Positions 1-64,000 of a DNA stretch of 64,000 bases are shown piece after piece (positions within the stretch are counted from its first letter, which is position 1; each line of letters begins with the position of its first letter). Below the pieces are notes generated by a model. That model saw nothing but the letters and a program-made list of their open reading frames with translations. It did no database searches and was not told the origin of the DNA. The position numbers were made by a program, and so were the translations under genes. Origin of the DNA: Mycobacterium sp. NBC_00419 (GTDB lineage Bacteria; Actinomycetota; Actinomycetes; Mycobacteriales; Mycobacteriaceae); contig NZ_CP107931.1 of the NCBI RefSeq assembly GCF_036023875.1, positions 2,418,001 to 2,482,000 on the forward strand, in the 5' to 3' direction.

Positions 1-1
1 G

Positions 2-559
2 GCGATCGCACGCAACGTGCGTCAGCTCCGGCAACAGCTGGGGTTGTCGGTTGCCGACATGGCGGCCCGGGTGGGCATCTCCAAGGCGATGATGTCGAAG
101 ATCGAGAACGCCCAGACCTCACCGAGCCTGTCCACCCTGGCGTTGTTGGCCAGGGGTTTGGATGTGCCGGTGACCAGTTTGTTCCGCGGCGCCGACGTCG
201 AGCGGCCGGCCGCATTTGTCAAGGCCGGTACCGGTGCCCGCATCGTGCGCAACGGCAGCAGGGAGGGCCACGAGTACGAGCTTCTCGGCTCCCTGCGGGG
301 TGAGCACAAGCGGCTGGAATGCCTGCTGGTGACGCTGTCGGAGAAGAGCCAGACCTATCCGTTGTTCCAGCACCCCGGCACCGAGTTCATCTACGCGCTC
401 TCCGGTGTCATGGATTACGCGCACAGCCGCTCGGTGTACCGGTTGCACCCGGGTGACTCGCTACAACTCGACGGTGAGGGGGCCCACGGGCCGGTGGACC
501 TGATCGAGGTGCCGATCCGGTTCCTGTCGGTCATCGCCTTCCCCGACTCGCAGGTCTGA
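2..559 (+). CDS. XRE-family regulator with C-terminal cupin domain (5' partial)
   Basis: Probable DNA-binding transcription factor. The frame is open to the left edge, reading AIARNVRQLRQ, so the true start lies outside the window; an internal GTG at 17 is the first start codon inside. Residues 1-60 form a helix-turn-helix of the HTH_3 (lambda Cro/CI) type, with the recognition stretch ISKAMMSKIENAQTSPS. Residues 100-180 form a small cupin barrel (FQHPGTEFIYALSGVMDYAH, then HPGDSLQLDGEGAHGPV), which in this family senses a small ligand. Such proteins often control amine or amino-acid genes, but the target is not visible because the upstream neighbours are missing. The gene is convergent with the beta-helix gene and only 5 bp separate the stops. 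Confidence 0.88.
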   Translation, partial: AIARNVRQLRQQLGLSVADMAARVGISKAMMSKIENAQTSPSLSTLALLARGLDVPVTSLFRGADVERPAAFVKAGTGARIVRNGSREGHEYELLGSLRGEHKRLECLLVTLSEKSQTYPLFQHPGTEFIYALSGVMDYAHSRSVYRLHPGDSLQLDGEGAHGPVDLIEVPIRFLSVIAFPDSQV

Positions 560-564
560 GGCGG

Positions 565-1797
565 CTACAGCGCCTGCCACGTGTGCCCGTCGGACAGCAG
601 CTCCACGGCGTCGCCCGGCGCCAACGTCACGCCCGCGACTGCGATGTCGCCGTCACTGACGTTCTTGCACGTGTAGCGGCTCGTATTACCTTGGGCAGCA
701 GGCATTTTCGGCCGCGCTCCGGCCGCCAGGAAGTACACGTAGTCGGTGCCCGGGGCGCAGGCCAGGGTGAGCGGGCCGGCGACGGTGGCCACCACCCGTG
801 CCCCGGTATTGGCCGAGGTGTTGCCGGCGATGGCCAGGTTGCGCCCTGTGCCGCGTACCGCGGCGGTGGCGAATCCGTGGTCGTCCCATTGGTTTCCGGA
901 GATCGACAGGTCATCGACGTGTTCGGCGGCCACTGCGTGCGACCAGCCGGCACCGTCGTCCTCGCAGGCGAACAGGTTGCCGGTGATGTTGAACCCGCGG
1001 ACACGGTGCTCGGCGTCGCGGGCGTAGATACCGATGGCCGGATAGGCCTCCGGTGATCCTTTGCCGCCGTTGGTGATGTTGTTGCCTACGATCTGCACGT
1101 GCGGTGCGTCCGAGTCGAGCCACGCCGGCATGGTGTAGATGATGGCCTCGCGGCGCGACCCCTCACAGATGTTGGCGACGATGGTGAGGTTCTTGTTGCC
1201 GCGCAATTCGATGTTGTGCGTGGGGGTTCCGTTGAGGTGGTTGCCGATGATGCGCAGCGGGCCGCTCTCCACGGACAGGTTCGGCCCGGTGGAGCCGACG
1301 TTGTTGTTGACGATCCACGAGTCGTAGAAGTGGTGGGTGGTGTGGATGCCGTATCCGGTGCCCTGTTCGACGAAGTTGTCGTCGATCCAGTTCAGCAGCC
1401 CGTCGGTGGTCGGGTTGAGCCGTATCCCGAACTGTGTCCAGCCCTTGATGAGGCAGTGCCGAAGGTAGCTCTTGTCCATCTCGACGACCAGGCCCGGGGA
1501 GCCGTGGCGGCCGGCGTCGATGACGAGGTTCTCGATCCGGGACTGCGACCACACCCCGGCGATGGGCGCGATGTCGGCGGTGGCCCTGATCGTCGAGGCG
1601 CGCTCGCCGTCGCCGGTCAGGCAGACCCGGGCCAGCCCACTGGCCTGTCCCAGCGATGCCGAGACGCAGTACACCCCGGCGGGCAGGAAGACGGTGGCGC
1701 CGCCGCCGTCGTGGGCGGCGCGCAGGGCGGACGCGATGGCCGCGGTGTCGTCGGCGCGGCCGTCACCGGCGGCGCCGTAGGACCGGACGTCGATCAC
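565..1797 (-). CDS. right-handed beta-helix (pectate-lyase superfamily) protein
   Basis: A 410-aa protein of the pectate-lyase-3/tailspike type. The N-terminus carries the family signature VRSYGAAGDGRADDTAAI, followed by FLPAGVYCVSASLG. The middle, roughly residues 90-350, has repeated short strands with Asn ladders (VNNNVGS, IGNHLNG, VANICEG, VGNNITN, ITGNLFA, ISGNQWD, IAGNTSA), as expected of parallel beta-helix coils. Family members bind or cleave polysaccharides; I cannot assign a substrate or a catalytic residue. No signal peptide is visible, so a cytosolic location or non-Sec export would be needed. The GTG start at 1797 has no Shine-Dalgarno sequence but a TAGCGT box six bases upstream, consistent with a leaderless mRNA. 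It is divergent from leuA. Confidence 0.75.
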   Translation of the reverse strand: MIDVRSYGAAGDGRADDTAAIASALRAAHDGGGATVFLPAGVYCVSASLGQASGLARVCLTGDGERASTIRATADIAPIAGVWSQSRIENLVIDAGRHGSPGLVVEMDKSYLRHCLIKGWTQFGIRLNPTTDGLLNWIDDNFVEQGTGYGIHTTHHFYDSWIVNNNVGSTGPNLSVESGPLRIIGNHLNGTPTHNIELRGNKNLTIVANICEGSRREAIIYTMPAWLDSDAPHVQIVGNNITNGGKGSPEAYPAIGIYARDAEHRVRGFNITGNLFACEDDGAGWSHAVAAEHVDDLSISGNQWDDHGFATAAVRGTGRNLAIAGNTSANTGARVVATVAGPLTLACAPGTDYVYFLAAGARPKMPAAQGNTSRYTCKNVSDGDIAVAGVTLAPGDAVELLSDGHTWQAL

Positions 1798-1803
1798 GCC
1801 GTC

Positions 1804-1809
1804 ACGCTA
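1804..1809 (-). promoter_or_regulatory. -10 box TAGCGT of a leaderless promoter (beta-helix gene)
   Basis: On the minus strand TAGCGT is followed by six bases and the GTG start at 1797. No Shine-Dalgarno sequence lies between. This spacing puts the transcription start at or next to the initiation codon. Confidence 0.5.
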
Positions 1810-1875
1810 GCGGTAGAGCCGTCCGAAAAACCCGGGCTTTGGCCTGGTGACGCATCGGGAGTACAGTACGTCCTT

Positions 1876-1917
1876 GTGCAGCGGGTGCTCCTCCTCGGAC
1901 GCCGCGACGGGGTCTGA
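1876..1917 (+). CDS. leuA leader peptide with three consecutive leucine codons
   Basis: A 13-codon reading frame starts at GTG 1876 and reads MQRVLLLGRRDGV before a TGA. The three leucine codons are CTC-CTC-CTC at 1888-1896. A purine-rich GGGAG lies about 13 bases upstream, a rather long spacing. The frame ends inside the hairpin that follows and sits about 80 bp before leuA. A short ORF rich in the codons of the pathway's end product is the hallmark of ribosome-mediated attenuation. It would let leucyl-tRNA supply control leuA. Actinobacterial leuA genes are known to carry leaders of this kind; the start codon here is my inference. Confidence 0.65.
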   Translation: MQRVLLLGRRDGV

Positions 1918-1940
1918 TCCAGACTGGCTTCCCGTCGCGG
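1902..1940 (+). promoter_or_regulatory. leuA attenuator hairpin
   Basis: The ten-base arm CCGCGACGGG (1902-1911) is perfectly complementary to CCCGTCGCGG (1931-1940). Inside it a second stem, GTCTG (1912-1916) with CAGAC (1920-1924), extends the helix and leaves a six-base bulge. The leader-peptide stop codon lies in the inner stem-loop. The left arm begins six bases after the last leucine codon, so a ribosome stalled on those codons would cover it. There is no good U-run after the stem (GUGUUUGCG), so Rho-dependent or translational control is as likely as intrinsic termination. Confidence 0.65.
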
Positions 1941-1963
1941 GTGTTTGCGATGCGCCGGTCTGA

Positions 1964-3811
<1,848 letters not shown>

Positions 3812-3874
3812 CGGCCCGGCAGGGCTAAGCTGGCGCGGCGCACATGCGCACCGCATTTAGCTGAGGAGTAGGCC

Positions 3875-4261
3875 ATGGACTGGGGATCGACCTGGGATTT
3901 TCTCTGGCATTTCTTGATCATCTTCGCCTGGATCGCCTACCTGCTGGTGCTGTTCCAGATCCTGACCGACCTGTTCTGGCGCGACCACAAGACCTCAGGC
4001 TGGATCAAGGCGGTGTGGACGATCTTCCTGATCGTCTTCCCGTGGATCACCGCGCTGATCTACCTGATCGCGCGCGGTCAGGGCATGACGGAGCGCGCTC
4101 GGGAAGCCGCCCAGCAGGCCAAGAGCCAGACCGACGCCTACATCCGGGAGGCCGCGGGCCGCTCACCGGCTCAGGAGATCGAGCACGCCAAGCAGCTGCT
4201 GGATTCGGGTGCCATCAGCGCTGCCGAGTTCGAATCGCTCAAGGCCAAGGCACTCGCCTAG
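3875..4261 (+). CDS. small membrane protein with PLDc_N-like and SHOCT domains
   Basis: A 128-aa protein of unknown role. Two membrane segments are visible: about residues 9-33 (FLIIFAWIAYLLVLFQIL) and 47-68 (AVWTIFLIVFPWITALIYL). They resemble the phospholipase-D N-terminal module (PLDc_N), a membrane unit without catalytic motifs. After an Ala/Gln-rich helix, residues 100-128 carry a SHOCT-type short helical tail (EIEHAKQLLDSGAISAAEF), which usually mediates oligomerisation. The ATG start at 3875 has a clear GAGGAG nine bases upstream. It is separated from leuA by about 60 bp. Function cannot be inferred further. Confidence 0.82.
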   Translation: MDWGSTWDFLWHFLIIFAWIAYLLVLFQILTDLFWRDHKTSGWIKAVWTIFLIVFPWITALIYLIARGQGMTERAREAAQQAKSQTDAYIREAAGRSPAQEIEHAKQLLDSGAISAAEFESLKAKALA

Positions 4262-4268
4262 GCCATTG

Positions 4269-4310
4269 GCCCGGGACACGCCGGGTGTCGGCAACACGCC
4301 GTGCCCGGGC
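4269..4310 (+). terminator. possible terminator hairpin between the PLDc_N gene and jetA
   Basis: GCCCGGG (4269-4275) can pair with CCCGGGC (4304-4310), and further pairs are possible between CACG and CGTG inside. No U-run follows. It lies eight bases after the upstream stop, so it would insulate the condensin operon, but this is inferred from structure alone. Confidence 0.3.
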
Positions 4311-4382
4311 GATCGGTGGCGCCGCCGTCGCCTATCTTTGACGGGCCGATGACTACTCGCGGAAGGTAAGGAGACGGCCCAG

Positions 4383-5840
4383 GTGGACGACGTCGCCCTG
4401 TCCATCGCCGAGCTCGCACAATCCAACCGGGACATCCAGGCCTCACCCACCATCCGGCTGCTGGCCGCGCTCAACATGAGCATGTACGCCACCCTGATGG
4501 AGCGCCATCTCAGTGGCGGTGTGGCGGTGGAGACCGAACTGGTGGTCGCGCTCGAGCGTGACCTCGACGACCTCGACCGTCCCGAGGGTTTGTCGGGCCT
4601 GGCCCTGATCAAGGTGTGGGCGAGCCAGGGCTGGCTGCACCGGGTCGCCGACACCCGCAGCGGCTACGAGCGCAATCTGTGCTACCTGACTCAGGAAGCC
4701 CGCCGGGCGCTGGACTTCCTGCGCGGCATCCGCCGGCAGGACACCATCGCCACCGGCGGGTCCATCAACGGCATCGCCTCCCGGCTCAAGCAGGTCGCGA
4801 TCCGCGTCGGAAACGACCCGGATCGTATTCGCGCCGGGATCCAGGCGCAGATCGCCGCGTTGCAGGCCGAGCTCGACGACCTGGACCAGGGCGTCACCCG
4901 GGTGCATGACGACGTCAGCGACTCCTACGACGAAGCCCATGCGATCGCGCTGCAGATGGAGCGCATGATCACCGACATCGGCCAGTACGGGACGATGATC
5001 GAGCAGGCCACCGCGGCCCTCGACGAGCCGATCGACACCAACCTCGAGTACCGCGACCGGCAGCGCCAGATGTACGCCGACTACCAGGCGGCCTGGGACT
5101 CCCAGGGCCGTGACTCGCACCGCGCGTTCCTGGCGATGGTCAACGACCCCGATCAGCGCGCCGAGTTCGAGTCCGACGTGGCCGCGGTCGCCGACGCGTT
5201 GCCGTCGCTTGATCCGGCGCTGCGCAAGGTGATGACCGGGTTCTTCGAGCTGGTCGGCCAGCAGATCGACGAGGTGGAGCGCATTCAGCAGCGCTGTGCC
5301 CAGCGCGTGAAACGGTTCACCGCGTTCGGCACCCTGGAACAGAGCCGCGGGGTGGCCCGTCAGCTCAACACCGCCATCGCCGCCGCGCGGACGCTGCTCA
5401 AGGAGTCGCTGACCGATTCCCGGCTGGACCTCGAACTGCCGCTGGCCCGGCACACCATCAGCTCCGTGGGGGCGCTGAGCTTCCGGATCAGCGACCTGTC
5501 GGCGCCCAAGCCGGCGCAGGCCGCCGACAGCACCGTCGACCTGGCCAGCTTCGCCGCGCTGACCACCCAGGTCGACGCTCCCGGCATGTCGGAGATGATC
5601 AACTCCGCCGTCTCCCGCGGGCCGCTGTCGCTGCCCGACGCGGTGTCCATGCTCGACTCGGCCTATCTCGGCCACGTGATCGTGTTGTGGTCGTGGGCGC
5701 TCAAGCAACCGCGCACCGACGGCGCCGACGCGTCGACGACAGTCCGCTTCCAGTCCCTCGACGGGCGTGACCGCGAGATCGAGGTCCCGCTGCTGATGTT
5801 CACCGAACCGATCTCCACCCTGCAGGGAGCCGCGCAGTGA
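4383..5840 (+). CDS. jetA: condensin kleisin-like subunit JetA/MksF (DUF3375)
   Basis: First gene of a three-gene SMC-like operon. The 485-aa product matches the DUF3375 family in length and in its N-terminus (IAELAQSNRDIQASPTIRLL, then ERHLSGG), the kleisin/MksF partner that bridges the heads of the JetC ATPase. Residues 140-200 and 290-340 look coiled-coil (QIAALQAELDDLDQGVTRVH; DEVERIQQRCAQRVKRF). It has no enzymatic motif. In the Wadjet (JetABCD), MksBEFG and EptABCD systems this subunit takes part in loop extrusion on small circular DNA and plasmid clearance; without the nuclease, related MksBEF complexes act in chromosome organisation. The GTG start has AAGGAG nine bases upstream. The stop overlaps jetB by four bases (GTGA), indicating translational coupling. 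Confidence 0.85.
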   Translation: MDDVALSIAELAQSNRDIQASPTIRLLAALNMSMYATLMERHLSGGVAVETELVVALERDLDDLDRPEGLSGLALIKVWASQGWLHRVADTRSGYERNLCYLTQEARRALDFLRGIRRQDTIATGGSINGIASRLKQVAIRVGNDPDRIRAGIQAQIAALQAELDDLDQGVTRVHDDVSDSYDEAHAIALQMERMITDIGQYGTMIEQATAALDEPIDTNLEYRDRQRQMYADYQAAWDSQGRDSHRAFLAMVNDPDQRAEFESDVAAVADALPSLDPALRKVMTGFFELVGQQIDEVERIQQRCAQRVKRFTAFGTLEQSRGVARQLNTAIAAARTLLKESLTDSRLDLELPLARHTISSVGALSFRISDLSAPKPAQAADSTVDLASFAALTTQVDAPGMSEMINSAVSRGPLSLPDAVSMLDSAYLGHVIVLWSWALKQPRTDGADASTTVRFQSLDGRDREIEVPLLMFTEPISTLQGAAQ

Positions 5841-6526
5841 CCACCGAACCTGCCATCGACTTCTCGTCGCTGCCCCAGGTCAACAAGACCTCCCGGGTGC
5901 CGCAGGAGCGCAGGCCGCGGTTCGACGGCGACGTCGGCGAGCTGCCCGACCGGGCGTGCTGGGCGTTGCAGAACCTGCTGACCCGCCGCTACATCAGCGC
6001 CGAATCGGACCGCGAGCTCTACGGCTGGGTGGTCGAATACCGCGACCAGCTCAGTGTCCGGCTGTCCGAGCTGGATCTGCTGCTGCGTATCGTCGAGGCT
6101 GTCGAGGTCGCCTTCATCGAACAGGCTCGCTACGAATCGGCAAGGGGCGTCAAGCTTTTGCGTCGCGAGCCGCTCGGCACCTACGACTCGATCCTGGCGC
6201 TGCACCTGGCGCAGATGATGCGTGCGGCAAGCGACCATACCGTGCTGATCTCCCGCGACGAGATGCACGGGCTGTTCGCCGGGGTGCTCAACGACACCGA
6301 CCGCGACACCGTCACCTTCGCCGCCCGCGTCGACGGCGCGATCGCCCGTTTGGCGTCGCTGGAGATCCTGCGGCGCAGCCGCGACGACGAGGACAGCTAC
6401 ACCATCAGTCCGGTGATCACCGCGGTGATGACCGCATCGGTGATCACCGAGTTGCAGCAGCAGTTCGAACTGCTGCTCAGTGGTGGCGCGCCGCAAGAGC
6501 AGGAAGAGGTCGACGTCGATGCCTGA
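5837..6526 (+). CDS. jetB: condensin KITE-like subunit JetB/MksE (DUF4194)
   Basis: A 229-aa protein of the DUF4194 family, the tandem winged-helix (KITE) subunit that binds the JetA kleisin and contacts DNA. Recognisable stretches are [40 protein letters not shown], and the C-terminal winged-helix segment [20 protein letters not shown]. The GTG start overlaps the jetA stop (GTGA), and the 3' end overlaps jetC by eight bases, so all three subunits are likely made in fixed ratio from one mRNA. No catalytic residues are expected. The family call rests on length, position and sequence character together. Confidence 0.82.
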
Positions 6527-9500
6527 GCAGTTCCACCTGGCCCGCCTTCAGATCGTCAACTGGGGTGTGTTCGACGGATACCACGACATCGCGTTCACCG
6601 AAGGCGGTGCGCTGATCGCAGGCGCATCCGGAAGTGGCAAATCCTCACTGCTGGATGCCATTTCGTTGGGTTTCCTACCGTTCAACCGCCGCAACTTCAA
6701 TGCCTCCGGTGACCATTCGGCCGCCGGGTCCAATGCCGGGCGGCGCACCGTCGACAAGTACGTGCGCGGCGCCTGGGGCGAGCGCACCGACGGCGGCACC
6801 AGCCGGGTGATGTACCTCCGCGGCGAGGGCACGGCGTGGTCGGCGGTCGCGGTGACCTATGCCAGCAACACCGGCCGCAGCGTCACGGGACTGGTGCTCA
6901 AGTGGCTGGTCGGCGAGTCCCGCTCGGACTCCTCAAGCCGGTTCGTCCTCGCCGACGGCGACCGGGACATCGAAGAGGTATGCAACCGCTGGGCCGCAGG
7001 ACGTTTCGACAGCAATGTGTTCAAGGACGACAACTGGCGCTTCTCCACCAAGGTCGAGTCCCAGTACCTCGCCCAGCTGTACGCCACCATCGGCATCCGC
7101 GCCTCCGACGCCGCCCAGCAGCTGCTCGGCAAGGCCAAGTCGCTGAAAAGCGTTGGTGGACTTGAACAGTTCGTTCGCGAGTTCATGCTCGACGAACCGG
7201 AGAGCCTGGCCCGCCTGCCCGAGGCACTCAAGCAGATCGACCCGCTCGTCGAGGCCCGCGAACTGCTGGCCGTCGCACAGCGCAAGCGCAAGATCCTCGG
7301 CGATATCGAGGCCATCCAGCAGCGCTACGCCTCGGAGTCCTCGGATCTGGGCATCATCGACCTCGTCGACCTGCCGATGGTGCGGGCGTACTCCGACCAC
7401 GTACGCCTGGCGCAGTGCCCGGCGCAGATCGAGGCGCTCGATGGCACCATCGACCAGCTGGGCAACGAGTACGAAGACGTCACCCGTGCACTGAATCTTG
7501 CCAAGGCGGAATCGGATTCGCTCAACGCACAGATCAACGGGTCGAGTTCGACCGTCGGGCCGCTGCAGTCGCAGGTCGCTGGCGCCGAGGCACAGGCCGA
7601 GGAGGTGTCGCGACGCTGGGCCGCCTACGAGTCGATGGTCGAGGCCCAGGACCTCGACGTCCCCGACACCGCCGACGACTTCTGGAACCTGCGCGACGAT
7701 CTGACCAAGCAGGCCACCGAACTGCTGGCCCGGCTCGACCGCGGCCGCGAAGCGTCCACCGACGCCGAGTACGCCCAGAAGGTCGCGCGCATGGCCCGTG
7801 ACGAGGCCGCCAAGGAACTGCGCCGCGTCGAGCACGTCGGCTCGGCCCTGCCGGAGTCGGCCATCACGATGCGCGAAGAGATCTGCGCCGCAGCCGGTGT
7901 CGACCCCGCCGAGCTGCCCTACATCGCCGAGTTGCTGGACTTGCGGCCCGAGCAGAGCCGCTGGCGAGTCGCCGTCGAGAAGGTGCTGCGCGGCGTCGGG
8001 CTGCGGCTGCTGGTACCCGACCAGCACTACGCCGCGGTGCTGCGCTTCGTCAACGAGACCAACATGCGGGGCCGGCTGCAGTTGCACCATGTCCGGGCCT
8101 CGGCCAGTGGCCGCGAAGCGGAGCCGAACACGTTGGCGGGCAAGCTTTTCATCGTCGATCCCACCCATCCGTGCGCCGCGGAAGCCGCCGACGTCATCGC
8201 CGCAGCAGGTGACCACATCTGCGTCGACACCCCCGACGTGTTCCCGCGATTCCGGCGGGCGGTCACCGACACCGGGCTCTACAAGGACTCCGAACGGCTG
8301 GCCATCAAGGACGACCGGCGTGCGCTGCGGCCCTCGGAGTACATCTATCAGGGCGACGTCGGGACCAAGATCGACGCTCTGACAGTCGATCTCAGCACCG
8401 CCGAGGAGGACTACCGGCAGGCCCGCCGGGTCGCCGATGACATCGCGGCTGAACGCCAGCAGTGCCGTGACCGGGCGGCCGCCTACAAAGCGATCTGCGA
8501 GCAGTTCCCGCAGTGGAGCCACATCGACACCGAGACCGCCGACAAGCACGCCGACCGGCTGCGCGAGCAGTTCGAGATCCTGCTGGCCGACCATCCCAAC
8601 ATCGAGGCCCTCTCGGAGCGGGCCGAAGAGTGCTGGACCGAGATCCAGACTCTGATGACCCGCCGCGGGGCCATCCAGACCCGACGCGACGACCTCGACA
8701 TGCGACGCACCCGGCTGCTGGAGTTGCAGGAACGCCTGACTCCGGCGTTCGTCAGCGAGCCGTTGACGGAGTTGCTGGACCGCTACTCGGCGGATCTGCC
8801 GGTGGCGCTGGAGCTTCTCGACCCCGAACCGCACCGCGAGGCGTTGTTCACCGCGATCCGCCGGGAGCGCGAGCAGCTGCGGGAGAGCCGGCGCCGCTCG
8901 TACGACGAGCTGGCCCGGATTCTCAACACGTTCGACACCGCGTTCCCCGATGCGATCCCCAATGACAGCGACGTGTTCGACGAGCGGGTGCACGACTATG
9001 TGGCGCTGTGCCGGCACATCGACGAGCGCGAACTACCCGAGGCCTACGAGCGGATGATGCGTCTGGTCACCGAGCAGGCACCCGATGCGATCCTGACCCT
9101 GCACCGGGTGGCCGAGCAGGCGGCCCGCCGGATCAGCGATCAGATCACCAGGGTGAACACCGGTTTGGGTTCGGTGGAGTTCAACCGCGGCACCCGGCTG
9201 ACGCTGCGCGCCACGCCACGGCAGCTGGCCGCGGTGTCCGAGCTGACCGCGGTCGTCAAGGCCATCTCGGGTCGTATCGCCGAGGTGGGTCTCGGTGACA
9301 ACCAGGCGATCCTGGACCAGTACGCTGACATCATCCGGCTGCGAAACCGGTTGGCGTCCAACACTCCTGAGGATCGGGCGTGGACGCGTGACGCGCTGGA
9401 CGTGCGTAACCGGTTCACCTTCGACTGCGCCGAATGGGACATCCACAGCGACGAACTGATCAGGACGCACAGCAACGCCGGGGACAACTCCGGCGGTGAG

Positions 9501-9881
9501 CAGGAGAAGCTGATGGCGTTCTGTTTGGCGGGCGCGCTGAGCTTCAACCTGGCCAGCCCCGACAGTGTGGACAACCGGCCGATCTTCGCGCAGCTGATGC
9601 TGGATGAGGCGTTCTCGAAGTCGGACCCGCAGTTCGCCCAGCAGGCGCTGCAGGCGTTCCGCAAGTTCGGGTTCCAGCTCATCATCGTGGCCACCGTGCA
9701 GAACGCCACGACGATCCAGCCCTACATCGACAGCGTGGTGATGGTGTCCAAGACCGACGCGAACGGCCGCAACGCCCGGCCGGTGGCCACAGTGGCGACC
9801 AAGACGATCGCCGAGTTCTCCACGCTGCGCAAGCAGATGAGTTCGTCGACGCCCGCGGGCAAGGTTCCGGTCGAGGTCTGA
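6519..9881 (+). CDS. jetC: SMC-like ATPase JetC/MksB
   Basis: The motor of the condensin-like complex, 1120 aa from ATG 6519. A longer frame opens at 6480, but ATG 6519 has GGAAGAGG ten bases upstream and the usual short overlap with jetB. The Walker A motif GASGSGKSS is at residues 35-43. The ABC signature SGGEQEKLM is near residue 990 and Walker [12 protein letters not shown] near 1026. Between the heads lie long coiled coils and a compact middle segment near 440-620 that probably contains the hinge. ATP binding would close the head dimer and drive DNA loop formation together with JetA and JetB. Only six bases separate its stop from dnaQ on the other strand, so no jetD gene follows. Confidence 0.9.
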
Positions 9882-9887
9882 CGCGGC

Positions 9888-10874
9888 TCAGAACAGGGCG
9901 AACTGCTGGCCCTGGTCGACCGACGGCTCGAACGCGTCGATCCCGGTGCCGTTGGCCACCGATGTCACCGAGTCCATGAACTGGCGGTCGGAGACGGTCG
10001 GGACGCCCAGCTCGCGCGCCTGGTAGCCCTTGCCCTGTTCGGGCCGGGACTCATTGCAGATCACCAGTGACGTCTCGGGGTCGACCGCGTCGGTGTAGGC
10101 CAGGCCGGCGTGCAGGATGCGCTCGACGAGTTCTTCGTGCGTGCGGTTGACCTCGGCCGACAGCGCCACCCGCATGCCCTGCACCAATCGCCTGCCGTCG
10201 TAGCGGCCGGGGTTGAGGTACGGGCACGGCATCCGGGAGGCCAGCATCTTCAGCGGGCGCAGTTCTTCGTGGGTGATGCGGCCGTTCGGCCAGCGCCTGC
10301 GGTTGGCCGGCCGCACCGGCAGCCAGACGCCGTTGTCACGGGCACGCTGCAGCGCCGGGGTGAGCACCCGGGAGAGCACCAGCGCGTCGTCGAACGCGTC
10401 GTGGGCGCGGGTCTGGGCGACGTCCCAGTGCCGGGCCAGGGTCTCCAGCCGCAGGTTCTCCAGGCCCAGATCTAGCCGTCGGGCCAGTTCGACCGTGCAC
10501 ATGACGGTGTCGATCGGCAGCGCGGTGTCGGCCATCTCGGCCTCGGTGGTCAGGAATGCGTAGTCGAAGGCCACGTTGTGGGCCACCAGGGTGCGGCCGT
10601 GCAGCAGGTCGACGACGTCAGCCGCGATATCGCCGAAGGTGGGCTGGTCCTCGAGCATCTCGGCGGTCAGGCCGTGGATGTGGGTGGGGCCGGGGTCGAC
10701 GCCGGGGTTGAGCAGGCTGACCACCGAGTGTTCGACCCGGCCCTCGGGGTCCAGCGCGAGGGCGGCGAGGCTGATAACCCGGGCGTGACCTGGCCGAAAG
10801 CCGGTGGTCTCGACGTCGACGACGACCCAACCATCCCCCGGCTCGTGGGCTGGTCTGCCCCAGGTGTGGCTCAC
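9888..10874 (-). CDS. dnaQ: DnaQ-like 3'-5' exonuclease with BRCT domain
   Basis: The 328-aa length equals that of the M. tuberculosis epsilon-like protein Rv3711c. Residues 17-180 form a DEDDh exonuclease: VVVDVETTGF carries the first Asp and Glu, HNVAFDYAFL the second Asp, and HDAFDDA the His and last Asp. The C-terminal 90 residues resemble a BRCT domain (GMRVALSAEVNRTHEELVER and the ending DRQFMDSV). Despite the name, replication proofreading in mycobacteria is done by the PHP domain of DnaE1, so this protein is more likely an accessory or repair exonuclease. The frame is open much further upstream; GTG 10874 (VSHTWGRP) fits the known length and leaves an 88-bp divergent promoter region with murT. 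Confidence 0.9.
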   Translation of the reverse strand: MSHTWGRPAHEPGDGWVVVDVETTGFRPGHARVISLAALALDPEGRVEHSVVSLLNPGVDPGPTHIHGLTAEMLEDQPTFGDIAADVVDLLHGRTLVAHNVAFDYAFLTTEAEMADTALPIDTVMCTVELARRLDLGLENLRLETLARHWDVAQTRAHDAFDDALVLSRVLTPALQRARDNGVWLPVRPANRRRWPNGRITHEELRPLKMLASRMPCPYLNPGRYDGRRLVQGMRVALSAEVNRTHEELVERILHAGLAYTDAVDPETSLVICNESRPEQGKGYQARELGVPTVSDRQFMDSVTSVANGTGIDAFEPSVDQGQQFALF

Positions 10875-10949
10875 ACAGTCAGGATGGCACGCACCCCCGA
10901 CAGCACCGGGTACATCGAACCGTGTCGGGCCGCACACGTGCGCGCCGCA

Positions 10950-10955
10950 TAAACT
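10950..10955 (+). promoter_or_regulatory. -10 box TAAACT of a leaderless promoter (murT)
   Basis: TAAACT ends seven bases before the murT ATG at 10963 and no Shine-Dalgarno sequence intervenes. This supports ATG 10963 over the longer open frame. Confidence 0.55.
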
Positions 10956-10962
10956 GCGTCCG

Positions 10963-12216
10963 ATGCCCAGGCCGACGATGACGATCCGGGGGCGCACCGC
11001 GCTTGCCGCAGGCGCCGCCGCGCGCTGGGCGTCCCGGGTCACCGGCCGCGGGGCCGGCGCCATGATCGGCGGCCTGGTCGCGATGACCATGGACAAGTCG
11101 ATCCTCGGGCAGCTCGGGGTGGGACGACGCTCCGTCGTCGTCACCGGCACCAACGGCAAGTCGACGACCACCCGGATGACGGCCGCCGCGCTGGGCACGC
11201 TGGGACAGGTCGCGACCAACGCCGAGGGCGCGAACATGGACGCCGGGTTGATCGCGGCGCTGGCGGGCGCACCGGGTGCGACCCTGGCCGCTCTCGAAGT
11301 CGACGAGATGCACGTGCCGCACGTCTCGGACGCGGTGCATCCGGCGGTGATCGTGCTGCTGAATCTCTCGCGCGACCAGTTGGATCGCGTCGGGGAGATC
11401 AACCACATCGAGCGCACCCTGCGCGCCGGGCTGGCCCGTCATCCCGATGCGGTGGTGGTGGCCAACTGCGACGACGTACTGATCACGTCGGCGGCCTACG
11501 ACTGCCCGAACGTGGTGTGGGTGGCCGCGGGCGCCGGCTGGGCCAACGACTCGGTGAGCTGCCCGCGCAGCGGCGAGGTGATCGTGCGCGACGGTTCGCA
11601 CTGGCACTCCACCGGGACTGACTTCGCGAGGCCCAGCCCGCAGTGGTGGTACGACGAGACGAACCTCTATGGGCCATCCGGTCTCGAGCTGCCGATGCGA
11701 CTCTCGCTGCCCGGCCGGGTCAACCGGGGCAACGCCGCGCAGGCAGTCGCGGCCGCGGTGGCCCTCGGTGCCGATCCGGCCGCCGCGGTGGCCGCGGTGT
11801 CGACGGTCGACGAAGTCGCTGGGCGGTATCAGACCGTGCCGGTGGGTGAGCACACCGCACGAATCCTGTTGGCCAAGAACCCGGCCGGCTGGCAGGAGGC
11901 ACTGTCGATGGTCGACACCAGTGCGCAGGGCGTGGTGATCGCCGTCAACGGTCAGGTGCCCGACGGGGAGGACCTGTCGTGGCTGTGGGACGTCAACTTC
12001 GAGCATTTCGAAGGCGTGCCGGTGGTGGCAGCCGGCGAACGCGGCACCGATCTGGCGGTGCGGCTGGGGTATGCCTCGGTGCCGCATACCTTGGTGCACA
12101 ACACTATTGATGCGATCGCGGCGTGCCCGAAGGGTCATGTCGAGGTGGTGGCCAACTACACGGCATTCCTGCAGTTGTCCCGGGCGCTGGGGCGGATGGG
12201 AAAGCACGATGGCTGA
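10963..12216 (+). CDS. murT: lipid II isoglutaminyl synthase, Mur-ligase-like subunit MurT
   Basis: With GatD it amidates the alpha-carboxyl of D-Glu in lipid II, a step needed for efficient peptidoglycan cross-linking. The 417-aa protein has the Mur-ligase P-loop GTNGKSTTT at residues 62-70, the central domain, and the C-terminal MurT-type domain (VDTSAQGVVIAVNGQVPDGE). The DNLSRDQLDR-type motif appears as LLNLSRDQLDRVGEI. The Cys4 zinc ribbon of MurT proteins is degenerate here: the SCPRSG segment keeps one Cys and the partner cysteines are Ser or Thr. Its stop overlaps gatD by eight bases (ATGGCTGA). Confidence 0.93.
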   Translation: MPRPTMTIRGRTALAAGAAARWASRVTGRGAGAMIGGLVAMTMDKSILGQLGVGRRSVVVTGTNGKSTTTRMTAAALGTLGQVATNAEGANMDAGLIAALAGAPGATLAALEVDEMHVPHVSDAVHPAVIVLLNLSRDQLDRVGEINHIERTLRAGLARHPDAVVVANCDDVLITSAAYDCPNVVWVAAGAGWANDSVSCPRSGEVIVRDGSHWHSTGTDFARPSPQWWYDETNLYGPSGLELPMRLSLPGRVNRGNAAQAVAAAVALGADPAAAVAAVSTVDEVAGRYQTVPVGEHTARILLAKNPAGWQEALSMVDTSAQGVVIAVNGQVPDGEDLSWLWDVNFEHFEGVPVVAAGERGTDLAVRLGYASVPHTLVHNTIDAIAACPKGHVEVVANYTAFLQLSRALGRMGKHDG

Positions 12217-12922
12217 CACCGTGCAGATCGGGCTGGTGCTGCCCGATGTGATGGGAACCTACGGCGATGGTGGCAATGCCGTGGTGTTGCGGCAGCGGTT
12301 GCGGCTTCGCGGTATTGCGGCGGAGATCGTCGAGATCACGTTGGCCGACCCGGTGCCCGACTCCCTGGACCTCTACACCCTGGGCGGCGCCGAGGACTAC
12401 GCGCAGCGGCTGGCCACCAAACATCTTCTGACACATCAGGGTTTACAACGGGCGGCGTCCCGCGGCGCGCCGGTCCTGGCGATCTGCGCGGCAATCCAGG
12501 TGCTGGGCCACTGGTATGAGACCTCGGCCGGCGAACGGGTCGAAGGGGTTGGGCTGCTGGACGTGACCACCTCACCGCAGCAGGCGCGCACGATCGGCGA
12601 GGTGGTGTCCAACCCGGTGGTAGAGGGCTTGTCCCAGCCGCTGACCGGCTTCGAGAACCACCGCGGCGGAACGGTTTTGGGCCCGGATGCGCGGCCCTTG
12701 GCCACGGTTGTCAAGGGTGCGGGCAATCGTGACGGCGACGGGTACGACGGCGCCGTGCAGGGCAGCGTGGTCGCGACCTATCTGCACGGGCCGTGCCTGG
12801 CGCGTAACCCGGAGCTGGCAGACCTGCTGCTCTCCCGGGTGGTCGGGCCGCTGCCGCCGCTGAGCCTGCCCGAGGTGGACGAACTGCGCCGGGAACGCCT
12901 AGCCGCCCCCCGCCGCGTCTAA
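12209..12922 (+). CDS. gatD: lipid II isoglutaminyl synthase, glutaminase subunit GatD
   Basis: A class I glutamine amidotransferase of 237 aa that releases ammonia from glutamine and channels it to MurT. The nucleophile elbow is VLAICAAIQVLGHWYE, with the catalytic Cys at residue 93, and the catalytic His is 193 in ATYLHGPCLARNPEL. The N-terminus (IGLVLPDVMGTYGDGGNAVV) is characteristic of the CobB/CobQ-like GatD group; older annotations call the gene cobQ2. The ATG at 12209 overlaps the murT stop, and the two genes surely form one operon. Confidence 0.94.
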   Translation: MADTVQIGLVLPDVMGTYGDGGNAVVLRQRLRLRGIAAEIVEITLADPVPDSLDLYTLGGAEDYAQRLATKHLLTHQGLQRAASRGAPVLAICAAIQVLGHWYETSAGERVEGVGLLDVTTSPQQARTIGEVVSNPVVEGLSQPLTGFENHRGGTVLGPDARPLATVVKGAGNRDGDGYDGAVQGSVVATYLHGPCLARNPELADLLLSRVVGPLPPLSLPEVDELRRERLAAPRRV

Positions 12923-12953
12923 CTTTCCCTTTTTCCTTTCGCCCAAACCGACG

Positions 12954-13853
12954 TTACGCAGCGAAAGTTCGAGTAGATCGCGCCATTTCGTCGATCTCGG
13001 CGCCGCCTCGGCGGAGGTACGCCTCCTTGGCGCGCAGCAACACCTCGGCTGGTCGATCTTCTGCGATCACGCGAATCACTTCCCAGCCCCGCCTTTCCAC
13101 CATGGGCAGACGTCGCAGATCCTTGACGTACTGTCGCCGATCGCTGCGGTGTTGGTCTCCGTCGTACTCGAAGGCCAACCCGATACCGCGGTAGCCCATG
13201 TCGAGATACGCAACAGGGATGCCCCCGTCGAGCACCGGAATCTGCGTTTCGGGGATCGGCAGTCCGCCGTCGATCAGCAAGAGGCGAAGCCAGCTCTCCT
13301 TGGGAGACTCGGCACCCGCATCCACCAACGGCAGTAAGTCCCGCAGCTGACGGACGCCCCTGACGGGCCCATAACGCCGCATGAGCAACTCAACGTCGGC
13401 TGCCGCGAACGGCGCGGCCCGCATGAGTGCGTCGAGTCGCGCCAGCGCAGCCGTCCGTTTCTGGTATCTGCCCAGTTCAAACGCGGTGCGCGCTGGCGTG
13501 GTGACCGGAAGTCCATCGATCTCGGTGACCTCGTCATCGGATCGACGGTCCATCCGCACGAGCAATCCAGGCTGCCGACGTCGTTCGTCGACGAGGACCT
13601 CGATCGGCTCATCGTCACCGACCCACCGCGCACCGTGTAGCGCAGAAGCTGCCACGCCGGCAATGACACCCGTGCGGTCCGTGGTGAGCCACGCGCCCAG
13701 TGCACGGTCGGCCACCGTCGGCGCGGCAAACTTCGGGATGTACACGCCCCTGAACATCTGCCGATACCAACGCCGCAAGTCATGGCGCGACATTCCAGCG
13801 CCTAACGCTTCCCTGCCGAGAAATACTTCAGCCATGGCGGCATGTTCGTCCAC
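12954..13853 (-). CDS. DUF559/AbiEi-like protein with endonuclease-type fold
   Basis: A 299-aa protein in the position of Rv3714c between gatD and recR. The N-terminal 60 residues look like the winged-helix AbiEi antitoxin module (GAGMSRHDLRRWYRQMFRGV, then YIPK). The C-terminal 110 residues resemble the DUF559/Vsr endonuclease-like fold: AFEYDGDQHR, then a downstream VERRGWEVIRV. Many mycobacterial copies exist and none has a proven activity. No toxin gene is adjacent, so I do not call a toxin-antitoxin pair. The GTG start at 13853 is uncertain; ATG 13835 is in frame and neither has a good Shine-Dalgarno sequence. Confidence 0.75.
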   Translation of the reverse strand: MDEHAAMAEVFLGREALGAGMSRHDLRRWYRQMFRGVYIPKFAAPTVADRALGAWLTTDRTGVIAGVAASALHGARWVGDDEPIEVLVDERRRQPGLLVRMDRRSDDEVTEIDGLPVTTPARTAFELGRYQKRTAALARLDALMRAAPFAAADVELLMRRYGPVRGVRQLRDLLPLVDAGAESPKESWLRLLLIDGGLPIPETQIPVLDGGIPVAYLDMGYRGIGLAFEYDGDQHRSDRRQYVKDLRRLPMVERRGWEVIRVIAEDRPAEVLLRAKEAYLRRGGAEIDEMARSTRTFAA

Positions 13854-13944
13854 GGGTCTGACAACTCGCCGAGATCGACGAAATGGCGCGATCTACTCGC
13901 ACTTCTCCGCCCGTTTGTCGGTTTCGGCGAAAGCGGGAAACCAG

Positions 13945-14556
13945 CTAAACCATTTGGCGGCGGCCGGACAGGGCTCGGCCCAGGGTCAGCTCGTCGGCGA
14001 ACTCCAGGTCACCACCCATCGGCAGTCCGGAGGCGATCCGCGACACGGTCAACCCCGGGATGTCGCGCAGGATCCGCACCAAATACGTTGCGGTGGCTTC
14101 ACCTTCAGTGTTCGGGTCGGTGGCGATGATCACCTCGGTGATGTCCACCCCGTCGATTCGTTCACCGATCCTGTTGAGCAGCTGGCGAATTCGCAGCTGA
14201 TCCGGCCCCACCCCGGACAGCGGATCCAGTGCACCGCCCAGCACGTGATAGCGCCCACGGAATTCGCGGGTGCGCTCGACAGCCTGCACATCCTTGGGTT
14301 CCTCGACCACACACACCTGCGTGCCGTCGCGGCGGGCATCGCTGCAGATCCGGCAGCGCTCAGCGTCGGACACATTGCCGCACACCTCGCAGAACTGCAC
14401 ACCGTCGCGGACCCGCGCCAATACCGCGGTCAGCCGGTCGATATCCGGGGGTTCCACCGACAGCAGGTGGAACGCGATCCGCTGGGCGCTCTTGGGACCG
14501 ATACCGGGCAGCTTGCCGAGCTCGTCGATCAGATCCTGGACAGGTCCTTCAAACAT
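13945..14556 (-). CDS. recR: recombination mediator RecR
   Basis: A 203-aa protein of typical length that works in RecFOR gap repair, helping RecA load on SSB-coated single-stranded DNA. The N-terminal helix-hairpin-helix reads [20 protein letters not shown]. It is followed by a Cys4 zinc finger ([16 protein letters not shown], residues 57-72) and a TOPRIM domain ([19 protein letters not shown] and [14 protein letters not shown]). The ATG start lies ten bases after the ybaB stop, an arrangement conserved across bacteria. Confidence 0.97.
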
Positions 14557-14565
14557 CAGGCAGCG

Positions 14566-14982
14566 TCAGACCTGCGGGAGCCCGGGTGTACCGAGCCCGC
14601 CGACGCCCGGAATACCGGGCGGAGTCTGGTTCGCCAGCGGCCCCAGATGGGTTTGGGCCAGGATGGTGAACTGCCGGGAGGCGTCGCCGATGGCGCCCAC
14701 CACGAGGTCCTGCAGCGTCTCGATGTCATTGGGGTCGACGACCTTGGGGTCGATGCGAACGCCGACCACCTGCCCGCTGCCCTTCATGGTCACCTGCACC
14801 AGCCCGCCACCGGCCTGCCCGTGCACCTCCGCGGCGGCCAGCTTCTCCTGGGCTTCCATCAGCTTCTGCTGCAACTCCTGCGCCTGGGCCAGCGCGGCCT
14901 GCAGTCCCGGCATCAGCTGGTCGCGCATCTGCTCAGCCGTTTCACGCAAGCCCTCGAGGTTGGGCACTTCACCGGGCTGCAT
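14566..14982 (-). CDS. ybaB: YbaB/EbfC nucleoid-associated protein
   Basis: A small DNA-binding protein (138 aa) of the YbaB/EbfC family, the usual partner of recR. The core motif [20 protein letters not shown] forms the long dimer helix and is followed by [16 protein letters not shown], the family's conserved strand region. The tail is rich in Gly and Pro ([15 protein letters not shown]), a mycobacterial extension. The ATG at 14982 has AGGAG seven bases upstream. Confidence 0.95.
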
Positions 14983-15071
14983 GACAGTCTCCTTGCGTAT
15001 TGGTCTCGACTTGGTTGCGCCTGTGGATTACAGCGCTTACCGACTTCAAGCCTAGACGCCGAAGAGTTACG

Positions 15072-15845
15072 GTGACGCGCGTGCTTATGTCCGTTCCCAG
15101 GCGTGTCGCGACCGCAGTCTGCGCCAGCATTCTGATCGCGGCCTACCCGCTGGCGACCCCGGTGACCCAGGCCGCGCCCGGGAACATCGCGGGAATGATC
15201 GTGTTCCTCGACCCCGGCCACAACGGCGCCAACGACGCCTCGCTGACCAAACAGGTGCCCACCGGCCGCGGCGGGACGAAAGACTGCCAGACCAGTGGCA
15301 CCGCCACCGACGACGGTTTCCCCGAGCACACCTTCAATTGGGACACCGTGCTGCTGATCCGCCAGGCGTTGACCCAACTGGGCGTACGCACCGCGATGTC
15401 CCGCGGCAACGACGACCAGGTGGGTCCCTGCGTGGACGAACGCGCCGCGATGGCCAACTCGTTCGCACCCAACGCCATCGTGTCGATCCACGCCGACGGC
15501 GGCCCGGCCAACGGCCGCGGCTTCCATGTCCTGTACTCCAGCCCGCCGCTCAATCAGGCTCAGGCCGGCCCGTCGGTCCAGTTCGCCCGCATCATGCGCG
15601 ACAACCTGGCCGCCTCGGGCATCCCGCCGTCCACCTACATCGGCAGCGAGGGACTCAACCCGCGCGCCGACATCGCCGGGCTCAACCTGGCGCAGTACCC
15701 GTCGATCCTGGTCGAGATGGGCAACATGAAGAACCCGGTCGACTCGGCGTTGATGGAAAGCCCGGAAGGCCGCCAGAAATACGCGGCTGCCGTGGTGCAG
15801 GGCATCGCGGCGTTCCTGGCCACCCAACCGCCCCGCACCAGTTAG
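15072..15845 (+). CDS. exported N-acetylmuramoyl-L-alanine amidase (Ami1/Rv3717-like)
   Basis: A zinc amidase that cuts the lactyl-peptide bond in peptidoglycan and helps daughter cells separate. The Amidase_3 zinc ligands are visible: His in VFLDPGHNGAND, Glu in FPEHTFNWDT and His in IVSIHADGGP. The catalytic Glu is in SILVEMGNMKNP. As in Rv3717 there is no cell-wall-binding domain. A signal peptide (VCASILIAAYPLATPVTQA) precedes the mature domain. GTG 15072 is chosen because GAAGAG sits seven bases before it; ATG 15087 is an alternative that keeps the signal peptide. The gene is divergent from ybaB. Confidence 0.92.
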   Translation: MTRVLMSVPRRVATAVCASILIAAYPLATPVTQAAPGNIAGMIVFLDPGHNGANDASLTKQVPTGRGGTKDCQTSGTATDDGFPEHTFNWDTVLLIRQALTQLGVRTAMSRGNDDQVGPCVDERAAMANSFAPNAIVSIHADGGPANGRGFHVLYSSPPLNQAQAGPSVQFARIMRDNLAASGIPPSTYIGSEGLNPRADIAGLNLAQYPSILVEMGNMKNPVDSALMESPEGRQKYAAAVVQGIAAFLATQPPRTS

Positions 15846-15852
15846 AGCCCAG

Positions 15853-16293
15853 TTAGGCGCTCTCGACGGCCTTCTTCAGGTTGGCCAGCACCTCGCCCTG
15901 AATCCGGCGCAGGCCCAGCGGTGCGAACGTCTTCTCGAAGAAGCCCTTGACGCCTCCGGCTCCGGTCCAGGTGGTCTTGACCGTGACGCTGGAGCCCGGG
16001 CCCGCCGGGGCGACGGTCCAGTTGGTGACCATCGACGAGTTGGCGTCCTTCTCGATGACGGTGTGACCGGCCACATCGACGTTGGCCTGCACCTCGCGCA
16101 CCCGCGATTTGGTGGCCTGCAGCTTCCACTTGGCTACGGTGCCCTGGCCCTGGCCGCCCTGCAGCACCTGGTAGTCGCTGTACTGGGGCGAGAGGATCTT
16201 CGGGCGCACGCCCTGGTAGTCCGCGATCGCATCGAGCACGGCGGCGGGTTCGGCGTCGATCAGAATGGTGCTGTCCGCGCTGACCTGTCCCAT
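15853..16293 (-). CDS. SRPBCC-family (START-like) protein
   Basis: A 146-aa polyketide-cyclase/START-fold protein, co-linear with Rv3718c. The N-terminus STILIDAEPAAVLDAIADYQ and C-terminal helix LANLKKAVESA are typical of the helix-grip fold, which binds hydrophobic ligands. The ligand is unknown. The frame is open far upstream, but ATG 16293 has GAGGAG a proper distance before it and matches the family length. It is convergent with the amidase gene, with seven bases between stops. Confidence 0.9.
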   Translation of the reverse strand: MGQVSADSTILIDAEPAAVLDAIADYQGVRPKILSPQYSDYQVLQGGQGQGTVAKWKLQATKSRVREVQANVDVAGHTVIEKDANSSMVTNWTVAPAGPGSSVTVKTTWTGAGGVKGFFEKTFAPLGLRRIQGEVLANLKKAVESA

Positions 16294-16371
16294 CAGGAAA
16301 AACTCCTCTAGTGGCGGTGCTATACCGGTGTGTTGATCAGTCGTGCGGTCGCATCGACTGGGGCTGGCGAC

Positions 16372-16377
16372 TAGCGT
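16372..16377 (+). promoter_or_regulatory. -10 box TAGCGT of a leaderless promoter (FAD oxidoreductase)
   Basis: TAGCGT ends six bases before the GTG at 16384 and there is no Shine-Dalgarno sequence. The same hexamer recurs at 1804 and 36157. Confidence 0.5.
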
Positions 16378-16383
16378 AGTCGT

Positions 16384-17757
16384 GTGGCTGTTAACGCAGC
16401 ACCGACCACTCACGGGCGTGGAGTTGACCGGCTCCTTGCCAGCTACCGCGCTATCCCCGCCGCCGCGTCGGTGCGGCTGGCCAAGCCGACGTCCAACCTG
16501 TTCCGGGCCCGCGCCAAGCGCGACGCACCGGGCCTGGACACCTCCGGGTTGACCGGGGTCATCAGTGTCGACCCCGACAGCAAGACCGCCGACGTGGCCG
16601 GCATGTGCAGCTACGAGGACCTCGTCGCGGCGACACTTCCCTACGGCCTGTCCCCACTGGTCGTCCCCCAACTCAAGACCATCACCCTCGGTGGTGCGGT
16701 GACGGGTCTGGGTATCGAGTCGGCCTCGTTCCGCAATGGCCTGCCCCATGAGTCGGTGCTGGAGATGGACATCCTCACCGGGTCCGGCGAGGTGCTCACC
16801 GCAAGCCCCGAGCAGCACACCGACCTCTTCCGAGCCTTTCCGAATTCCTATGGGACGCTGGGCTATTCAGTTCGTCTGCGGATCGAGCTCGAGACGGTCA
16901 AACCGTTCGTCAGCCTGCAGCACATCCGGTTCCACACGCTGGCCGACCTGGTCGCCGAGATGGACCGCATCGTCGACACCGGCGGATACAACGGGCAGCC
17001 GGTGGACTACCTCGACGGTGTGGTGTTCAGCGCCGACGAGAGCTACCTGTGCCTGGGCACTCAGACCACGACGCCGGGCCCGGTCAGTGACTACACGGGA
17101 TCCGACATCTACTACCGGTCGATCCAGCACGCCGCCGGAGTCAAGGACGACCGGCTGACGATCCACGACTACCTGTGGCGTTGGGACACCGACTGGTTCT
17201 GGTGCTCAAGGGCTTTCGGCGCGCAGAACCCGACCATCCGCCGGCTGTGGCCCCGGCGTTACCGCCGCAGCAGCGTCTACTGGAAGTTGATCGGCTACGA
17301 CCAGAAGTTCAACATCGCCGACCGCATCGAAGCGCGGCACGGCCGGCCACCGCGGGAACGAGTGGTGCAGGACGTGGAGGTACCGATCGAGGGCATCGAG
17401 GAGTTCCTGTCCTGGTTCCTCGACAACGTCCCGATCGAACCGATCTGGCTGTGCCCGTTGCGGCTGCGCGACCAGGGCGGCTGGCCGCTGTACCCGCTGC
17501 GCGCCCACCACACCTATGTCAATGCCGGTTTCTGGTCGTCGGTGCCGGTCGGCCCATCCGAGGGGTACACCAATCGACTCATCGAGGGCAAAATCAGTGA
17601 CCTGCACGGCCACAAGTCGCTGTACTCAGATTCTTTTTATAGCCGGGAGGAGTTTGACGAGCTCTACGGCGGAGAAACCTACAGGACCGTGAAGAAGATC
17701 TACGACCCCGATTCGCGGCTGCTGGACCTGTATGCAAAGGCGGTGCAACGACAATGA
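16384..17757 (+). CDS. FAD-linked oxidoreductase (Rv3719/TmsA-like)
   Basis: A 457-aa flavoprotein of the vanillyl-alcohol-oxidase/DHCR24-like family. The FAD-binding domain occupies residues 40-220 (AGMCSYEDLVAATLPYGLSP; KTITLGGAVTGLGIESASFR). The C-terminal half is the cap domain. It overlaps the following methyltransferase gene by four bases (ATGA). The same pairing of an FAD enzyme with a CFA-type methyltransferase makes 10-methyl branched fatty acids (tmsA/tmsB, or ufaA1 and neighbour), where the FAD enzyme reduces the 10-methylene intermediate. Involvement here is inferred from the pairing, not from a diagnostic residue. Confidence 0.88.
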   Translation: MAVNAAPTTHGRGVDRLLASYRAIPAAASVRLAKPTSNLFRARAKRDAPGLDTSGLTGVISVDPDSKTADVAGMCSYEDLVAATLPYGLSPLVVPQLKTITLGGAVTGLGIESASFRNGLPHESVLEMDILTGSGEVLTASPEQHTDLFRAFPNSYGTLGYSVRLRIELETVKPFVSLQHIRFHTLADLVAEMDRIVDTGGYNGQPVDYLDGVVFSADESYLCLGTQTTTPGPVSDYTGSDIYYRSIQHAAGVKDDRLTIHDYLWRWDTDWFWCSRAFGAQNPTIRRLWPRRYRRSSVYWKLIGYDQKFNIADRIEARHGRPPRERVVQDVEVPIEGIEEFLSWFLDNVPIEPIWLCPLRLRDQGGWPLYPLRAHHTYVNAGFWSSVPVGPSEGYTNRLIEGKISDLHGHKSLYSDSFYSREEFDELYGGETYRTVKKIYDPDSRLLDLYAKAVQRQ

Positions 17758-19067
17758 CGACCTTCAGCGACGACCCCACCGAAGCCCCGGGAAAGCTCAG
17801 CCTGGCCGAGATCATCGAGATCTTCACCACCGGTAGGGAACTGCCGCTGAAGTTCAGCGCCTACGACGGCAGTAGCGCTGGCCCCGAGGACGCCCAGTTG
17901 GGCCTGGAACTTCTCACTCCGCGCGGCACCACCTACCTGGCCACCGCACCGGGTGACCTCGGCCTCGCACGCGCCTACGTCGCCGGTGACCTGGGTGTGC
18001 AGGGTGTGCACCCCGGTGACCCCTACGAATTGCTCAAGGCCCTCGGCCAATCGATGGACTTCAAGCTCCCGCCGGCCCGCGTGCTGGTCGAGATCGTCCG
18101 GTCCATCGGGATCGAGCATCTCAAGCCGATCGCACCACCACCGCAGGAGGCGTTGCCGCGCTGGCGCCGCATCGCAGAGGGCTTGCGGCACAGCAAGAAA
18201 CGCGACGCCGAGGCCATCCACCACCACTACGACGTGTCCAACGCGTTCTACGAGTGGGTACTTGGGCCGTCGATGACCTACACCTGCGCGTGCTACCCGA
18301 ACCCCGAGGCGACGCTGGAAGAGGCGCAGGACAACAAGTACCGGCTGTTGTTCGAGAAGCTCAACCTCAAGGCCGGTGACCGGCTGCTCGACGTGGGCTG
18401 CGGCTGGGGCAGCATGGTCCGCCACGCTGCGCGGCACGGGGTGAAAGCCACCGGCGTGACGCTGTCCCGGGAACAGGCGGCGTGGGCGCAGAAAGCGATC
18501 GCCGACGAGGGCCTGGCCGACTTGGCCGAGGTCCGGCACTGCGACTACCGCGACGTCCTGGAAAGCGAGTTCGACGCGGTGTCCTCGATCGGGCTGACCG
18601 AACACATTGGGGTGGCCAACTACCCGTCCTACTTCGGCTTCCTGAAGTCCAAGCTGCGCACCGGCGGGTTGCTGCTGAACCACTGCATCACCCGCCACGA
18701 CAACCGCAGCGGGCCGACCGCAGGCGGCTTCATCGACCGCTACGTCTTCCCCGACGGGGAACTCACGGGTTCGGGCCGCATCATCACCGCGGTGCAGAAC
18801 ACCGGTCTGGAGGTCATCCACGAAGAGAACCTGCGCCACCACTACGCGCTGACCCTGCGGGACTGGTGCCGCAACCTCGTGGAGCACTGGGACGAGGCGG
18901 TCGACGAGGTCGGACTGCCCACCGCCAAGGTGTGGGGTCTGTACATGGCCGGGTCGCGGCTGGGGTTCGAGACCAATGTGGTTCAGCTGCACCAGGTTCT
19001 GGCCGTCAAACTGGACGAGAGCGGCGGCGACGGCGGCCTGCCGCTGCGGCCGTGGTGGAACGCCTAG
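17754..19067 (+). CDS. cyclopropane-fatty-acid-synthase-like methyltransferase (Rv3720-like)
   Basis: A SAM-dependent lipid methyltransferase of 437 aa. The SAM motif I is RLLDVGCGWGSM near residue 210, preceded by the family signature HHYDVSNAFYEWVLGPSMTY and CACY. SSIGLTEHIG is the catalytic-core stretch of CFA synthases. The enzyme should methylate or methylenate unsaturated phospholipid acyl chains. Its N-terminal 130 residues form the lipid-binding domain found in CFA synthases but absent from the short mycolic acid methyltransferases. Translational coupling to the FAD enzyme points to a two-step conversion. The 3' end overlaps the rhodanese gene on the other strand by four bases. Confidence 0.92.
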   Translation: MTTFSDDPTEAPGKLSLAEIIEIFTTGRELPLKFSAYDGSSAGPEDAQLGLELLTPRGTTYLATAPGDLGLARAYVAGDLGVQGVHPGDPYELLKALGQSMDFKLPPARVLVEIVRSIGIEHLKPIAPPPQEALPRWRRIAEGLRHSKKRDAEAIHHHYDVSNAFYEWVLGPSMTYTCACYPNPEATLEEAQDNKYRLLFEKLNLKAGDRLLDVGCGWGSMVRHAARHGVKATGVTLSREQAAWAQKAIADEGLADLAEVRHCDYRDVLESEFDAVSSIGLTEHIGVANYPSYFGFLKSKLRTGGLLLNHCITRHDNRSGPTAGGFIDRYVFPDGELTGSGRIITAVQNTGLEVIHEENLRHHYALTLRDWCRNLVEHWDEAVDEVGLPTAKVWGLYMAGSRLGFETNVVQLHQVLAVKLDESGGDGGLPLRPWWNA

Positions 19068-19501
19068 CCCGACGCCTCGGGCACGGGTGCGGTGAGATCG
19101 TCCACCGGCCGGCGGGTGCGGCCCGCCGCGGTCTCGATCGACAATCCTTCGCGCGCCCAGTATTCGAACCCGCCGATCAGCTCACGCACCCGGGTGTAGC
19201 CCAATTCGGTGAGCAGCAGTGCCGCGCGGGTCGAGCCGTTGCAGCCCGGCCCCCAGCAGTAGACGACGATGTCGGCGTCGCGATCCGGCAGTTCACCGCC
19301 AGCCCGCTGCCGCAGCTCGGCACCCGGGATGTGCAGCGCTCCGGGGATGTGGCCCTGCCCCCAGGCGATCGCTGAGCGGGTGTCGACGACAACCGGGCAC
19401 TGCCCGGCCTGACGGGCTGCGGCCAGGTCGGCGGGGTCGGTTTCGAAGGCGAGCTTGGCGGCGAAGAAGTCGCGGGCAGTCAGTGTCTTATCCCCAGTCA
19501 T
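19064..19501 (-). CDS. rhodanese-like domain protein
   Basis: A single-domain sulfurtransferase of 145 aa. The active-site loop is YCWGPGCNGSTRAA, and the preceding WGQGHIPGALHIPG is the classic rhodanese motif. The usual CxxxxR loop is matched if the Cys of GCNGSTR is the nucleophile. The gene is divergent from an Lrp/AsnC-type regulator, which may control it. ATG 19501 is chosen as the natural start, though a TTG at 19516 has a better-placed GAGGG. Confidence 0.88.
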   Translation of the reverse strand: MTGDKTLTARDFFAAKLAFETDPADLAAARQAGQCPVVVDTRSAIAWGQGHIPGALHIPGAELRQRAGGELPDRDADIVVYCWGPGCNGSTRAALLLTELGYTRVRELIGGFEYWAREGLSIETAAGRTRRPVDDLTAPVPEASG

Positions 19502-19594
19502 CCTGTAATCGAACAACGGCCCGCACCCTCACGGAAGGGCAGATCAACGTGAATCGGTGAGAATCCCCGTGGAATCGATGGCATCATTCGCCCT

Positions 19595-20053
19595 ATGCCG
19601 AACGATCGACGGGTGACGCTTGATCGCACCGACGAGCTGATCCTGGACACACTGCAGTCAGACGGCCGGGTGAGCATGGCCGATCTGGCCCGGACGGTCG
19701 CGCTGTCGCCCAGTTCGGCCGCCGACCGAGTTCGGCGGTTGGTCGACGCCGGCATCATCACCGGCTACGCCGCCACCGTGGACGCCGACGCGCTGGGCTA
19801 CCCCATCACGGCCTTCGTCCGGCTGGCGTTTCCGTCCGGTAACTACAAGCCTGTCCACGACCTGCTCGAGGTTGTGCCGGAAGTCGTTGAGGCACATCAC
19901 GTCACAGGCAACGACTGCTTCATCATGAAGGTGTTGGCCCGGTCGATGACCGACCTCGAACGCATCGCCGGAAAGCTCGCCACGCTCGGCAGCATCACGA
20001 CCAGCGTCGTGTACTCCAGTCCGCTGCCCAGGCGGCGGATCACGCCGGCATGA
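19595..20053 (+). CDS. Lrp/AsnC-family transcriptional regulator
   Basis: A 152-aa regulator. Residues 5-55 form the HTH (DELILDTLQSDGRVSMADLA, then SPSSAADRVRRL). The RAM ligand-binding domain follows (AFVRLAFPSGNYKPVHDLLE, then VTGNDCFIMKV). Such proteins respond to amino acids. It is divergently transcribed from the rhodanese gene with 93 bp between the starts, so that gene and itself are the likely targets. Confidence 0.94.
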   Translation: MPNDRRVTLDRTDELILDTLQSDGRVSMADLARTVALSPSSAADRVRRLVDAGIITGYAATVDADALGYPITAFVRLAFPSGNYKPVHDLLEVVPEVVEAHHVTGNDCFIMKVLARSMTDLERIAGKLATLGSITTSVVYSSPLPRRRITPA

Positions 20054-20057
20054 GCGC

Positions 20058-20417
20058 TCAGATCGGACCGGGCGCGCCCGCGTCCCCGCAGCGAGTCTTG
20101 ATGTCCAGCAACGGTTGTCGGATCCCGGCGATGTCGGTCTTCACCTGCGGATTGTCCGCCATATAGGTCTTCACCCGCGCCAGAACGTCGGCACGGGGCA
20201 GCCCGCCGAGACTGCTGAAGAAGGCGTTCACATCGGGGTGGGTGAACAGGTATGCAGAGGTCGCGAACTGCACACCGGTGCGCACACCTTCGAGGTCGGC
20301 GGCAGTGCAGTTGGGCGGCGGGTCGGCGGAGGCGGCCGGTGCCACACCCACCAGCGTCACCGTGAGCGCGCCGAACGCCGCAGCCGTCAGTCGCCGGGTC
20401 AGAAGAGTCCTGGGCAT
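20058..20417 (-). CDS. exported hemophore-like heme-binding protein
   Basis: A 119-aa secreted protein. The N-terminal 31 residues are a Sec signal peptide (FGALTVTLVGVAPAASA). The mature part is a small helical domain of the mycobacterial hemophore family (Rv0203-like): NCTAADLEGVRTGVQFATS, then FTHPDVNAFFSSL. Two cysteines (PNCTA and KTRCG) could form the family disulfide. Members bind heme or act as structural cell-envelope proteins; heme binding is not proven here. It is convergent with the Lrp gene, five bases apart. Confidence 0.82.
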   Translation of the reverse strand: MPRTLLTRRLTAAAFGALTVTLVGVAPAASADPPPNCTAADLEGVRTGVQFATSAYLFTHPDVNAFFSSLGGLPRADVLARVKTYMADNPQVKTDIAGIRQPLLDIKTRCGDAGAPGPI

Positions 20418-20551
20418 CGCCGATTCATTCCGTTCTGCGTCAACGAGCGGCCCGGGCCGGACCGCATGTGAGGTCGACAGTAAGGGGCGTGGGGCTGTTC
20501 CGCACGCCGGAGACGGCCAATCCCAGCGACTACACAGCGAATTCGTCCGAC

Positions 20552-22498
20552 TCAGCCCTCGATGCGGCGGGCGCCCAGCTCGGTCTGCAGCAGTTCCAAC
20601 GCGACCTCTTCGGGGTCGCGGCGCGGTGCAGCGTCCTCGTCGCGGCCGACCTCGGCGATCATGCTGTCTTCCTCGGCGCGTTGCGCCTCAACTGGATCGG
20701 GTGCCGGCTCGGGCGGCAGCGGCTCCGCGGCGGCGACGGGCTGGCCCGCACCGACCTCGCAGCGGATTCGCCAGTCGACCCCGAGGGCGTCCTTGAGCGC
20801 GTCGCGGATGACGTCGGCATTGCGCTGCTCGCCCAACCGCTTTGCCAGCGGGCCCGACGGGTGCGCCAGCACCAGGGTGTCGCCATCGACTGCCAGAACG
20901 ATCGCGGCATCCAGCATCGCGTAGAGGGGCTTGCTGCGATCGCGGACCTTCTCGCGCACCGTCGACCACATGCTGCGCACCGCCGCGGCCCCGGGCTCAC
21001 CGGCGACCGCAGCCGGGGCGACCGGCTCCGGCTTCGCGACGGGCGCCGGCGGCGGGGCCACCGGCGCGGGCTCAGGCTCAGGCTCAACAACCGGCTCAGG
21101 CTGCGCGACGGGTTCCGGCTGCGCAACGGGTTCTGGCTTGGCTACGGGTTCCGGCTCAGCAACAGGCTCCGGCTTCGCAACGGGCTCAACCACCGGCTCC
21201 GGCTTGGCGACGGGAGGCGGCGCGGGCGCCGGTGTCGCGGGGGCGGGCGCCGGATCAACAGCAGGTGCCTGCGTCTTGCGCACGTATTGTCTGGCCGGGG
21301 CCGGCGCCTGTGAGCTCAATGCCGCTTCGCCCGCCGGAATGGAGATGTCCATCCGGGTTTCGATCCGCTCGATGCGCTGCAGCAGTGCCGACTCGGTATC
21401 GCTGGCCGACGGCAGCAGCAGCCGGGCGCACACCACCTCCAGCAGCAGCCGCGGTGCCGTCGCCCCGCGCATCTCCCCCAGCCCGGCATGCACCACCTCG
21501 GCGTAGCGGGCCAGCGTCGCCGGGCCGACCCGCGCGGCCTGATCGCGCATCCGTTCCAGGACGTCGTCGGGGGCGTCCACCACGCCGCGGCTGGCCGCAT
21601 CCGGAACCGCTTGCAGCACAATCAAATCGCGAAAACGCTCGAGCAGATCGACGGCGAACCGGCGTGGGTCGTGGCCGGCGTCAATGACCGACTCGACAGC
21701 ACCGAACAGGGCGGCTGCGTCACCGGCCGACAGCGCGTCCACCGCGTCGTCGATCAGCGCTACGTCGGTGGCACCGAGCAGCCCCAGCGCCCGCTGGTAG
21801 TGCACCCGGTTGTCCTGGGCCCCGGCCAGCAGCTGGTCGAGTACCGAGAGGGTGTCGCGCGGGGACCCACCGCCCGCCCGAATCACGAGCGGGAAGACGG
21901 CGTCGTCGACTTCGACATCCTCGGAGGCCAGGATGCGCTCGATCAACGACCGCATGGTGCGGGGCGCCAGAAGCCGGAACGGGTAGTGGTGGGTCCGCGA
22001 CCGGATCGTCGGCAGCACCTTCTCCGGTTCGGTGGTGGCGAACACGAAGATCAGATGCTCGGGTGGCTCCTCGACGATCTTGAGCAGCGCATTGAAACCG
22101 GCGTTGGTGACCATGTGCGCTTCGTCGATGATGAAGATGCGGTAGCGCGACTGTGCGGGCGCGTAGAACGCCCGGTCGCGCAGTTCGCGGGTGTCATCCA
22201 CACCGCCGTGGCTGGCGGCGTCGAGTTCGGTGACGTCCACGCTGCCGCCGCCGTTGGGGGCGAGTGCCACACACGAGTCGCACACCCCGCACGGCGTCGG
22301 CGTCGGGCCCTGCTCGCAGTTCAGTGAGCGGGCGAGGATGCGCGCCGAGGACGTCTTACCGCAGCCGCGCGGACCGGAGAACAGATACGCGTGGTTGATG
22401 CGATGCGCCGACAACGCGATCGACAGCGGTTCGGTGACGTGCTCCTGCCCAACCACCTCGGCGAAGGTTGCCGGCCGGTACTTGCGGTAGAGCGCCAC
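20552..22498 (-). CDS. dnaX: DNA polymerase III subunits gamma/tau
   Basis: The clamp-loader ATPase, 648 aa. Walker A is [11 protein letters not shown] at residues 41-51, the zinc module is [16 protein letters not shown] and Walker B/DExx is [10 protein letters not shown]. The sensor and lid domains follow to about residue 370. From about 390 to 500 the linker is a tract of PEPVAx repeats, then a tau-type C-terminal domain ([19 protein letters not shown]) that would contact the polymerase or helicase. I see no frameshift signal of the E. coli type, so only full-length product is predicted. The GTG start has no Shine-Dalgarno sequence and a leaderless-type TAGCCT box. Confidence 0.96.
21072..21215 (-). 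repeat. in-gene 18-bp tandem repeat encoding PEPVAx units (dnaX linker)
   Basis: The minus strand encodes a run of six-residue units such as [12 protein letters not shown] and PEPVAQ. At DNA level the units are about 18 bp and diverged. The tract forms the disordered linker between the clamp-loader core and the tau C-terminal domain and is likely to vary in length between strains. Confidence 0.7.
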
Positions 22499-22507
22499 GG
22501 GAGAAGG

Positions 22508-23993
<1,486 letters not shown>

Positions 23994-24037
23994 CCAGCCG
24001 GATCCGAGCGCCTTTCAAGTCGGCTACCATTGCCGAC

Positions 24038-24123
24038 GGAGGATTCGCCTAGTGGCCTATGGCGCTCGCCTGGAACGCGGGTTGGGTTAATAGCCCTCAG
24101 GGGTTCAAATCCCCTATCCTCCG
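24038..24123 (+). tRNA. tRNA-Ser (anticodon GGA)
   Basis: An 86-nt class II tRNA. The acceptor stem pairs GGAGGAT (24038-24044) with ATCCTCC (24116-24122), discriminator G. The anticodon loop contains GGA in CCTGGAACG, and a long variable arm and the TTCAAAT T-loop follow. The CCA end is not encoded. It has the same position as the serine tRNA beside Rv3722c. A TACCAT box at 24025-24030 is a possible -10. Confidence 0.95.
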
Positions 24124-24129
24124 CACCTG

Positions 24130-24176
24130 ATCCGAGGTGCGATCGGGGGTGAGTCACCACCGATCGCACCTCGGAT
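24130..24176 (+). terminator. 17-bp hairpin terminator after tRNA-Ser
   Basis: ATCCGAGGTGCGATCGG (24130-24146) is perfectly complementary to CCGATCGCACCTCGGAT (24160-24176), with a 13-base loop. No long U-run follows, which is common in mycobacteria. It separates the tRNA from lucA. Confidence 0.7.
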
Positions 24177-24195
24177 TCACAGCATTAGGAGGGGT

Positions 24196-24924
24196 ATGGG
24201 TCGCTTCACCACGACGGCAGTGCACCTGACGGTGTGGCTGATCGGGGGCGTCCTGTATTTCCTGTTCGTCCTGCCGCGGTGGTGGGAGCTCATGGGCGAT
24301 ACGTCGCACACGCTCGGGACGGTGCTGCGCATTGTCACCGGGTTGTTGTTCGCGGTGGCCGCGCTGCCGGTGCTGCTGACTCTGCAGCGCACCCGCGAGC
24401 CGGCGCTGGGCACACCCGCCCTCGCCCTGCGGCTGCGGCTGTGGTCGCTGATCCTGCACCTGGTCGCCGCTGCGCTGATCGTGAGCACGGCGATCGCCGA
24501 GATCTGGGTGAGCCTGCAGACCGCCGGGCCGTGGCTGTTCGGCGTCTACGGTGCCGCCGCTGCGGTGGCGGTCCTGGCCTTGGCCGCGTTCTACCTCTCC
24601 TTTGTCGCCGAGCAGGCGCCCAAGCCGCCCAAGGAGAAGAAGCCGAAGCGTAAGCGCGGCAAGCAAGCCGAGGCCGAGGCCGAAGCGGAAGAGGCCGAAG
24701 AAGCCGAGACGACGGAGCCCGAGGCAGACGCGGCAGAGGAAACCGAGGCCGAGGAGCCGGAGGAGGCCGAAGCCGAGGAGGCCGAGGCGACGGAGCCCGA
24801 GGCAGAGGCAGAAGCGCCCGAAGCCGAACCCGAATCCGGTGCCCTTCTCAACAAGCGGCCGACCGGGAAGACCAAGCATCGCCTGCGGCGCAGCAGCCGC
24901 GGCACCATCGCCCCCGAAGACTGA
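24196..24924 (+). CDS. lucA: lipid uptake coordinator LucA-like membrane protein
   Basis: A 242-aa membrane protein in the position of Rv3723 (LucA), which stabilises the Mce1 and Mce4 fatty-acid and cholesterol importers in M. tuberculosis. Four hydrophobic segments are visible at about residues 9-30, 45-65, 80-105 and 112-135 (LIGGVLYFLFVLP; FAVAALPVLLTL; LWSLILHLVAAALIV; AAAVAVLALAAFYLSFVA). After a Lys-rich stretch, residues 158-216 are almost only Glu and Ala, a very acidic disordered tail, and a basic end (KHRLRRSSRG) follows. The ATG has GGAGG upstream. Confidence 0.85.
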   Translation: MGRFTTTAVHLTVWLIGGVLYFLFVLPRWWELMGDTSHTLGTVLRIVTGLLFAVAALPVLLTLQRTREPALGTPALALRLRLWSLILHLVAAALIVSTAIAEIWVSLQTAGPWLFGVYGAAAAVAVLALAAFYLSFVAEQAPKPPKEKKPKRKRGKQAEAEAEAEEAEEAETTEPEADAAEETEAEEPEEAEAEEAEATEPEAEAEAPEAEPESGALLNKRPTGKTKHRLRRSSRGTIAPED

Positions 24925-24975
24925 TCGCCCCGCCGAGATCGACGCAATGGCGCGATCTCAACGACCGTGTTCTCC

Positions 24976-24981
24976 TATGCT
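24976..24981 (+). promoter_or_regulatory. -10 box TATGCT of a leaderless promoter
   Basis: TATGCT ends six bases before GTG 24988, with no Shine-Dalgarno sequence. This decides the start of the downstream dehydrogenase, whose frame is open slightly further upstream. Confidence 0.6.
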
Positions 24982-24987
24982 GAGCGA

Positions 24988-26067
24988 GTGCACAACATTG
25001 CCCCGTATCGAGTCGTCCAGTGGACGACCGGCAACGTCGGAAAAAGCTCGGTGGCGGCCATCGCGGCCAACCCCACCCTCGAACTCGTCGGCTGCTACGC
25101 CTGGTCGCCGGACAAGACCGGCCGTGACGTCGGCGAACTGGCCGGGATCGAGCCGCTCGGCGTAACAGCCACCAATGACGTCGACGCGCTGCTGGCACTC
25201 AAGCCGGACTGCGTGGTCTACAACCCGATGTGGAACGACGTCGACGAACTGGTCCGCATTCTGTCGGCCGGGGTCAACGTCGTCGCCTCGGCATCCTTCG
25301 TCACCGGCCACAACCTCGGCGAGGATCGTGCCCGCATCGTGCAGGCCTGCCTAGCGGGCGGCTCGACGATGTTTGGCTCAGGTGTCAGTCCGGGCTTCGC
25401 CGAGCTACTCGCGATCGTCGCCACCACCGCCTGCGACCGCGTCGACAAGGTCACCATCGCCGAATCCGCCGACACCACGCTCTACGACTCCCCCGACACC
25501 GAGCGGCCGTGCGGGTTCGGGATGCACATCGACGATCCCGAGTTGCCGGGCAAAGCCGCCGAGGGCACCGCGATCTTCGCCGAAGCCGTCCAATTGGTGG
25601 CCGACTCCCTCGGCGTGGACCTCGACGAGATCGTGTGCGAAGCCGAGTACGCGCAGACCACCGAGGACCTCGTGATGGCGTCCTGGACCATCCCCGCCGG
25701 CCATGTCGCCGGGGTGTTCGCCAGCTGGCAGGGCCGGGTCGACGGCACCACCGTCATCGACCTCAACGTGCGGTGGCGCAAGGGCCAGACGCTGGACCCG
25801 GACTGGAAACTGGACGGCGACGGCTGGAAGATCACCATCGACGGCCGCCCGACGGTCACCATGACCGTCGGCTTCCTGCCGCCGCCGGACCTGATCGAGA
25901 ACGCCAAGTCCATCGAGGACTTCTTCGTCCTCGGCCACATCATGACGGCGATGCCGCCGATCCATGCCATCCCGGCCGTTGTCGCGGCTGCCCCGGGTAT
26001 CGCGACCTACAACGACCTACCGCTGCCCAACGCCCGCGGCGTGGCAGCGGTAGGCCGAAAGCGCTAG
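24988..26067 (+). CDS. NAD(P)H-dependent amine dehydrogenase-like protein (DapB fold)
   Basis: A 359-aa oxidoreductase of the 2,4-diaminopentanoate dehydrogenase/DapB-N family. The Rossmann motif is VVQWTTGNVGKSSVAAI, near the N-terminus, followed by LELVGCYAWSPDKTGRDVGE and the second strand CVVYNPMW. The second half is the mixed sheet substrate domain. Mycobacteria carry many paralogues of unknown substrate, often annotated as dihydrodipicolinate reductase, but the true DapB is shorter. The start is set by the leaderless promoter. It is convergent with the S15 hydrolase gene, 13 bases apart. Confidence 0.85.
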   Translation: MHNIAPYRVVQWTTGNVGKSSVAAIAANPTLELVGCYAWSPDKTGRDVGELAGIEPLGVTATNDVDALLALKPDCVVYNPMWNDVDELVRILSAGVNVVASASFVTGHNLGEDRARIVQACLAGGSTMFGSGVSPGFAELLAIVATTACDRVDKVTIAESADTTLYDSPDTERPCGFGMHIDDPELPGKAAEGTAIFAEAVQLVADSLGVDLDEIVCEAEYAQTTEDLVMASWTIPAGHVAGVFASWQGRVDGTTVIDLNVRWRKGQTLDPDWKLDGDGWKITIDGRPTVTMTVGFLPPPDLIENAKSIEDFFVLGHIMTAMPPIHAIPAVVAAAPGIATYNDLPLPNARGVAAVGRKR

Positions 26068-26080
26068 CCGCCCAGCCCTT

Positions 26081-28555
26081 TTACGGTGACGGCGTGATCG
26101 TCGCCGGGGTCGGCAACGTCAGGTCGATGTTGGAGATATTGACCACGCCGAACGAGGTGAAGCTCCAGTACGCCGTGGTCGCGCTGGTGATCTGCAGCGT
26201 CAGGTTGTCGACGTTCGGATTGGCGACGGTGTAGACGATGTTCTCCATGTTGACGGTGGCGGTGTGGGTCTGGCCGTCCATCGTCACGGCGACCGGAGTG
26301 ATCAGGTTGCCGACCACCAGGCCGGTGGCGTTGTCGACCAGCTGGGCGTAGACGAAGCGGTTGGTGCCCAGACCCTGGTAGTCGAAGCTGAGCGTGGGTG
26401 CCCCGACGATCTGGTTGATCCCGGTGGTGTTGACCGCAACGTTGATCGCGTTCTGGGCCTTCGAGGCCAGTCCCAACGAATACGGCAGCGTCGCCTGATA
26501 GGGCGGGGTGCCCGATCCCGGCCCGGAACCGCCGAGGAACGGCACGATCCCCAGCACTCCGCCGGCAGCGTTGTTGAGCACCTGAACCGGGGTGCCGAAG
26601 AACGGGCTGCCCGACACCGGAAGGTTGGTGGCCGTGTACCAGTTGCCCTTCTGGTCGGTGTACTCGAACGTCGGGATCTCCGTGCCGACCGGGGGCACGA
26701 TCCCCTTCAGCTGCTGGTTGAGGAACGTGATGGTGTCGGCGATGTTCGGGTTCGGCGATGTGGGCCCGGTCAGGCACACGCCGTGGCCGCCGCAGAACCA
26801 GACCATCTTCAGGTCGGTGTTGCCGTTGGCCAGCACGGTCTCGGCGTTGTCGATGGCCTGCTGCAGCGTGAACAGCACGTCGACGGTGCCCTGGAGGAAC
26901 AGCACCGGGATGTCGAGGTTGTTCAGCAGCGAGGTCGGACCACTGCTGCTCAACACCGCCTGCGCCGTCTGGCTCAAGTAGCCGATCAGGTCACCGGAGA
27001 GCACGCCGAGGTAGATCTGGTTGTTGATCCGGGCGCCGCTGGTGATCAGCGACAGCAGCAGCAGCGAGCCGTAGGCCGTCTTGAACGCACCGTCGGGGTA
27101 CAGCGAGTTGTTCAGCGAGTTCCAGGCGATGCCCGGGACGATGGCGTCGATCCGGGGATCGGTGGCAGCGGTGGTCAGCTGGATGCCGCCACCGTAGGAG
27201 CCGCCGACCATGCCGACGACGGGATCGCCTGCGCTGTCGAGCTTGGATGCGGACAGCCCGGCGACCCAGCTGACGATCGCCGAGACGTCACGGCCCTCGA
27301 AGAAGGGGTTGTCCAGCTGCAGGACGCCACCGGAGGCGAACTCGCCGCGCGGATCCCAGGTGACGACGTTGAAGCCGGCCTCGCGCAGCTGGGCCACACC
27401 CGCGGTGAGGCCGGAGATGCCGTAGAGCTGATACGGGTCGGTCTGGCCGGCGGTGGCCAGACCCGGGCCGTCAAGCACCGTCTGCTGCTGATCAACGGAC
27501 GTGAGGTTCTTGGCGGGGAACCAGTTGACACTGATCAGGGTGCCGTCGAACGACGGCATCTTGTAGGTGTAGGCCACCGGGGCGGTGCTCGGCAGCACGG
27601 TGTTGGAGTTGAACGTCGCGAAGCTGGCGTAGCCGATGATCGGTGCCAGCAAGTCACCGAGGATCGGGGCCTGGTGCAGGGCGTTGATGAGCGGGGTGGC
27701 CAGTGACCCGAGGATCGGGATGCCGCCCAGGAACTGGTCGAAGGCGGTGCTCTGGGCCACCATGATGGTGAACTTCTCGTTGACGGCGCCGGTCAGCACG
27801 GACTGATCGGGCAGGTAACTGAAGTTGCCCAGGACGTAGTTGGGATCGGTGGTCGCCGAGAAGGTGACCTTGCCGCCCTTGTCCGGCGAACCGACCAGCG
27901 TGTAGACGAGAGTCGTGCCCACCGGCGCGGTGACGTAGTTCTGGCCGACGACGATTCCGTTGTTGATGGCCAGGGCCGGGGTGACGACGATCGGGTTGCT
28001 GCCGATGGTCAGCGACGCGGTGGTCTGCGCGGCGACGTTGGCGGTGCTGAGCGTGCTGGAAGCCTCGCGGCGGGTGAATGCGGCCAGCGCCAGGGCCAGC
28101 GGCGAGTCGACCGGCACCGCCGGGTCGCCGGTCGCCGGGGTGGCCGTCGCCGGCGCGATGGGATTCACCGAACCGACCGTCGAGGTCGAGGGTGCGGCGA
28201 TGGTGGACACCGCCGTGGTCGTCGTGGCTTCAGCCGATCCGCCGGTGGCTGTCGACGCCGCCGCCGGCGTCGTCAGCGTGACGCTGCTCGAGTGCTTGGA
28301 GCTGCTCTGCGCGCCGCCGCTGCTGCTCACCTTGCCGGTGTCGGACGACACCCGCCGGGTGCCGCCGGTGGTCTTGGCGTGCGAGCCAGACGAGCCGGCG
28401 TTGGCCGAGCTGGAGTTGTCAGTGCCGGAGCTGGCCGCTCCTCCGGTGGAGTCGTCCGCCCATGCCAGACCGCATCCGGAGGACAACAGGGCGGCGCCCA
28501 CCCCCAGGGACACCGCTAATCCGCCGACCCGACCCACAAACCGCGAAGCACCCAT
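26081..28555 (-). CDS. large secreted S15/CocE-type alpha/beta hydrolase
   Basis: An 824-aa exported protein. Residues 1-34 are a signal peptide with the motif GRVGGLAVSLGVGAALLSS. Residues 35-140 are a Ser/Thr/Ala-rich linker, then comes the module GDPAVPVDSPLALALAAF at 143-160. The hydrolase domain (about 330-640) resembles X-Pro dipeptidyl peptidase/CocE enzymes: TWDPRGEFASGG, the nucleophile elbow MVGGSYGGGIQ, an acidic residue in QGTVDVLFTL and the His in FCGGHGVCL. The last 180 residues form a beta-rich domain like the PepX C-terminal part. The substrate is unknown; ester or peptide hydrolysis outside the membrane is likely. The ATG has AGGAGG upstream. Confidence 0.82.
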   Translation of the reverse strand: MGASRFVGRVGGLAVSLGVGAALLSSGCGLAWADDSTGGAASSGTDNSSSANAGSSGSHAKTTGGTRRVSSDTGKVSSSGGAQSSSKHSSSVTLTTPAAASTATGGSAEATTTTAVSTIAAPSTSTVGSVNPIAPATATPATGDPAVPVDSPLALALAAFTRREASSTLSTANVAAQTTASLTIGSNPIVVTPALAINNGIVVGQNYVTAPVGTTLVYTLVGSPDKGGKVTFSATTDPNYVLGNFSYLPDQSVLTGAVNEKFTIMVAQSTAFDQFLGGIPILGSLATPLINALHQAPILGDLLAPIIGYASFATFNSNTVLPSTAPVAYTYKMPSFDGTLISVNWFPAKNLTSVDQQQTVLDGPGLATAGQTDPYQLYGISGLTAGVAQLREAGFNVVTWDPRGEFASGGVLQLDNPFFEGRDVSAIVSWVAGLSASKLDSAGDPVVGMVGGSYGGGIQLTTAATDPRIDAIVPGIAWNSLNNSLYPDGAFKTAYGSLLLLSLITSGARINNQIYLGVLSGDLIGYLSQTAQAVLSSSGPTSLLNNLDIPVLFLQGTVDVLFTLQQAIDNAETVLANGNTDLKMVWFCGGHGVCLTGPTSPNPNIADTITFLNQQLKGIVPPVGTEIPTFEYTDQKGNWYTATNLPVSGSPFFGTPVQVLNNAAGGVLGIVPFLGGSGPGSGTPPYQATLPYSLGLASKAQNAINVAVNTTGINQIVGAPTLSFDYQGLGTNRFVYAQLVDNATGLVVGNLITPVAVTMDGQTHTATVNMENIVYTVANPNVDNLTLQITSATTAYWSFTSFGVVNISNIDLTLPTPATITPSP

Positions 28556-28702
28556 TTTGTTCTTCCTCCTGAGGACTGGCGAACGCCACCTCAGCGGAGA
28601 TTAGTCCCACCACGGGCTGGGATCTCCGAAATTCCCAAATCGTCAATTGTGGGTTTGCTGCTGTCGGCAACTACTACCCGAATTTCCTTGCGGCGCAATG
28701 CC

Positions 28703-30502
28703 TCAGGCGTAGTCGAAATCCGTCGAGCCGATGCGGTCCGGCGCGGCGTAGTTGATGTACACCGGGCCCTGCTGGAAGGCGAAATAGCCGGTGTTGATCA
28801 GGCCGGTCGAGATCACCGTCGGGCTGCCGTAGGACGTGGTGGTGTAGGAGTACAGCAGCGTGCTGCCGTCGGCGGTGTACACCGAGATCTTGGTGCCGGC
28901 CGGCACCGTGGAACCGACGGCCCCACCGGAGATCGACTGCAGAATCGTCCCGTACACACCACCGGAGTCGATGATCGACCCCACCGTCGTCTTGGCGCCG
29001 TTGCCGACCTGAACCTGCACGTAGGCGGTCGGCGCGCCGGGCACCGAGGTGCGCACCGGCATCGGGTTCTGGCCGACGATCATCAGCCCGGCGAACCCGA
29101 AGAACAGCCCCTGGTAGAGGAACACGCCGTCCTTGAGCTCACCCGGCAGCGCCGCCGTCGGCACGTTCGGGGCGAAGCCGGCCGCGTTCGCCCCGATGCC
29201 CAGGATGCCGTCGGCACCCCAGCTGAGGAAGTTCTCGAACGCCGCTGAGTCGGCCTGGTCGACGATGTGGACCGTCGTCGGGTCGGTGACGATGCCGTTC
29301 CCGAAGTCCACCGTGGTCGTGTAGTCGGTGTAGTGGTAGGTCTCGGTCACCGCTCCGCTGTAGGTCGCCGAGCCGGTGCCGGTCGCGCTGCCGAGGCCGC
29401 TGGTGTTCACGGCGTTACGGGAGATCACCAGGCCCGAGGACCCGGTGTCGACGAGCACCGGCACGCTGGGGCCGCCGTTGACCGAGATGTAGACGACCGG
29501 CTCGGTGGTGGCCTTCATGGAGACCGGCACGAATCCGTAGACGCGACTGTTCGAGATCGATGCGCTCAGGCTGTTGGTCACCGGATCGAGCGCGGTGCCG
29601 CCGGTGAACACCCCAACCAGCGGCAGGAAGAACGCCGCGGCGTTCATCTCCGCCCCGGCCAGCGATGGCAACAGGATGTTGATCAGCAGATTGCCACCGG
29701 CCAGCTGGTGGATGATCGGGATGTCCGCGGTGGTGGCGAAGAAGCCCTGCGCACCGGAATTGGTCGCCGAGTAGAAGTTCAGGGTGGCCGATGCGCTGGA
29801 CAGCAGCAGCTGCGGCACGATCGCGGCCAGGCCGCCGGCGATGTTCCCACTGCCCCAGGTGACCGCGTTCAGCTCGGTCTGCGCGTCGGCGAGCTGCTGT
29901 TTGCCGAGCGAGAGCGCCACACCGGGGACGATCGGGTCCGTCGGCAGGTACGAGTTCATGCTCGGTGCCGGGTCGGCAGCCGGCAGTGCCGTCGCCGCAC
30001 CCGACGATGACGTCGTCGTCTCGGTGCTGGCGGTCACCCTGGCCGAATGCGCGACCGTCGTCGCCTTCGCCGTGGTGGCCTCGGTGGCGGAAGTGGCCTC
30101 GGTGGAGGACAGGGTGGAGGACACGGTGGAGGAAGTGGTCACCGAGGGCTCGGTTGTGACCGCTGCCGCGGCCGTGGCGGTGCCCGAAGAATCCTTCGCG
30201 CTGGTATTGCCGCCCGACGAGGACACCTTGCTGCTGCGCGCCGAGTGAGCGGTGGCCTTCTTAGCCGTGGTGGACGAATCGTTGGACGTGGAGTCAGACG
30301 AACCGCTGTCCGAACTGGCCGACGCGCTCTTGGCGCTGCCGCCGGAGGCGCCGTCCTCGGCGTAGGCCACAGCGGTTCCACCGGTCAGTGCCATCCCGAC
30401 ACCGAGAGTCACAGCCCCGGCACCCAGCCAGGCATAGGGCTGTAGCCGCCGCCTCGCGCGATGCTTGCCGCCTCGGCCGTTCTTGCTGTCGGTTTGCCTC
30501 AT
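28703..30502 (-). CDS. secreted pepsin-like aspartic protease (PecA-like)
   Basis: A 599-aa exported protein with a retropepsin/pepsin-like C-terminal domain. The first catalytic motif is VPVLVDTGSSGLVISRN near residue 350. The second is SIIDSGGVYGTIL near residue 510, where the usual DTG is DSG. The catalytic domain is related to PecA and PE_PGRS-type aspartic proteases of pathogenic mycobacteria, but here the N-terminus is a twin-arginine/Sec-like signal (KHRARRRLQPYAWLGAGAV) rather than a PE domain. A Ser/Thr-rich linker occupies residues 55-160. ATG 30502 has AAGGGGAAG upstream; the open frame extends 40 codons further. Confidence 0.83.
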   Translation of the reverse strand: MRQTDSKNGRGGKHRARRRLQPYAWLGAGAVTLGVGMALTGGTAVAYAEDGASGGSAKSASASSDSGSSDSTSNDSSTTAKKATAHSARSSKVSSSGGNTSAKDSSGTATAAAAVTTEPSVTTSSTVSSTLSSTEATSATEATTAKATTVAHSARVTASTETTTSSSGAATALPAADPAPSMNSYLPTDPIVPGVALSLGKQQLADAQTELNAVTWGSGNIAGGLAAIVPQLLLSSASATLNFYSATNSGAQGFFATTADIPIIHQLAGGNLLINILLPSLAGAEMNAAAFFLPLVGVFTGGTALDPVTNSLSASISNSRVYGFVPVSMKATTEPVVYISVNGGPSVPVLVDTGSSGLVISRNAVNTSGLGSATGTGSATYSGAVTETYHYTDYTTTVDFGNGIVTDPTTVHIVDQADSAAFENFLSWGADGILGIGANAAGFAPNVPTAALPGELKDGVFLYQGLFFGFAGLMIVGQNPMPVRTSVPGAPTAYVQVQVGNGAKTTVGSIIDSGGVYGTILQSISGGAVGSTVPAGTKISVYTADGSTLLYSYTTTSYGSPTVISTGLINTGYFAFQQGPVYINYAAPDRIGSTDFDYA

Positions 30503-30642
30503 AGCTTCCCCTTGCCTGGAAGGCTCGTCACAGCGCGCTGTCGCAGGCGCTAGTTTGCTGAGTTTGTCTATCACAGTGCCAATGGGCGGCGATAGCCAAC
30601 GCGCGCGGCTCACAGCTGGCACCTAAGCAGCACGGGTGGAAG

Positions 30643-32973
30643 TCACTGGCGTATTTGCCAGCCGACGGCCGGGTCAACCAGGATGCCCGACAGGTCGACC
30701 ACGTCGAAAGCACTCATCGGCACCTGGTTGAGCTCTGCCTGAGCCGTCAGATGCTCCGTGCCGGCCCACCCGTTGCTCATTGCCAGGAGCTTGGCACCGT
30801 CCTGGCCCGCCACCGTCGAGTCGTAGATGACCGCGCCGTGTTCCTGCAGCGCCTTGAGGACCACCTGGGTCGACGCCGAGTAGCCGGACATGTCGAAGTC
30901 GGCGCGCAGCCGAAGCACGCTGCCCATCGGAACGCCGTTGGTGCCGTTGCCGTCGCCGGAGCCGGCCGGCCAGCTGAATCCGGTCCCGCGGTCCTTGGAG
31001 ATCACGATGCCGAGCATGTGGTCGATGCTGCCGCGGGCCAGGTCGTCGGGGCGCAGGATCATCGGCAGGTAGGGCAGTCGCGCGGCGTTCGCCCACCCGG
31101 TGGTCGGGTAGTACGGCGAGCTCATGTCGTAGTGGACGCCTGCTTCGGCCACCCAGGACGATCCGTACATCGCCCGGTAGACGGCGTTACCGAGCGCGTC
31201 GAGCAGGCTGTTGGCAGGCAACTCGACGCCGTTGGCGACGTTGTAGAGCTCCTGGGAGATGCAGGTTCCCTCCTGGAAGACCAGCAGGTGGCGGTCCCAC
31301 GCCGGCGCCGAGGGCATGCCTTCGACGATGGGCCGGTCCGGGATCGCATACGGCCTGCTGTCGATGCTCGGCCCGCTGGTGGCGTAACCGCGGTTGAAGA
31401 TCACCTTCTCGGTGCGGGCGGTCGCGCCGATCACGTTGACCGGCATTCCGGCGGTGGCGTTCTGCCAGGTGTAGCCCCAGTTGGCTTTCAGCGTGGCGCC
31501 GCGGCTCGCGCCGAGGACGTTCATCCACGCCCCCGACTGGGCCTTGACCGGGAGGGCACGGACGTCGGCGTGGAAGATCGTGTCGGTCGGCATCAGCGTG
31601 CACCCGCAGAAGGTGGTCTGCCCGTTGGCGGCGATGGTGTTACTCGGGCTGATGGTGATGTTCACCGGTACGGCGACCGTGCCGCCGTGCCCGTCGGCGA
31701 CGTTGACCGAGAAGGTGTCCACCTTGTCGGCGAGTGGCCCGGTGAAGGCCGCGGCCTTGTCGCGGGCGGCCGCGGTCGGTGTGTAGGTGAAGCTGCCGTC
31801 GGCTCTCAGCGCGAAGGTGCCCTTGGCCGTGGTGGCTGGCCCGGCGTAGGTCATGGTGTCGCCGTCGACGTCTGAGCCGACGACGAATCCGGTGACCACA
31901 CCGGAGTTCACGTCGCGGGGTCCGATGGTGGTCTTACCGGTCGGCGCAACGTTTTTCGGGCTGATCGCCACCGTGACGGTCACGGCCAGCGGTGCGCCGT
32001 GACCGTCGTCGACGGTGACGACGAACGAGTCGGTCTTGTCGGCGAGGGTGGCGCTCAGAGCCGACGCGTTGTGCCTGGCGGCCGCGGTGGGCGTGTAGGC
32101 GAAGGCTCCCCCGCCGTTGACGGTGACGGTGCCGCCCTTGGCGGTGGTGGGGTTGACGCTGTAGATCAGCAGGTCCCTGTCGGCGTCGACTCCGGCGACC
32201 TTGCCGCCGACGTATCCGTTGCCGGTGTTGGGGGCGTTGACGGTGGTCTGGGCGGTGGGCCCGGCGTTCTTCGCCGTGATCGGCACGGTCACCGTCGTGA
32301 CGGCCTTGGCGCCGGCGGGGTCGGTGACGGTGACGGTGACGGCGTCTGCGGTCAGCAGGGCATCGGCGGTTGTCAGTGCCGCGTCGTGGCGGGCCTTGGC
32401 CGTCGGGGTGTAGGTGAACACGCCGGCGGTGGTGATGGCGACCGTCCCCTTGCCCGACGTCGTTGCGCGGTAGGTGAGTTTGTCACCGTTGGGATCGCTA
32501 GCGGTGACGGTGGCGGTGACGGCACCGGTCGATACGCTCGGCGCACCCACTGCCACACCGGTTATCACCGGGGCGCTGTTGACCACCACGGCCGCCACCG
32601 TCGGCTGCGCACTGGGCGCGACTTGGGGTTGCCCGATTTGCCTTCGCGCGGCGGCCAACACGGCCCACGACAGTGGCGACTCCGCGGGCACGGCGGGGTT
32701 GTCTCCCAACAGCTTGACCAGTCGTGTCGATGTCGATGCAGCCGAAATAGGCTTGACAGCAACCACTTTCGTGGATTCTACGGACCGGACTGCCGCGGTA
32801 TCCGGCTTGGCGGCCTTGCTTGCCCGTTGGGTCGCCGAGTGCCGCGCCGAGGAGCCCGTGGAGTCACCCGAGTCCGCCCACGCCACTGCGGAACCGCCGG
32901 TCGCGATCGCCACCCCTACCCCGAGGGCGACCGCCAGTCCACCAACTCGCCCTATACACGCTGCCGCTGCCAT
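30643..32973 (-). CDS. secreted protein with three cadherin/VCBS-type repeats and a novel C-terminal domain
   Basis: A 776-aa exported protein. The signal peptide has GRVGGLAVALGVGVAIATGG and the linker carries DNPAVPAESPLSWAVLAA at residues 91-108. Residues 133-435 contain three units of about 95-100 aa with the pattern D-x-D/N-G-D-x-hydrophobic-Y (SDPNGDKLTYRA, DADRDLLIYSV, SDVDGDTMTYAG), each followed by FTYTPTAxAR and ending in TVTVxITxKN. Such folds are extracellular adhesion or spacer modules. The last 330 residues include HLLVFQEGTCISQELYNV and YLPMILRPDDLARGSIDHML and I do not recognise them for certain; a polysaccharide-active role is possible. The ATG has GGAGGGG upstream. Confidence 0.78.
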   Translation of the reverse strand: MAAAACIGRVGGLAVALGVGVAIATGGSAVAWADSGDSTGSSARHSATQRASKAAKPDTAAVRSVESTKVVAVKPISAASTSTRLVKLLGDNPAVPAESPLSWAVLAAARRQIGQPQVAPSAQPTVAAVVVNSAPVITGVAVGAPSVSTGAVTATVTASDPNGDKLTYRATTSGKGTVAITTAGVFTYTPTAKARHDAALTTADALLTADAVTVTVTDPAGAKAVTTVTVPITAKNAGPTAQTTVNAPNTGNGYVGGKVAGVDADRDLLIYSVNPTTAKGGTVTVNGGGAFAYTPTAAARHNASALSATLADKTDSFVVTVDDGHGAPLAVTVTVAISPKNVAPTGKTTIGPRDVNSGVVTGFVVGSDVDGDTMTYAGPATTAKGTFALRADGSFTYTPTAAARDKAAAFTGPLADKVDTFSVNVADGHGGTVAVPVNITISPSNTIAANGQTTFCGCTLMPTDTIFHADVRALPVKAQSGAWMNVLGASRGATLKANWGYTWQNATAGMPVNVIGATARTEKVIFNRGYATSGPSIDSRPYAIPDRPIVEGMPSAPAWDRHLLVFQEGTCISQELYNVANGVELPANSLLDALGNAVYRAMYGSSWVAEAGVHYDMSSPYYPTTGWANAARLPYLPMILRPDDLARGSIDHMLGIVISKDRGTGFSWPAGSGDGNGTNGVPMGSVLRLRADFDMSGYSASTQVVLKALQEHGAVIYDSTVAGQDGAKLLAMSNGWAGTEHLTAQAELNQVPMSAFDVVDLSGILVDPAVGWQIRQ

Positions 32974-33043
32974 ATCGAACCCCTCCGAGTGCGGATCTCA
33001 AAGGTAGCCATCCGCGGGGGTGTTTCCGGCGCAAATCGCAAAA

Positions 33044-33078
33044 ATTGACGGTGCCGTCGCGACGCCCGAAAACGCGAC
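33044..33078 (-). terminator. possible terminator after polD1
   Basis: On the minus strand GTCGCG and CGCGAC (33073-33078 with 33056-33061) can pair, and the sequence beyond ends in AATTTTTG. The stem is only six base pairs and the U-run is separated from it by about ten bases, so this is tentative. Confidence 0.3.
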
Positions 33079-33112
33079 TTTAATTGACCGCGAGGGCAAT
33101 TCCGCGCTCGGT

Positions 33113-34150
33113 TCAGGTCTCGTCGGCCTTGCGATCGGTATCCCGGCTCGGCTGCACCCGCTTGGGTTCGCCCGGCATCTTCGGGTAGTTCGGCGGGTAG
33201 GGCAGGTCGGCGAGGCCGCGTTCCTCGTCGGCGGCGACCATCGCCAGCAGCGGATTGATCGACTGCGCCAACGAATCCAGCCCGGCCATCGGATCGCCGC
33301 GTTGGGCGACCAACGCGGGCACGGTGGCCATCGTGTAGTCGTCGGGGTCGGCGTCGGCCAGCTCGTCCCAGGTCAGCGGCGTCGACACCGTGGCGATCGG
33401 GGTGGCGCGCACCGCATACGCGGCGGCGAACGTGCGATCGCGCGCGTTCTGGTTGTAGTCGATGAAGACCCGCGTGCCGCGTTCCTCCTTCCACCACGAG
33501 GTGGTCACCAAATCCTCTGCGCGCCTTTCGACTTCACGTGCCAACGCGATACCGGCCCGGCGCACCGCGATGAAGTCCCACTGCGGTGCGATGCGCAGGA
33601 ACACGTGTATCCCGCGCCCGCCGGACGTCTTGGGGTAGCCGATCAGACCGAGTTCGTCGAGCAACGGCTTGAGGATGTCGACGGCGATGGTGCGCGCCTC
33701 GGCGAATCCGGTGCCCGGCTGAGGATCGAGGTCCACCCGCAGTTCGTCGGGATGGTCGGTGTCCGGGCAGCGAACCTGCCACGGGTGAAACGTCACGGTG
33801 CCCATCTGGGCAGCCCATACCACCGCCGACGGGTGCGTCACCTTCAGCGCATCGGCGGTGCGGCCGGACGGGAATGTCACCCGGCAGGTCTGCAGATAGT
33901 CGGGATGCTTTTCGGGAACCCGCTTCTGGTAGATCTCCTCGCCTTCGATCCCGTCCGGGAAGCGCTGCAGATGGGTAGGGCGATCGCGCAGTGCCGTCAG
34001 CAGTGGGCCGCTGCAGGCCAGCGTGCGGTAGTACTCGACGAGCGTGCCCTTGGTCCCGGCCGACCCGAGCTTGGGAAAATAGATCTTGTCCCGGTTGGTG
34101 AGCCGCACCGCGACACCGTCGACGTCGAGTTCCTCGGCTTTGGTCGCCAC
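33113..34150 (-). CDS. polD1: LigD-polymerase-like primase/polymerase (PolD1-type)
   Basis: A 345-aa archaeo-eukaryotic primase-fold polymerase, homologous to the polymerase domain of LigD but encoded alone, as in Rv3730c. Mycobacterial PolD enzymes add ribonucleotides or fill gaps in repair. Key motifs are the metal ligands in ELRVDLDPQPGTGF, the SGGRGIHVF nucleotide-binding motif, and the third acidic site in VFIDYNQNARDRT. N-terminal NRDKIYFP and HLQRFPDGIEGEEIYQK are typical. It is divergent from ligC, 40 bp between starts, an arrangement that suggests joint function in end joining or base-excision repair. The GTG start lacks a Shine-Dalgarno sequence and has a leaderless-type TAATTT. Confidence 0.92.
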   Translation of the reverse strand: MATKAEELDVDGVAVRLTNRDKIYFPKLGSAGTKGTLVEYYRTLACSGPLLTALRDRPTHLQRFPDGIEGEEIYQKRVPEKHPDYLQTCRVTFPSGRTADALKVTHPSAVVWAAQMGTVTFHPWQVRCPDTDHPDELRVDLDPQPGTGFAEARTIAVDILKPLLDELGLIGYPKTSGGRGIHVFLRIAPQWDFIAVRRAGIALAREVERRAEDLVTTSWWKEERGTRVFIDYNQNARDRTFAAAYAVRATPIATVSTPLTWDELADADPDDYTMATVPALVAQRGDPMAGLDSLAQSINPLLAMVAADEERGLADLPYPPNYPKMPGEPKRVQPSRDTDRKADET

Positions 34151-34156
34151 TCTTCG

Positions 34157-34162
34157 AAATTA
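34157..34162 (-). promoter_or_regulatory. -10 box TAATTT of a leaderless promoter (polD1)
   Basis: On the minus strand TAATTT is followed by six bases and the polD1 GTG at 34150. On the other strand CACAAT at 34179-34184 lies six bases before the ligC ATG and may be its weaker counterpart. Confidence 0.5.
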
Positions 34163-34190
34163 CGCCTATAGAGGTCGGCACAATGGGGAC

Positions 34191-35258
34191 ATGGACTTGC
34201 CTGTGCTGCCGCCGGTGTCTCCCATGCTGGCCAAGTCGGTGACGTCCTTCCCCGGTGAGGCCTCCTACGAACCGAAGTGGGACGGCTTCCGGTCGATCTG
34301 CTTTCGGGACGGCGACGAGGTCGAACTGGGTAGCCGCAACGAGCGGCCGTTGACGCGCTACTTCCCCGAACTGGTCGAGGCCGCCCGATCCGAACTGCCG
34401 GCGCGGTGCGTGCTCGACGGCGAGATCATCATCGCCACCGCGGACGGGCTGGATTTCGATGCGCTGCAGCAGCGCATCCATCCCGCCGACTCGCGGGTGC
34501 GGATGCTCGCCGAACAGACGCCCGCCGCCTTCATCGCGTTCGACCTGCTGGCCCTCGACGACGAGGACTTCACCGGCCGCCCGTTCAGCGAACGCCGCGC
34601 CGCGCTGCTGGCCGCCCTCGCCGCCGCCGGCCCCGCCTTCCACGTCACCCCCGCGACCACTGATCTGGCGACCGCACAACGCTGGTTCTCCGAGTTCGAA
34701 GGCGCCGGCCTCGACGGCATCATCGCCAAACCGCTGACCGTCACCTATCAACCCGACAAGCGGGTGATGTTCAAGATCAAGCACGAGCGCACCGCCGATT
34801 GTGTGGTCGCCGGCTACCGCGTGCACAAGTCGGGTGCCGACGCGATCGGCTCGCTGCTGCTCGGGTTGTACAGGCCCGACGGCGCGCTGGCCTCCGTCGG
34901 CGTCATCGGCGCCTTCCCGATGGCCAAGCGGCGCGAGCTGTTCGCCGAACTGCAGCCGCTCGTCACCGATTTCGAGGGGCACCCGTGGAACTGGGCCGCC
35001 CACCAGGCCGGTGACCGCACCCCCCGCAAGAACGAAGGCTCACGCTGGAACGCCGGCAAGGATCTGTCCTTCACGCCGCTACGCCCCGAGCTGGTGGTCG
35101 AGGTCCGCTACGACCACATGGAGGGCGACCGGTTCCGGCACACCGCGCAGTTCAACCGCTGGCGCCCCGACCGCGACCCGCGCTCGTGCACCTACGAGCA
35201 GCTCGACGAACCGGTGCGGTTCCGGCTCGGCGACATCGTTCCGGGGCTGGGCGGGTGA
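34191..35258 (+). CDS. ligC: ATP-dependent DNA ligase LigC
   Basis: A 355-aa ligase that seals nicks using ATP. The adenylated lysine is in motif [10 protein letters not shown] (Lys 29). Motif III is [11 protein letters not shown], motif IV is GLDGIIAKP and motif V is [14 protein letters not shown]. The OB-fold domain occupies the last 130 residues. Mycobacterial LigC supports backup end joining and gap repair with PolD1, its divergent neighbour. The frame is open upstream, but ATG 34191 gives the expected start [15 protein letters not shown]. It ends in a GTGA overlap with gluQRS. Confidence 0.95.
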
Positions 35259-36124
35259 GCGGCGCGGGCCGGTTCGCACCCAGCCCGTCGGCCGATCTGC
35301 ACACCGGAAATCTGCGCACGGCAGTGTTGGCATGGCTGTTCGCCCGATCGACGGGCAGGCGGTTCCTGGTGCGCGTCGAGGACCTCGACGACCGCACCCA
35401 CGACGACATCGCGCAGCGCCAACTCGCCGACCTTGCCGCCATCGGGATCACCTGGGACTCCGAACCGCAGTGGCAGTCCGCACACCGCAGCCGCTACGAC
35501 GCTGTCGTGGACCACCTGGCCGCAGCCGGTCTTGTGTACGAATGTTATTGCAGTCGAAGGGATATCCTCAGCGCACCGCGCGCGCCGCACGCCCCGGAAG
35601 GGGCCTATCCCGGCACCTGCCGCGAGCTGTCCGACGACGACCGCGCCGCTAAACGCGCCGCCCGGCCGCCGGCGCTGCGGTTGCGGGCTGACACAACCGA
35701 ATACACGGTGACTGATCTGGTGCACGGCGCCTACACCGGTGTGGTCGACGATTTCGTCCTGCGCCGCGGCGACGGTGTGCCCGCCTACAACCTCGCCGTG
35801 GTGGTCGACGACGCACAAAGCGGTATCGACCAGGTGGTCCGCGGCGACGACCTCCTGGCGTCCGCGCCGCGGCAGGCCTACCTCGGCGCACTACTGGGCT
35901 ATCCGCAGCCGGTCTATGCCCACGTGCCGCTGGTGCTCAATGCCGGCGGCAAACGACTGGCCAAGCGCGACGGTGCGGTGACCCTGGCCGAAATCGGCAC
36001 GGACGCCGCCCTGGCGCAGATCGCGCAGTCGCTGGGTTTCGCTGCGACGACGACGCAGGGGATGCTCGCGGAATTCGATCCGGAACGCCTGCCGCGCGGG
36101 CCGTGGATATACCGGCCGCGCTGA
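35255..36124 (+). CDS. gluQRS: glutamyl-Q tRNA(Asp) synthetase
   Basis: A truncated GluRS-like enzyme of 289 aa that attaches glutamate to queuosine at position 34 of tRNA-Asp. The nucleotide-binding HIGH-like motif is [15 protein letters not shown] and the KMSKS-like motif is KRLAKRDGA. The zinc site has Cys in ECYCSRRD and GTCREL. It lacks the anticodon-binding domain of GluRS, as expected. The GTG start overlaps the ligC stop, so the gene is co-translated with ligC. It needs queuosine, and tgt is encoded 7 kb downstream. Confidence 0.93.
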
Positions 36125-36156
36125 TCGGAACTCTTGGGCGGCGCTGCGGGGATTGT

Positions 36157-36162
36157 TAGCGT
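36157..36162 (+). promoter_or_regulatory. -10 box TAGCGT of a leaderless promoter (ABC transporter)
   Basis: TAGCGT ends six bases before GTG 36169. An AAGG lies directly against the start codon and is too close to act as a Shine-Dalgarno sequence. Confidence 0.5.
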
Positions 36163-36168
36163 GCGAAG

Positions 36169-37644
36169 GTGCCCCGCTATGTCCGCAGAGCCCTGCTCGC
36201 GCTCGTCCTGTTAGCCGCGCTGGTGAGCGCGGCCTGCGGATCGAGTGACACCGGCGCCGACCGCATCTCGTCGTCGGGTGTCCTGCGAGTGGGTACCGAA
36301 GGTACCTACGCACCGTTCAGTTACCAGGATCCCGCGACCGGACAGCTCGCCGGCTACGACGTGGACGTCGCCAACGCGGTCGGCGAGCGGCTCGGTAAGA
36401 AGGTCCAGTTCGTTCAGACGCCATGGGATTCCATCTTCGCCGCGCTCGAAGCCAACCGATTCGACGTGGTGGCCAATGAGGTCACCATCACCCCCGAGCG
36501 AAAGAGCAAATACGACCTGTCCGAGCCGTACTCGGTGGGCGAAGGTGTCGTCATCACCCGGGCCAACGACAACTCGATCACGTCGGTCGACGATCTCAAG
36601 GGCAAGACGGTCGGTGCGACGGTCACCAGCAACTGGGCCCAGGTGTCCCGTGACGCCGGCGCGAAGCTGGAACCGGTGGAGGGTTTCACCCAGGCGATCA
36701 CCCTGCTCAACCAGGGCCGGGTGGACGCTGTGGTCAACGACAGCATCGCCTTCCACGCCTACCAGGCCGAGACCAACGACCAGTCGGTCAAGATCGGCGC
36801 CACCATCGGGGAGAAGAGCGAGCAGGGCTTCGCGGCCCGAAAGAACAGCGGCCTGCTGCCCGAGTTGAACAGGGCACTCGATGAACTGAAAGCCGACGGC
36901 ACACTGGCGGCGATCTCGCAGAAGTACCTGAAGGCCAATGTCACCGGAGACCCGACAGCCGGCGGTGCCGACCCCGGACACCGCTCGGTGTGGAAGCTGA
37001 TCGCCGACAACCTGTGGCCCCTGGCCAAGGCCGCGATCACGGTGACGATTCCGCTGACCGTCATCAGCTTCGTCATCGGCCTGGTGATCGCGCTGGCGGT
37101 CGCGCTGGGCCGGTTGTCGAAGAACGTCGTCGTGTCGAATGTCGCCCGGTTCTACATCTCGATCATTCGCGGCACTCCGCTGCTGGTGCAGTTGTTCATC
37201 ATCTTCTTCGCGCTCCCGCAGATCGGGATCAAACTCGAGCCGTTCCTCGCCGCGGTGATCGCGTTCAGCCTCAACGTCGGCGGCTATGCGGCGGAGATCA
37301 TCCGATCGGCGATCCAGAGCATCCCGAAGGGCCAGTGGGAGGCCGCCGAGACCATCGGCTACCACTACACCGGTGCGCTGCGGCGGATCATCCTCCCGCA
37401 GGCCGCCCGGGTGGCGGTGCCGCCCCTGTCGAATACCCTGATATCGCTGGTGAAAGACACGTCGCTGGCCTCGACGATCCTGGTCACCGAGCTGCTGCGC
37501 ACCGCACAGGTGGCCGCCGCACCGACCTTCGAATTCTTCGCGCTCTACGGCACGGCGGCGGTGTACTACTGGATCATCTGCCTGGTGCTCTCGTTCGGCC
37601 AGAGCCGCCTTGAGCACCGGCTGGAAAGGTATGTGGCGCGATGA
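36169..37644 (+). CDS. amino-acid ABC transporter, fused substrate-binding protein and permease
   Basis: A 491-aa fusion. Residues 1-23 are a lipoprotein signal ending in the lipobox VSAAC. Residues 35-255 form a family 3 solute-binding domain (LRVGTEGTYAPFSYQDPATG; LEANRFDVVANEVTITPER). Residues 275-491 are a His/Glu/Gln-type permease domain with five or so membrane segments and the EAA-like loop AAETIGYHYTGALRRIILPQ. Such fusions import polar amino acids or their analogues, as in GlnPQ-type systems. The stop overlaps the ATP-binding gene by four bases. Confidence 0.93.
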   Translation: MPRYVRRALLALVLLAALVSAACGSSDTGADRISSSGVLRVGTEGTYAPFSYQDPATGQLAGYDVDVANAVGERLGKKVQFVQTPWDSIFAALEANRFDVVANEVTITPERKSKYDLSEPYSVGEGVVITRANDNSITSVDDLKGKTVGATVTSNWAQVSRDAGAKLEPVEGFTQAITLLNQGRVDAVVNDSIAFHAYQAETNDQSVKIGATIGEKSEQGFAARKNSGLLPELNRALDELKADGTLAAISQKYLKANVTGDPTAGGADPGHRSVWKLIADNLWPLAKAAITVTIPLTVISFVIGLVIALAVALGRLSKNVVVSNVARFYISIIRGTPLLVQLFIIFFALPQIGIKLEPFLAAVIAFSLNVGGYAAEIIRSAIQSIPKGQWEAAETIGYHYTGALRRIILPQAARVAVPPLSNTLISLVKDTSLASTILVTELLRTAQVAAAPTFEFFALYGTAAVYYWIICLVLSFGQSRLEHRLERYVAR

Positions 37645-38420
37645 CCGGCAACGAGAAGACCGGGGACGTCGAGTATCGCGTCACCGCCGAGGGTGTCGAG
37701 AAGGCGTTCGGGGACAACAAGGTACTCAGAGGCGTGTCGTTCAAGGTGCGGAAGGGCACGGCGACCACGATCATCGGGCCGTCCGGTTCCGGAAAGACCA
37801 CCTTGTTGCGCACCCTCAACGCGCTCGATCGGGCCGACGCCGGCGTGATCCGGGTCGACGATATCGAGCTCGACTTCTCCCAGCCGGTGCCCAAGCCGGA
37901 GGTCCGCAGGTTCCAGTCGCGCAGCGGCTTCGTGTTCCAGGGGCACAACTTGTTCCCGCACAAGACCGTTCTGGAGAACGTCATCGAGGGCCCGCTGATC
38001 GTGCAGAAGCGCCCCAAGGACGAGGTGATCGCCGAGGCCCTCGCACTGCTCGACCAGGTCGGGCTGGCCGAGAAACGGGACCAATACCCGTACGAACTCT
38101 CCGGAGGTCAGCAGCAGCGAGTGGGCATCGCGCGGGCGCTGGCACTCAAGCCCAAACTAGTGCTCTTCGACGAGCCGACCTCGGCCCTGGATCCCGAACT
38201 CGTCGGCGAGGTGCTCTCGGTGATCAAGGACCTCGCGGTCGAGGGCTGGACCTTGGTGATCGTGACGCACGAGATCCAGTTCGCCAGGCAGGTTTCCGAT
38301 CAGGTGCTGTTCACCGACCAGGGAATCATCCTCGAGCAGGGTCCGCCGTCGGAGGTCCTCGGCAACCCGAAAGAGGCCCGGACCCGGCAATTCCTGGAAC
38401 GGGTGCTCAACCCCCTCTAG
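37641..38420 (+). CDS. amino-acid ABC transporter ATP-binding protein
   Basis: The energising subunit of the importer above, 259 aa. Walker A is GPSGSGKTTL, the signature is LSGGQQQRVGIARAL and Walker B is LVLFDEPTSALDPE, with the switch His in VIVTHEIQFA. The ATG overlaps the permease stop (ATGA), so the two proteins form one unit. Closest in type to GlnQ/HisP transporters. Confidence 0.95.
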   Translation: MTGNEKTGDVEYRVTAEGVEKAFGDNKVLRGVSFKVRKGTATTIIGPSGSGKTTLLRTLNALDRADAGVIRVDDIELDFSQPVPKPEVRRFQSRSGFVFQGHNLFPHKTVLENVIEGPLIVQKRPKDEVIAEALALLDQVGLAEKRDQYPYELSGGQQQRVGIARALALKPKLVLFDEPTSALDPELVGEVLSVIKDLAVEGWTLVIVTHEIQFARQVSDQVLFTDQGIILEQGPPSEVLGNPKEARTRQFLERVLNPL

Positions 38421-38423
38421 ATT
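38418..38423 (+). promoter_or_regulatory. -10 box TAGATT of a leaderless promoter (amine oxidase)
   Basis: TAGATT overlaps the stop codon of the ATP-binding gene and ends six bases before ATG 38430. The oxidase may therefore be expressed separately from the transporter. Confidence 0.45.
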
Positions 38424-38429
38424 GTCCCC

Positions 38430-39803
38430 ATGGCAACCAGCACCCCCCGTAAAGCCGACGTCATCATTGTCGGCGCAGGCCTGTCCGGAATGATCGCCGC
38501 CCGCACGGTGCTCGCAGCCGGGCTGCAGCCCCTTGTTCTGGAGGCCGACGAGCGGGTCGGGGGCCGGATCCTCACCGAGGAGGCCTTGCCGGGTTTGCCG
38601 GTGGAGCTCGGCGCGCAGTGGATCGGCGACACTCACCACCGGATGTTCGCGCTCGCCGAGGAACTCGGCGTGCAGACCTACCCACAGTTCGACGAGGGGC
38701 AGACGTCCTACGAACTGGTGGGCTCAGGAGTGCTGGGCGAGAACGACTTCCATACCCGCTTCGCCGACGAGCTGGCCGAGTTGGAGCGCGTGCTGCGCCG
38801 CCTCGACGAGCTGGCGACGGAGGTTCCGCCGGAAGCGCCGTGGCTGGCCCCACACGCCGAAGAGTGGGATGTCATCACGGCGGCAGACTGGTACGACGCG
38901 CAGGGCCTGGCGCCGGTGGCCCGCACGCTGCTGGAGATCTGCACCGTCGGCATTCTCGCGGTGCCCACCGTCGAGGTCTCGTTCCTGCATCTGCTGTTCA
39001 CCATCCAAACCTGCGGTGTCACAGCAGAATTGTTCGCCGAGTCCGAGGGAGGCGCACAGACGACGCGGTTCGTCGGCGGCACCGCCGAGATCCCCAACCG
39101 GCTGGCCGCACTGATCTCCGAGCACATCGTGCTCAAATCTCCGGTGCTGCTGATCGAGCACGCCGCCGATCACGTCACCGTGCACTGCCGCGGCGGACTG
39201 GTGGCCCAGGGCCGGCGCGTCATCGTCGCGATCTCGCCGACGCTGGCCGGGCGGATCATGTACGACCCGCCGCTGTCCGGTGTCCGCGACCAACTCACCC
39301 AGCGGATGCCCAACGGCTCGTCCATGAAGGCATTCTTCGTCTACGACGAACCGTTCTGGCGCTCAGAGGGTTTCAATGGCCAGCTGATCTCCGATATCGG
39401 GCCGGCCCGGATGTCCAACGACACCTGCCTGCCCGACGACGACCACGGCGTGATCCTGATGTTCCTCGAGGGCGAACAGGCCCGCGACTACTCCCGTTGG
39501 TCGCAGGAGGATCGGCGCGAGGCCCTGACCGCCGAACTTGTCCGCCACTATGGCAGCAAGGCCGCCAAGCCGGAGTTCTACGTCGACGGCGAGTGGTCCG
39601 ACCGGCAATGGACCCGCGGCTGCTACAACGCCAATCACGGCCCCCACGTGTGGACCACCTACGGGTCGGCGCTCAGCGCTCCGATCGGGACCATACACTG
39701 GGCCTCAACCGACACCGCCACGTTCTGGAGTGCCTACATGGAGGGTGCGGTCGAGGCCGGCGAGCGTGCTGCCGCGGAAGTCATTGCCGCACTGGGCAAC
39801 TAG
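38430..39803 (+). CDS. flavin-containing monoamine oxidase family protein
   Basis: A 457-aa flavoenzyme. The dinucleotide-binding motif is VIIVGAGLSGMIAARTV at residues 11-27, followed by LEADERVGGRILTE and the FAD/substrate region ELGAQWIGDTHHRMFALAEE. The C-terminal FAD motif ends in AYMEGAVEAGERAAAEV. Family members oxidise primary amines, polyamines or amino acids to aldehydes or imines. Its place behind an amino-acid importer and before an amidohydrolase suggests use of an imported nitrogen compound, which is inference. The usual covalent-FAD cysteine cannot be assigned with confidence. Confidence 0.92.
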   Translation: MATSTPRKADVIIVGAGLSGMIAARTVLAAGLQPLVLEADERVGGRILTEEALPGLPVELGAQWIGDTHHRMFALAEELGVQTYPQFDEGQTSYELVGSGVLGENDFHTRFADELAELERVLRRLDELATEVPPEAPWLAPHAEEWDVITAADWYDAQGLAPVARTLLEICTVGILAVPTVEVSFLHLLFTIQTCGVTAELFAESEGGAQTTRFVGGTAEIPNRLAALISEHIVLKSPVLLIEHAADHVTVHCRGGLVAQGRRVIVAISPTLAGRIMYDPPLSGVRDQLTQRMPNGSSMKAFFVYDEPFWRSEGFNGQLISDIGPARMSNDTCLPDDDHGVILMFLEGEQARDYSRWSQEDRREALTAELVRHYGSKAAKPEFYVDGEWSDRQWTRGCYNANHGPHVWTTYGSALSAPIGTIHWASTDTATFWSAYMEGAVEAGERAAAEVIAALGN

Positions 39804-39847
39804 CCGCATTTCACGGCCAGCGCCGCCCACCCAGGAGAGGAGTGCGC

Positions 39848-41575
39848 GTGGGTAGCCGATCCATTCTCAAGGCCGCCTCGATCATCACGATGGACCCCGC
39901 GCAACCCAGGGCGCAAGCCGTGGCGGTCGACGTCGACTCCGGGACCATCACCGCGGTGGGCTCACTCGCACACTGCCGGGGTGCGGCGCCGGACGCCTCG
40001 ATCGAAGACCTCGGGCCGGCCGTGCTGATGCCGGGGTTCATCCAGGCACACGACCACCCCGTTCCCGCCGCAGTGCTCTGCCAGCAGCCGGCGCACTGGA
40101 TCGCCCCGTTCGTGGGCTTTCCCACCTGGTCCGAACTGGAGGCGCTCTTCGACCGCCTCCGCAAGCAGACGCCGACCGGCCAACCGCTGTTGTTCAATGG
40201 CCTCGACCGGCTCCTGCTGTCGATCCCGATGCCGGACCGGACAAGCCTGGACCGCTACTTCCCGGACCACCCGGTGCTGATCTTCGACATCACCGGCCAC
40301 GCTTTGTATTTCAACTCGCGTGCCACCCACTTGTTCGGCTGGAAGAACGCCATACCCCCGGCCGACACCCCGGACGCGCGGTGGAGCCGTCGGCCTGATG
40401 GGACGGCGGGAGGAGTCGGGTTCGAAACCCAGGCAACGTTGATGGCGCTCAGCGCCTTCCTACCCGGGGTTGTCCCGTCGCCGCTGTTCAATCTCGGCGC
40501 GTGGTATTCCACGTTGGCGCGCAACGGTTTCACCGCCGTCGGCGATCTGGGATTCGTGAGCAGGCTGCGTGCGCCGATGGAGGCCCTGGCCGCGCTGCCC
40601 GGCTGTCCCGTGCGCTACTCGCTGTATCAGACCACCTACGACCCGGCGGCGCACTCGGACATGGACTTCGGTGAGCTGTCTCCCATGATCCGCCGCGTCG
40701 GCTACAAGATCTGGATGGATGGCAGCCCCTCCATCGGAACAGCCGCCATCAGTGTGCCGTATCTGGACTCTGCCCGCGCCCGCATCGCCGATGTTCCCGT
40801 GGGCTCCGCTCCCGGCTTGTCGGTGCTGAACTACTCGCTGGATCAGTTCCTCGCCCTGGTAAGCCGGTTCGGCGACAAGGACTTTCAGATCGCGACCCAC
40901 ATCAATGGCGACGCAGGCATCGACGTGGTCCTCGACGGCTACGAGCAGGCGCTGAGCCACCTTGGGCTCACCGGCGGCGACCACCGCTGGCGCGTCGAGC
41001 ATTTCGCCACTCCCAGCAGGGAGCAGTGCCTGCGAGCCGGCGAGCTCGGGGTCACCGCCTCGATGTCACCGTTCCAGGCGCTCTACTGGGGCGACCTGTA
41101 TGACGGCGTGATCTTCGAGCCGTCCTACGGAGCCCGCTGGCAGCCGTATCGGGACGCCTACGACGGCGGGGTGAGACCCACCTTCCACAACGACGGCTAC
41201 CTGTCACCGCCCCTGCCCTGGCTCAACATCCAGAACGCGGTCACCCGACGAAGTGCGTCCGGGACGGTTCATGCACCCGAGCAATCCCTCACCCTCGACG
41301 AAGCGCTACAGGCGCACACGATCAACGCGGCGTGGCAACAGAAGCGAGAGCACGAGATCGGCTCGATCGAGACGGGCAAGCTCGCGGACTTCGTGCTGCT
41401 CAGCGCCGACCCCTATACCGTCGACCCGGCCCGGCTCCAGGACACCATCCGCACGCTGGGCACCTGGGTGTCGGCCCGCCGCGTCGACCTCGACAGCTTC
41501 ATGGAGTCGGTCAAAGGTATTGCGCCGCGCTACGACCAGGCGCTGATCTCGGGGGCGCCACCTCACCAGTGCTGA
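39848..41575 (+). CDS. amidohydrolase family protein (YtcJ-like)
   Basis: A 575-aa metal-dependent hydrolase. The N-terminal beta-sandwich reads LKAASIITMDPAQPRAQAVA. The first metal motif is PGFIQAHDHPVPAA, where HxH appears as HDH. Later ligands are in DKDFQIATHINGDAGIDVVL and RWRVEHFATPSREQ, with a final Asp in RPTFHNDGYLSPPL. It belongs to the amidohydrolase 3 group acting on N-substituted amides or cyclic ureas. GTG 39848 is chosen because AGGAGAGG lies six bases before it. It is probably co-transcribed with the amine oxidase. Confidence 0.9.
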   Translation: MGSRSILKAASIITMDPAQPRAQAVAVDVDSGTITAVGSLAHCRGAAPDASIEDLGPAVLMPGFIQAHDHPVPAAVLCQQPAHWIAPFVGFPTWSELEALFDRLRKQTPTGQPLLFNGLDRLLLSIPMPDRTSLDRYFPDHPVLIFDITGHALYFNSRATHLFGWKNAIPPADTPDARWSRRPDGTAGGVGFETQATLMALSAFLPGVVPSPLFNLGAWYSTLARNGFTAVGDLGFVSRLRAPMEALAALPGCPVRYSLYQTTYDPAAHSDMDFGELSPMIRRVGYKIWMDGSPSIGTAAISVPYLDSARARIADVPVGSAPGLSVLNYSLDQFLALVSRFGDKDFQIATHINGDAGIDVVLDGYEQALSHLGLTGGDHRWRVEHFATPSREQCLRAGELGVTASMSPFQALYWGDLYDGVIFEPSYGARWQPYRDAYDGGVRPTFHNDGYLSPPLPWLNIQNAVTRRSASGTVHAPEQSLTLDEALQAHTINAAWQQKREHEIGSIETGKLADFVLLSADPYTVDPARLQDTIRTLGTWVSARRVDLDSFMESVKGIAPRYDQALISGAPPHQC

Positions 41576-41581
41576 GCGGGG

Positions 41582-42802
41582 TCACACAGCGACGTCGAGG
41601 CGGGTCACTCCTCGCAGCGTGACGTTCGGCTTGTACTCGGGTTCGCCGGCCAGTCGCGCGTTCGGGAAGCGTTTGGTCACCGCCGTCAACGCCGCGGTGG
41701 CCTCGAGCCGCGCCAGTGGCGCACCGAGGCAGAAGTGCGGCCCCTTGGCGAATGCCAGGTGGCGCAAGGGTTCCCGGGTGGGGTCGAACTCGTCGGGCCG
41801 TTCGTTGGCCGACGGGTCGCGGTGGGCCGCGGCCAGCAGCAGCATCATGTTGTCGCCCTTGGGAATATCGACGCCGCCGATCGTCATGTCCTCCCCGGCG
41901 ACCCGGCCGACAAGCTGGACCGGCGGGTCGTGGCGCAGCGTCTCCTCGATGATGCCCGCGGCCAGCTCGGCGTCGGCGCTCAGCGCCCGCCAGTGTTGCG
42001 GGTGGCGCAGCATGGCCAGGATCGCGTTGGCGATCAGGTTGACCGTGGTCTCGTGCCCGGCGATCAGCAGCAGGTTGCAGGTGGCGACGATCTCGTCCTC
42101 GGTGAGCTGGTCGCCGGATTCCTCGACGGCGATCAGTCCGGAGATCAGGTCGTCGGCGGGCTCAGCGCGCCGCTTCTCCATCAGCTCGCGCAGATAGCCG
42201 CGCAGCCACAGCCCGGCCTCCAGACGCTCTTCGAAGCCCTGGGCCTGACCGGTGAAGGCGATGAACGGATCCAGCCCCTGGGCCAGCAGTGCCGAGGCCC
42301 AGCTGAACTTGGGCTCGTCCTCGATCGGCACGCCGAGGAGCCGGCAGATCACCGCGACGGGAAGGGGGTAGGCCAGGTCTTCGATCGCCTCGAATTCGCC
42401 TTTGGCGGCCACCTTGTCGAGCAGGTCGTCGACCATGACCGCGATATCGGGTTCCAGCGACTTCACGACCTTGGGCGAGAACGCCTTGCTGACCAGCCGG
42501 CGCAGCCGGGTGTGATCGGGGGGATCGAGGAACAGGAAACCCGGGGTTCCGAAGGGCCGAAGCTGCTGGCCGGCTGCCATGGCGCGCTGGGCGACGGTCG
42601 ACTTCGTGCGGTCGCTGCACGAGGCCGGATGGCGCAGTATCTCGTCGCAGTCGGCGAAGCCGGAGAAGACGTGCAGATCGTTGTCGGGCACCGCCAGGAC
42701 GCCGCTCTCACGGATCCGGCGGTACACCGGGTAGGGATTGGCCCGGTGTGCCGGATCGAGGAGTTCGACGAGCAGCGCCTGCGAGGGTGCCGGAGCGGTC
42801 AT
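41582..42802 (-). CDS. cytochrome P450 (CYP164-like)
   Basis: A 406-aa monooxygenase. The heme-thiolate loop is FAKGPHFCLGAPLARLE with the Cys near residue 356. The K-helix ExxR is EETLRHDPP and the oxygen-activation segment is LLIAGHETTVN. Position beside tgt and near ligC matches, from memory, CYP164A2 of M. smegmatis, which binds azoles and may act on lipids. The substrate here is unknown and no ferredoxin gene is adjacent. The frame is open upstream into tgt; ATG 42802 gives the correct length. A GACAAT box six bases upstream could be a leaderless -10. Confidence 0.92.
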   Translation of the reverse strand: MTAPAPSQALLVELLDPAHRANPYPVYRRIRESGVLAVPDNDLHVFSGFADCDEILRHPASCSDRTKSTVAQRAMAAGQQLRPFGTPGFLFLDPPDHTRLRRLVSKAFSPKVVKSLEPDIAVMVDDLLDKVAAKGEFEAIEDLAYPLPVAVICRLLGVPIEDEPKFSWASALLAQGLDPFIAFTGQAQGFEERLEAGLWLRGYLRELMEKRRAEPADDLISGLIAVEESGDQLTEDEIVATCNLLLIAGHETTVNLIANAILAMLRHPQHWRALSADAELAAGIIEETLRHDPPVQLVGRVAGEDMTIGGVDIPKGDNMMLLLAAAHRDPSANERPDEFDPTREPLRHLAFAKGPHFCLGAPLARLEATAALTAVTKRFPNARLAGEPEYKPNVTLRGVTRLDVAV

Positions 42803-42821
42803 CCCCCTATTGTCCACACGT

Positions 42822-44959
<2,138 letters not shown>

Positions 44960-44967
44960 GGTGCCTG

Positions 44968-44973
44968 ACGATA
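44968..44973 (-). promoter_or_regulatory. -10 box TATCGT of a leaderless promoter (dehalogenase)
   Basis: On the minus strand TATCGT lies eight bases before GTG 44959 with no Shine-Dalgarno sequence. The spacing is at the upper limit for a leaderless start. Confidence 0.4.
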
Positions 44974-45132
44974 CCGATGTTGAAGTGGGAAGAAGTTCGT
45001 TACTGCCGGGAATGCCGGTCGAATGCCCGCCGACGACTTCGTTCATTCAGGACATCGCTGGCAAAGCGCGGACCATAATCTTCCCCGATGGTCCGTCACT
45101 GTCGACGGCTCACGTCAACAAAGGAGAAATCG

Positions 45133-45639
45133 GTGAATCGTGGCTTTGTGGTAGCCGTAGCCGGCGCCGCAGTTCTGGTCGCCGGCCTGTCCGGCTGTTC
45201 CAAGGATGACAAGAAGGCAGAGTCGACGTCGAGTGCGTCTTCGTCTGCGGCGGCGAGTGCATCGTCGGGTGCCGAAACCCCGAGCGCCAGTGCCGGTGCC
45301 AGCACTGCCAAGGTGACCATCGACGGTCAGCCCCAGACCATCAACGGGCAGGTCGTCTGCGCGACCGCCGGCGGGAACTACAACATCGCCATCGGTGAGG
45401 CCACGACCGGCATCGCGGTTGTGATGAGTGAGGATGCGTCGTCGGTCAAGTCGGTCGGCCTGGGCAACGTCAACGGCGTGACCCTGGGCTACACCGAGGG
45501 TGTGCCCGGTGGCGCAGCCGCCACGGCGACCAAGGACGGCAAAAACATCAAGATCAGCGGTACTGCTACGGGTGTCGACATGGCCAACCCGATGCAGCCG
45601 GTGAACAAGCCCTTCGAGATCGAGGTCACCTGCCCCTAG
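45133..45639 (+). CDS. LpqH-family lipoprotein (19-kDa antigen type)
   Basis: A 168-aa cell-surface lipoprotein. The lipobox is LSGCSKDD with the modified Cys near residue 21, followed by a Ser/Ala-rich spacer. The domain [20 protein letters not shown] and the closing FEIEVTCP are characteristic of LpqH (19-kDa) proteins, and two cysteines in the domain probably form a disulfide. The family is involved in envelope structure and host recognition. GTG 45133 has AAAGGAG eight bases upstream. A TAATCT box at 45076-45081 may be the promoter. Confidence 0.93.
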
Positions 45640-45658
45640 CGGCAGGCGTGGACTGGGC

Positions 45659-45689
45659 GGCGGCGACCCGAGGGGTCGTCGCCGCCTTT
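45659..45689 (+). terminator. intrinsic terminator after the lipoprotein gene
   Basis: GGCGGCGAC (45659-45667) pairs with GTCGCCGCC (45678-45686) around a ten-base loop and is followed by TTTC. It lies 20 bases after the lipoprotein stop. Confidence 0.7.
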
Positions 45690-45713
45690 CGTTGGCTAGA
45701 CCCGTCGACTCGA

Positions 45714-47075
45714 CTAGACCCCGTGCGCCTCTTCGAGTCCGGTCAGCGAATCCTCGAGGTGGCCGAGCAACCGCTGAAGATGCGGGACGCTGCGCCGGCA
45801 GCCGACGAGTCCGAAATCGAGGTTGTCGGCGTTGTTGGACAGGGTGATGTTGAGCGCCTGGCCGTCGAGCGCGATCGACATCGGGTAGTTGCCGTCGAGT
45901 TTGGCGCCGTGCCAGTACAACGGCTCGCGCGACCCGGGCACGTTGGAGATGACGATGTTGAACGGCGGCTGCGCGGCCGCGGCCAGCGCCGGCAGCAGGG
46001 ACAGCGCCAGCGGTGCGATGTTGAACGCCGACAGGGCCAGCTGCTGCATCCTGGGCAGCTGGGTGAACACCTCTTTGTTGCCGCGTATCGAGGCGTGGAT
46101 GGTGTCGAGACGGTGTGCCGGATCCTCGACGTCGGTGGCCAGGCTGCACAGCACGGCCCCCACCTGATTGCCGCCGCTGGACGTGTCGTCCTCGGAGCGC
46201 AGGTTCACCGGCACCATGGCAATCAGCGGCCGGTCCGGCAGGGCGTTCTGCTCGATGAGGTAGGCCCGCAGCGCCCCCGCGCACATCGCCAGGATGACAT
46301 CGTTGACGGTGACCCCGGCAGCGTCTTTGACCGCGATGACACGTTTGAGTGGCCACGACTGCGCTGCGCACCGCCGCGCACCGCCGATCGCAACGTTGAA
46401 CATCGTCTTCGGCGCGCCGAACGGCAGGGTGAGTTGCTGCTCGAGCAACGCCGACCGGGCCAGCGTGAACGCTGAAGGGCCAAGGCCCGCAACCGATCCC
46501 GCAGCTCTGGCCAGCCCGGCCAACCGCGAGGACCGCGGCCGGTCCCTGCCGCGCTCACGCGGCCCGATAGTCCACGGGGCCCGCAACTCGGAGTCCAGCG
46601 GATCCTCCGACAGCGACCGGCGCATCAGCTTCATCGCCGAAACACCGTCAAGGAGCGCATGGTGCACCTTGGTGTAGACGGCGAAGCGGCCGTCGTCGAG
46701 CCCCTCGACGAGGTGCGTCTCCCACAGCGGACGGTGCCGGTCGAGCAGTGTGCCGTGCAGTCGGGAGGTCAGCGCGAGTAGCTCGCGGACACGCCCGGGT
46801 GACGGGAGCGCCGAGCGCCGCAGGTGGTATTCGAGGTCGATGTCCCGGTCGAACGACCACGCCAGGTTGGCGATCCCGCCGAACAACTCGCCGGGATGTT
46901 TACGGAAGGTCGGCTGGACGTCCTCGTGGGTCAGCAGCGTCGAGAAGATGTCCTGGATGAATTCCAGGCCCGCACCCTCGGGCGGCTCGAACAGCTGCAG
47001 CCCGCCGACATGCATCGGATGCTCGCGGGACTCGGCCAGCAGGAACATCGAATCGGTCGGTGAAATCAGTTCCAT
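45714..47075 (-). CDS. wax ester synthase/diacylglycerol acyltransferase
   Basis: A 453-aa WS/DGAT enzyme that makes triacylglycerol or wax esters from acyl-CoA for storage. The active site HHxxxDG is seen as KVHHALLDGVSAMKL near residue 138. The N-terminus ISPTDSMFLLAESREHPMHV and the C-terminal IVISNVPGSREPLYWHGAKL are standard for the family. The ATG has GGAGG seven bases upstream. A second, shorter relative is at 57543-58826. Confidence 0.95.
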   Translation of the reverse strand: MELISPTDSMFLLAESREHPMHVGGLQLFEPPEGAGLEFIQDIFSTLLTHEDVQPTFRKHPGELFGGIANLAWSFDRDIDLEYHLRRSALPSPGRVRELLALTSRLHGTLLDRHRPLWETHLVEGLDDGRFAVYTKVHHALLDGVSAMKLMRRSLSEDPLDSELRAPWTIGPRERGRDRPRSSRLAGLARAAGSVAGLGPSAFTLARSALLEQQLTLPFGAPKTMFNVAIGGARRCAAQSWPLKRVIAVKDAAGVTVNDVILAMCAGALRAYLIEQNALPDRPLIAMVPVNLRSEDDTSSGGNQVGAVLCSLATDVEDPAHRLDTIHASIRGNKEVFTQLPRMQQLALSAFNIAPLALSLLPALAAAAQPPFNIVISNVPGSREPLYWHGAKLDGNYPMSIALDGQALNITLSNNADNLDFGLVGCRRSVPHLQRLLGHLEDSLTGLEEAHGV

Positions 47076-47186
47076 TACTTGCCTCCGCGTCCGAAGCTAC
47101 TAGTGCTCAATAGCATTCCGGTCATACCCCTTTTCGGGTCGAAAGACCCTGTCTGTCCGGGCCCGCAACGGCGCACCGTGAGAGCC

Positions 47187-47723
47187 ATGGTGGCCAATCG
47201 CCGCATGCGGGCAGCGGTGACCGTGCTCGTCGGGGCCACGCTGGTCGGGGCGGGGCTGCTGGTGATCGCGCTCATCGGCATGACCCGCCACCCCGTGGAC
47301 AGGGCCGAGTCGCGGTCGACGACGGGTGCGACAACGTCGAGTGCGCCGTCGGACCTGGCGGTGGCGGTGCGCGCGTGGGAAGTCCGCGCCGGTGACCACT
47401 TCAAAGAATCCGCCCGAGCCCTCGAGCAGGTGTCCGAAGCCACCGCAGGCGACGACGAAGCGGGCGTCCGCTCGGGTTGCCAGCGCCTGCACGACACCAA
47501 CGCCGTCGGGTTGCAGGCCGATCTGCCCACACCGGATCCCGCGCTGACGGCCGAATTGCAGAGCATGATCGATGACGTCAACACCGCCGCGCACGGGTGC
47601 TTGCGGTTCACCGCCTCGCGGCATCCCGAGGACGCAACGACGTATCAGACCTACCTCGCCAGAGCGATCGATCACCTGACGACGGCCAAGGGCATCCTCG
47701 ACGATGACCTCGGTCAGCGATGA
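47187..47723 (+). CDS. membrane-anchored hypothetical protein
   Basis: A 178-aa protein I do not recognise. One N-terminal membrane segment (VTVLVGATLVGAGLLVIALIG, residues 10-30) precedes a helical extracytoplasmic domain with two cysteines (RSGCQRL and AHGCLRF), likely a disulfide. Alternating charged and Ala-rich helices (FKESARALEQVSEATAGDDE) suggest a four-helix bundle. Start is uncertain: GTG 47178, ATG 47187 and ATG 47205 are in frame. Its 3' end overlaps the opposite-strand Gly-tail gene by ten bases. It is divergent from the acyltransferase. Confidence 0.65.
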   Translation: MVANRRMRAAVTVLVGATLVGAGLLVIALIGMTRHPVDRAESRSTTGATTSSAPSDLAVAVRAWEVRAGDHFKESARALEQVSEATAGDDEAGVRSGCQRLHDTNAVGLQADLPTPDPALTAELQSMIDDVNTAAHGCLRFTASRHPEDATTYQTYLARAIDHLTTAKGILDDDLGQR

Positions 47724-47986
47724 CCGCCGCCACCGCCACCGCCGCCACCGCCACCGTTGAAGCCGGGCTCGGCAACCTCGGCTTCGGTGAGCTGGTCGCT
47801 GGTGTCGGGGATGACCGTCGGGGCGCAGTTCATCGAGAAACTGTCCTCGGTGTCGGTGTCCTGGCATTGCGCCAGGACGTGTGGCGCTTGCGCGCCTGAT
47901 GCGGCGAACGCCGCCGGGGTCAGCGCGATCGCGATGCCCACGGCACCGTAGATCAGCCGTCGGCCCCCGAGTGAATTGGTCGCCAT
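47714..47986 (-). CDS. small exported protein with a C-terminal glycine run
   Basis: A 90-aa hypothetical protein. Residues 9-32 are a signal peptide (LIYGAVGIAIALTPAAFAAS). The mature part has two cysteines (AQCQDTD and MNCAPTV) and ends in PGFN, eleven glycines and HR. The poly-Gly is encoded by GGT and GGC codons, so it is a short trinucleotide-like tract prone to length change. ATG 47986 has AGGGGG upstream. It is divergent from the beta-roll gene. I know of no function. Confidence 0.65.
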   Translation of the reverse strand: MATNSLGGRRLIYGAVGIAIALTPAAFAASGAQAPHVLAQCQDTDTEDSFSMNCAPTVIPDTSDQLTEAEVAEPGFNGGGGGGGGGGGHR

Positions 47987-48148
47987 GCTCACAACCCCCT
48001 TGTCGATGAAGCCAGGGTAGGTCAGCTTCCTGGGAACGAATTCAACACGAGCGTCAATTGCGTGGGAAATACCGCAGGTTTTGCTGCGTGCGGCGTTAGA
48101 TGTCGCGAAGACGCAGCCAACGGTGGCCGCCGAGCAAAGGGGGGTCAC

Positions 48149-49102
48149 ATGTCCTCACACACAGCAACCCACAACCGCGTCCGCCAGGGCGGCGCGCTCG
48201 TCTTGGGGGCGGCGGCGGCGCTGACACTGGCGGTGAGCACACCGGCACCGGCGAAGGCAGTCGACGCGTGCTTCTCCGCCGGCTCGCTCAATCTGCACAC
48301 CGGCTCGGCGAGCTGCTCGTCCACGGGTCTGCTGGGGCTCGCGGTGGCCTTCGGACCGGGATCCACGGCCACTGCAGCGGGCCTGTTCGGAATGGCTTTC
48401 GCGGTCGGAACGGGCGCCAACGCCATTGCCGGCAGCGGTGCAAACGACGTCTTCAACACCGCATTCGCCGTCGGTGACAGTTCCTCGGCCGGGGCCTTCA
48501 CCGGCGTCGGCAACCTCGCGATCGCTCAGAACGGCGGCGAGGCGCTCGCGTCGTTCGGCAATTTCAACATTGCCAGCGCGCGCGACACCAACGCCACGGC
48601 AAACGCCCGAAACGGCAACTTCAACGTCGCCACCGCGATGGGCGACAACAACCAGGCCTGGGCCGGTGGACAGGTGGGCACCGGCAACTTCAATGTGGCC
48701 AGTGCGATCGGCGAGGACAACACCGCCTCGGCCGCCGACGGTGACTTCAACCGTGCCACCGCGACCGGCCGGAGCAACTCCGCCTACGCAGGCACCGGCA
48801 ACCGCGGCCGCGTCACCGTGTTCGGCAAAGGCAACACCGTGAAGGTGACCTTCGGCGACGGCAACGACGCCACCGTCATCGGCGCATCCAACGTCGTCAA
48901 CGCCGGCGGCGGAAACCGCAACGGCGCGTTCGTGCTCGGCGAGAACAACACCGTCAACGTGGGTGATCCGACGAACCCCGCGGGCACGTCGAACCACAAC
49001 TCGGCGGCGGTGGTCGGCGGGGACAACACGGTGACCGCCGGTCCGGGGAGCCGCAACCGCGTCCGGATCTCCGGCGACGGGATCACCGCGCACAAGCCCT
49101 GA
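48149..49102 (+). CDS. exported beta-roll repeat protein (YadA-head-like)
   Basis: A 317-aa secreted protein. Residues 1-38 form a signal peptide (GALVLGAAAALTLAVSTPAP). From about residue 120 the sequence is a series of 12-16-residue repeats: GNFNIASARDTNATANA, GNFNVATAMGDNNQAWA, GNFNVASAIGEDNTASA, GDFNRATATGRSNSAYA. Later units are more diverged (VFGKGNTVKV, VIGASNVVNA, VLGENNTVNV). The pattern of alternating small and hydrophobic residues with G-x-N-N/S-x-A resembles the left-handed beta-roll of trimeric autotransporter heads. No membrane anchor is visible. ATG 48149 has AAAGGGGGG upstream. Function unknown; surface adhesion or matrix is possible. Confidence 0.72.
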   Translation: MSSHTATHNRVRQGGALVLGAAAALTLAVSTPAPAKAVDACFSAGSLNLHTGSASCSSTGLLGLAVAFGPGSTATAAGLFGMAFAVGTGANAIAGSGANDVFNTAFAVGDSSSAGAFTGVGNLAIAQNGGEALASFGNFNIASARDTNATANARNGNFNVATAMGDNNQAWAGGQVGTGNFNVASAIGEDNTASAADGDFNRATATGRSNSAYAGTGNRGRVTVFGKGNTVKVTFGDGNDATVIGASNVVNAGGGNRNGAFVLGENNTVNVGDPTNPAGTSNHNSAAVVGGDNTVTAGPGSRNRVRISGDGITAHKP

Positions 49103-49127
49103 GCCCGCCGGTGGACCGCAGACACAG

Positions 49128-49160
49128 AAACCGGCTCTCCCGCGAAGGGAGAGCCGGTTT
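49128..49160. terminator. bidirectional 14-bp terminator hairpin
   Basis: AAACCGGCTCTCCC (49128-49141) is perfectly complementary to GGGAGAGCCGGTTT (49147-49160) with a GCGAA loop. The A-start and T-end give U-runs on both strands. It can end the beta-roll gene from the left and tRNA-Ser from the right. Confidence 0.85.
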
Positions 49161-49164
49161 CGTA

Positions 49165-49255
49165 TGGCGGTGGCGGAGGGATTTGAACCCTCGGACGGGG
49201 GTTACCCGTCACACGCTTTCGAGGCGTGCTCCTTAGGCCGCTCGGACACGCCACC
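49165..49255 (-). tRNA. tRNA-Ser (anticodon CGA)
   Basis: A class II tRNA on the minus strand. GGTGGCG (49249-49255) pairs with CGCCACC (49169-49175), the discriminator is G and CCA is encoded (49165-49167). The anticodon loop reads CCTCGAAAG, with CGA reading UCG codons, and a long variable arm and the TTCAAAT T-loop follow. Confidence 0.95.
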
Positions 49256-49283
49256 GTCGGCAAGCTTACGGTCCCTGCCCGGG

Positions 49284-49745
49284 CTAACCCAAATCGCGTT
49301 GACGGGCGAAAAAGCCCTCCAGCAGCGCGGCGCACTCGTCGGCCAGCACTCCCCCGCGCACCTGCGGGCGGTGCGTCAGCCGCCGATCGCGCACCACATC
49401 CCACAGCGAACCCACCGCGCCGGTCTTCGGCTCCCACGCCCCGAACACCACGGCGGCCACCCGCGCCATCACCAGCGCGCCCGCGCACATCGTGCAGGGT
49501 TCGACGGTCACCGCGATCGTGGCGCCCTCCAGCCGCCACCCGTCGCCATACACCCGGGCAGCCGCGCGCAGCGCCAGGATCTCGGCGTGCGCGGTCGGAT
49601 CGCCGAGTTCTTCACGGGCATTGGCGGCTCGGGCCAGCTCACGACCGTCGGGGCCGAACACCACCGCACCGATCGGCACGTCATCGGGGCCGGCCGCACC
49701 GGCGGCCGCAATCGCTGCGCGAATCAGCGACGCATCAGAGCTCAC
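49284..49745 (-). CDS. tadA: tRNA adenosine(34) deaminase
   Basis: A 153-aa zinc deaminase that converts A34 to inosine in tRNA-Arg(ACG). The zinc and catalytic motif is TAHAEILALR (residues 51-60), with the two Cys in VEPCTMCAGAL. It is co-linear with Rv3752c. The GTG start overlaps the stop of the upstream partner gene by four bases, so they are translationally coupled. Confidence 0.95.
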   Translation of the reverse strand: MSSDASLIRAAIAAAGAAGPDDVPIGAVVFGPDGRELARAANAREELGDPTAHAEILALRAAARVYGDGWRLEGATIAVTVEPCTMCAGALVMARVAAVVFGAWEPKTGAVGSLWDVVRDRRLTHRPQVRGGVLADECAALLEGFFARQRDLG

Positions 49746-50260
49746 CGCTCGAGGCGGTCCAGAACTGCCGCCAACTCGTCGGCGAAACCCATTTCCCTGG
49801 CGATCCGGCCGAGTTGTTCGTCGGCGTAGAGGTCCGTCTCGGCCAGGATCACGCCCAGCACCGCCTCGGGCAGACCGATGTCGGCGAGCACCCCGAGGTC
49901 GCCCTCCTCGAACGGGTCAGAATCCTCGAGGTCTTCGGCGGAAATGTCGGCGTCGAGGGTCTCCAGCGCCTCCGCGGCGATGTCGTAGTCCAGCGCGGCG
50001 GTGGCGTCCGAGAGCAGCAGCCGGGTGCCCGACGGCGCCGGACGCACGATCAGGAAGAACTCGTCGTCGATGTCGAGCAGCCCGAACACCGCTCCGGCAC
50101 TGCGCAATTCACGCAACTCGGTCTCGGCCGCGTTCAAGCTCGTCAGCACCTTCGCGCTCAACGGCGAACACCGCCACTTGCCTTCTTCGCGAACCACAGC
50201 CACGCCGAAGCCGTCCGGGGTGTCCGCCGACCCCGGTGCTGACGCTCGCTGTGCTTCCAT
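49742..50260 (-). CDS. tRNA adenosine deaminase-associated protein
   Basis: A 172-aa acidic protein of the actinobacterial family found next to tadA (Rv3753c position). It includes SADTPDGFGVAVVREEGKWR near the N-terminus and a duplicated acidic segment (LETLDADISAEDLEDSDPFE). No catalytic motif is visible. Its role with TadA is inferred only from conserved neighbourhood and the GTGA overlap. ATG 50260 opens the frame and faces tyrA. Confidence 0.88.
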   Translation of the reverse strand: MEAQRASAPGSADTPDGFGVAVVREEGKWRCSPLSAKVLTSLNAAETELRELRSAGAVFGLLDIDDEFFLIVRPAPSGTRLLLSDATAALDYDIAAEALETLDADISAEDLEDSDPFEEGDLGVLADIGLPEAVLGVILAETDLYADEQLGRIAREMGFADELAAVLDRLER

Positions 50261-50341
50261 GGCCGCATACGCTAGTCGCTGAGCAGGCCTTTTGACCAGG
50301 CAATCGGTGGCGCCCCCGGCCGATGTGCCAACCTGGAAGAT

Positions 50342-51301
50342 GTGACGAAGACTCCCGTATGCGTGCTCGGGCTGGGCCTGATCGGCGGATCGGTGATGCG
50401 CGCGGCGGTGACGGCCGGGCGCGCGGCCTTCGGATACAACCGGTCGGTCGAGGGCGCCGACGCGGCCAAGGTGGACGGCTTCGACGCCACCACCGACCTC
50501 ACCGAGGCATTGTCCTGGGCAGTTGAACGCGAGGCCCTGATCGTCCTTGCCGTGCCGATGCCCGCGGTGTCACTGATGCTCAGCCACATCAAGGATGTCG
50601 CCGCCGAATGCCCGCTGACCGACGTCATCAGCGTCAAAGGCGCGGTCCTCGACGAGGTGCGCTCGGCCGGTCTGGTGGACCGCTACGTCGGCGGGCATCC
50701 GATGGCAGGCACCGCGCACTCCGGCTGGGCCGCCGGGGATGCCCGGTTGTTCACGGGGGCGCCGTGGGTGCTGTCGGTCGACGAGCACGTCGATGCCCGG
50801 GTGTGGGCGCAGGTGATGTACCTGGCCCTGGACTGCGGTGCCGTCGTGGTTCCCGCGAAGTCCGACGAGCACGACGCCGCGGCGGCCAGCATCTCGCACC
50901 TGCCGCACCTGCTGGCCGAGGCGCTGGCGATCACCGCAGGCGAAGTGCCGCTGGCCTTCTCGCTGGCGGCCGGCTCCTTCCGGGACGGCACCCGGGTGGC
51001 GGCCACCTCGCCGGATCTGGTGCGGGCGATGTGCGAGGCCAACGCCGAGCAGCTTCTGCCCCTGCTCGACCGCGCCCTGGAGCTGCTGACCCACACCCGG
51101 GCGTCACTGGCCGACAAGGGCTCGGTGGCCGAACTGGTCGAGGCCGGGCACGCCGCGCGCGCCCGCTATGACAGTTTCTCGCGCCCGCAGATCATCACGA
51201 CCGCCCTCGGCGGGGAGAACTGGCGTGAGGAACTCGCCGCGGCCGGCCGGGCCGGCGCGGTGATCAGATCCGCTCTGCCAGGCCCGGGTAGTCGAGGATG
51301 A
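50342..51301 (+). CDS. tyrA: prephenate dehydrogenase
   Basis: Oxidative decarboxylation of prephenate to 4-hydroxyphenylpyruvate in tyrosine synthesis. The 319-aa protein has the NAD motif [15 protein letters not shown] at residues 7-21. The catalytic and substrate region is [20 protein letters not shown], with its conserved His, and helices of the dimer domain follow. It lacks an ACT domain. Its 3' end overlaps the opposite-strand neighbour by 38 bases. Confidence 0.94.
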
Positions 51302-51866
51302 ACCCGTCGGAGTCGACGGTGATGGTGGTTTCGGCCACCGGCGAATGCAGTTTGATGCCCTCACCGCTGTCCGCCCCGGAACTGCTGTAGCTGATCGACG
51401 CCTGGCTGACGGTGAGGTCGGGCAGGTTGACGTAGACCACCGGCAGGTTCACCGCATCCACCCGGCGGTAGAGCCCGGTGCGCCGGATCGGCAGCGCGTT
51501 GAAGAACGGACTGAAGACGACGTCGACGTCGAGGGCACCCTCGTAAGAGCCCCGCGACTGGCCCTGGTGGTCGGTGATCAGCCACATGTTCTCGTCGTCG
51601 CGGGCGATCGACAGCTGGCGGTCCCGTTCGGCCAGGGTGATGCTGAGCGACAACCGTTTGGTTGCCCCGCTCTCGTCGGTGACCAGGTCATATGAGGCGC
51701 TGAAGGCGGGGTGCGTACCAGCGGCCGCGGCCACGATGCGGCCGTAGGCTTTGATCCGATTACCGGAGAGCTGGACGCGGGTCGATTCCATCCGCGAAGC
51801 GTCGTACGCGCGCCAGGTCAGGGTCGCCGGCCAAGCGCTTTCAGTCGCATCTTTGGCTGCACTCAC
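51264..51866 (-). CDS. putative glycolipid-binding family protein
   Basis: A 200-aa protein of the Rv3755c type. After a short N-terminus the sequence [20 protein letters not shown], then [20 protein letters not shown], matches the all-beta putative glycolipid-binding family. No signal peptide is visible. The open frame runs further upstream into proZ, but GTG 51866 ([12 protein letters not shown]) with a TACGGT box six bases before it gives a sensible leaderless start. The family function is only predicted. Confidence 0.8.
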
Positions 51867-52651
51867 CCGTCTACCGTAAGCGACGGGTCGCCACGTTCGT
51901 AGCCAGGTCGCCAAGTGCGGCCCTTCTGTGACGTGGGTGCTTTCGCGTCGACGCTGACCTCGTCGTCGAGCAGGGGTTGCGGCATCCGCCGGAACCGGCC
52001 GGCGCCGGGCACCGAGGACCACACCGCCAGGGCCAGCAACGCATCAAGCGCCAGCGCCAGCACCGTGACGAGCAGCGCACCGACCAACGCAATGTGGAAC
52101 TGGCGGATCTTGATGCCGTCGATCAGGTAGCGGCCCAGCCCACCCAGGCTGGCGTAGGCGGCCACCGTGGCCGTGGCCACCACCTGCAACGTCGCGGTGC
52201 GTAGCCCGCCGAGGATGAGCGGCAGCGCGTTGGGCACCTCGACGCGGGTGAGCACCTGCGTCTCGGTCATCCCCATCGACCGGGCCGCGTCGACGATTTT
52301 CGGATCGACGTTGGCCACCCCGGCGTAGGTACCTGCCAGCAGGGGCGGGATGCCCAGCAACATCAGCGCGATGGTCGGCGGCAGTAGACCGAGGCCCCAC
52401 AGCAGTACGCCGAGCAGCAGCACGCCCAGGGTCGGCAGAGCCCGCAGCGCGTTGACCCCGGTGACCACCAGGAAGGTGCCGCGCCCGGTGTGCCCGATCA
52501 GCAGGCCGACCGGGATGGCGATCAGCGCGGAGACGACGACGGCGATCGCGGTGTACTGCAGGTGCTCGAGGATGCGCGCGCCGATGCCGGACTTACCTTC
52601 CCAGTTGGCCGCGGTGAAGATGAAGCTCAGCGCCTGGTTCAGGAAGTTCAT
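51863..52651 (-). CDS. proZ: osmoprotectant ABC transporter permease ProZ
   Basis: Second permease of the glycine betaine/choline/proline importer, 262 aa. Hydrophobic segments include AIAVVVSALIAIPVGLLIGH, LPTLGVLLLGVLLWGLGLL and ALLVTVLALALDALLALAVW. The EAA-like loop is AARSMGMTETQVLTRVEVPN. ATG 52651 overlaps the proW stop by four bases; the frame opens slightly upstream but this start is the natural one. Last gene of proXVWZ. Confidence 0.93.
   Translation of the reverse strand: MNFLNQALSFIFTAANWEGKSGIGARILEHLQYTAIAVVVSALIAIPVGLLIGHTGRGTFLVVTGVNALRALPTLGVLLLGVLLWGLGLLPPTIALMLLGIPPLLAGTYAGVANVDPKIVDAARSMGMTETQVLTRVEVPNALPLILGGLRTATLQVVATATVAAYASLGGLGRYLIDGIKIRQFHIALVGALLVTVLALALDALLALAVWSSVPGAGRFRRMPQPLLDDEVSVDAKAPTSQKGRTWRPGYERGDPSLTVDG
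51873..51878 (-). promoter_or_regulatory. -10 box TACGGT of a leaderless promoter
   Basis: On the minus strand TACGGT is followed by six bases and GTG 51866, at the very end of the proZ coding region. Confidence 0.5.
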
Positions 52652-53292
52652 GCCGCCGCCTTCGCCCGCGCCCACGGCGTGATGGCCCGCCCGGCCAGCA
52701 GGATGAGGACGTCGATGACGATCGCCAGTACGAAGATCGCGATGATCCCGGCGACGATCTGATCGCTCTTGTCGGCCTGATAGCCCTCGGTGAACCAGGT
52801 GCCCAGCCCACCGATGCCGATCACCGAGCCGACCGAGACCATCGAGATATTGGTCACCGCAACCACTCTCAAGCCCGCGATGAGAACCGGAATCGACAGC
52901 GGCAGTTCAACTTTGAGCATCCGGGCAAGTCCGGTGTAGCCGACTGCGGTGGCGGCGTCACGCACCTGGCCCGGGACGGCGTCGAGCGCTTCGGGCACCG
53001 CCCGAACCAGCAGCGCGGTGGTGTAGAGGGTGAGCGCGATGATGACGTTGGCCTCGTCGAGGATTCGGGTGGGGATGATCAGCGGCAGCACCACGAACAA
53101 CGCGAGCGACGGGATGGTGAAGATGATGCTGGCCGTCACAGTGGTGAGCCGTCGCAACGCCGTGGTCCGCCACACGTAAGCACCCAGCGGCACCGCGATC
53201 AGCAGGCCGAGCACCACCGGGATCAGCGACAGCCGCAGATGGATGACCGTCAGCGCCCAGGCTTTGTCGAGGTGGGTGAGCAGGTAATTCAT
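52648..53292 (-). CDS. proW: osmoprotectant ABC transporter permease ProW
   Basis: First permease, 214 aa. It has about five membrane segments (VIHLRLSLIPVVLGLLIAVP; ASIIFTIPSLALFVVLPLII; IVAGIIAIFVLAIVIDVLIL) and the loop AATAVGYTGLARMLKVELPL that contacts the ATPase. It pairs with ProZ to form the channel. The start lies four bases after the proV stop and the stop overlaps proZ. Confidence 0.94.
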   Translation of the reverse strand: MNYLLTHLDKAWALTVIHLRLSLIPVVLGLLIAVPLGAYVWRTTALRRLTTVTASIIFTIPSLALFVVLPLIIPTRILDEANVIIALTLYTTALLVRAVPEALDAVPGQVRDAATAVGYTGLARMLKVELPLSIPVLIAGLRVVAVTNISMVSVGSVIGIGGLGTWFTEGYQADKSDQIVAGIIAIFVLAIVIDVLILLAGRAITPWARAKAAA

Positions 53293-53296
53293 CGGC

Positions 53297-54388
53297 TCAC
53301 CCGCCGCTGTCCAGGGCGGCCAGCACGTCGGCGGCCTTCACTCCGCCGATCACCTGCCCGTCGCCGTCGACGGCCACCCCGAGGCCGGACGGTGAGGACA
53401 GTGCCGCGTCCAACGCCAGCCGCAGGGTGCCGTCCGGGCCGAACAGCGATCCGCCGGCGATCGTGCTGTCGTACAACGCACTGCCGCCGCGGTGCAGCGC
53501 CACCCCGTCGGCGTTGATCCACGCGTACGGCCGGCCGTCATCCCTGGTGACCAGGCGCCAGTCACCGGGCGCCAGCGACAACGCGTCGATGTCGGCTTCG
53601 GTCACCGTCGCGACGTCGTGCAACGGCAGCCCGGTGGCGGCCCGGAACTGCAGCCCGCGGTAGCCGCGGTCCGCTCCGATGAAACCCGCCACGAAGTCGT
53701 TGGCCGGATTGGACAGCAGCCGCGACGGCTCATCGTACTGCTGCAGTGTGCCCCCGGGCCCGAAGACCGCGACCCGGTCGCCGAGGGTGATCGCCTCGTC
53801 GATGTCGTGGGTGACGAAGACGATGGTCTTACGCAATTCGCTTTGCAGACGCAGGATTTCGACCTGCAACTCGTCGCGGACCACCGGGTCGACCGCCGAG
53901 AAGGGTTCGTCCATCAGCAGGATCGGCGGGTCGGCGGCCAAAGCCCTCGCCACGCCGACACGCTGTTGCTGGCCACCGGAGAGCTGAGCCGGGTAGCGGT
54001 CGCCCAGTTTCGGGTCCAGCCCCACCCGCTCCAGCACCGCGTAGGCGGCCTTGCGGGCTTCCCTGCGGGACTGGCCCTTGAGCACCGGAACGGTCGCAAC
54101 GTTGTCGACCACCCGTTGGTGCGGCATCAACCCGCCGCTCTGGATGACGTAGCCGATGCCCAGCCGGAGCTTGACGGGGTTGACGTCGGCGATGTCACGG
54201 CCGTCGACGGTGACGGTGCCCGACGTGGGCTCGATCATCCGGTTGATCATCCGCATCGAGGTGGTCTTGCCACACCCCGAGGGGCCGACGAACACCGCCA
54301 GCGTTCCCGTCGGCACTTCGATGGTGAGGTCGTCGACGGCGACAGTTCCGTCGGGGTACGTCTTGGTGACGTTGGCGAAGGTGATCAT
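53297..54388 (-). CDS. proV: osmoprotectant ABC transporter ATP-binding protein ProV
   Basis: A 363-aa ATPase. Walker A is GPSGCGKTTSMRM, the signature LSGGQQQRVGVARAL and Walker B ILLMDEPFSAVDP, with the switch His in VFVTHDIDEA. The C-terminal 110 residues look like a CBS-type pair (ending VIGGVKAADVLAAL), which in OpuA-like proteins senses ionic strength. The start follows the proX stop directly. Confidence 0.95.
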   Translation of the reverse strand: MITFANVTKTYPDGTVAVDDLTIEVPTGTLAVFVGPSGCGKTTSMRMINRMIEPTSGTVTVDGRDIADVNPVKLRLGIGYVIQSGGLMPHQRVVDNVATVPVLKGQSRREARKAAYAVLERVGLDPKLGDRYPAQLSGGQQQRVGVARALAADPPILLMDEPFSAVDPVVRDELQVEILRLQSELRKTIVFVTHDIDEAITLGDRVAVFGPGGTLQQYDEPSRLLSNPANDFVAGFIGADRGYRGLQFRAATGLPLHDVATVTEADIDALSLAPGDWRLVTRDDGRPYAWINADGVALHRGGSALYDSTIAGGSLFGPDGTLRLALDAALSSPSGLGVAVDGDGQVIGGVKAADVLAALDSGG

Positions 54389-55342
54389 CTATTTCCCGAT
54401 CGGCTTGTCGAACCCGTTGTCGCTGATCCACTTTCGGGCGGCTTCGTCGGGGTCGACGCCGGAGTTGCCCGACACCGCGGTGTTCAGTTCGATCAGCCCC
54501 TGCGTGGTGAGCTTGGCTGAGACCGCGTCGAGCACCCGCTTGAGTTCCTCGGACTTCTTCTGTGAGCTCACCAGGGGAACGACGTTGGCCGCCAGAAAGT
54601 TGTTCTTCGGATCCTCGAGCACGACCAGATTGTTCTGCGGTATCGCCGGGGAGGTGCTGAAGATGTCGGCCGCCGTGACGGTGCCGTCCATCAATGCGCG
54701 CACCGTGGCCGGGCCACCGCCGTCGCTGATCGACACGAAGTTGTCCGGCTTGATGTCCAGCCCGTACTTGGCCTTCAGACCGGGCAGTCCCTCAGTGCGG
54801 CTCTGGAACTCCGAAGGAGCACCGAACTTCACCTCGGGGGAATGCGCGGCGAGATCGCCGATTGTCTTGAGGTTCCACTTCTGCGCGGTCTCCTGCGTGA
54901 CCGCCACGGTGTCGGTGTCGTTCGCCGGCGACGGCGTCAGAATCGACAAGTCCCCCGGCAGGGCCCGAATCAACGCCAGCTCGACCTGATCAGGGGTGGT
55001 CACGTTGGCTTTGGGATTGAAGTACTGCAGCAGGTTTCCGGTGTACTCGGGCACCAGGTCGATCGAGTGGTCGCGCACCGCCGGGACATAGGTCTCCCGG
55101 CTGCCGATGCCGAACTGCCTGCCCGCGGTGAAACCGTTGGCCTCCAGGGCTTGTGCGTAGATCTCGGCGACGATCTTCGACTCGGGAAAGTCCGCGGAGC
55201 CGACGACCAGCGTCTTGAGATCGCCCGACGCCGATCCACCGCCGAGCGGGTTCGAACTGCCGCAGCCTGCGGCCATCGGCGCGACGAGCGCAACCAACAG
55301 CGCCACCAACCACATTCGCTTCGGTCGACACGACGCGATCAT
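54389..55342 (-). CDS. proX: osmoprotectant ABC transporter substrate-binding lipoprotein ProX
   Basis: A 317-aa OpuAC-type binding lipoprotein. The lipobox is APMAAGC, about residue 27. The mature domain starts KTLVVGSADFPESKIVAEIY and includes YVPAVRDHSIDLVPEYTGNL, typical of glycine betaine or choline binding proteins. The ATG has AAAGGA upstream. It is the first gene of the four-gene operon; the promoter must lie in the 143 bp before 55486. Confidence 0.95.
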   Translation of the reverse strand: MIASCRPKRMWLVALLVALVAPMAAGCGSSNPLGGGSASGDLKTLVVGSADFPESKIVAEIYAQALEANGFTAGRQFGIGSRETYVPAVRDHSIDLVPEYTGNLLQYFNPKANVTTPDQVELALIRALPGDLSILTPSPANDTDTVAVTQETAQKWNLKTIGDLAAHSPEVKFGAPSEFQSRTEGLPGLKAKYGLDIKPDNFVSISDGGGPATVRALMDGTVTAADIFSTSPAIPQNNLVVLEDPKNNFLAANVVPLVSSQKKSEELKRVLDAVSAKLTTQGLIELNTAVSGNSGVDPDEAARKWISDNGFDKPIGK

Positions 55343-55485
55343 TGAGCGTCCTTTCCACCCCGGGCCCTCAACCGACCCTAGCCACCCCGAGCCGCCGACG
55401 CCCCGATTTGGATCACTGTGGATGTCAGCGTCTCGTTGCCTCGCCGGTGGTTTCTTTCTGGCCCCGAACGGGCAATGATGACCTC

Positions 55486-55857
55486 ATGAGCAGCGAACCG
55501 CAGGTATCGCCCGCCGATCCGACGCCGCCGGGCCCACCGGTGCCTTCGCCACCGCCCGCACCGCCGAAGACGCAGGTCGGACCGGTCGACGAGGTCAAGC
55601 TGACCAAGGCGGCGGCCCTGTGGATGTCGTTGATCGCCGGCTTCCTGATCCTGATCGTGCTGCTGGTGTTCATCGCACAGAACACCGAATCCGCGTCGTT
55701 CGCCTTCTTCGGCTGGCACTGGACGCTGCCCCTGGGGGTGGCGATCCTGCTCGCCGCTGTGTGCGGCGGATTGCTGACGGTGTTTGTCGGCGCCGCGCGA
55801 ATCTTCCAGCTGCGCAGAGCCGCGAAGAAGAACCTCAAGGCCGCGCGAAAGGTCTAG
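55486..55857 (+). CDS. LapA-domain membrane protein
   Basis: A 123-aa protein of the Rv3760 type. The first 40 residues are Pro-rich ([18 protein letters not shown]). Two membrane segments follow (LWMSLIAGFLILIVLLVFIA and PLGVAILLAAVCGGLLTVFV) with NTESASFAFFGWHW between them, the signature of the LapA/DUF1049 family. It ends in a basic tail (RRAAKKNLKAARKV). ATG 55486 is chosen from the Pro-rich start usual in mycobacteria. It is convergent with the phosphotransferase gene. Confidence 0.9.
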   Translation: MSSEPQVSPADPTPPGPPVPSPPPAPPKTQVGPVDEVKLTKAAALWMSLIAGFLILIVLLVFIAQNTESASFAFFGWHWTLPLGVAILLAAVCGGLLTVFVGAARIFQLRRAAKKNLKAARKV

Positions 55858-55864
55858 CCACGGG

Positions 55865-56899
55865 CTAGCCCAAAGCGCTCAGCCCGCCGCTGACGAGGAC
55901 GGCTACGGCCTCACCCAGCATCGCGCCGGCCTTCGGGTCGTCCTCACCGCCGGCCGCCATCCGCCGCCGGTAGTCGATGCCGGCAACAATGATGCCCAGT
56001 TTGAAGTAGCCCAGGGCCATCTGGAAGTTCCAGTGCGCCAGAGGATTACCCGAGACCACCGAGTACCGGTGGGCAAGTTCGTCCGGTGACGGCATGGTCG
56101 GGGCCGACCATGCCATCTCCTCGCCGAAGATCAGGTTCAGTGCGGGGTCGCGATGCACGCACATCAGCGCCGCATCCGACAGTGGGTCGCCGAGCGTCGA
56201 GAGCTCCCAATCCAGCACGGCCCGAACAACTGTCGAATCCTGGTTGTCGAGCATGGTGTTGTCGATCCGGTAGTCACCATGGACGATCGACGTACGACTC
56301 TGTGCCGGAACAGATTCGGCGAGTTTGGTGTGCAGCCGCCGCACGTCGGCATCACGCGGGTCGTCGGGCAGTCGCACCAGATCCCACTGCGAACCCCACC
56401 GCCGCACCTGGCGCTCGAGGTAGCCGGTGGGTTTACCGAAGTCGGACAGGCCCACCGCGTCGGGGTCCACCTCATGCAGGTCGACGAGGACCTTGATCAG
56501 GCTGTCCACCGACGCACTCACCACATCCGGGCCGCCGAGCGCCTCGAGTTCCGCGCGGGTGCGCACCACCCGGCCGTCCACGTACTCCACCATCTGGAAC
56601 GGCGCACCCAGCACCGAGTCGTCGTCGCGCATCGTCACCGCGGGGGCGACCGGGACGGCACTTCCGGCCAGTGCCGCCACCACCCGGTACTCCCGTGCCA
56701 TGTCATGGGCCGACGGCGTCAGGCCGTGCAGCGGCGGCCGGCGCAGCACCCACTTGGTGGCGTCGTCGTAGACCAGGAACGTCAGATTCGACCGGCCACC
56801 GGAGAGCAGTTCCCCCCGCAGTTCCCCGCTGCGCGGAATGCCCACCGCGCGCAAATGGGCGTCCAGCGCCGTCAGATCGAGGCCGTCGAGTCCAGTCAC
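55865..56899 (-). CDS. phosphotransferase (APH/ACAD10-like) family protein
   Basis: A 344-aa kinase-fold protein. The Brenner motif is SIVHGDYRIDNTML with catalytic Asp and Asn, and the metal-binding Asp is in VLDWELSTLGDPLSD. The N-lobe has LSGGRSNLTFLV and KWVLRRPPLHG. The M. tuberculosis counterpart was named FadE36, but the sequence is a phosphotransferase, not a dehydrogenase. In acyl-CoA catabolism ACAD10-like kinases phosphorylate hydroxy acids. The substrate here is unknown. The GTG start has an AT-rich TATACAT a few bases upstream. Confidence 0.9.
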   Translation of the reverse strand: MTGLDGLDLTALDAHLRAVGIPRSGELRGELLSGGRSNLTFLVYDDATKWVLRRPPLHGLTPSAHDMAREYRVVAALAGSAVPVAPAVTMRDDDSVLGAPFQMVEYVDGRVVRTRAELEALGGPDVVSASVDSLIKVLVDLHEVDPDAVGLSDFGKPTGYLERQVRRWGSQWDLVRLPDDPRDADVRRLHTKLAESVPAQSRTSIVHGDYRIDNTMLDNQDSTVVRAVLDWELSTLGDPLSDAALMCVHRDPALNLIFGEEMAWSAPTMPSPDELAHRYSVVSGNPLAHWNFQMALGYFKLGIIVAGIDYRRRMAAGGEDDPKAGAMLGEAVAVLVSGGLSALG

Positions 56900-56922
56900 C
56901 CGCTATGTATAACCGATGTGCC

Positions 56923-57528
56923 TCAGCGCCTGTTGCGGGGCAGAAGATCCCAGACGTGTTCGGTGCCGTTGACCGACGCCACGGTGGCCTGACCGGTGCG
57001 CGCGAACAACACCCTGGTCACCGACACGTAGTCGATCGGGAACGACAGCAGCCGAGCCGTGCCGAGCAGTTCGTGCAGCACCACGTTGATCACCCCGCCG
57101 TGGCTGAACACCGCCACCGTGTCGTCGTGGTCGCAGCCGGCGACCAGATCGGACACCGCAGCCATCACCCGTCCGATGAACTCGTCCTCGTCGACGCTGC
57201 TCGGCAGATGACCCGCGGCCATCCGGGCCCACTCCTCGGGACGTTCGGCACGCACCTGCTCGATGGGCACGTAGTGCGACAGGCCGCGGTCGTACTCGGC
57301 AAGCCGATCGTCGATATCGACGCTCAGACCCCGGCTCTGCGCCACCGGCTCGGCGGTCTGCATCGCGCGACGCTGCGGACTGCTGACCAGCCGGGTCAGC
57401 GGGAAACGGGCCAGCGCGTCAGGCAGTCGATCGGCTTGCTGCCAGCCCTCCTGCGACAGTTCGGGATCAGAACCCTCACCGGCCTCGGTCCGAAACGGCA
57501 AAGCGTGCCTGACGAACAGCAGCTGCAT
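56923..57528 (-). CDS. histidine phosphatase family protein
   Basis: A 201-aa phosphoglycerate-mutase-fold phosphatase. The catalytic RH motif is LLFVRHALPFRTE, somewhat unusual because the following residue is Ala where most have Gly. The second His is in VAVFSHGGVINV and the phosphate contact SSPQRRAMQTAE is present. Substrate unknown. It lies 14 bases downstream of the acyltransferase-like gene, so they may be co-transcribed. Confidence 0.92.
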   Translation of the reverse strand: MQLLFVRHALPFRTEAGEGSDPELSQEGWQQADRLPDALARFPLTRLVSSPQRRAMQTAEPVAQSRGLSVDIDDRLAEYDRGLSHYVPIEQVRAERPEEWARMAAGHLPSSVDEDEFIGRVMAAVSDLVAGCDHDDTVAVFSHGGVINVVLHELLGTARLLSFPIDYVSVTRVLFARTGQATVASVNGTEHVWDLLPRNRR

Positions 57529-57542
57529 GGGTGAGGTGGTCC

Positions 57543-58826
57543 TTAAGTGTCTGTGGCGGAGAGCAATTCAGCATACGATGCCTCGATCGCATCGGCGAGA
57601 CGGGTGATGTCGGGCAGCGCGTTGGGATCGGTGCACAAGCCGATACCCATCTCACCGGCACAGGAGATCGCCGTGATGCGCAGCGCGTGGTGGGCGGCCG
57701 GCTCGGACGAGGAAAACAGATTCTGCACCCGCCGTCCGGACACACTCACCGGCTCGCGTGGTCCGGGAACGTTCGATATCGACAGGCTGAATTCGCGCGC
57801 GCTGCCGGCCAGACGTTGCGCGGCCGAGCCGAGGTGGCCGACCCGCCCCAGCGCGTGGAACAGGTCGTACATCTCGTCGGCGTCGTCGAGGCGCTTGCGG
57901 CGGCGGGTCTCGGCGCTGATGCGGTCCAGGCGGATCAGCGGATCGGGTTCGTGGATCGGTAGATCGATGTTGAGAAACGAATCCTGGTTGCCCGCGACGG
58001 CTGCCGACTCGTCGCGATGGTGCAGGCTCACCGGCACCTGTGCGCGAAGCTGGTGCGCCGCGGACGTGCCGACCCACCTGCGCAGCCCACCGGCGATGGT
58101 GGCGAGCAGGACGTCGTTGACCGTCGCGGGGTCGGGCCGTGCGGCGCCGATGGCCTTGAACTGCGCCAGCGGGGCGACGACGAAGGCTAGTTCGCGGGCG
58201 ACGGTGATCGGCCGGTCGAACGGCGAATGCCCGCCGGGATGACCCAGCTCGCGGAGCACCGCGCCGGGAAGTCGACGCGCTTCGGCCAGCCGGGAGGGCT
58301 TGGGCGCCTCGCGCAGACCGGGCTGACTCGCCGCGGCGCCGGCTTCGGCGCGGGGGTCGAAGAGCAGGGAATCGAGGAAGTGGACCCCGGCGATCCCGTC
58401 GGCCATCGCGTGATGGATGCGCGCGGCGATCGCCTCCCGGCCGTCGGACAGCGGGCCGATCACGTCGAACGTCCACAGCGGCTTGGTGCGGTCGAGATGC
58501 TCGGACATCAGCCCGCCGACGATCCGCCACAGGTCGGCCCTGGAGACACACTGCGGGTCGGTCCGGCGCCGGATGTGCGCACCGATGTCGAAATCCTCCG
58601 CCGGTACCCAGCGCGGGTCCGCACCTGAGGTGTCCACCCGGTGGGTCGCGCGCGGCTGGGAGTCGAGTCGCTCGGCCACGGCGGCCTGCAATGTCTCGAG
58701 ATCGAGTGGCCCGGCGCCGGGTTCGAGGATCATCAGTTTGAGGGTGTGCCCGGTGATCGACGTCGACTCCAGATTGAGGATGCGGCCGTCATCCTCGGAG
58801 AGACGGTCGGGATCGTCGGGCGGCAT
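57543..58826 (-). CDS. wax ester synthase-like acyltransferase
   Basis: A 427-aa WS/DGAT-superfamily protein. The active site is RIHHAMADGIAGVHFL near residue 139 and the C-terminal SISNVPGPREPVSVSGRRVQ is conserved. It is more diverged than the copy at 45714-47075, with a shorter N-terminus. ATG 58826 is preceded by a TACTGT box seven bases upstream, so it is probably leaderless. It likely starts a two-gene unit with the histidine phosphatase. Confidence 0.88.
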   Translation of the reverse strand: MPPDDPDRLSEDDGRILNLESTSITGHTLKLMILEPGAGPLDLETLQAAVAERLDSQPRATHRVDTSGADPRWVPAEDFDIGAHIRRRTDPQCVSRADLWRIVGGLMSEHLDRTKPLWTFDVIGPLSDGREAIAARIHHAMADGIAGVHFLDSLLFDPRAEAGAAASQPGLREAPKPSRLAEARRLPGAVLRELGHPGGHSPFDRPITVARELAFVVAPLAQFKAIGAARPDPATVNDVLLATIAGGLRRWVGTSAAHQLRAQVPVSLHHRDESAAVAGNQDSFLNIDLPIHEPDPLIRLDRISAETRRRKRLDDADEMYDLFHALGRVGHLGSAAQRLAGSAREFSLSISNVPGPREPVSVSGRRVQNLFSSSEPAAHHALRITAISCAGEMGIGLCTDPNALPDITRLADAIEASYAELLSATDT

Positions 58827-58833
58827 GTGGCAC

Positions 58834-58839
58834 ACAGTA
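58834..58839 (-). promoter_or_regulatory. -10 box TACTGT of a leaderless promoter
   Basis: On the minus strand TACTGT lies seven bases before ATG 58826, with no Shine-Dalgarno sequence. It sits in the 74-bp divergent region before the zinc metallopeptidase gene. Confidence 0.5.
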
Positions 58840-58900
58840 CGGCTGACTGGTCGTCTGCACTGCGGTCTTGCAGCCCGGCGGACGTGCAACGATGAGGTCT

Positions 58901-59962
58901 ATGCGCGCCTTCGCCTGCCCGGTGTGCCACAACTTTGTTCTGTTCGAGCGTGATCGCTGCCCGTCGTGCGGCACCGCCGTGGGTCTGCATCTGCCGAGCC
59001 GGACGATGGTCGCCCTGTCCGACGGCGCCGCGCTCATCGAGGGGGCCGCATGGGTGCGCTGCACGCAGGCCGAGCCGCTCGGGTGCAACTGGCTGGTGCC
59101 CGACAGCGTGCCCGCCGGGCAACGGGGCCGCTGCCTCGCCGATTCGTTGATCCGCCGCGAACCCGAATCCGACGACACGATCGCCCTGGAGAAGCTGGTG
59201 CCCACCACGGTGGCGCTGCGCAGGCTGGTCTACCAACTCGACGATCTGCGCCTGCCGATCGAGCCGTGGTGGAGCCGAGATGGCGGCCTGGCGTTCGATC
59301 TGCTGTCCAGCTACAGCACCGGTGAGCGCATCATGATCGGGCATGCCGACGGTGTGATCACCATCGACCTGGTGGAATCCCTTGACGCATACCGGGAGTC
59401 GCTGCGGGTGCGGCTCGGCGAACCGTATCGCACCATGCTCGGCCACTTCCGCCACGAGGTCGGGCACTACTACCAGAACATTCTCGTCGAGACCGGGCCC
59501 GGCGCAGCGCACCATCTGGCCCGCTGCCGCGAACTGTTCGGCGACGAGCGCGCCAGCTACTCCGAGGCCATCGCACGGCACTACGAGTTCGGGGCGCCGG
59601 CGGACTGGACCGACTCGTTCATCTCCGAATACGCGACCATGCACCCGTGGGAGGACTTCGCCGAGTGCTTCGCCCACTATCTGCACATCACCGACACCAT
59701 CGACACCGCCCGCGAGGGGGGCCTGGTGCTGCACAAGGACCGGGTCCGCTTCGCCTGGCCGCGTGACATCGTCCCGCTGGAGTCCTACGCCGACGCGTCG
59801 ATCGACCAGCTGCTGTTCGACTGGAAGTGGATCTCACTGTTCTTCAACCGGGTGAACACCGCGATGGGCAAGAACCCCTTGTACCCGTTCGAAATCAGCG
59901 CGCCGGTGGCCACCAAGCTGGGCTTCGTGCACGCCGTCGTACAGCAGTCAGCTACTGCGTAG
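58901..59962 (+). CDS. zinc-ribbon putative zinc-binding metallopeptidase
   Basis: A 353-aa protein of the DUF2248/zinc_ribbon_10 family. Four cysteines at residues 6, 9, 20 and 23 (CPVC and CPSCG) form a zinc ribbon. HEVGH at 185-189, in GHFRHEVGHYY, is a metalloprotease-type HExxH, and a later Glu in HPWEDFAECFAHYLHI may be the third ligand. It lacks a signal peptide, so the target is intracellular and unknown. ATG 58901 has GAGG three bases before, a very short spacing. It overlaps the opposite CoA-transferase gene by 15 bases at the 3' ends. Confidence 0.85.
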   Translation: MRAFACPVCHNFVLFERDRCPSCGTAVGLHLPSRTMVALSDGAALIEGAAWVRCTQAEPLGCNWLVPDSVPAGQRGRCLADSLIRREPESDDTIALEKLVPTTVALRRLVYQLDDLRLPIEPWWSRDGGLAFDLLSSYSTGERIMIGHADGVITIDLVESLDAYRESLRVRLGEPYRTMLGHFRHEVGHYYQNILVETGPGAAHHLARCRELFGDERASYSEAIARHYEFGAPADWTDSFISEYATMHPWEDFAECFAHYLHITDTIDTAREGGLVLHKDRVRFAWPRDIVPLESYADASIDQLLFDWKWISLFFNRVNTAMGKNPLYPFEISAPVATKLGFVHAVVQQSATA

Positions 59963-61108
59963 TTCGGCCAGGATCTCCTCGGTGTGCTCACCAAGGAGCG
60001 GTGCCACCGACCGCGGCGCCCAGGGGGTGCCGTGGAAGTCGACCGGGGTGGCGATCATCGGGACCGACGAGTCGCCGTCAGGCACGTCGACGAGTCCGCC
60101 GCCGGCATAGAACTGTTCGTCGCCGAGGATGTCCTCCATCGAGTTCACCGGCGACCAGAACAGCTCCGGTTCGGCCTCGAAGATCTCCGCCCACTCGTCG
60201 AGGGTCTTGGTGGCGAAAATGTCGTCGAGAGCGACGATGAGGTCGCGTGCGTTCTTCGCACGGCCACGCGCGGTGCCGAATCTGCTGTCTTCCAACCATT
60301 GCGGCCGGTTCACCGCGCGGCACAGCGGCGGCCAGTGCCGGTCGGCCTCCAAACCGACGAGCCAGAACCGCCGCCCATCGGCGGCCACGTAGTTGTTCAT
60401 GCAGGGGTTGCCCATCGACTCACGCTGGCCGATCGAGATCGGCGACCCGCTCAACAGGAACGTGTTGAGGTCGAAGCTGACGGTGTAGGTGCCCTGGCGG
60501 TAGAGCGAGGTCGTGACCAGTTGGCCCGATCCCGATCGCGAGCGGGCCACCAGCGCGGCATTGACCGCGGCGGCCAGCGTCATGCCGGTCAGGTGATCGC
60601 CCATGCCGCCGCGCTGGAAGGGCGGGGTGTCGCCGGGTCTGGTCAGCAATCCGGCCACCCCGCCGCGGGCCCAGAACGCGGCGATGTCGTAGGCGGGCCG
60701 GTTGGCGTCGGGACCGGTCTCTCCGTAGCCGGTGATCAACCCGTAGACCAGTTCCGGGTTGCGCTGCGCAAGCGCCGGATAGTCCAGACCGAGGCGAAGC
60801 AGCGCGTCCGGTCGGACATTGGTGATGAAAACGTCTGCGCGGGAGATCAACTCGTGGGCGACGGCCCGGTGCTCCTCGGTGGTCAGGTCCAGCACGATGC
60901 TGCGCTTGGAGCGGTTGTCCATCTCGAACGGCGGGCTGCTGCCGTCCTCGATGCCGAGCATCCGTCCGAACATCCGGGCGGGGTCGCCTGCGGGCGGTTC
61001 GATCTTGACGACGTCGGCGCCCCAATCCGCGAGGATGCCCCCGGCGGCCGGGCCGGCCACCCACACTCCGAGCTCGACGACTGTGATCCCGTCCAACGGT
61101 CCTGGCAT
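59948..61108 (-). CDS. CaiB/BaiF family CoA transferase
   Basis: A 386-aa class III CoA transferase that moves CoA between carboxylic acids. The N-terminus GITVVELGVWVAGPAAGGIL, then DWGADVVKIEPPAGDPAR, is diagnostic. The catalytic Asp lies in the segment from NRSKRSIVLDLTTEE to VFITNVRPDALLRLGLDY. ATG 61108 with a TAGTGT box seven bases before it replaces the longer open frame. It is divergent from the phosphotransferase-SDR-acyl-CoA dehydrogenase operon and probably part of the same acyl-CoA degradation pathway. Confidence 0.92.
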   Translation of the reverse strand: MPGPLDGITVVELGVWVAGPAAGGILADWGADVVKIEPPAGDPARMFGRMLGIEDGSSPPFEMDNRSKRSIVLDLTTEEHRAVAHELISRADVFITNVRPDALLRLGLDYPALAQRNPELVYGLITGYGETGPDANRPAYDIAAFWARGGVAGLLTRPGDTPPFQRGGMGDHLTGMTLAAAVNAALVARSRSGSGQLVTTSLYRQGTYTVSFDLNTFLLSGSPISIGQRESMGNPCMNNYVAADGRRFWLVGLEADRHWPPLCRAVNRPQWLEDSRFGTARGRAKNARDLIVALDDIFATKTLDEWAEIFEAEPELFWSPVNSMEDILGDEQFYAGGGLVDVPDGDSSVPMIATPVDFHGTPWAPRSVAPLLGEHTEEILAELRSS

Positions 61109-61115
61109 TCCCGGA

Positions 61116-61121
61116 ACACTA
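61116..61121 (-). promoter_or_regulatory. -10 box TAGTGT of a leaderless promoter (CoA transferase)
   Basis: On the minus strand TAGTGT lies seven bases before ATG 61108. It is 15 bases from the palindromic operator at 61137-61151, so a bound repressor could block this promoter. Confidence 0.5.
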
Positions 61122-61136
61122 CTGGCGCAGCGACCA

Positions 61137-61151
61137 GAGAATGCTATTCTC
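61137..61151. promoter_or_regulatory. palindromic operator GAGAAT-GCT-ATTCTC
   Basis: A perfect 6-3-6 inverted repeat sits midway in the 65-bp space between two divergent acyl-CoA genes. It overlaps the likely -10 region (TATTCT) of the rightward operon. The shape is typical of TetR-family operators that control fatty-acid or acyl-CoA degradation in actinobacteria. The regulator is not in this window. Confidence 0.6.
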
Positions 61152-61173
61152 CAAATGGAGATCAAGGAGTTCC

Positions 61174-62217
61174 ATGACGAGAACCGAGAGTTCCGAGGAC
61201 CTCGACAGCGGCGCGCTGGGTCGTTGGCTGGACACCCAGGACGCGCCGGGTGACGGCGAGGAGCCGATCGTCGAGATCCTCAAAGGCGGGTCGCAGAACC
61301 TGCTCTACCGGGTCAGCCGCGGCGGCCAGGGCATGGTCTTGCGGATGCCCGGACCACGCGCCGACGAGCGGCGGCTGGGCGAACTGCTGCGGGAGATTCG
61401 GCTGGAACGCGCGCTCAAAGGCACCGACGTCCCGCATGCCGAACTCGTGGCCTCCGACGAGAGCGGCGCGGTGCTGGGAAAGCCGTTCTACCTGATGAAG
61501 GAGATCGACGGGTGGAGCCCGATGGACGGCGGGTGGGAGACGCCGTTCGACACCGATCTCGACGCGCGCCGCGGCCTGGCGCTCCAGCTCATCGAAGGGG
61601 CCGCCAAGCTGGGCAGGCTGGACTGGAAAGCGCAGGGCCTCGCGGGCTTCGGTAAGCCCGAGGGTTTCCACGATCGCCAGGTGGACCGCTGGCTGGCGTT
61701 CCTGTCGGCCTACCAGGTCCGCGAACTACCCGGACTGGACGTGGCCGCAGAGTGGTTGCGCGCCAACCGGCCCGCCCATTTCACGCCGGGCATCATGCAC
61801 GGCGACTACCAGTTCGCCAACGTCATGTACGCCCACGGCGCGCCGGCCCGGCTGGCGGCGATCGTGGACTGGGAGATGACGACGATCGGGGATCCCCTGC
61901 TCGACGTAGCCTGGGCGCTGCTGGGCTACGACGGGGAGATGCCCAAGGAGCAGGGCTTCTACCTGCCGATGGACGGTATGCCCACCCGCAGCGAGTTGCT
62001 CTCCCATTACGAGAAGGTCAGCGGACTGTCCACCGAGAACATCCACTACTACCTGGTGCTGGCGAACTGGAAGCTTGGCATCGTTCTGGAGAAGACCTAC
62101 GCCTCAGCAGTCAACGGCGGTAAGGCGGACCCGAAGGTCGTCGAGGCGTTCGCGACGATGGTGCCCGACCTGATCACGACGGCGGCCAGACTGGCCCAGT
62201 CCGGAGAGGACATCTGA
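61174..62217 (+). CDS. phosphotransferase (APH/ACAD10-like) family protein
   Basis: A 347-aa kinase-fold protein. The N-lobe motif is LKGGSQNLLYRVSRGGQGMV, the catalytic loop ITGxMHGDYQFANVM appears as GIMHGDYQFANVMY and the metal Asp is in IVDWEMTTIGDPLLDVAW. It is related to the gene at 55865-56899 but clearly diverged. ATG 61174 has AAGGAG five bases upstream; the frame is open from 61141. It leads an operon with an SDR and an acyl-CoA dehydrogenase, which supports a role in activating a hydroxy-acyl intermediate. Confidence 0.9.
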   Translation: MTRTESSEDLDSGALGRWLDTQDAPGDGEEPIVEILKGGSQNLLYRVSRGGQGMVLRMPGPRADERRLGELLREIRLERALKGTDVPHAELVASDESGAVLGKPFYLMKEIDGWSPMDGGWETPFDTDLDARRGLALQLIEGAAKLGRLDWKAQGLAGFGKPEGFHDRQVDRWLAFLSAYQVRELPGLDVAAEWLRANRPAHFTPGIMHGDYQFANVMYAHGAPARLAAIVDWEMTTIGDPLLDVAWALLGYDGEMPKEQGFYLPMDGMPTRSELLSHYEKVSGLSTENIHYYLVLANWKLGIVLEKTYASAVNGGKADPKVVEAFATMVPDLITTAARLAQSGEDI

Positions 62218-62218
62218 A

Positions 62219-62977
62219 ATGGGTTATGCCGAAAATCTTTTCGACCTGACCGACCGCGTCGTGCTGATCACCGGCGGCAGCCGGGGATTGGGCCGGGAGA
62301 TGGCGTTCGCCGCGGCACGCTGCGGGGCCGACGTGGTCATCGCGAGCCGCAAGTACGACACCTGTGTTCAGACCGCCGAGGAGATCGAGGCCCAAACCGG
62401 CCGCACCGCAATGCCGTACGGCGTTCACGTGGGCCGCTGGGATCAGCTCGACGGTTTGGTCGACGCCGTCTACGACCGGTTCGGCAAGGTCGACGTCCTG
62501 GTCAACAACGCCGGCATGTCGCCGACCTACGACAAGCTGTCCGACGTCAGCGAGAAGCTGTTCGACGCGGTGATGAACCTCAACCTGAAGGGGCCCTTCC
62601 GGCTCTCGGCGCTCGTCGGTGAGCGGATGGTCGCCGAGGGTGGCGGGGCGATCATCAACGTCAGCACACACGGATCGCTGCGCCCGCATCCGTCGTTCAT
62701 TCCCTACGCGGCGTCCAAGGCCGGGCTGAACGCGATGACCGAAGGGCTGGCCCAGGCTTTCGGGCCCACGGTGCGGGTCAACACGCTCATGCCCGGACCC
62801 TTCCTCACCGACATCAGCAAGGCGTGGGATTTCGGCGTGGACAACCCGTTCAGCCGACATGCCCTGCAGCGTGCCGGGAAGCCGGACGAAATCATCGGCG
62901 CCGCATTGTTTTTGATGTCCGACGCATCCAGCTTCACCACCGGCTCGATCCTGCGCGCCGACGGCGGCATTCCCTAA
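62219..62977 (+). CDS. SDR-family NAD(P)-dependent oxidoreductase
   Basis: A 252-aa short-chain dehydrogenase. The cofactor motif is TGGSRGLG at residues 18-25, VNNAGMSP follows, and the catalytic Tyr163 and Lys167 are in FIPYAASKAGLN with the Ser in INVSTHGS. It probably oxidises a hydroxyacyl or alcohol intermediate. The start lies one base after the phosphotransferase stop, and ten bases separate its stop from the dehydrogenase start. Confidence 0.94.
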   Translation: MGYAENLFDLTDRVVLITGGSRGLGREMAFAAARCGADVVIASRKYDTCVQTAEEIEAQTGRTAMPYGVHVGRWDQLDGLVDAVYDRFGKVDVLVNNAGMSPTYDKLSDVSEKLFDAVMNLNLKGPFRLSALVGERMVAEGGGAIINVSTHGSLRPHPSFIPYAASKAGLNAMTEGLAQAFGPTVRVNTLMPGPFLTDISKAWDFGVDNPFSRHALQRAGKPDEIIGAALFLMSDASSFTTGSILRADGGIP

Positions 62978-62987
62978 AGGAGACTGA

Positions 62988-64000
62988 CATGGCCTTCGAC
63001 TTCTCCGTCGAGCCCGAGTTCGAAGAGAAGCTCGCCTGGATTCGCGAGTTCGTCCGCGAGGAGGTCGAGCCGCTCGAGGTGGTCTTCCCCAGCTGCGAGT
63101 TCCTGCCGCTGAACGACGAGCGCCGCAGGATCGTCGATCCGCTCAAGCAGAAGGTTCGCGACCAGGGGCTGTGGGCGCCACACCTGGGCCCCGACCTCGG
63201 CGGCCAGGGGTTCGGTGCGGTCAAACTGACCCTGATCAACGAGATCCTCGGCCGGGCGACGTGGTCGTCGATCGTCTTCGGCACCCAGGCGCCCGACACC
63301 GGAAATGCCGAGATCATCGCCCGCTTCGGCACCCAGGAACAGAAGGACACCTATCTCGCGGGGTTGTTGTCCGGGGAGATCTTCTCCACCTTCTCGATGA
63401 CCGAGCCGCAGGGTGGTTCGGACCCGCGGGTCTTCACCACCCGCGCGGTGCGCGACGGGGACGACTGGGTGATCAACGGTCTCAAGTACTGGTCGTCCAA
63501 CGCGTCCGTGGCGTCCTTCTTCATCGTCGTGGCCATCACCAACCCGGACGTCCCGGTGCACACCGGCGCGTCGACCTTCCTGGTCCCCAAGGACACTCCC
63601 GGTGTCACCATCGAGGCGACTCATCACCTGGTCGGCTCGCACAAGCACGATCCCGGGCACTCGCTGGTGCGATACGACAACGTCCGGGTTCCCGCCTCGG
63701 CGATGCTCGGCGAGGAAGGGCACGGGTTCGGCGTCGCGCAGTCCCGCCTGGCCGGTGGGCGGCTGCACCACGCGATGCGCTCCATCGGGGTGGCGCAGCG
63801 GGCGATCGACATGATGGCCCGGCGGGCGAAAAGCCGCTTCACCCAAGGCAGTCTGCTCGCCGATAAGCAGCTGATCCAGGAGTTCGTCGCCGACTCCTAC
63901 GTCGAGTTGACCCAGTTCCGGCTGCTGGTCCTCTACGCGGCGTGGCTGGTCGACAGCCAGGGCGAGCACGCCGCGCGGGAAGCGATCGCCGCGTGCAAGA
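62988..64000 (+). CDS. acyl-CoA dehydrogenase (3' partial)
   Basis: An FAD-dependent acyl-CoA dehydrogenase cut off by the window end after 337 codons, roughly 80% of a usual protein. The N-terminal helical domain ends in LNDERRRIVDPLKQKVRDQG, the middle beta domain has FSTFSMTEPQGGSDPR and NGLKYWSSNASVA, and the C-terminal helices start at RLAGGRLHHAMRSIGVAQRA. ATG 62988 has AAAGGAG eight bases upstream. It would oxidise an acyl-CoA to the enoyl-CoA, consistent with the divergent CoA transferase and the operon's SDR. The catalytic base is not assigned. Confidence 0.93.

Follow-up and report, generated by a model that had tools for sequence, protein, structure and literature searches.

A jetABC (mksFEB) operon without the JetD nuclease in Mycobacterium sp. 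NBC_00419

Wadjet is a bacterial anti-plasmid system in which the TOPRIM nuclease JetD is the fourth, DNA-cutting part. Within the 64,000-nucleotide stretch of the Mycobacterium sp. NBC_00419 genome analysed here (the window; contig NZ_CP107931.1, positions 2,418,001 to 2,482,000), an operon encodes the other three parts and not the nuclease. What does such an operon do when the enzyme that cuts DNA is missing?

The jetABC operon and its insertion site

The operon, its leader and its neighbours are arranged as follows.

1994..3811, + strand: leuA, a resident gene and landmark of the insertion site (open reading frame)
3875..4261, + strand: gene for a small membrane protein with PLDc_N and SHOCT domains (Pfam), a resident neighbour outside the system
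4262..9887: inserted segment (leader and jetABC), flanked by the stop codons of the SHOCT gene and dnaQ
4316..4338, + strand: degenerate counterpart of a PafBC-type promoter, with the −10 element TATCTT at 4333–4338; weak, 4 of 13 positions mismatched
4383..5840, + strand: jetA/mksF, kleisin (DUF3375), GTG start, 485 amino acids
5837..6526, + strand: jetB/mksE, KITE subunit (DUF4194), overlapping jetA by 4 bases
6519..9881, + strand: jetC/mksB, SMC-like ATPase, ATG at 6519, 1,120 amino acids, overlapping jetB by 8 bases
9888..10877 (end approximate), − strand: dnaQ, DEDDh exonuclease (PRK06063 family), convergent with jetC, a resident neighbour outside the system

The mechanical open reading frame of jetC opens upstream at 6480; we took the ATG at 6519 as its start. 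The first-pass annotation had remarked on the tight gene overlaps and intact JetC motifs, and the reading-frame coordinates and motif reading (Walker A GASGSGKS, signature SGGEQEK, Walker B LMLDEAF) bear this out. Its placement of the three proteins also held in HMM searches: JetA matches DUF3375 (PF11855, 317 bits, 2.7e-94), JetB matches DUF4194 (PF13835, 130 bits, 1.1e-37) and JetC carries AAA_29 and SbcC_Walker_B domains, with PADLOC scores of 818 (JetA1, PDLC00459), 376 (JetB1, PDLC00472) and 2,032 bits (JetC1, PDLC00514). The JetC family profile reached the solved JetC 8as8_A (3e-75), and a 38-row JetA family profile reached the solved Wadjet JetA 8dk1_A (6e-37); a 14-row JetA profile gave no match among solved structures, nor did JetB when searched by sequence against the PDB. 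A first JetA model (14 rows, mean pLDDT 55) was discarded; the second (mean pLDDT 76) had Wadjet and MukBEF/MukEF entries as its top fold matches, with local similarity and low TM-scores. With a DUF3375 kleisin, a DUF4194 subunit and a MukB-like ATPase in one operon, the window holds the Wadjet type I gene set minus the nuclease, and jetABC is an intact Wadjet type I/MksFEB operon.

Comparison with relatives delimits what was inserted. leuA is present in all 30 genomes searched, and three empty sites have 1, 12 and 21 bases at the position of the inserted segment. Among 27 relatives having no jetA at that site, dnaQ follows leuA without jetABC in 14, and six retain the order leuA, SHOCT gene, dnaQ without jetABC. 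The earlier proposal of an insertion between leuA and dnaQ thus stands for jetABC, but not for the neighbouring gene: because the SHOCT gene is resident at empty sites, only jetABC and about 120 bases of leader were inserted, and we rejected the SHOCT gene as cargo. The same annotation had dnaQ starting six bases after jetC; the end that lies there is its stop (3′ end), the gene running on the minus strand toward jetC. We likewise rejected its suggestion that DnaQ might be the missing nuclease. Convergent with jetC and resident after leuA in the 14 relatives above, dnaQ adjoins jetABC in just one of the 80 named relatives; the window's copy was inserted between the resident small gene and dnaQ, and therefore DnaQ is not its partner.

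Absence and loss of JetD

The reported lack of JetD extends from the locus to the whole genome. In this assembly (one contig, 100% complete, 5.615 Mb), neither JetD_C (PF09983, E ≤ 10) nor the full JetD model PDLC00530 (E ≤ 1) had a match, and an iterated JetD profile found nothing among the open reading frames of the first 20 kb of the window. The search for further JetABC copies yielded a single JetA above the cut-off. We also ran PDLC00530 over 45 genomes, comprising 40 jetABC carriers selected for the absence of a JetD_C match and five positives: all five positives scored 339–438 bits, and none of the 40 rose above noise (best 19 bits).

Within the genus the arrangement is common and patchy. 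Window-type JetA occurs in 190 of 396 sampled genomes, of which 164 have no JetD anywhere and 26 also carry JetD, presumably belonging to another Wadjet copy; 157 of the 396 have no DUF3375 match. Of the 203 JetA matches in the genus, six were excluded because the gene was broken or incomplete (JetA is a single frame in genome G196 and split into two in G045). JetD was absent from the flanks of all 80 named loci, 11 of which have a short flank. The 93 loci compared fall into about 19 neighbourhoods, jetABC changes place as a three-gene unit, and no constant fourth gene or flanking family emerged over 98 loci. The most frequent flanking family, Exo_endo_phos (12 counts), follows jetC and touches it in one neighbourhood; as a substitute nuclease it was rejected, because all 25 genomes searched have the gene, at 74–100% identity, whatever its neighbours. 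Carriage of window-type copies on plasmids or phages was also rejected, all matches there being below 60% identity (16 of 72,556 plasmid records and 1 of 50,697 phage records). A jetABC operon lacking JetD is therefore no local accident.

Phylogeny suggests how this state arose. The JetC tree is congruent with that of JetD (r = 0.97; 0 of 5,000 permutations), and AU tests rejected forcing the JetD-less rows together (p = 3e-47 and 2e-104) and with it a single loss of JetD. Because of these two results, the likeliest history is an ancestral JetD with three or more losses. A first tree, which left out the abscessus-like loci, had suggested one loss in the wider clade of the window. On the tree, losing JetD early and regaining it twice is as parsimonious as three losses; that history is unlikely, as the matching JetC and JetD trees speak against it. 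The window lineage itself forms a JetC branch apart from the canonical mycobacterial loci.

A PafBC-type motif upstream of jetA

The published PafBC promoter consensus is tTGTCRgtg-8-TAnnnT (PMC5656591). TGTC-N12-TANNNT precedes jetA at 61 of the 89 window-type loci, compared with 12 of 1,074 other genes. A PafBC-like putative promoter also precedes 28 of 34 mycobacterial Wadjet operons that retain the nuclease, and a weight matrix built on these loci was passed by 66 of the 89 window-type loci. Most window-type relatives share the motif across different neighbourhoods. As the promoter looks PafBC-dependent, those relatives probably induce the operon in response to DNA damage or single-stranded DNA. 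The window's own copy reads TGGC in the core where most relatives read TGTC, and falls below the cut-off of a search allowing up to 3 mismatches. Elsewhere two of nine L033-type loci exceeded the 99% shuffle level for the motif; no abscessus-like, g9/g31 or AlkZ-type JetD-less locus did so, nor did any JetD-bearing sister locus. We therefore rejected the motif as a feature common to JetD-less JetABC, and damage control does not extend to nuclease-free JetABC as a whole. None of the literature matches listed linked PafBC to Wadjet or MksB.

Function and relation to known systems

Three explanations had been offered for the missing nuclease; a nuclease-free condensin fits best, and neither a nuclease encoded elsewhere nor another one in its place found support in the JetD and flanking-gene searches. 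We put at roughly 0.6 the probability that jetABC encodes a working nuclease-free SMC complex (MksFEB), derived from a JetABCD system that lost JetD and serving as an auxiliary stress condensin. Since the operon has been kept intact across many mycobacteria though the nuclease is gone, its probable role is to fold or hold DNA, perhaps following damage, and not to destroy plasmids. JetC would bind ATP and dimerize, JetA and JetB would shut and gate the ring, and DNA would be entrapped or extruded without being cut. In most window-type relatives, single-stranded DNA or DNA damage would probably turn the operon on, and JetABC would then act on the chromosome as a condensin under stress or restrain incoming circles without cleavage. 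Loop extrusion, damage induction and the chromosomal target are what we infer. Several observations count against a stress condensin: the mismatched core of the window's promoter, the restricted occurrence of the motif among other JetD-less groups, a patchy spread and changes of place more typical of defence genes than of a housekeeping condensin, a higher dN/dS against more distant relatives (0.12–0.26), and the finding, in the available text of PMC6135046, that M. smegmatis can still condense its DNA without any of the three SMC-like proteins, MSMEG_0370 among them.

The defence-like distribution also fits an anti-plasmid system that does not cleave, recognizing small circles by extrusion and restricting them by compaction, silencing or faulty segregation. 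Close descent from JetABCD and the promoter type common to mycobacterial JetABCD and window-type JetABC favour this account, as does EptC, which is described as interfering with plasmid segregation through plasmid topology (PMC6135046, available text). We nevertheless consider it unlikely, because purified Wadjet restricts by JetD cleavage, as described in the accessible portions of PMC10586767 and PMC12647877, and because the loss of JetD in several lineages points to restriction having been abandoned. Cooperation with another nuclease, neighbouring or in trans (DnaQ, the Exo_endo_phos protein or the JetD of a second system), could draw on the 26 genomes with JetD and on the frequency and one jetC-adjacent position of the Exo_endo_phos gene; it is improbable given the 164 genomes without any JetD, the presence of Exo_endo_phos regardless of neighbours, the residency of dnaQ and the lack of a constant flanking family. 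Least plausible by far is a decaying remnant of a defence island. The few broken JetA copies and the degenerate promoter of the window would suit it, but selection data already contradict it: against the two closest carriers, dN/dS is 0.045–0.096 for jetABC and 0.048–0.074 for leuA, so that purifying selection acts on the three genes almost as strongly as on leuA. Moreover, all three ATPase motifs are kept in 124 of 127 JetC proteins, and one JetD-less clade spans three genus codes.

A separate JetD-less lineage, in genera coded g11, g17 and g19, has an AlkZ-type DNA glycosylase after jetC (PF06224, 263–267 bits in the three proteins scanned); no literature match listed linked AlkZ to JetABC. 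We tentatively suggest, at somewhat under even odds, that mycobacterial Wadjet-type SMC systems belong to the PafBC regulon. PafBC would respond to single-stranded DNA, whether produced by damage or brought in by a conjugating plasmid, and switch on JetABCD or its nuclease-free descendant. Repeated JetD loss would have turned that descendant into a damage-induced condensin, while the parallel lineage would have recruited the crosslink glycosylase AlkZ. Given these two JetD-less outcomes, JetABC may be a reusable DNA-holding platform that works with a nuclease, with a repair enzyme or with no effector at all. If the promoter has been read correctly, plasmid defence in mycobacteria is tied to the sensing of single-stranded DNA. 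The interconversion of plasmid-cutting SMC machines and chromosome condensins becomes testable with near relatives, because JetD-bearing and JetD-less forms occur side by side in one genus that has laboratory species, JetD was apparently lost more than once and JetABC is under strong selection.

Among known systems, Wadjet type I/MksBEFG/EptABCD (EptABCD of M. smegmatis, MksBEFG of Corynebacterium glutamicum, JetABCD of E. coli and P. aeruginosa) shares the JetA, JetB and JetC families, the gene order and the tight overlaps with the window but has the JetD/MksG nuclease that the window operon lacks. Orthology to canonical mycobacterial JetABCD was not found: the window JetC lies on a separate branch and, in long alignments, shares only 26–27% identity with the JetC proteins of two canonical mycobacterial loci (L044 and L047). 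The operon is thus a paralogous lineage rather than EptABCD with a deletion. JetABC–AlkZ operons likewise lack JetD, but unlike the window carry the glycosylase after jetC, and their JetC is 33% identical to that of the window. Nuclease-free MksBEF is already known in principle, and a review offers JetD loss as a route to one MksBEF (PMC10586767, available text). The window operon matches it in having MksF, MksE and MksB without MksG, and differs in the separate losses within Actinomycetota and, in many relatives, a putative PafBC-type promoter. Closest to home, M. smegmatis encodes MSMEG_0370, a second MukB-like protein besides EptC, known here from the available text of PMC6135046 only through the triple deletion without a DNA-condensation phenotype; a mycobacterial MukB-like ATPase like the window JetC, it probably belongs to the same lineage.

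The jetABC operon and the absence of JetD

Three genes in the window encode a kleisin (JetA, MksF), a KITE protein (JetB, MksE) and an SMC-like ATPase (JetC, MksB), and HMM searches placed their products in the families that a first-pass annotation of the sequence had expected. The 4- and 8-base gene overlaps described in that annotation are borne out by the ORF coordinates.

4383-5840, + strand: jetA; DUF3375 match; PADLOC JetA1, 818 bits
5837-6526, + strand: jetB; DUF4194 match; PADLOC JetB1, 376 bits; 4-base overlap with jetA
6519-9881, + strand: jetC; AAA_29/SbcC_Walker_B match; PADLOC JetC1, 2032 bits; 8-base overlap with jetB

By contrast, dnaQ, a DEDDh exonuclease gene on the minus strand, does not start 6 bases after jetC as had been stated; its stop lies there, and the two genes are convergent. 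Structurally, a JetC family profile matched the solved E. coli JetC (8as8_A; 3e-75), and a profile of 38 JetA sequences matched solved Wadjet JetA at 6e-37; a 14-row JetA profile of near relatives only matched no solved Wadjet JetA. Compared with the PDB, the predicted JetA model (mean pLDDT 76) gave 15 matches below E 0.001, all of them Wadjet or MukBEF/MukEF chains, with low whole-chain TM-scores.

The absence of JetD, claimed from the operon alone, holds across the genome (a single 5.615-Mb contig with a completeness rating of 100%), in which JetD_C had no match at E≤10 and the full JetD model PDLC00530 none at E≤1. A search for further JetABC copies likewise returned a single JetA above the cut-off. 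Among 14 control genomes for JetD_C, two were positive (Corynebacterium glutamicum and Bacillus subtilis), and of these one exceeded the cut-off. PDLC00530 scored 339-438 bits in five of five genomes known to hold JetD and at best 19 bits in 40 jetABC-bearing genomes picked for having no JetD_C match.

The operon is not a relic. In comparisons with the two nearest carriers, the window's jetA, jetB and jetC had dN/dS values of 0.045-0.096, as against 0.048-0.074 (leuA) and 0.074-0.111 (dnaQ); in comparisons with three remoter relatives, jetABC gave 0.12-0.26 (dS 0.47-0.69). Walker A, signature and Walker B motifs are all kept in 124 of 127 JetC proteins scoring above 1500 bits, a set in which a few genomes are counted twice.

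Probable repeated loss of JetD

The observation is also general beyond this genome. DUF3375 is present in 239 and JetD_C in 68 of 396 genomes of the genus. A profile of window-type JetA, that is, of loci related to the window's, gave 203 matches at E≤1e-20 in these genomes, 13 of which were removed by hand as JetD-linked or broken; the remaining 190, most checked for JetA only, are of the JetD-less kind by design, since JetD-less loci supplied the sequences for the profile. JetD was found nowhere in 164 of these carriers, and in the other 26 it presumably belongs to another copy. Of 135 relatives confirmed in the named GTDB collection, 80 were retained, all with matches to jetA, jetB and jetC (in L105 the sequence stops 46 residues into jetC) and none with JetD in the examined flanks, which were short in 11. 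Their labels are Mycobacterium, Mycolicibacterium or Mycobacteriaceae in 79 cases and Acidobacteria MAG in one; JetA of the latter contig (L103) is 81% identical to the window's, and the contig is probably a misbinned mycobacterial one.

The closest relatives in which JetD adjoins jetC are L174, L175, L176, L178, L180 and L201. In the first of two trees, made from 52 JetC proteins, the window's clade (30 rows, including coded genera g9 and g31) was nested among JetD-bearing relatives. In a separate JetD-less set, the abscessus-like loci L215-L224, JetD adjoins jetC in none of ten; nine of the ten genomes lack it altogether and G088 has it with another system. When three of these loci and outgroups were added in a second tree (45 rows), the abscessus-like JetC clustered with JetD-bearing sisters. 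Both are quick trees without bootstrap, with support for the window's clade of 99 in the first and 77 in the second. Constrained trees uniting window-type and abscessus-like JetC (p 3e-47) or all JetD-less JetC (p 2e-104) were rejected.

The JetC tree requires three changes of JetD state, a number reached equally by three losses or by one early loss followed by two regains. However, JetD and JetC trees are concordant across 20 JetD-bearing loci (r 0.97, 0/5,000 permutations), which argues that JetD was inherited with JetC. Three losses of JetD are the better reading of these trees.

A further JetD-less type carries an AlkZ-like DNA glycosylase gene that overlaps jetC or begins at most 7 bases from it in four loci of genera g11, g17 and g19.

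L183:14767-15846: AlkZ-like DNA glycosylase gene, directly 3' of jetC, JetD-less
L184:14710-15891: the same
L185:14664-15746: the same
L186:3580-4725: the same

The three Pfam-scanned genes matched PF06224 at 263-267 bits; L187 (g30) has no AlkZ-like gene beside jetC. The four loci have a common neighbourhood, so the association could be plain co-inheritance, and AlkZ-like genes occur in all 13 genomes searched, the window's included. L295-L298, with AlkZ-type JetC in genus g95 of another family of the class, showed neither JetD nor AlkZ within the 1.5 kb examined and are possibly a further nuclease-free branch.

Mobility and promoter of the operon

The first-pass annotation had proposed that the operon and its neighbour were inserted between leuA and dnaQ. 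A jetABC operon between leuA and dnaQ is known in three genomes: the window's, G241 and Mycobacterium sp. M26 (G284, L064). A LeuA search of 30 genomes found 27 with no jetA at leuA; dnaQ lies within ~1.5 kb of leuA in 14 of them, six of which also hold the SHOCT gene (a small membrane protein gene, PLDc_N + SHOCT, found here between leuA and jetABC). The insertion therefore stands without the SHOCT neighbour: the inserted piece is jetABC with its leader, from SHOCT stop to dnaQ stop.

Among 93 loci with enough flanking genes we counted ~19 neighbourhoods, and no flanking family was constant over 98 loci, the most frequent being counted 12 times. Over 23 genomes, JetC distances are correlated with those of LeuA (r 0.58, 0/2,000 permutations) but the trees have only 6 of 20 splits in common, indicating that jetABC usually passes down within lineages and is occasionally exchanged or lost. 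LeuA of G356 (L234, L262) clusters with abscessus-like genomes and its JetC with the window's clade, a conflict that suggests horizontal transfer. An insert separates jetA from jetB in L112:11531-12947 and L119:1698-3303 (SnoaL-like, RDD-family and unknown genes in both) and in L099:11485-12159 (a GNAT-like gene). In L227 (G031), L193 (G164) and L225 (G045), jetA or jetC is broken into two or more frames; the operon is thus sometimes lost.

DNA upstream of jetA varies by neighbourhood save for one block, ATGTCGCCG-8-TATCTTGGA-CGTCCG, the first part of which agrees with the RecA-independent promoter (tTGTCRgtg-8-TAnnnT, as quoted in PMC5656591) that excerpts of PMC6789036 assign to the DNA-damage regulator PafBC, itself activated by single-stranded DNA (PMC11804915). 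TGTC-N12-TANNNT occurs upstream of jetA in 61 of 89 window-type loci, compared with 0.35 expected by shuffling and 12 of 1,074 upstream regions of other genes of the same loci; the latter control is the better one, because loose matches in the window (≤3 mismatches) number 64 against 31 in shuffles.

Among mycobacterial loci that carry the nuclease, 34 were examined (the top 30 DUF3375 matches and four others), and 28 of these have ≤2/13 mismatches, against 1.2% in shuffles, mostly 23-24 bases upstream of the start codon. Three of the six misses probably reflect a misplaced start codon, because L199 and L200, which are of that type, have a single mismatch. The mycobacterial JetABCD operons (L006-L032 and related) have a near-consensus PafBC-type promoter, and their transcripts from it are probably leaderless. 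With a weight matrix trained on nuclease-bearing loci alone, 66 of 89 window-type loci exceeded the 99% shuffle level, compared with 2/9 L033-type, 0/10 abscessus-like, 0/11 g9/g31, 0/5 AlkZ-type and 0/5 JetD-bearing sister loci, all counts being of loci related by descent and not independent. The motif is thus not ancestral to the clade; two separate lineages either kept or gained it.

The window's own copy has TGGC in place of TGTC and 4 mismatches; those of G241 and M26 have 2 each. We infer from these motifs that most window-type operons may be under DNA-damage control, leaving the window's own aside. The consensus of 61 window-type promoters has a near-palindromic block, GGAnCGTCCG, right after the -10, which could be the operator of some regulator; its counterpart in the window (4339-4348) is a poor match.

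Relation to known condensins

A phrase search for JetD-less Wadjet returned one review only (PMC10586767), which offers JetD loss as the origin of an MksBEF, and none of the papers listed in further literature searches linked PafBC with Wadjet or MksB, or AlkZ with condensins. New as far as searched are the repeated loss of JetD, mobility as a three-gene unit, the PafBC-type promoter common to lineages and the AlkZ-linked sister lineage.

According to excerpts of the literature, joint loss of SMC, MksB and ParB is lethal in P. aeruginosa (PMC7485682), and M. smegmatis has Smc and the MukB-like EptC and MSMEG_0370, with DNA condensation persisting after deletion of all three (PMC6135046). EptC restricts plasmids (Panas 2014, via PMC10123090 and PMC10586767), and MSMEG_0370 would appear to be a member of the window's lineage. 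Because the defining nuclease is missing, we do not class the window's jetABC as a Wadjet member; it would instead function like an MksBEF condensin, a physiological role that we infer.
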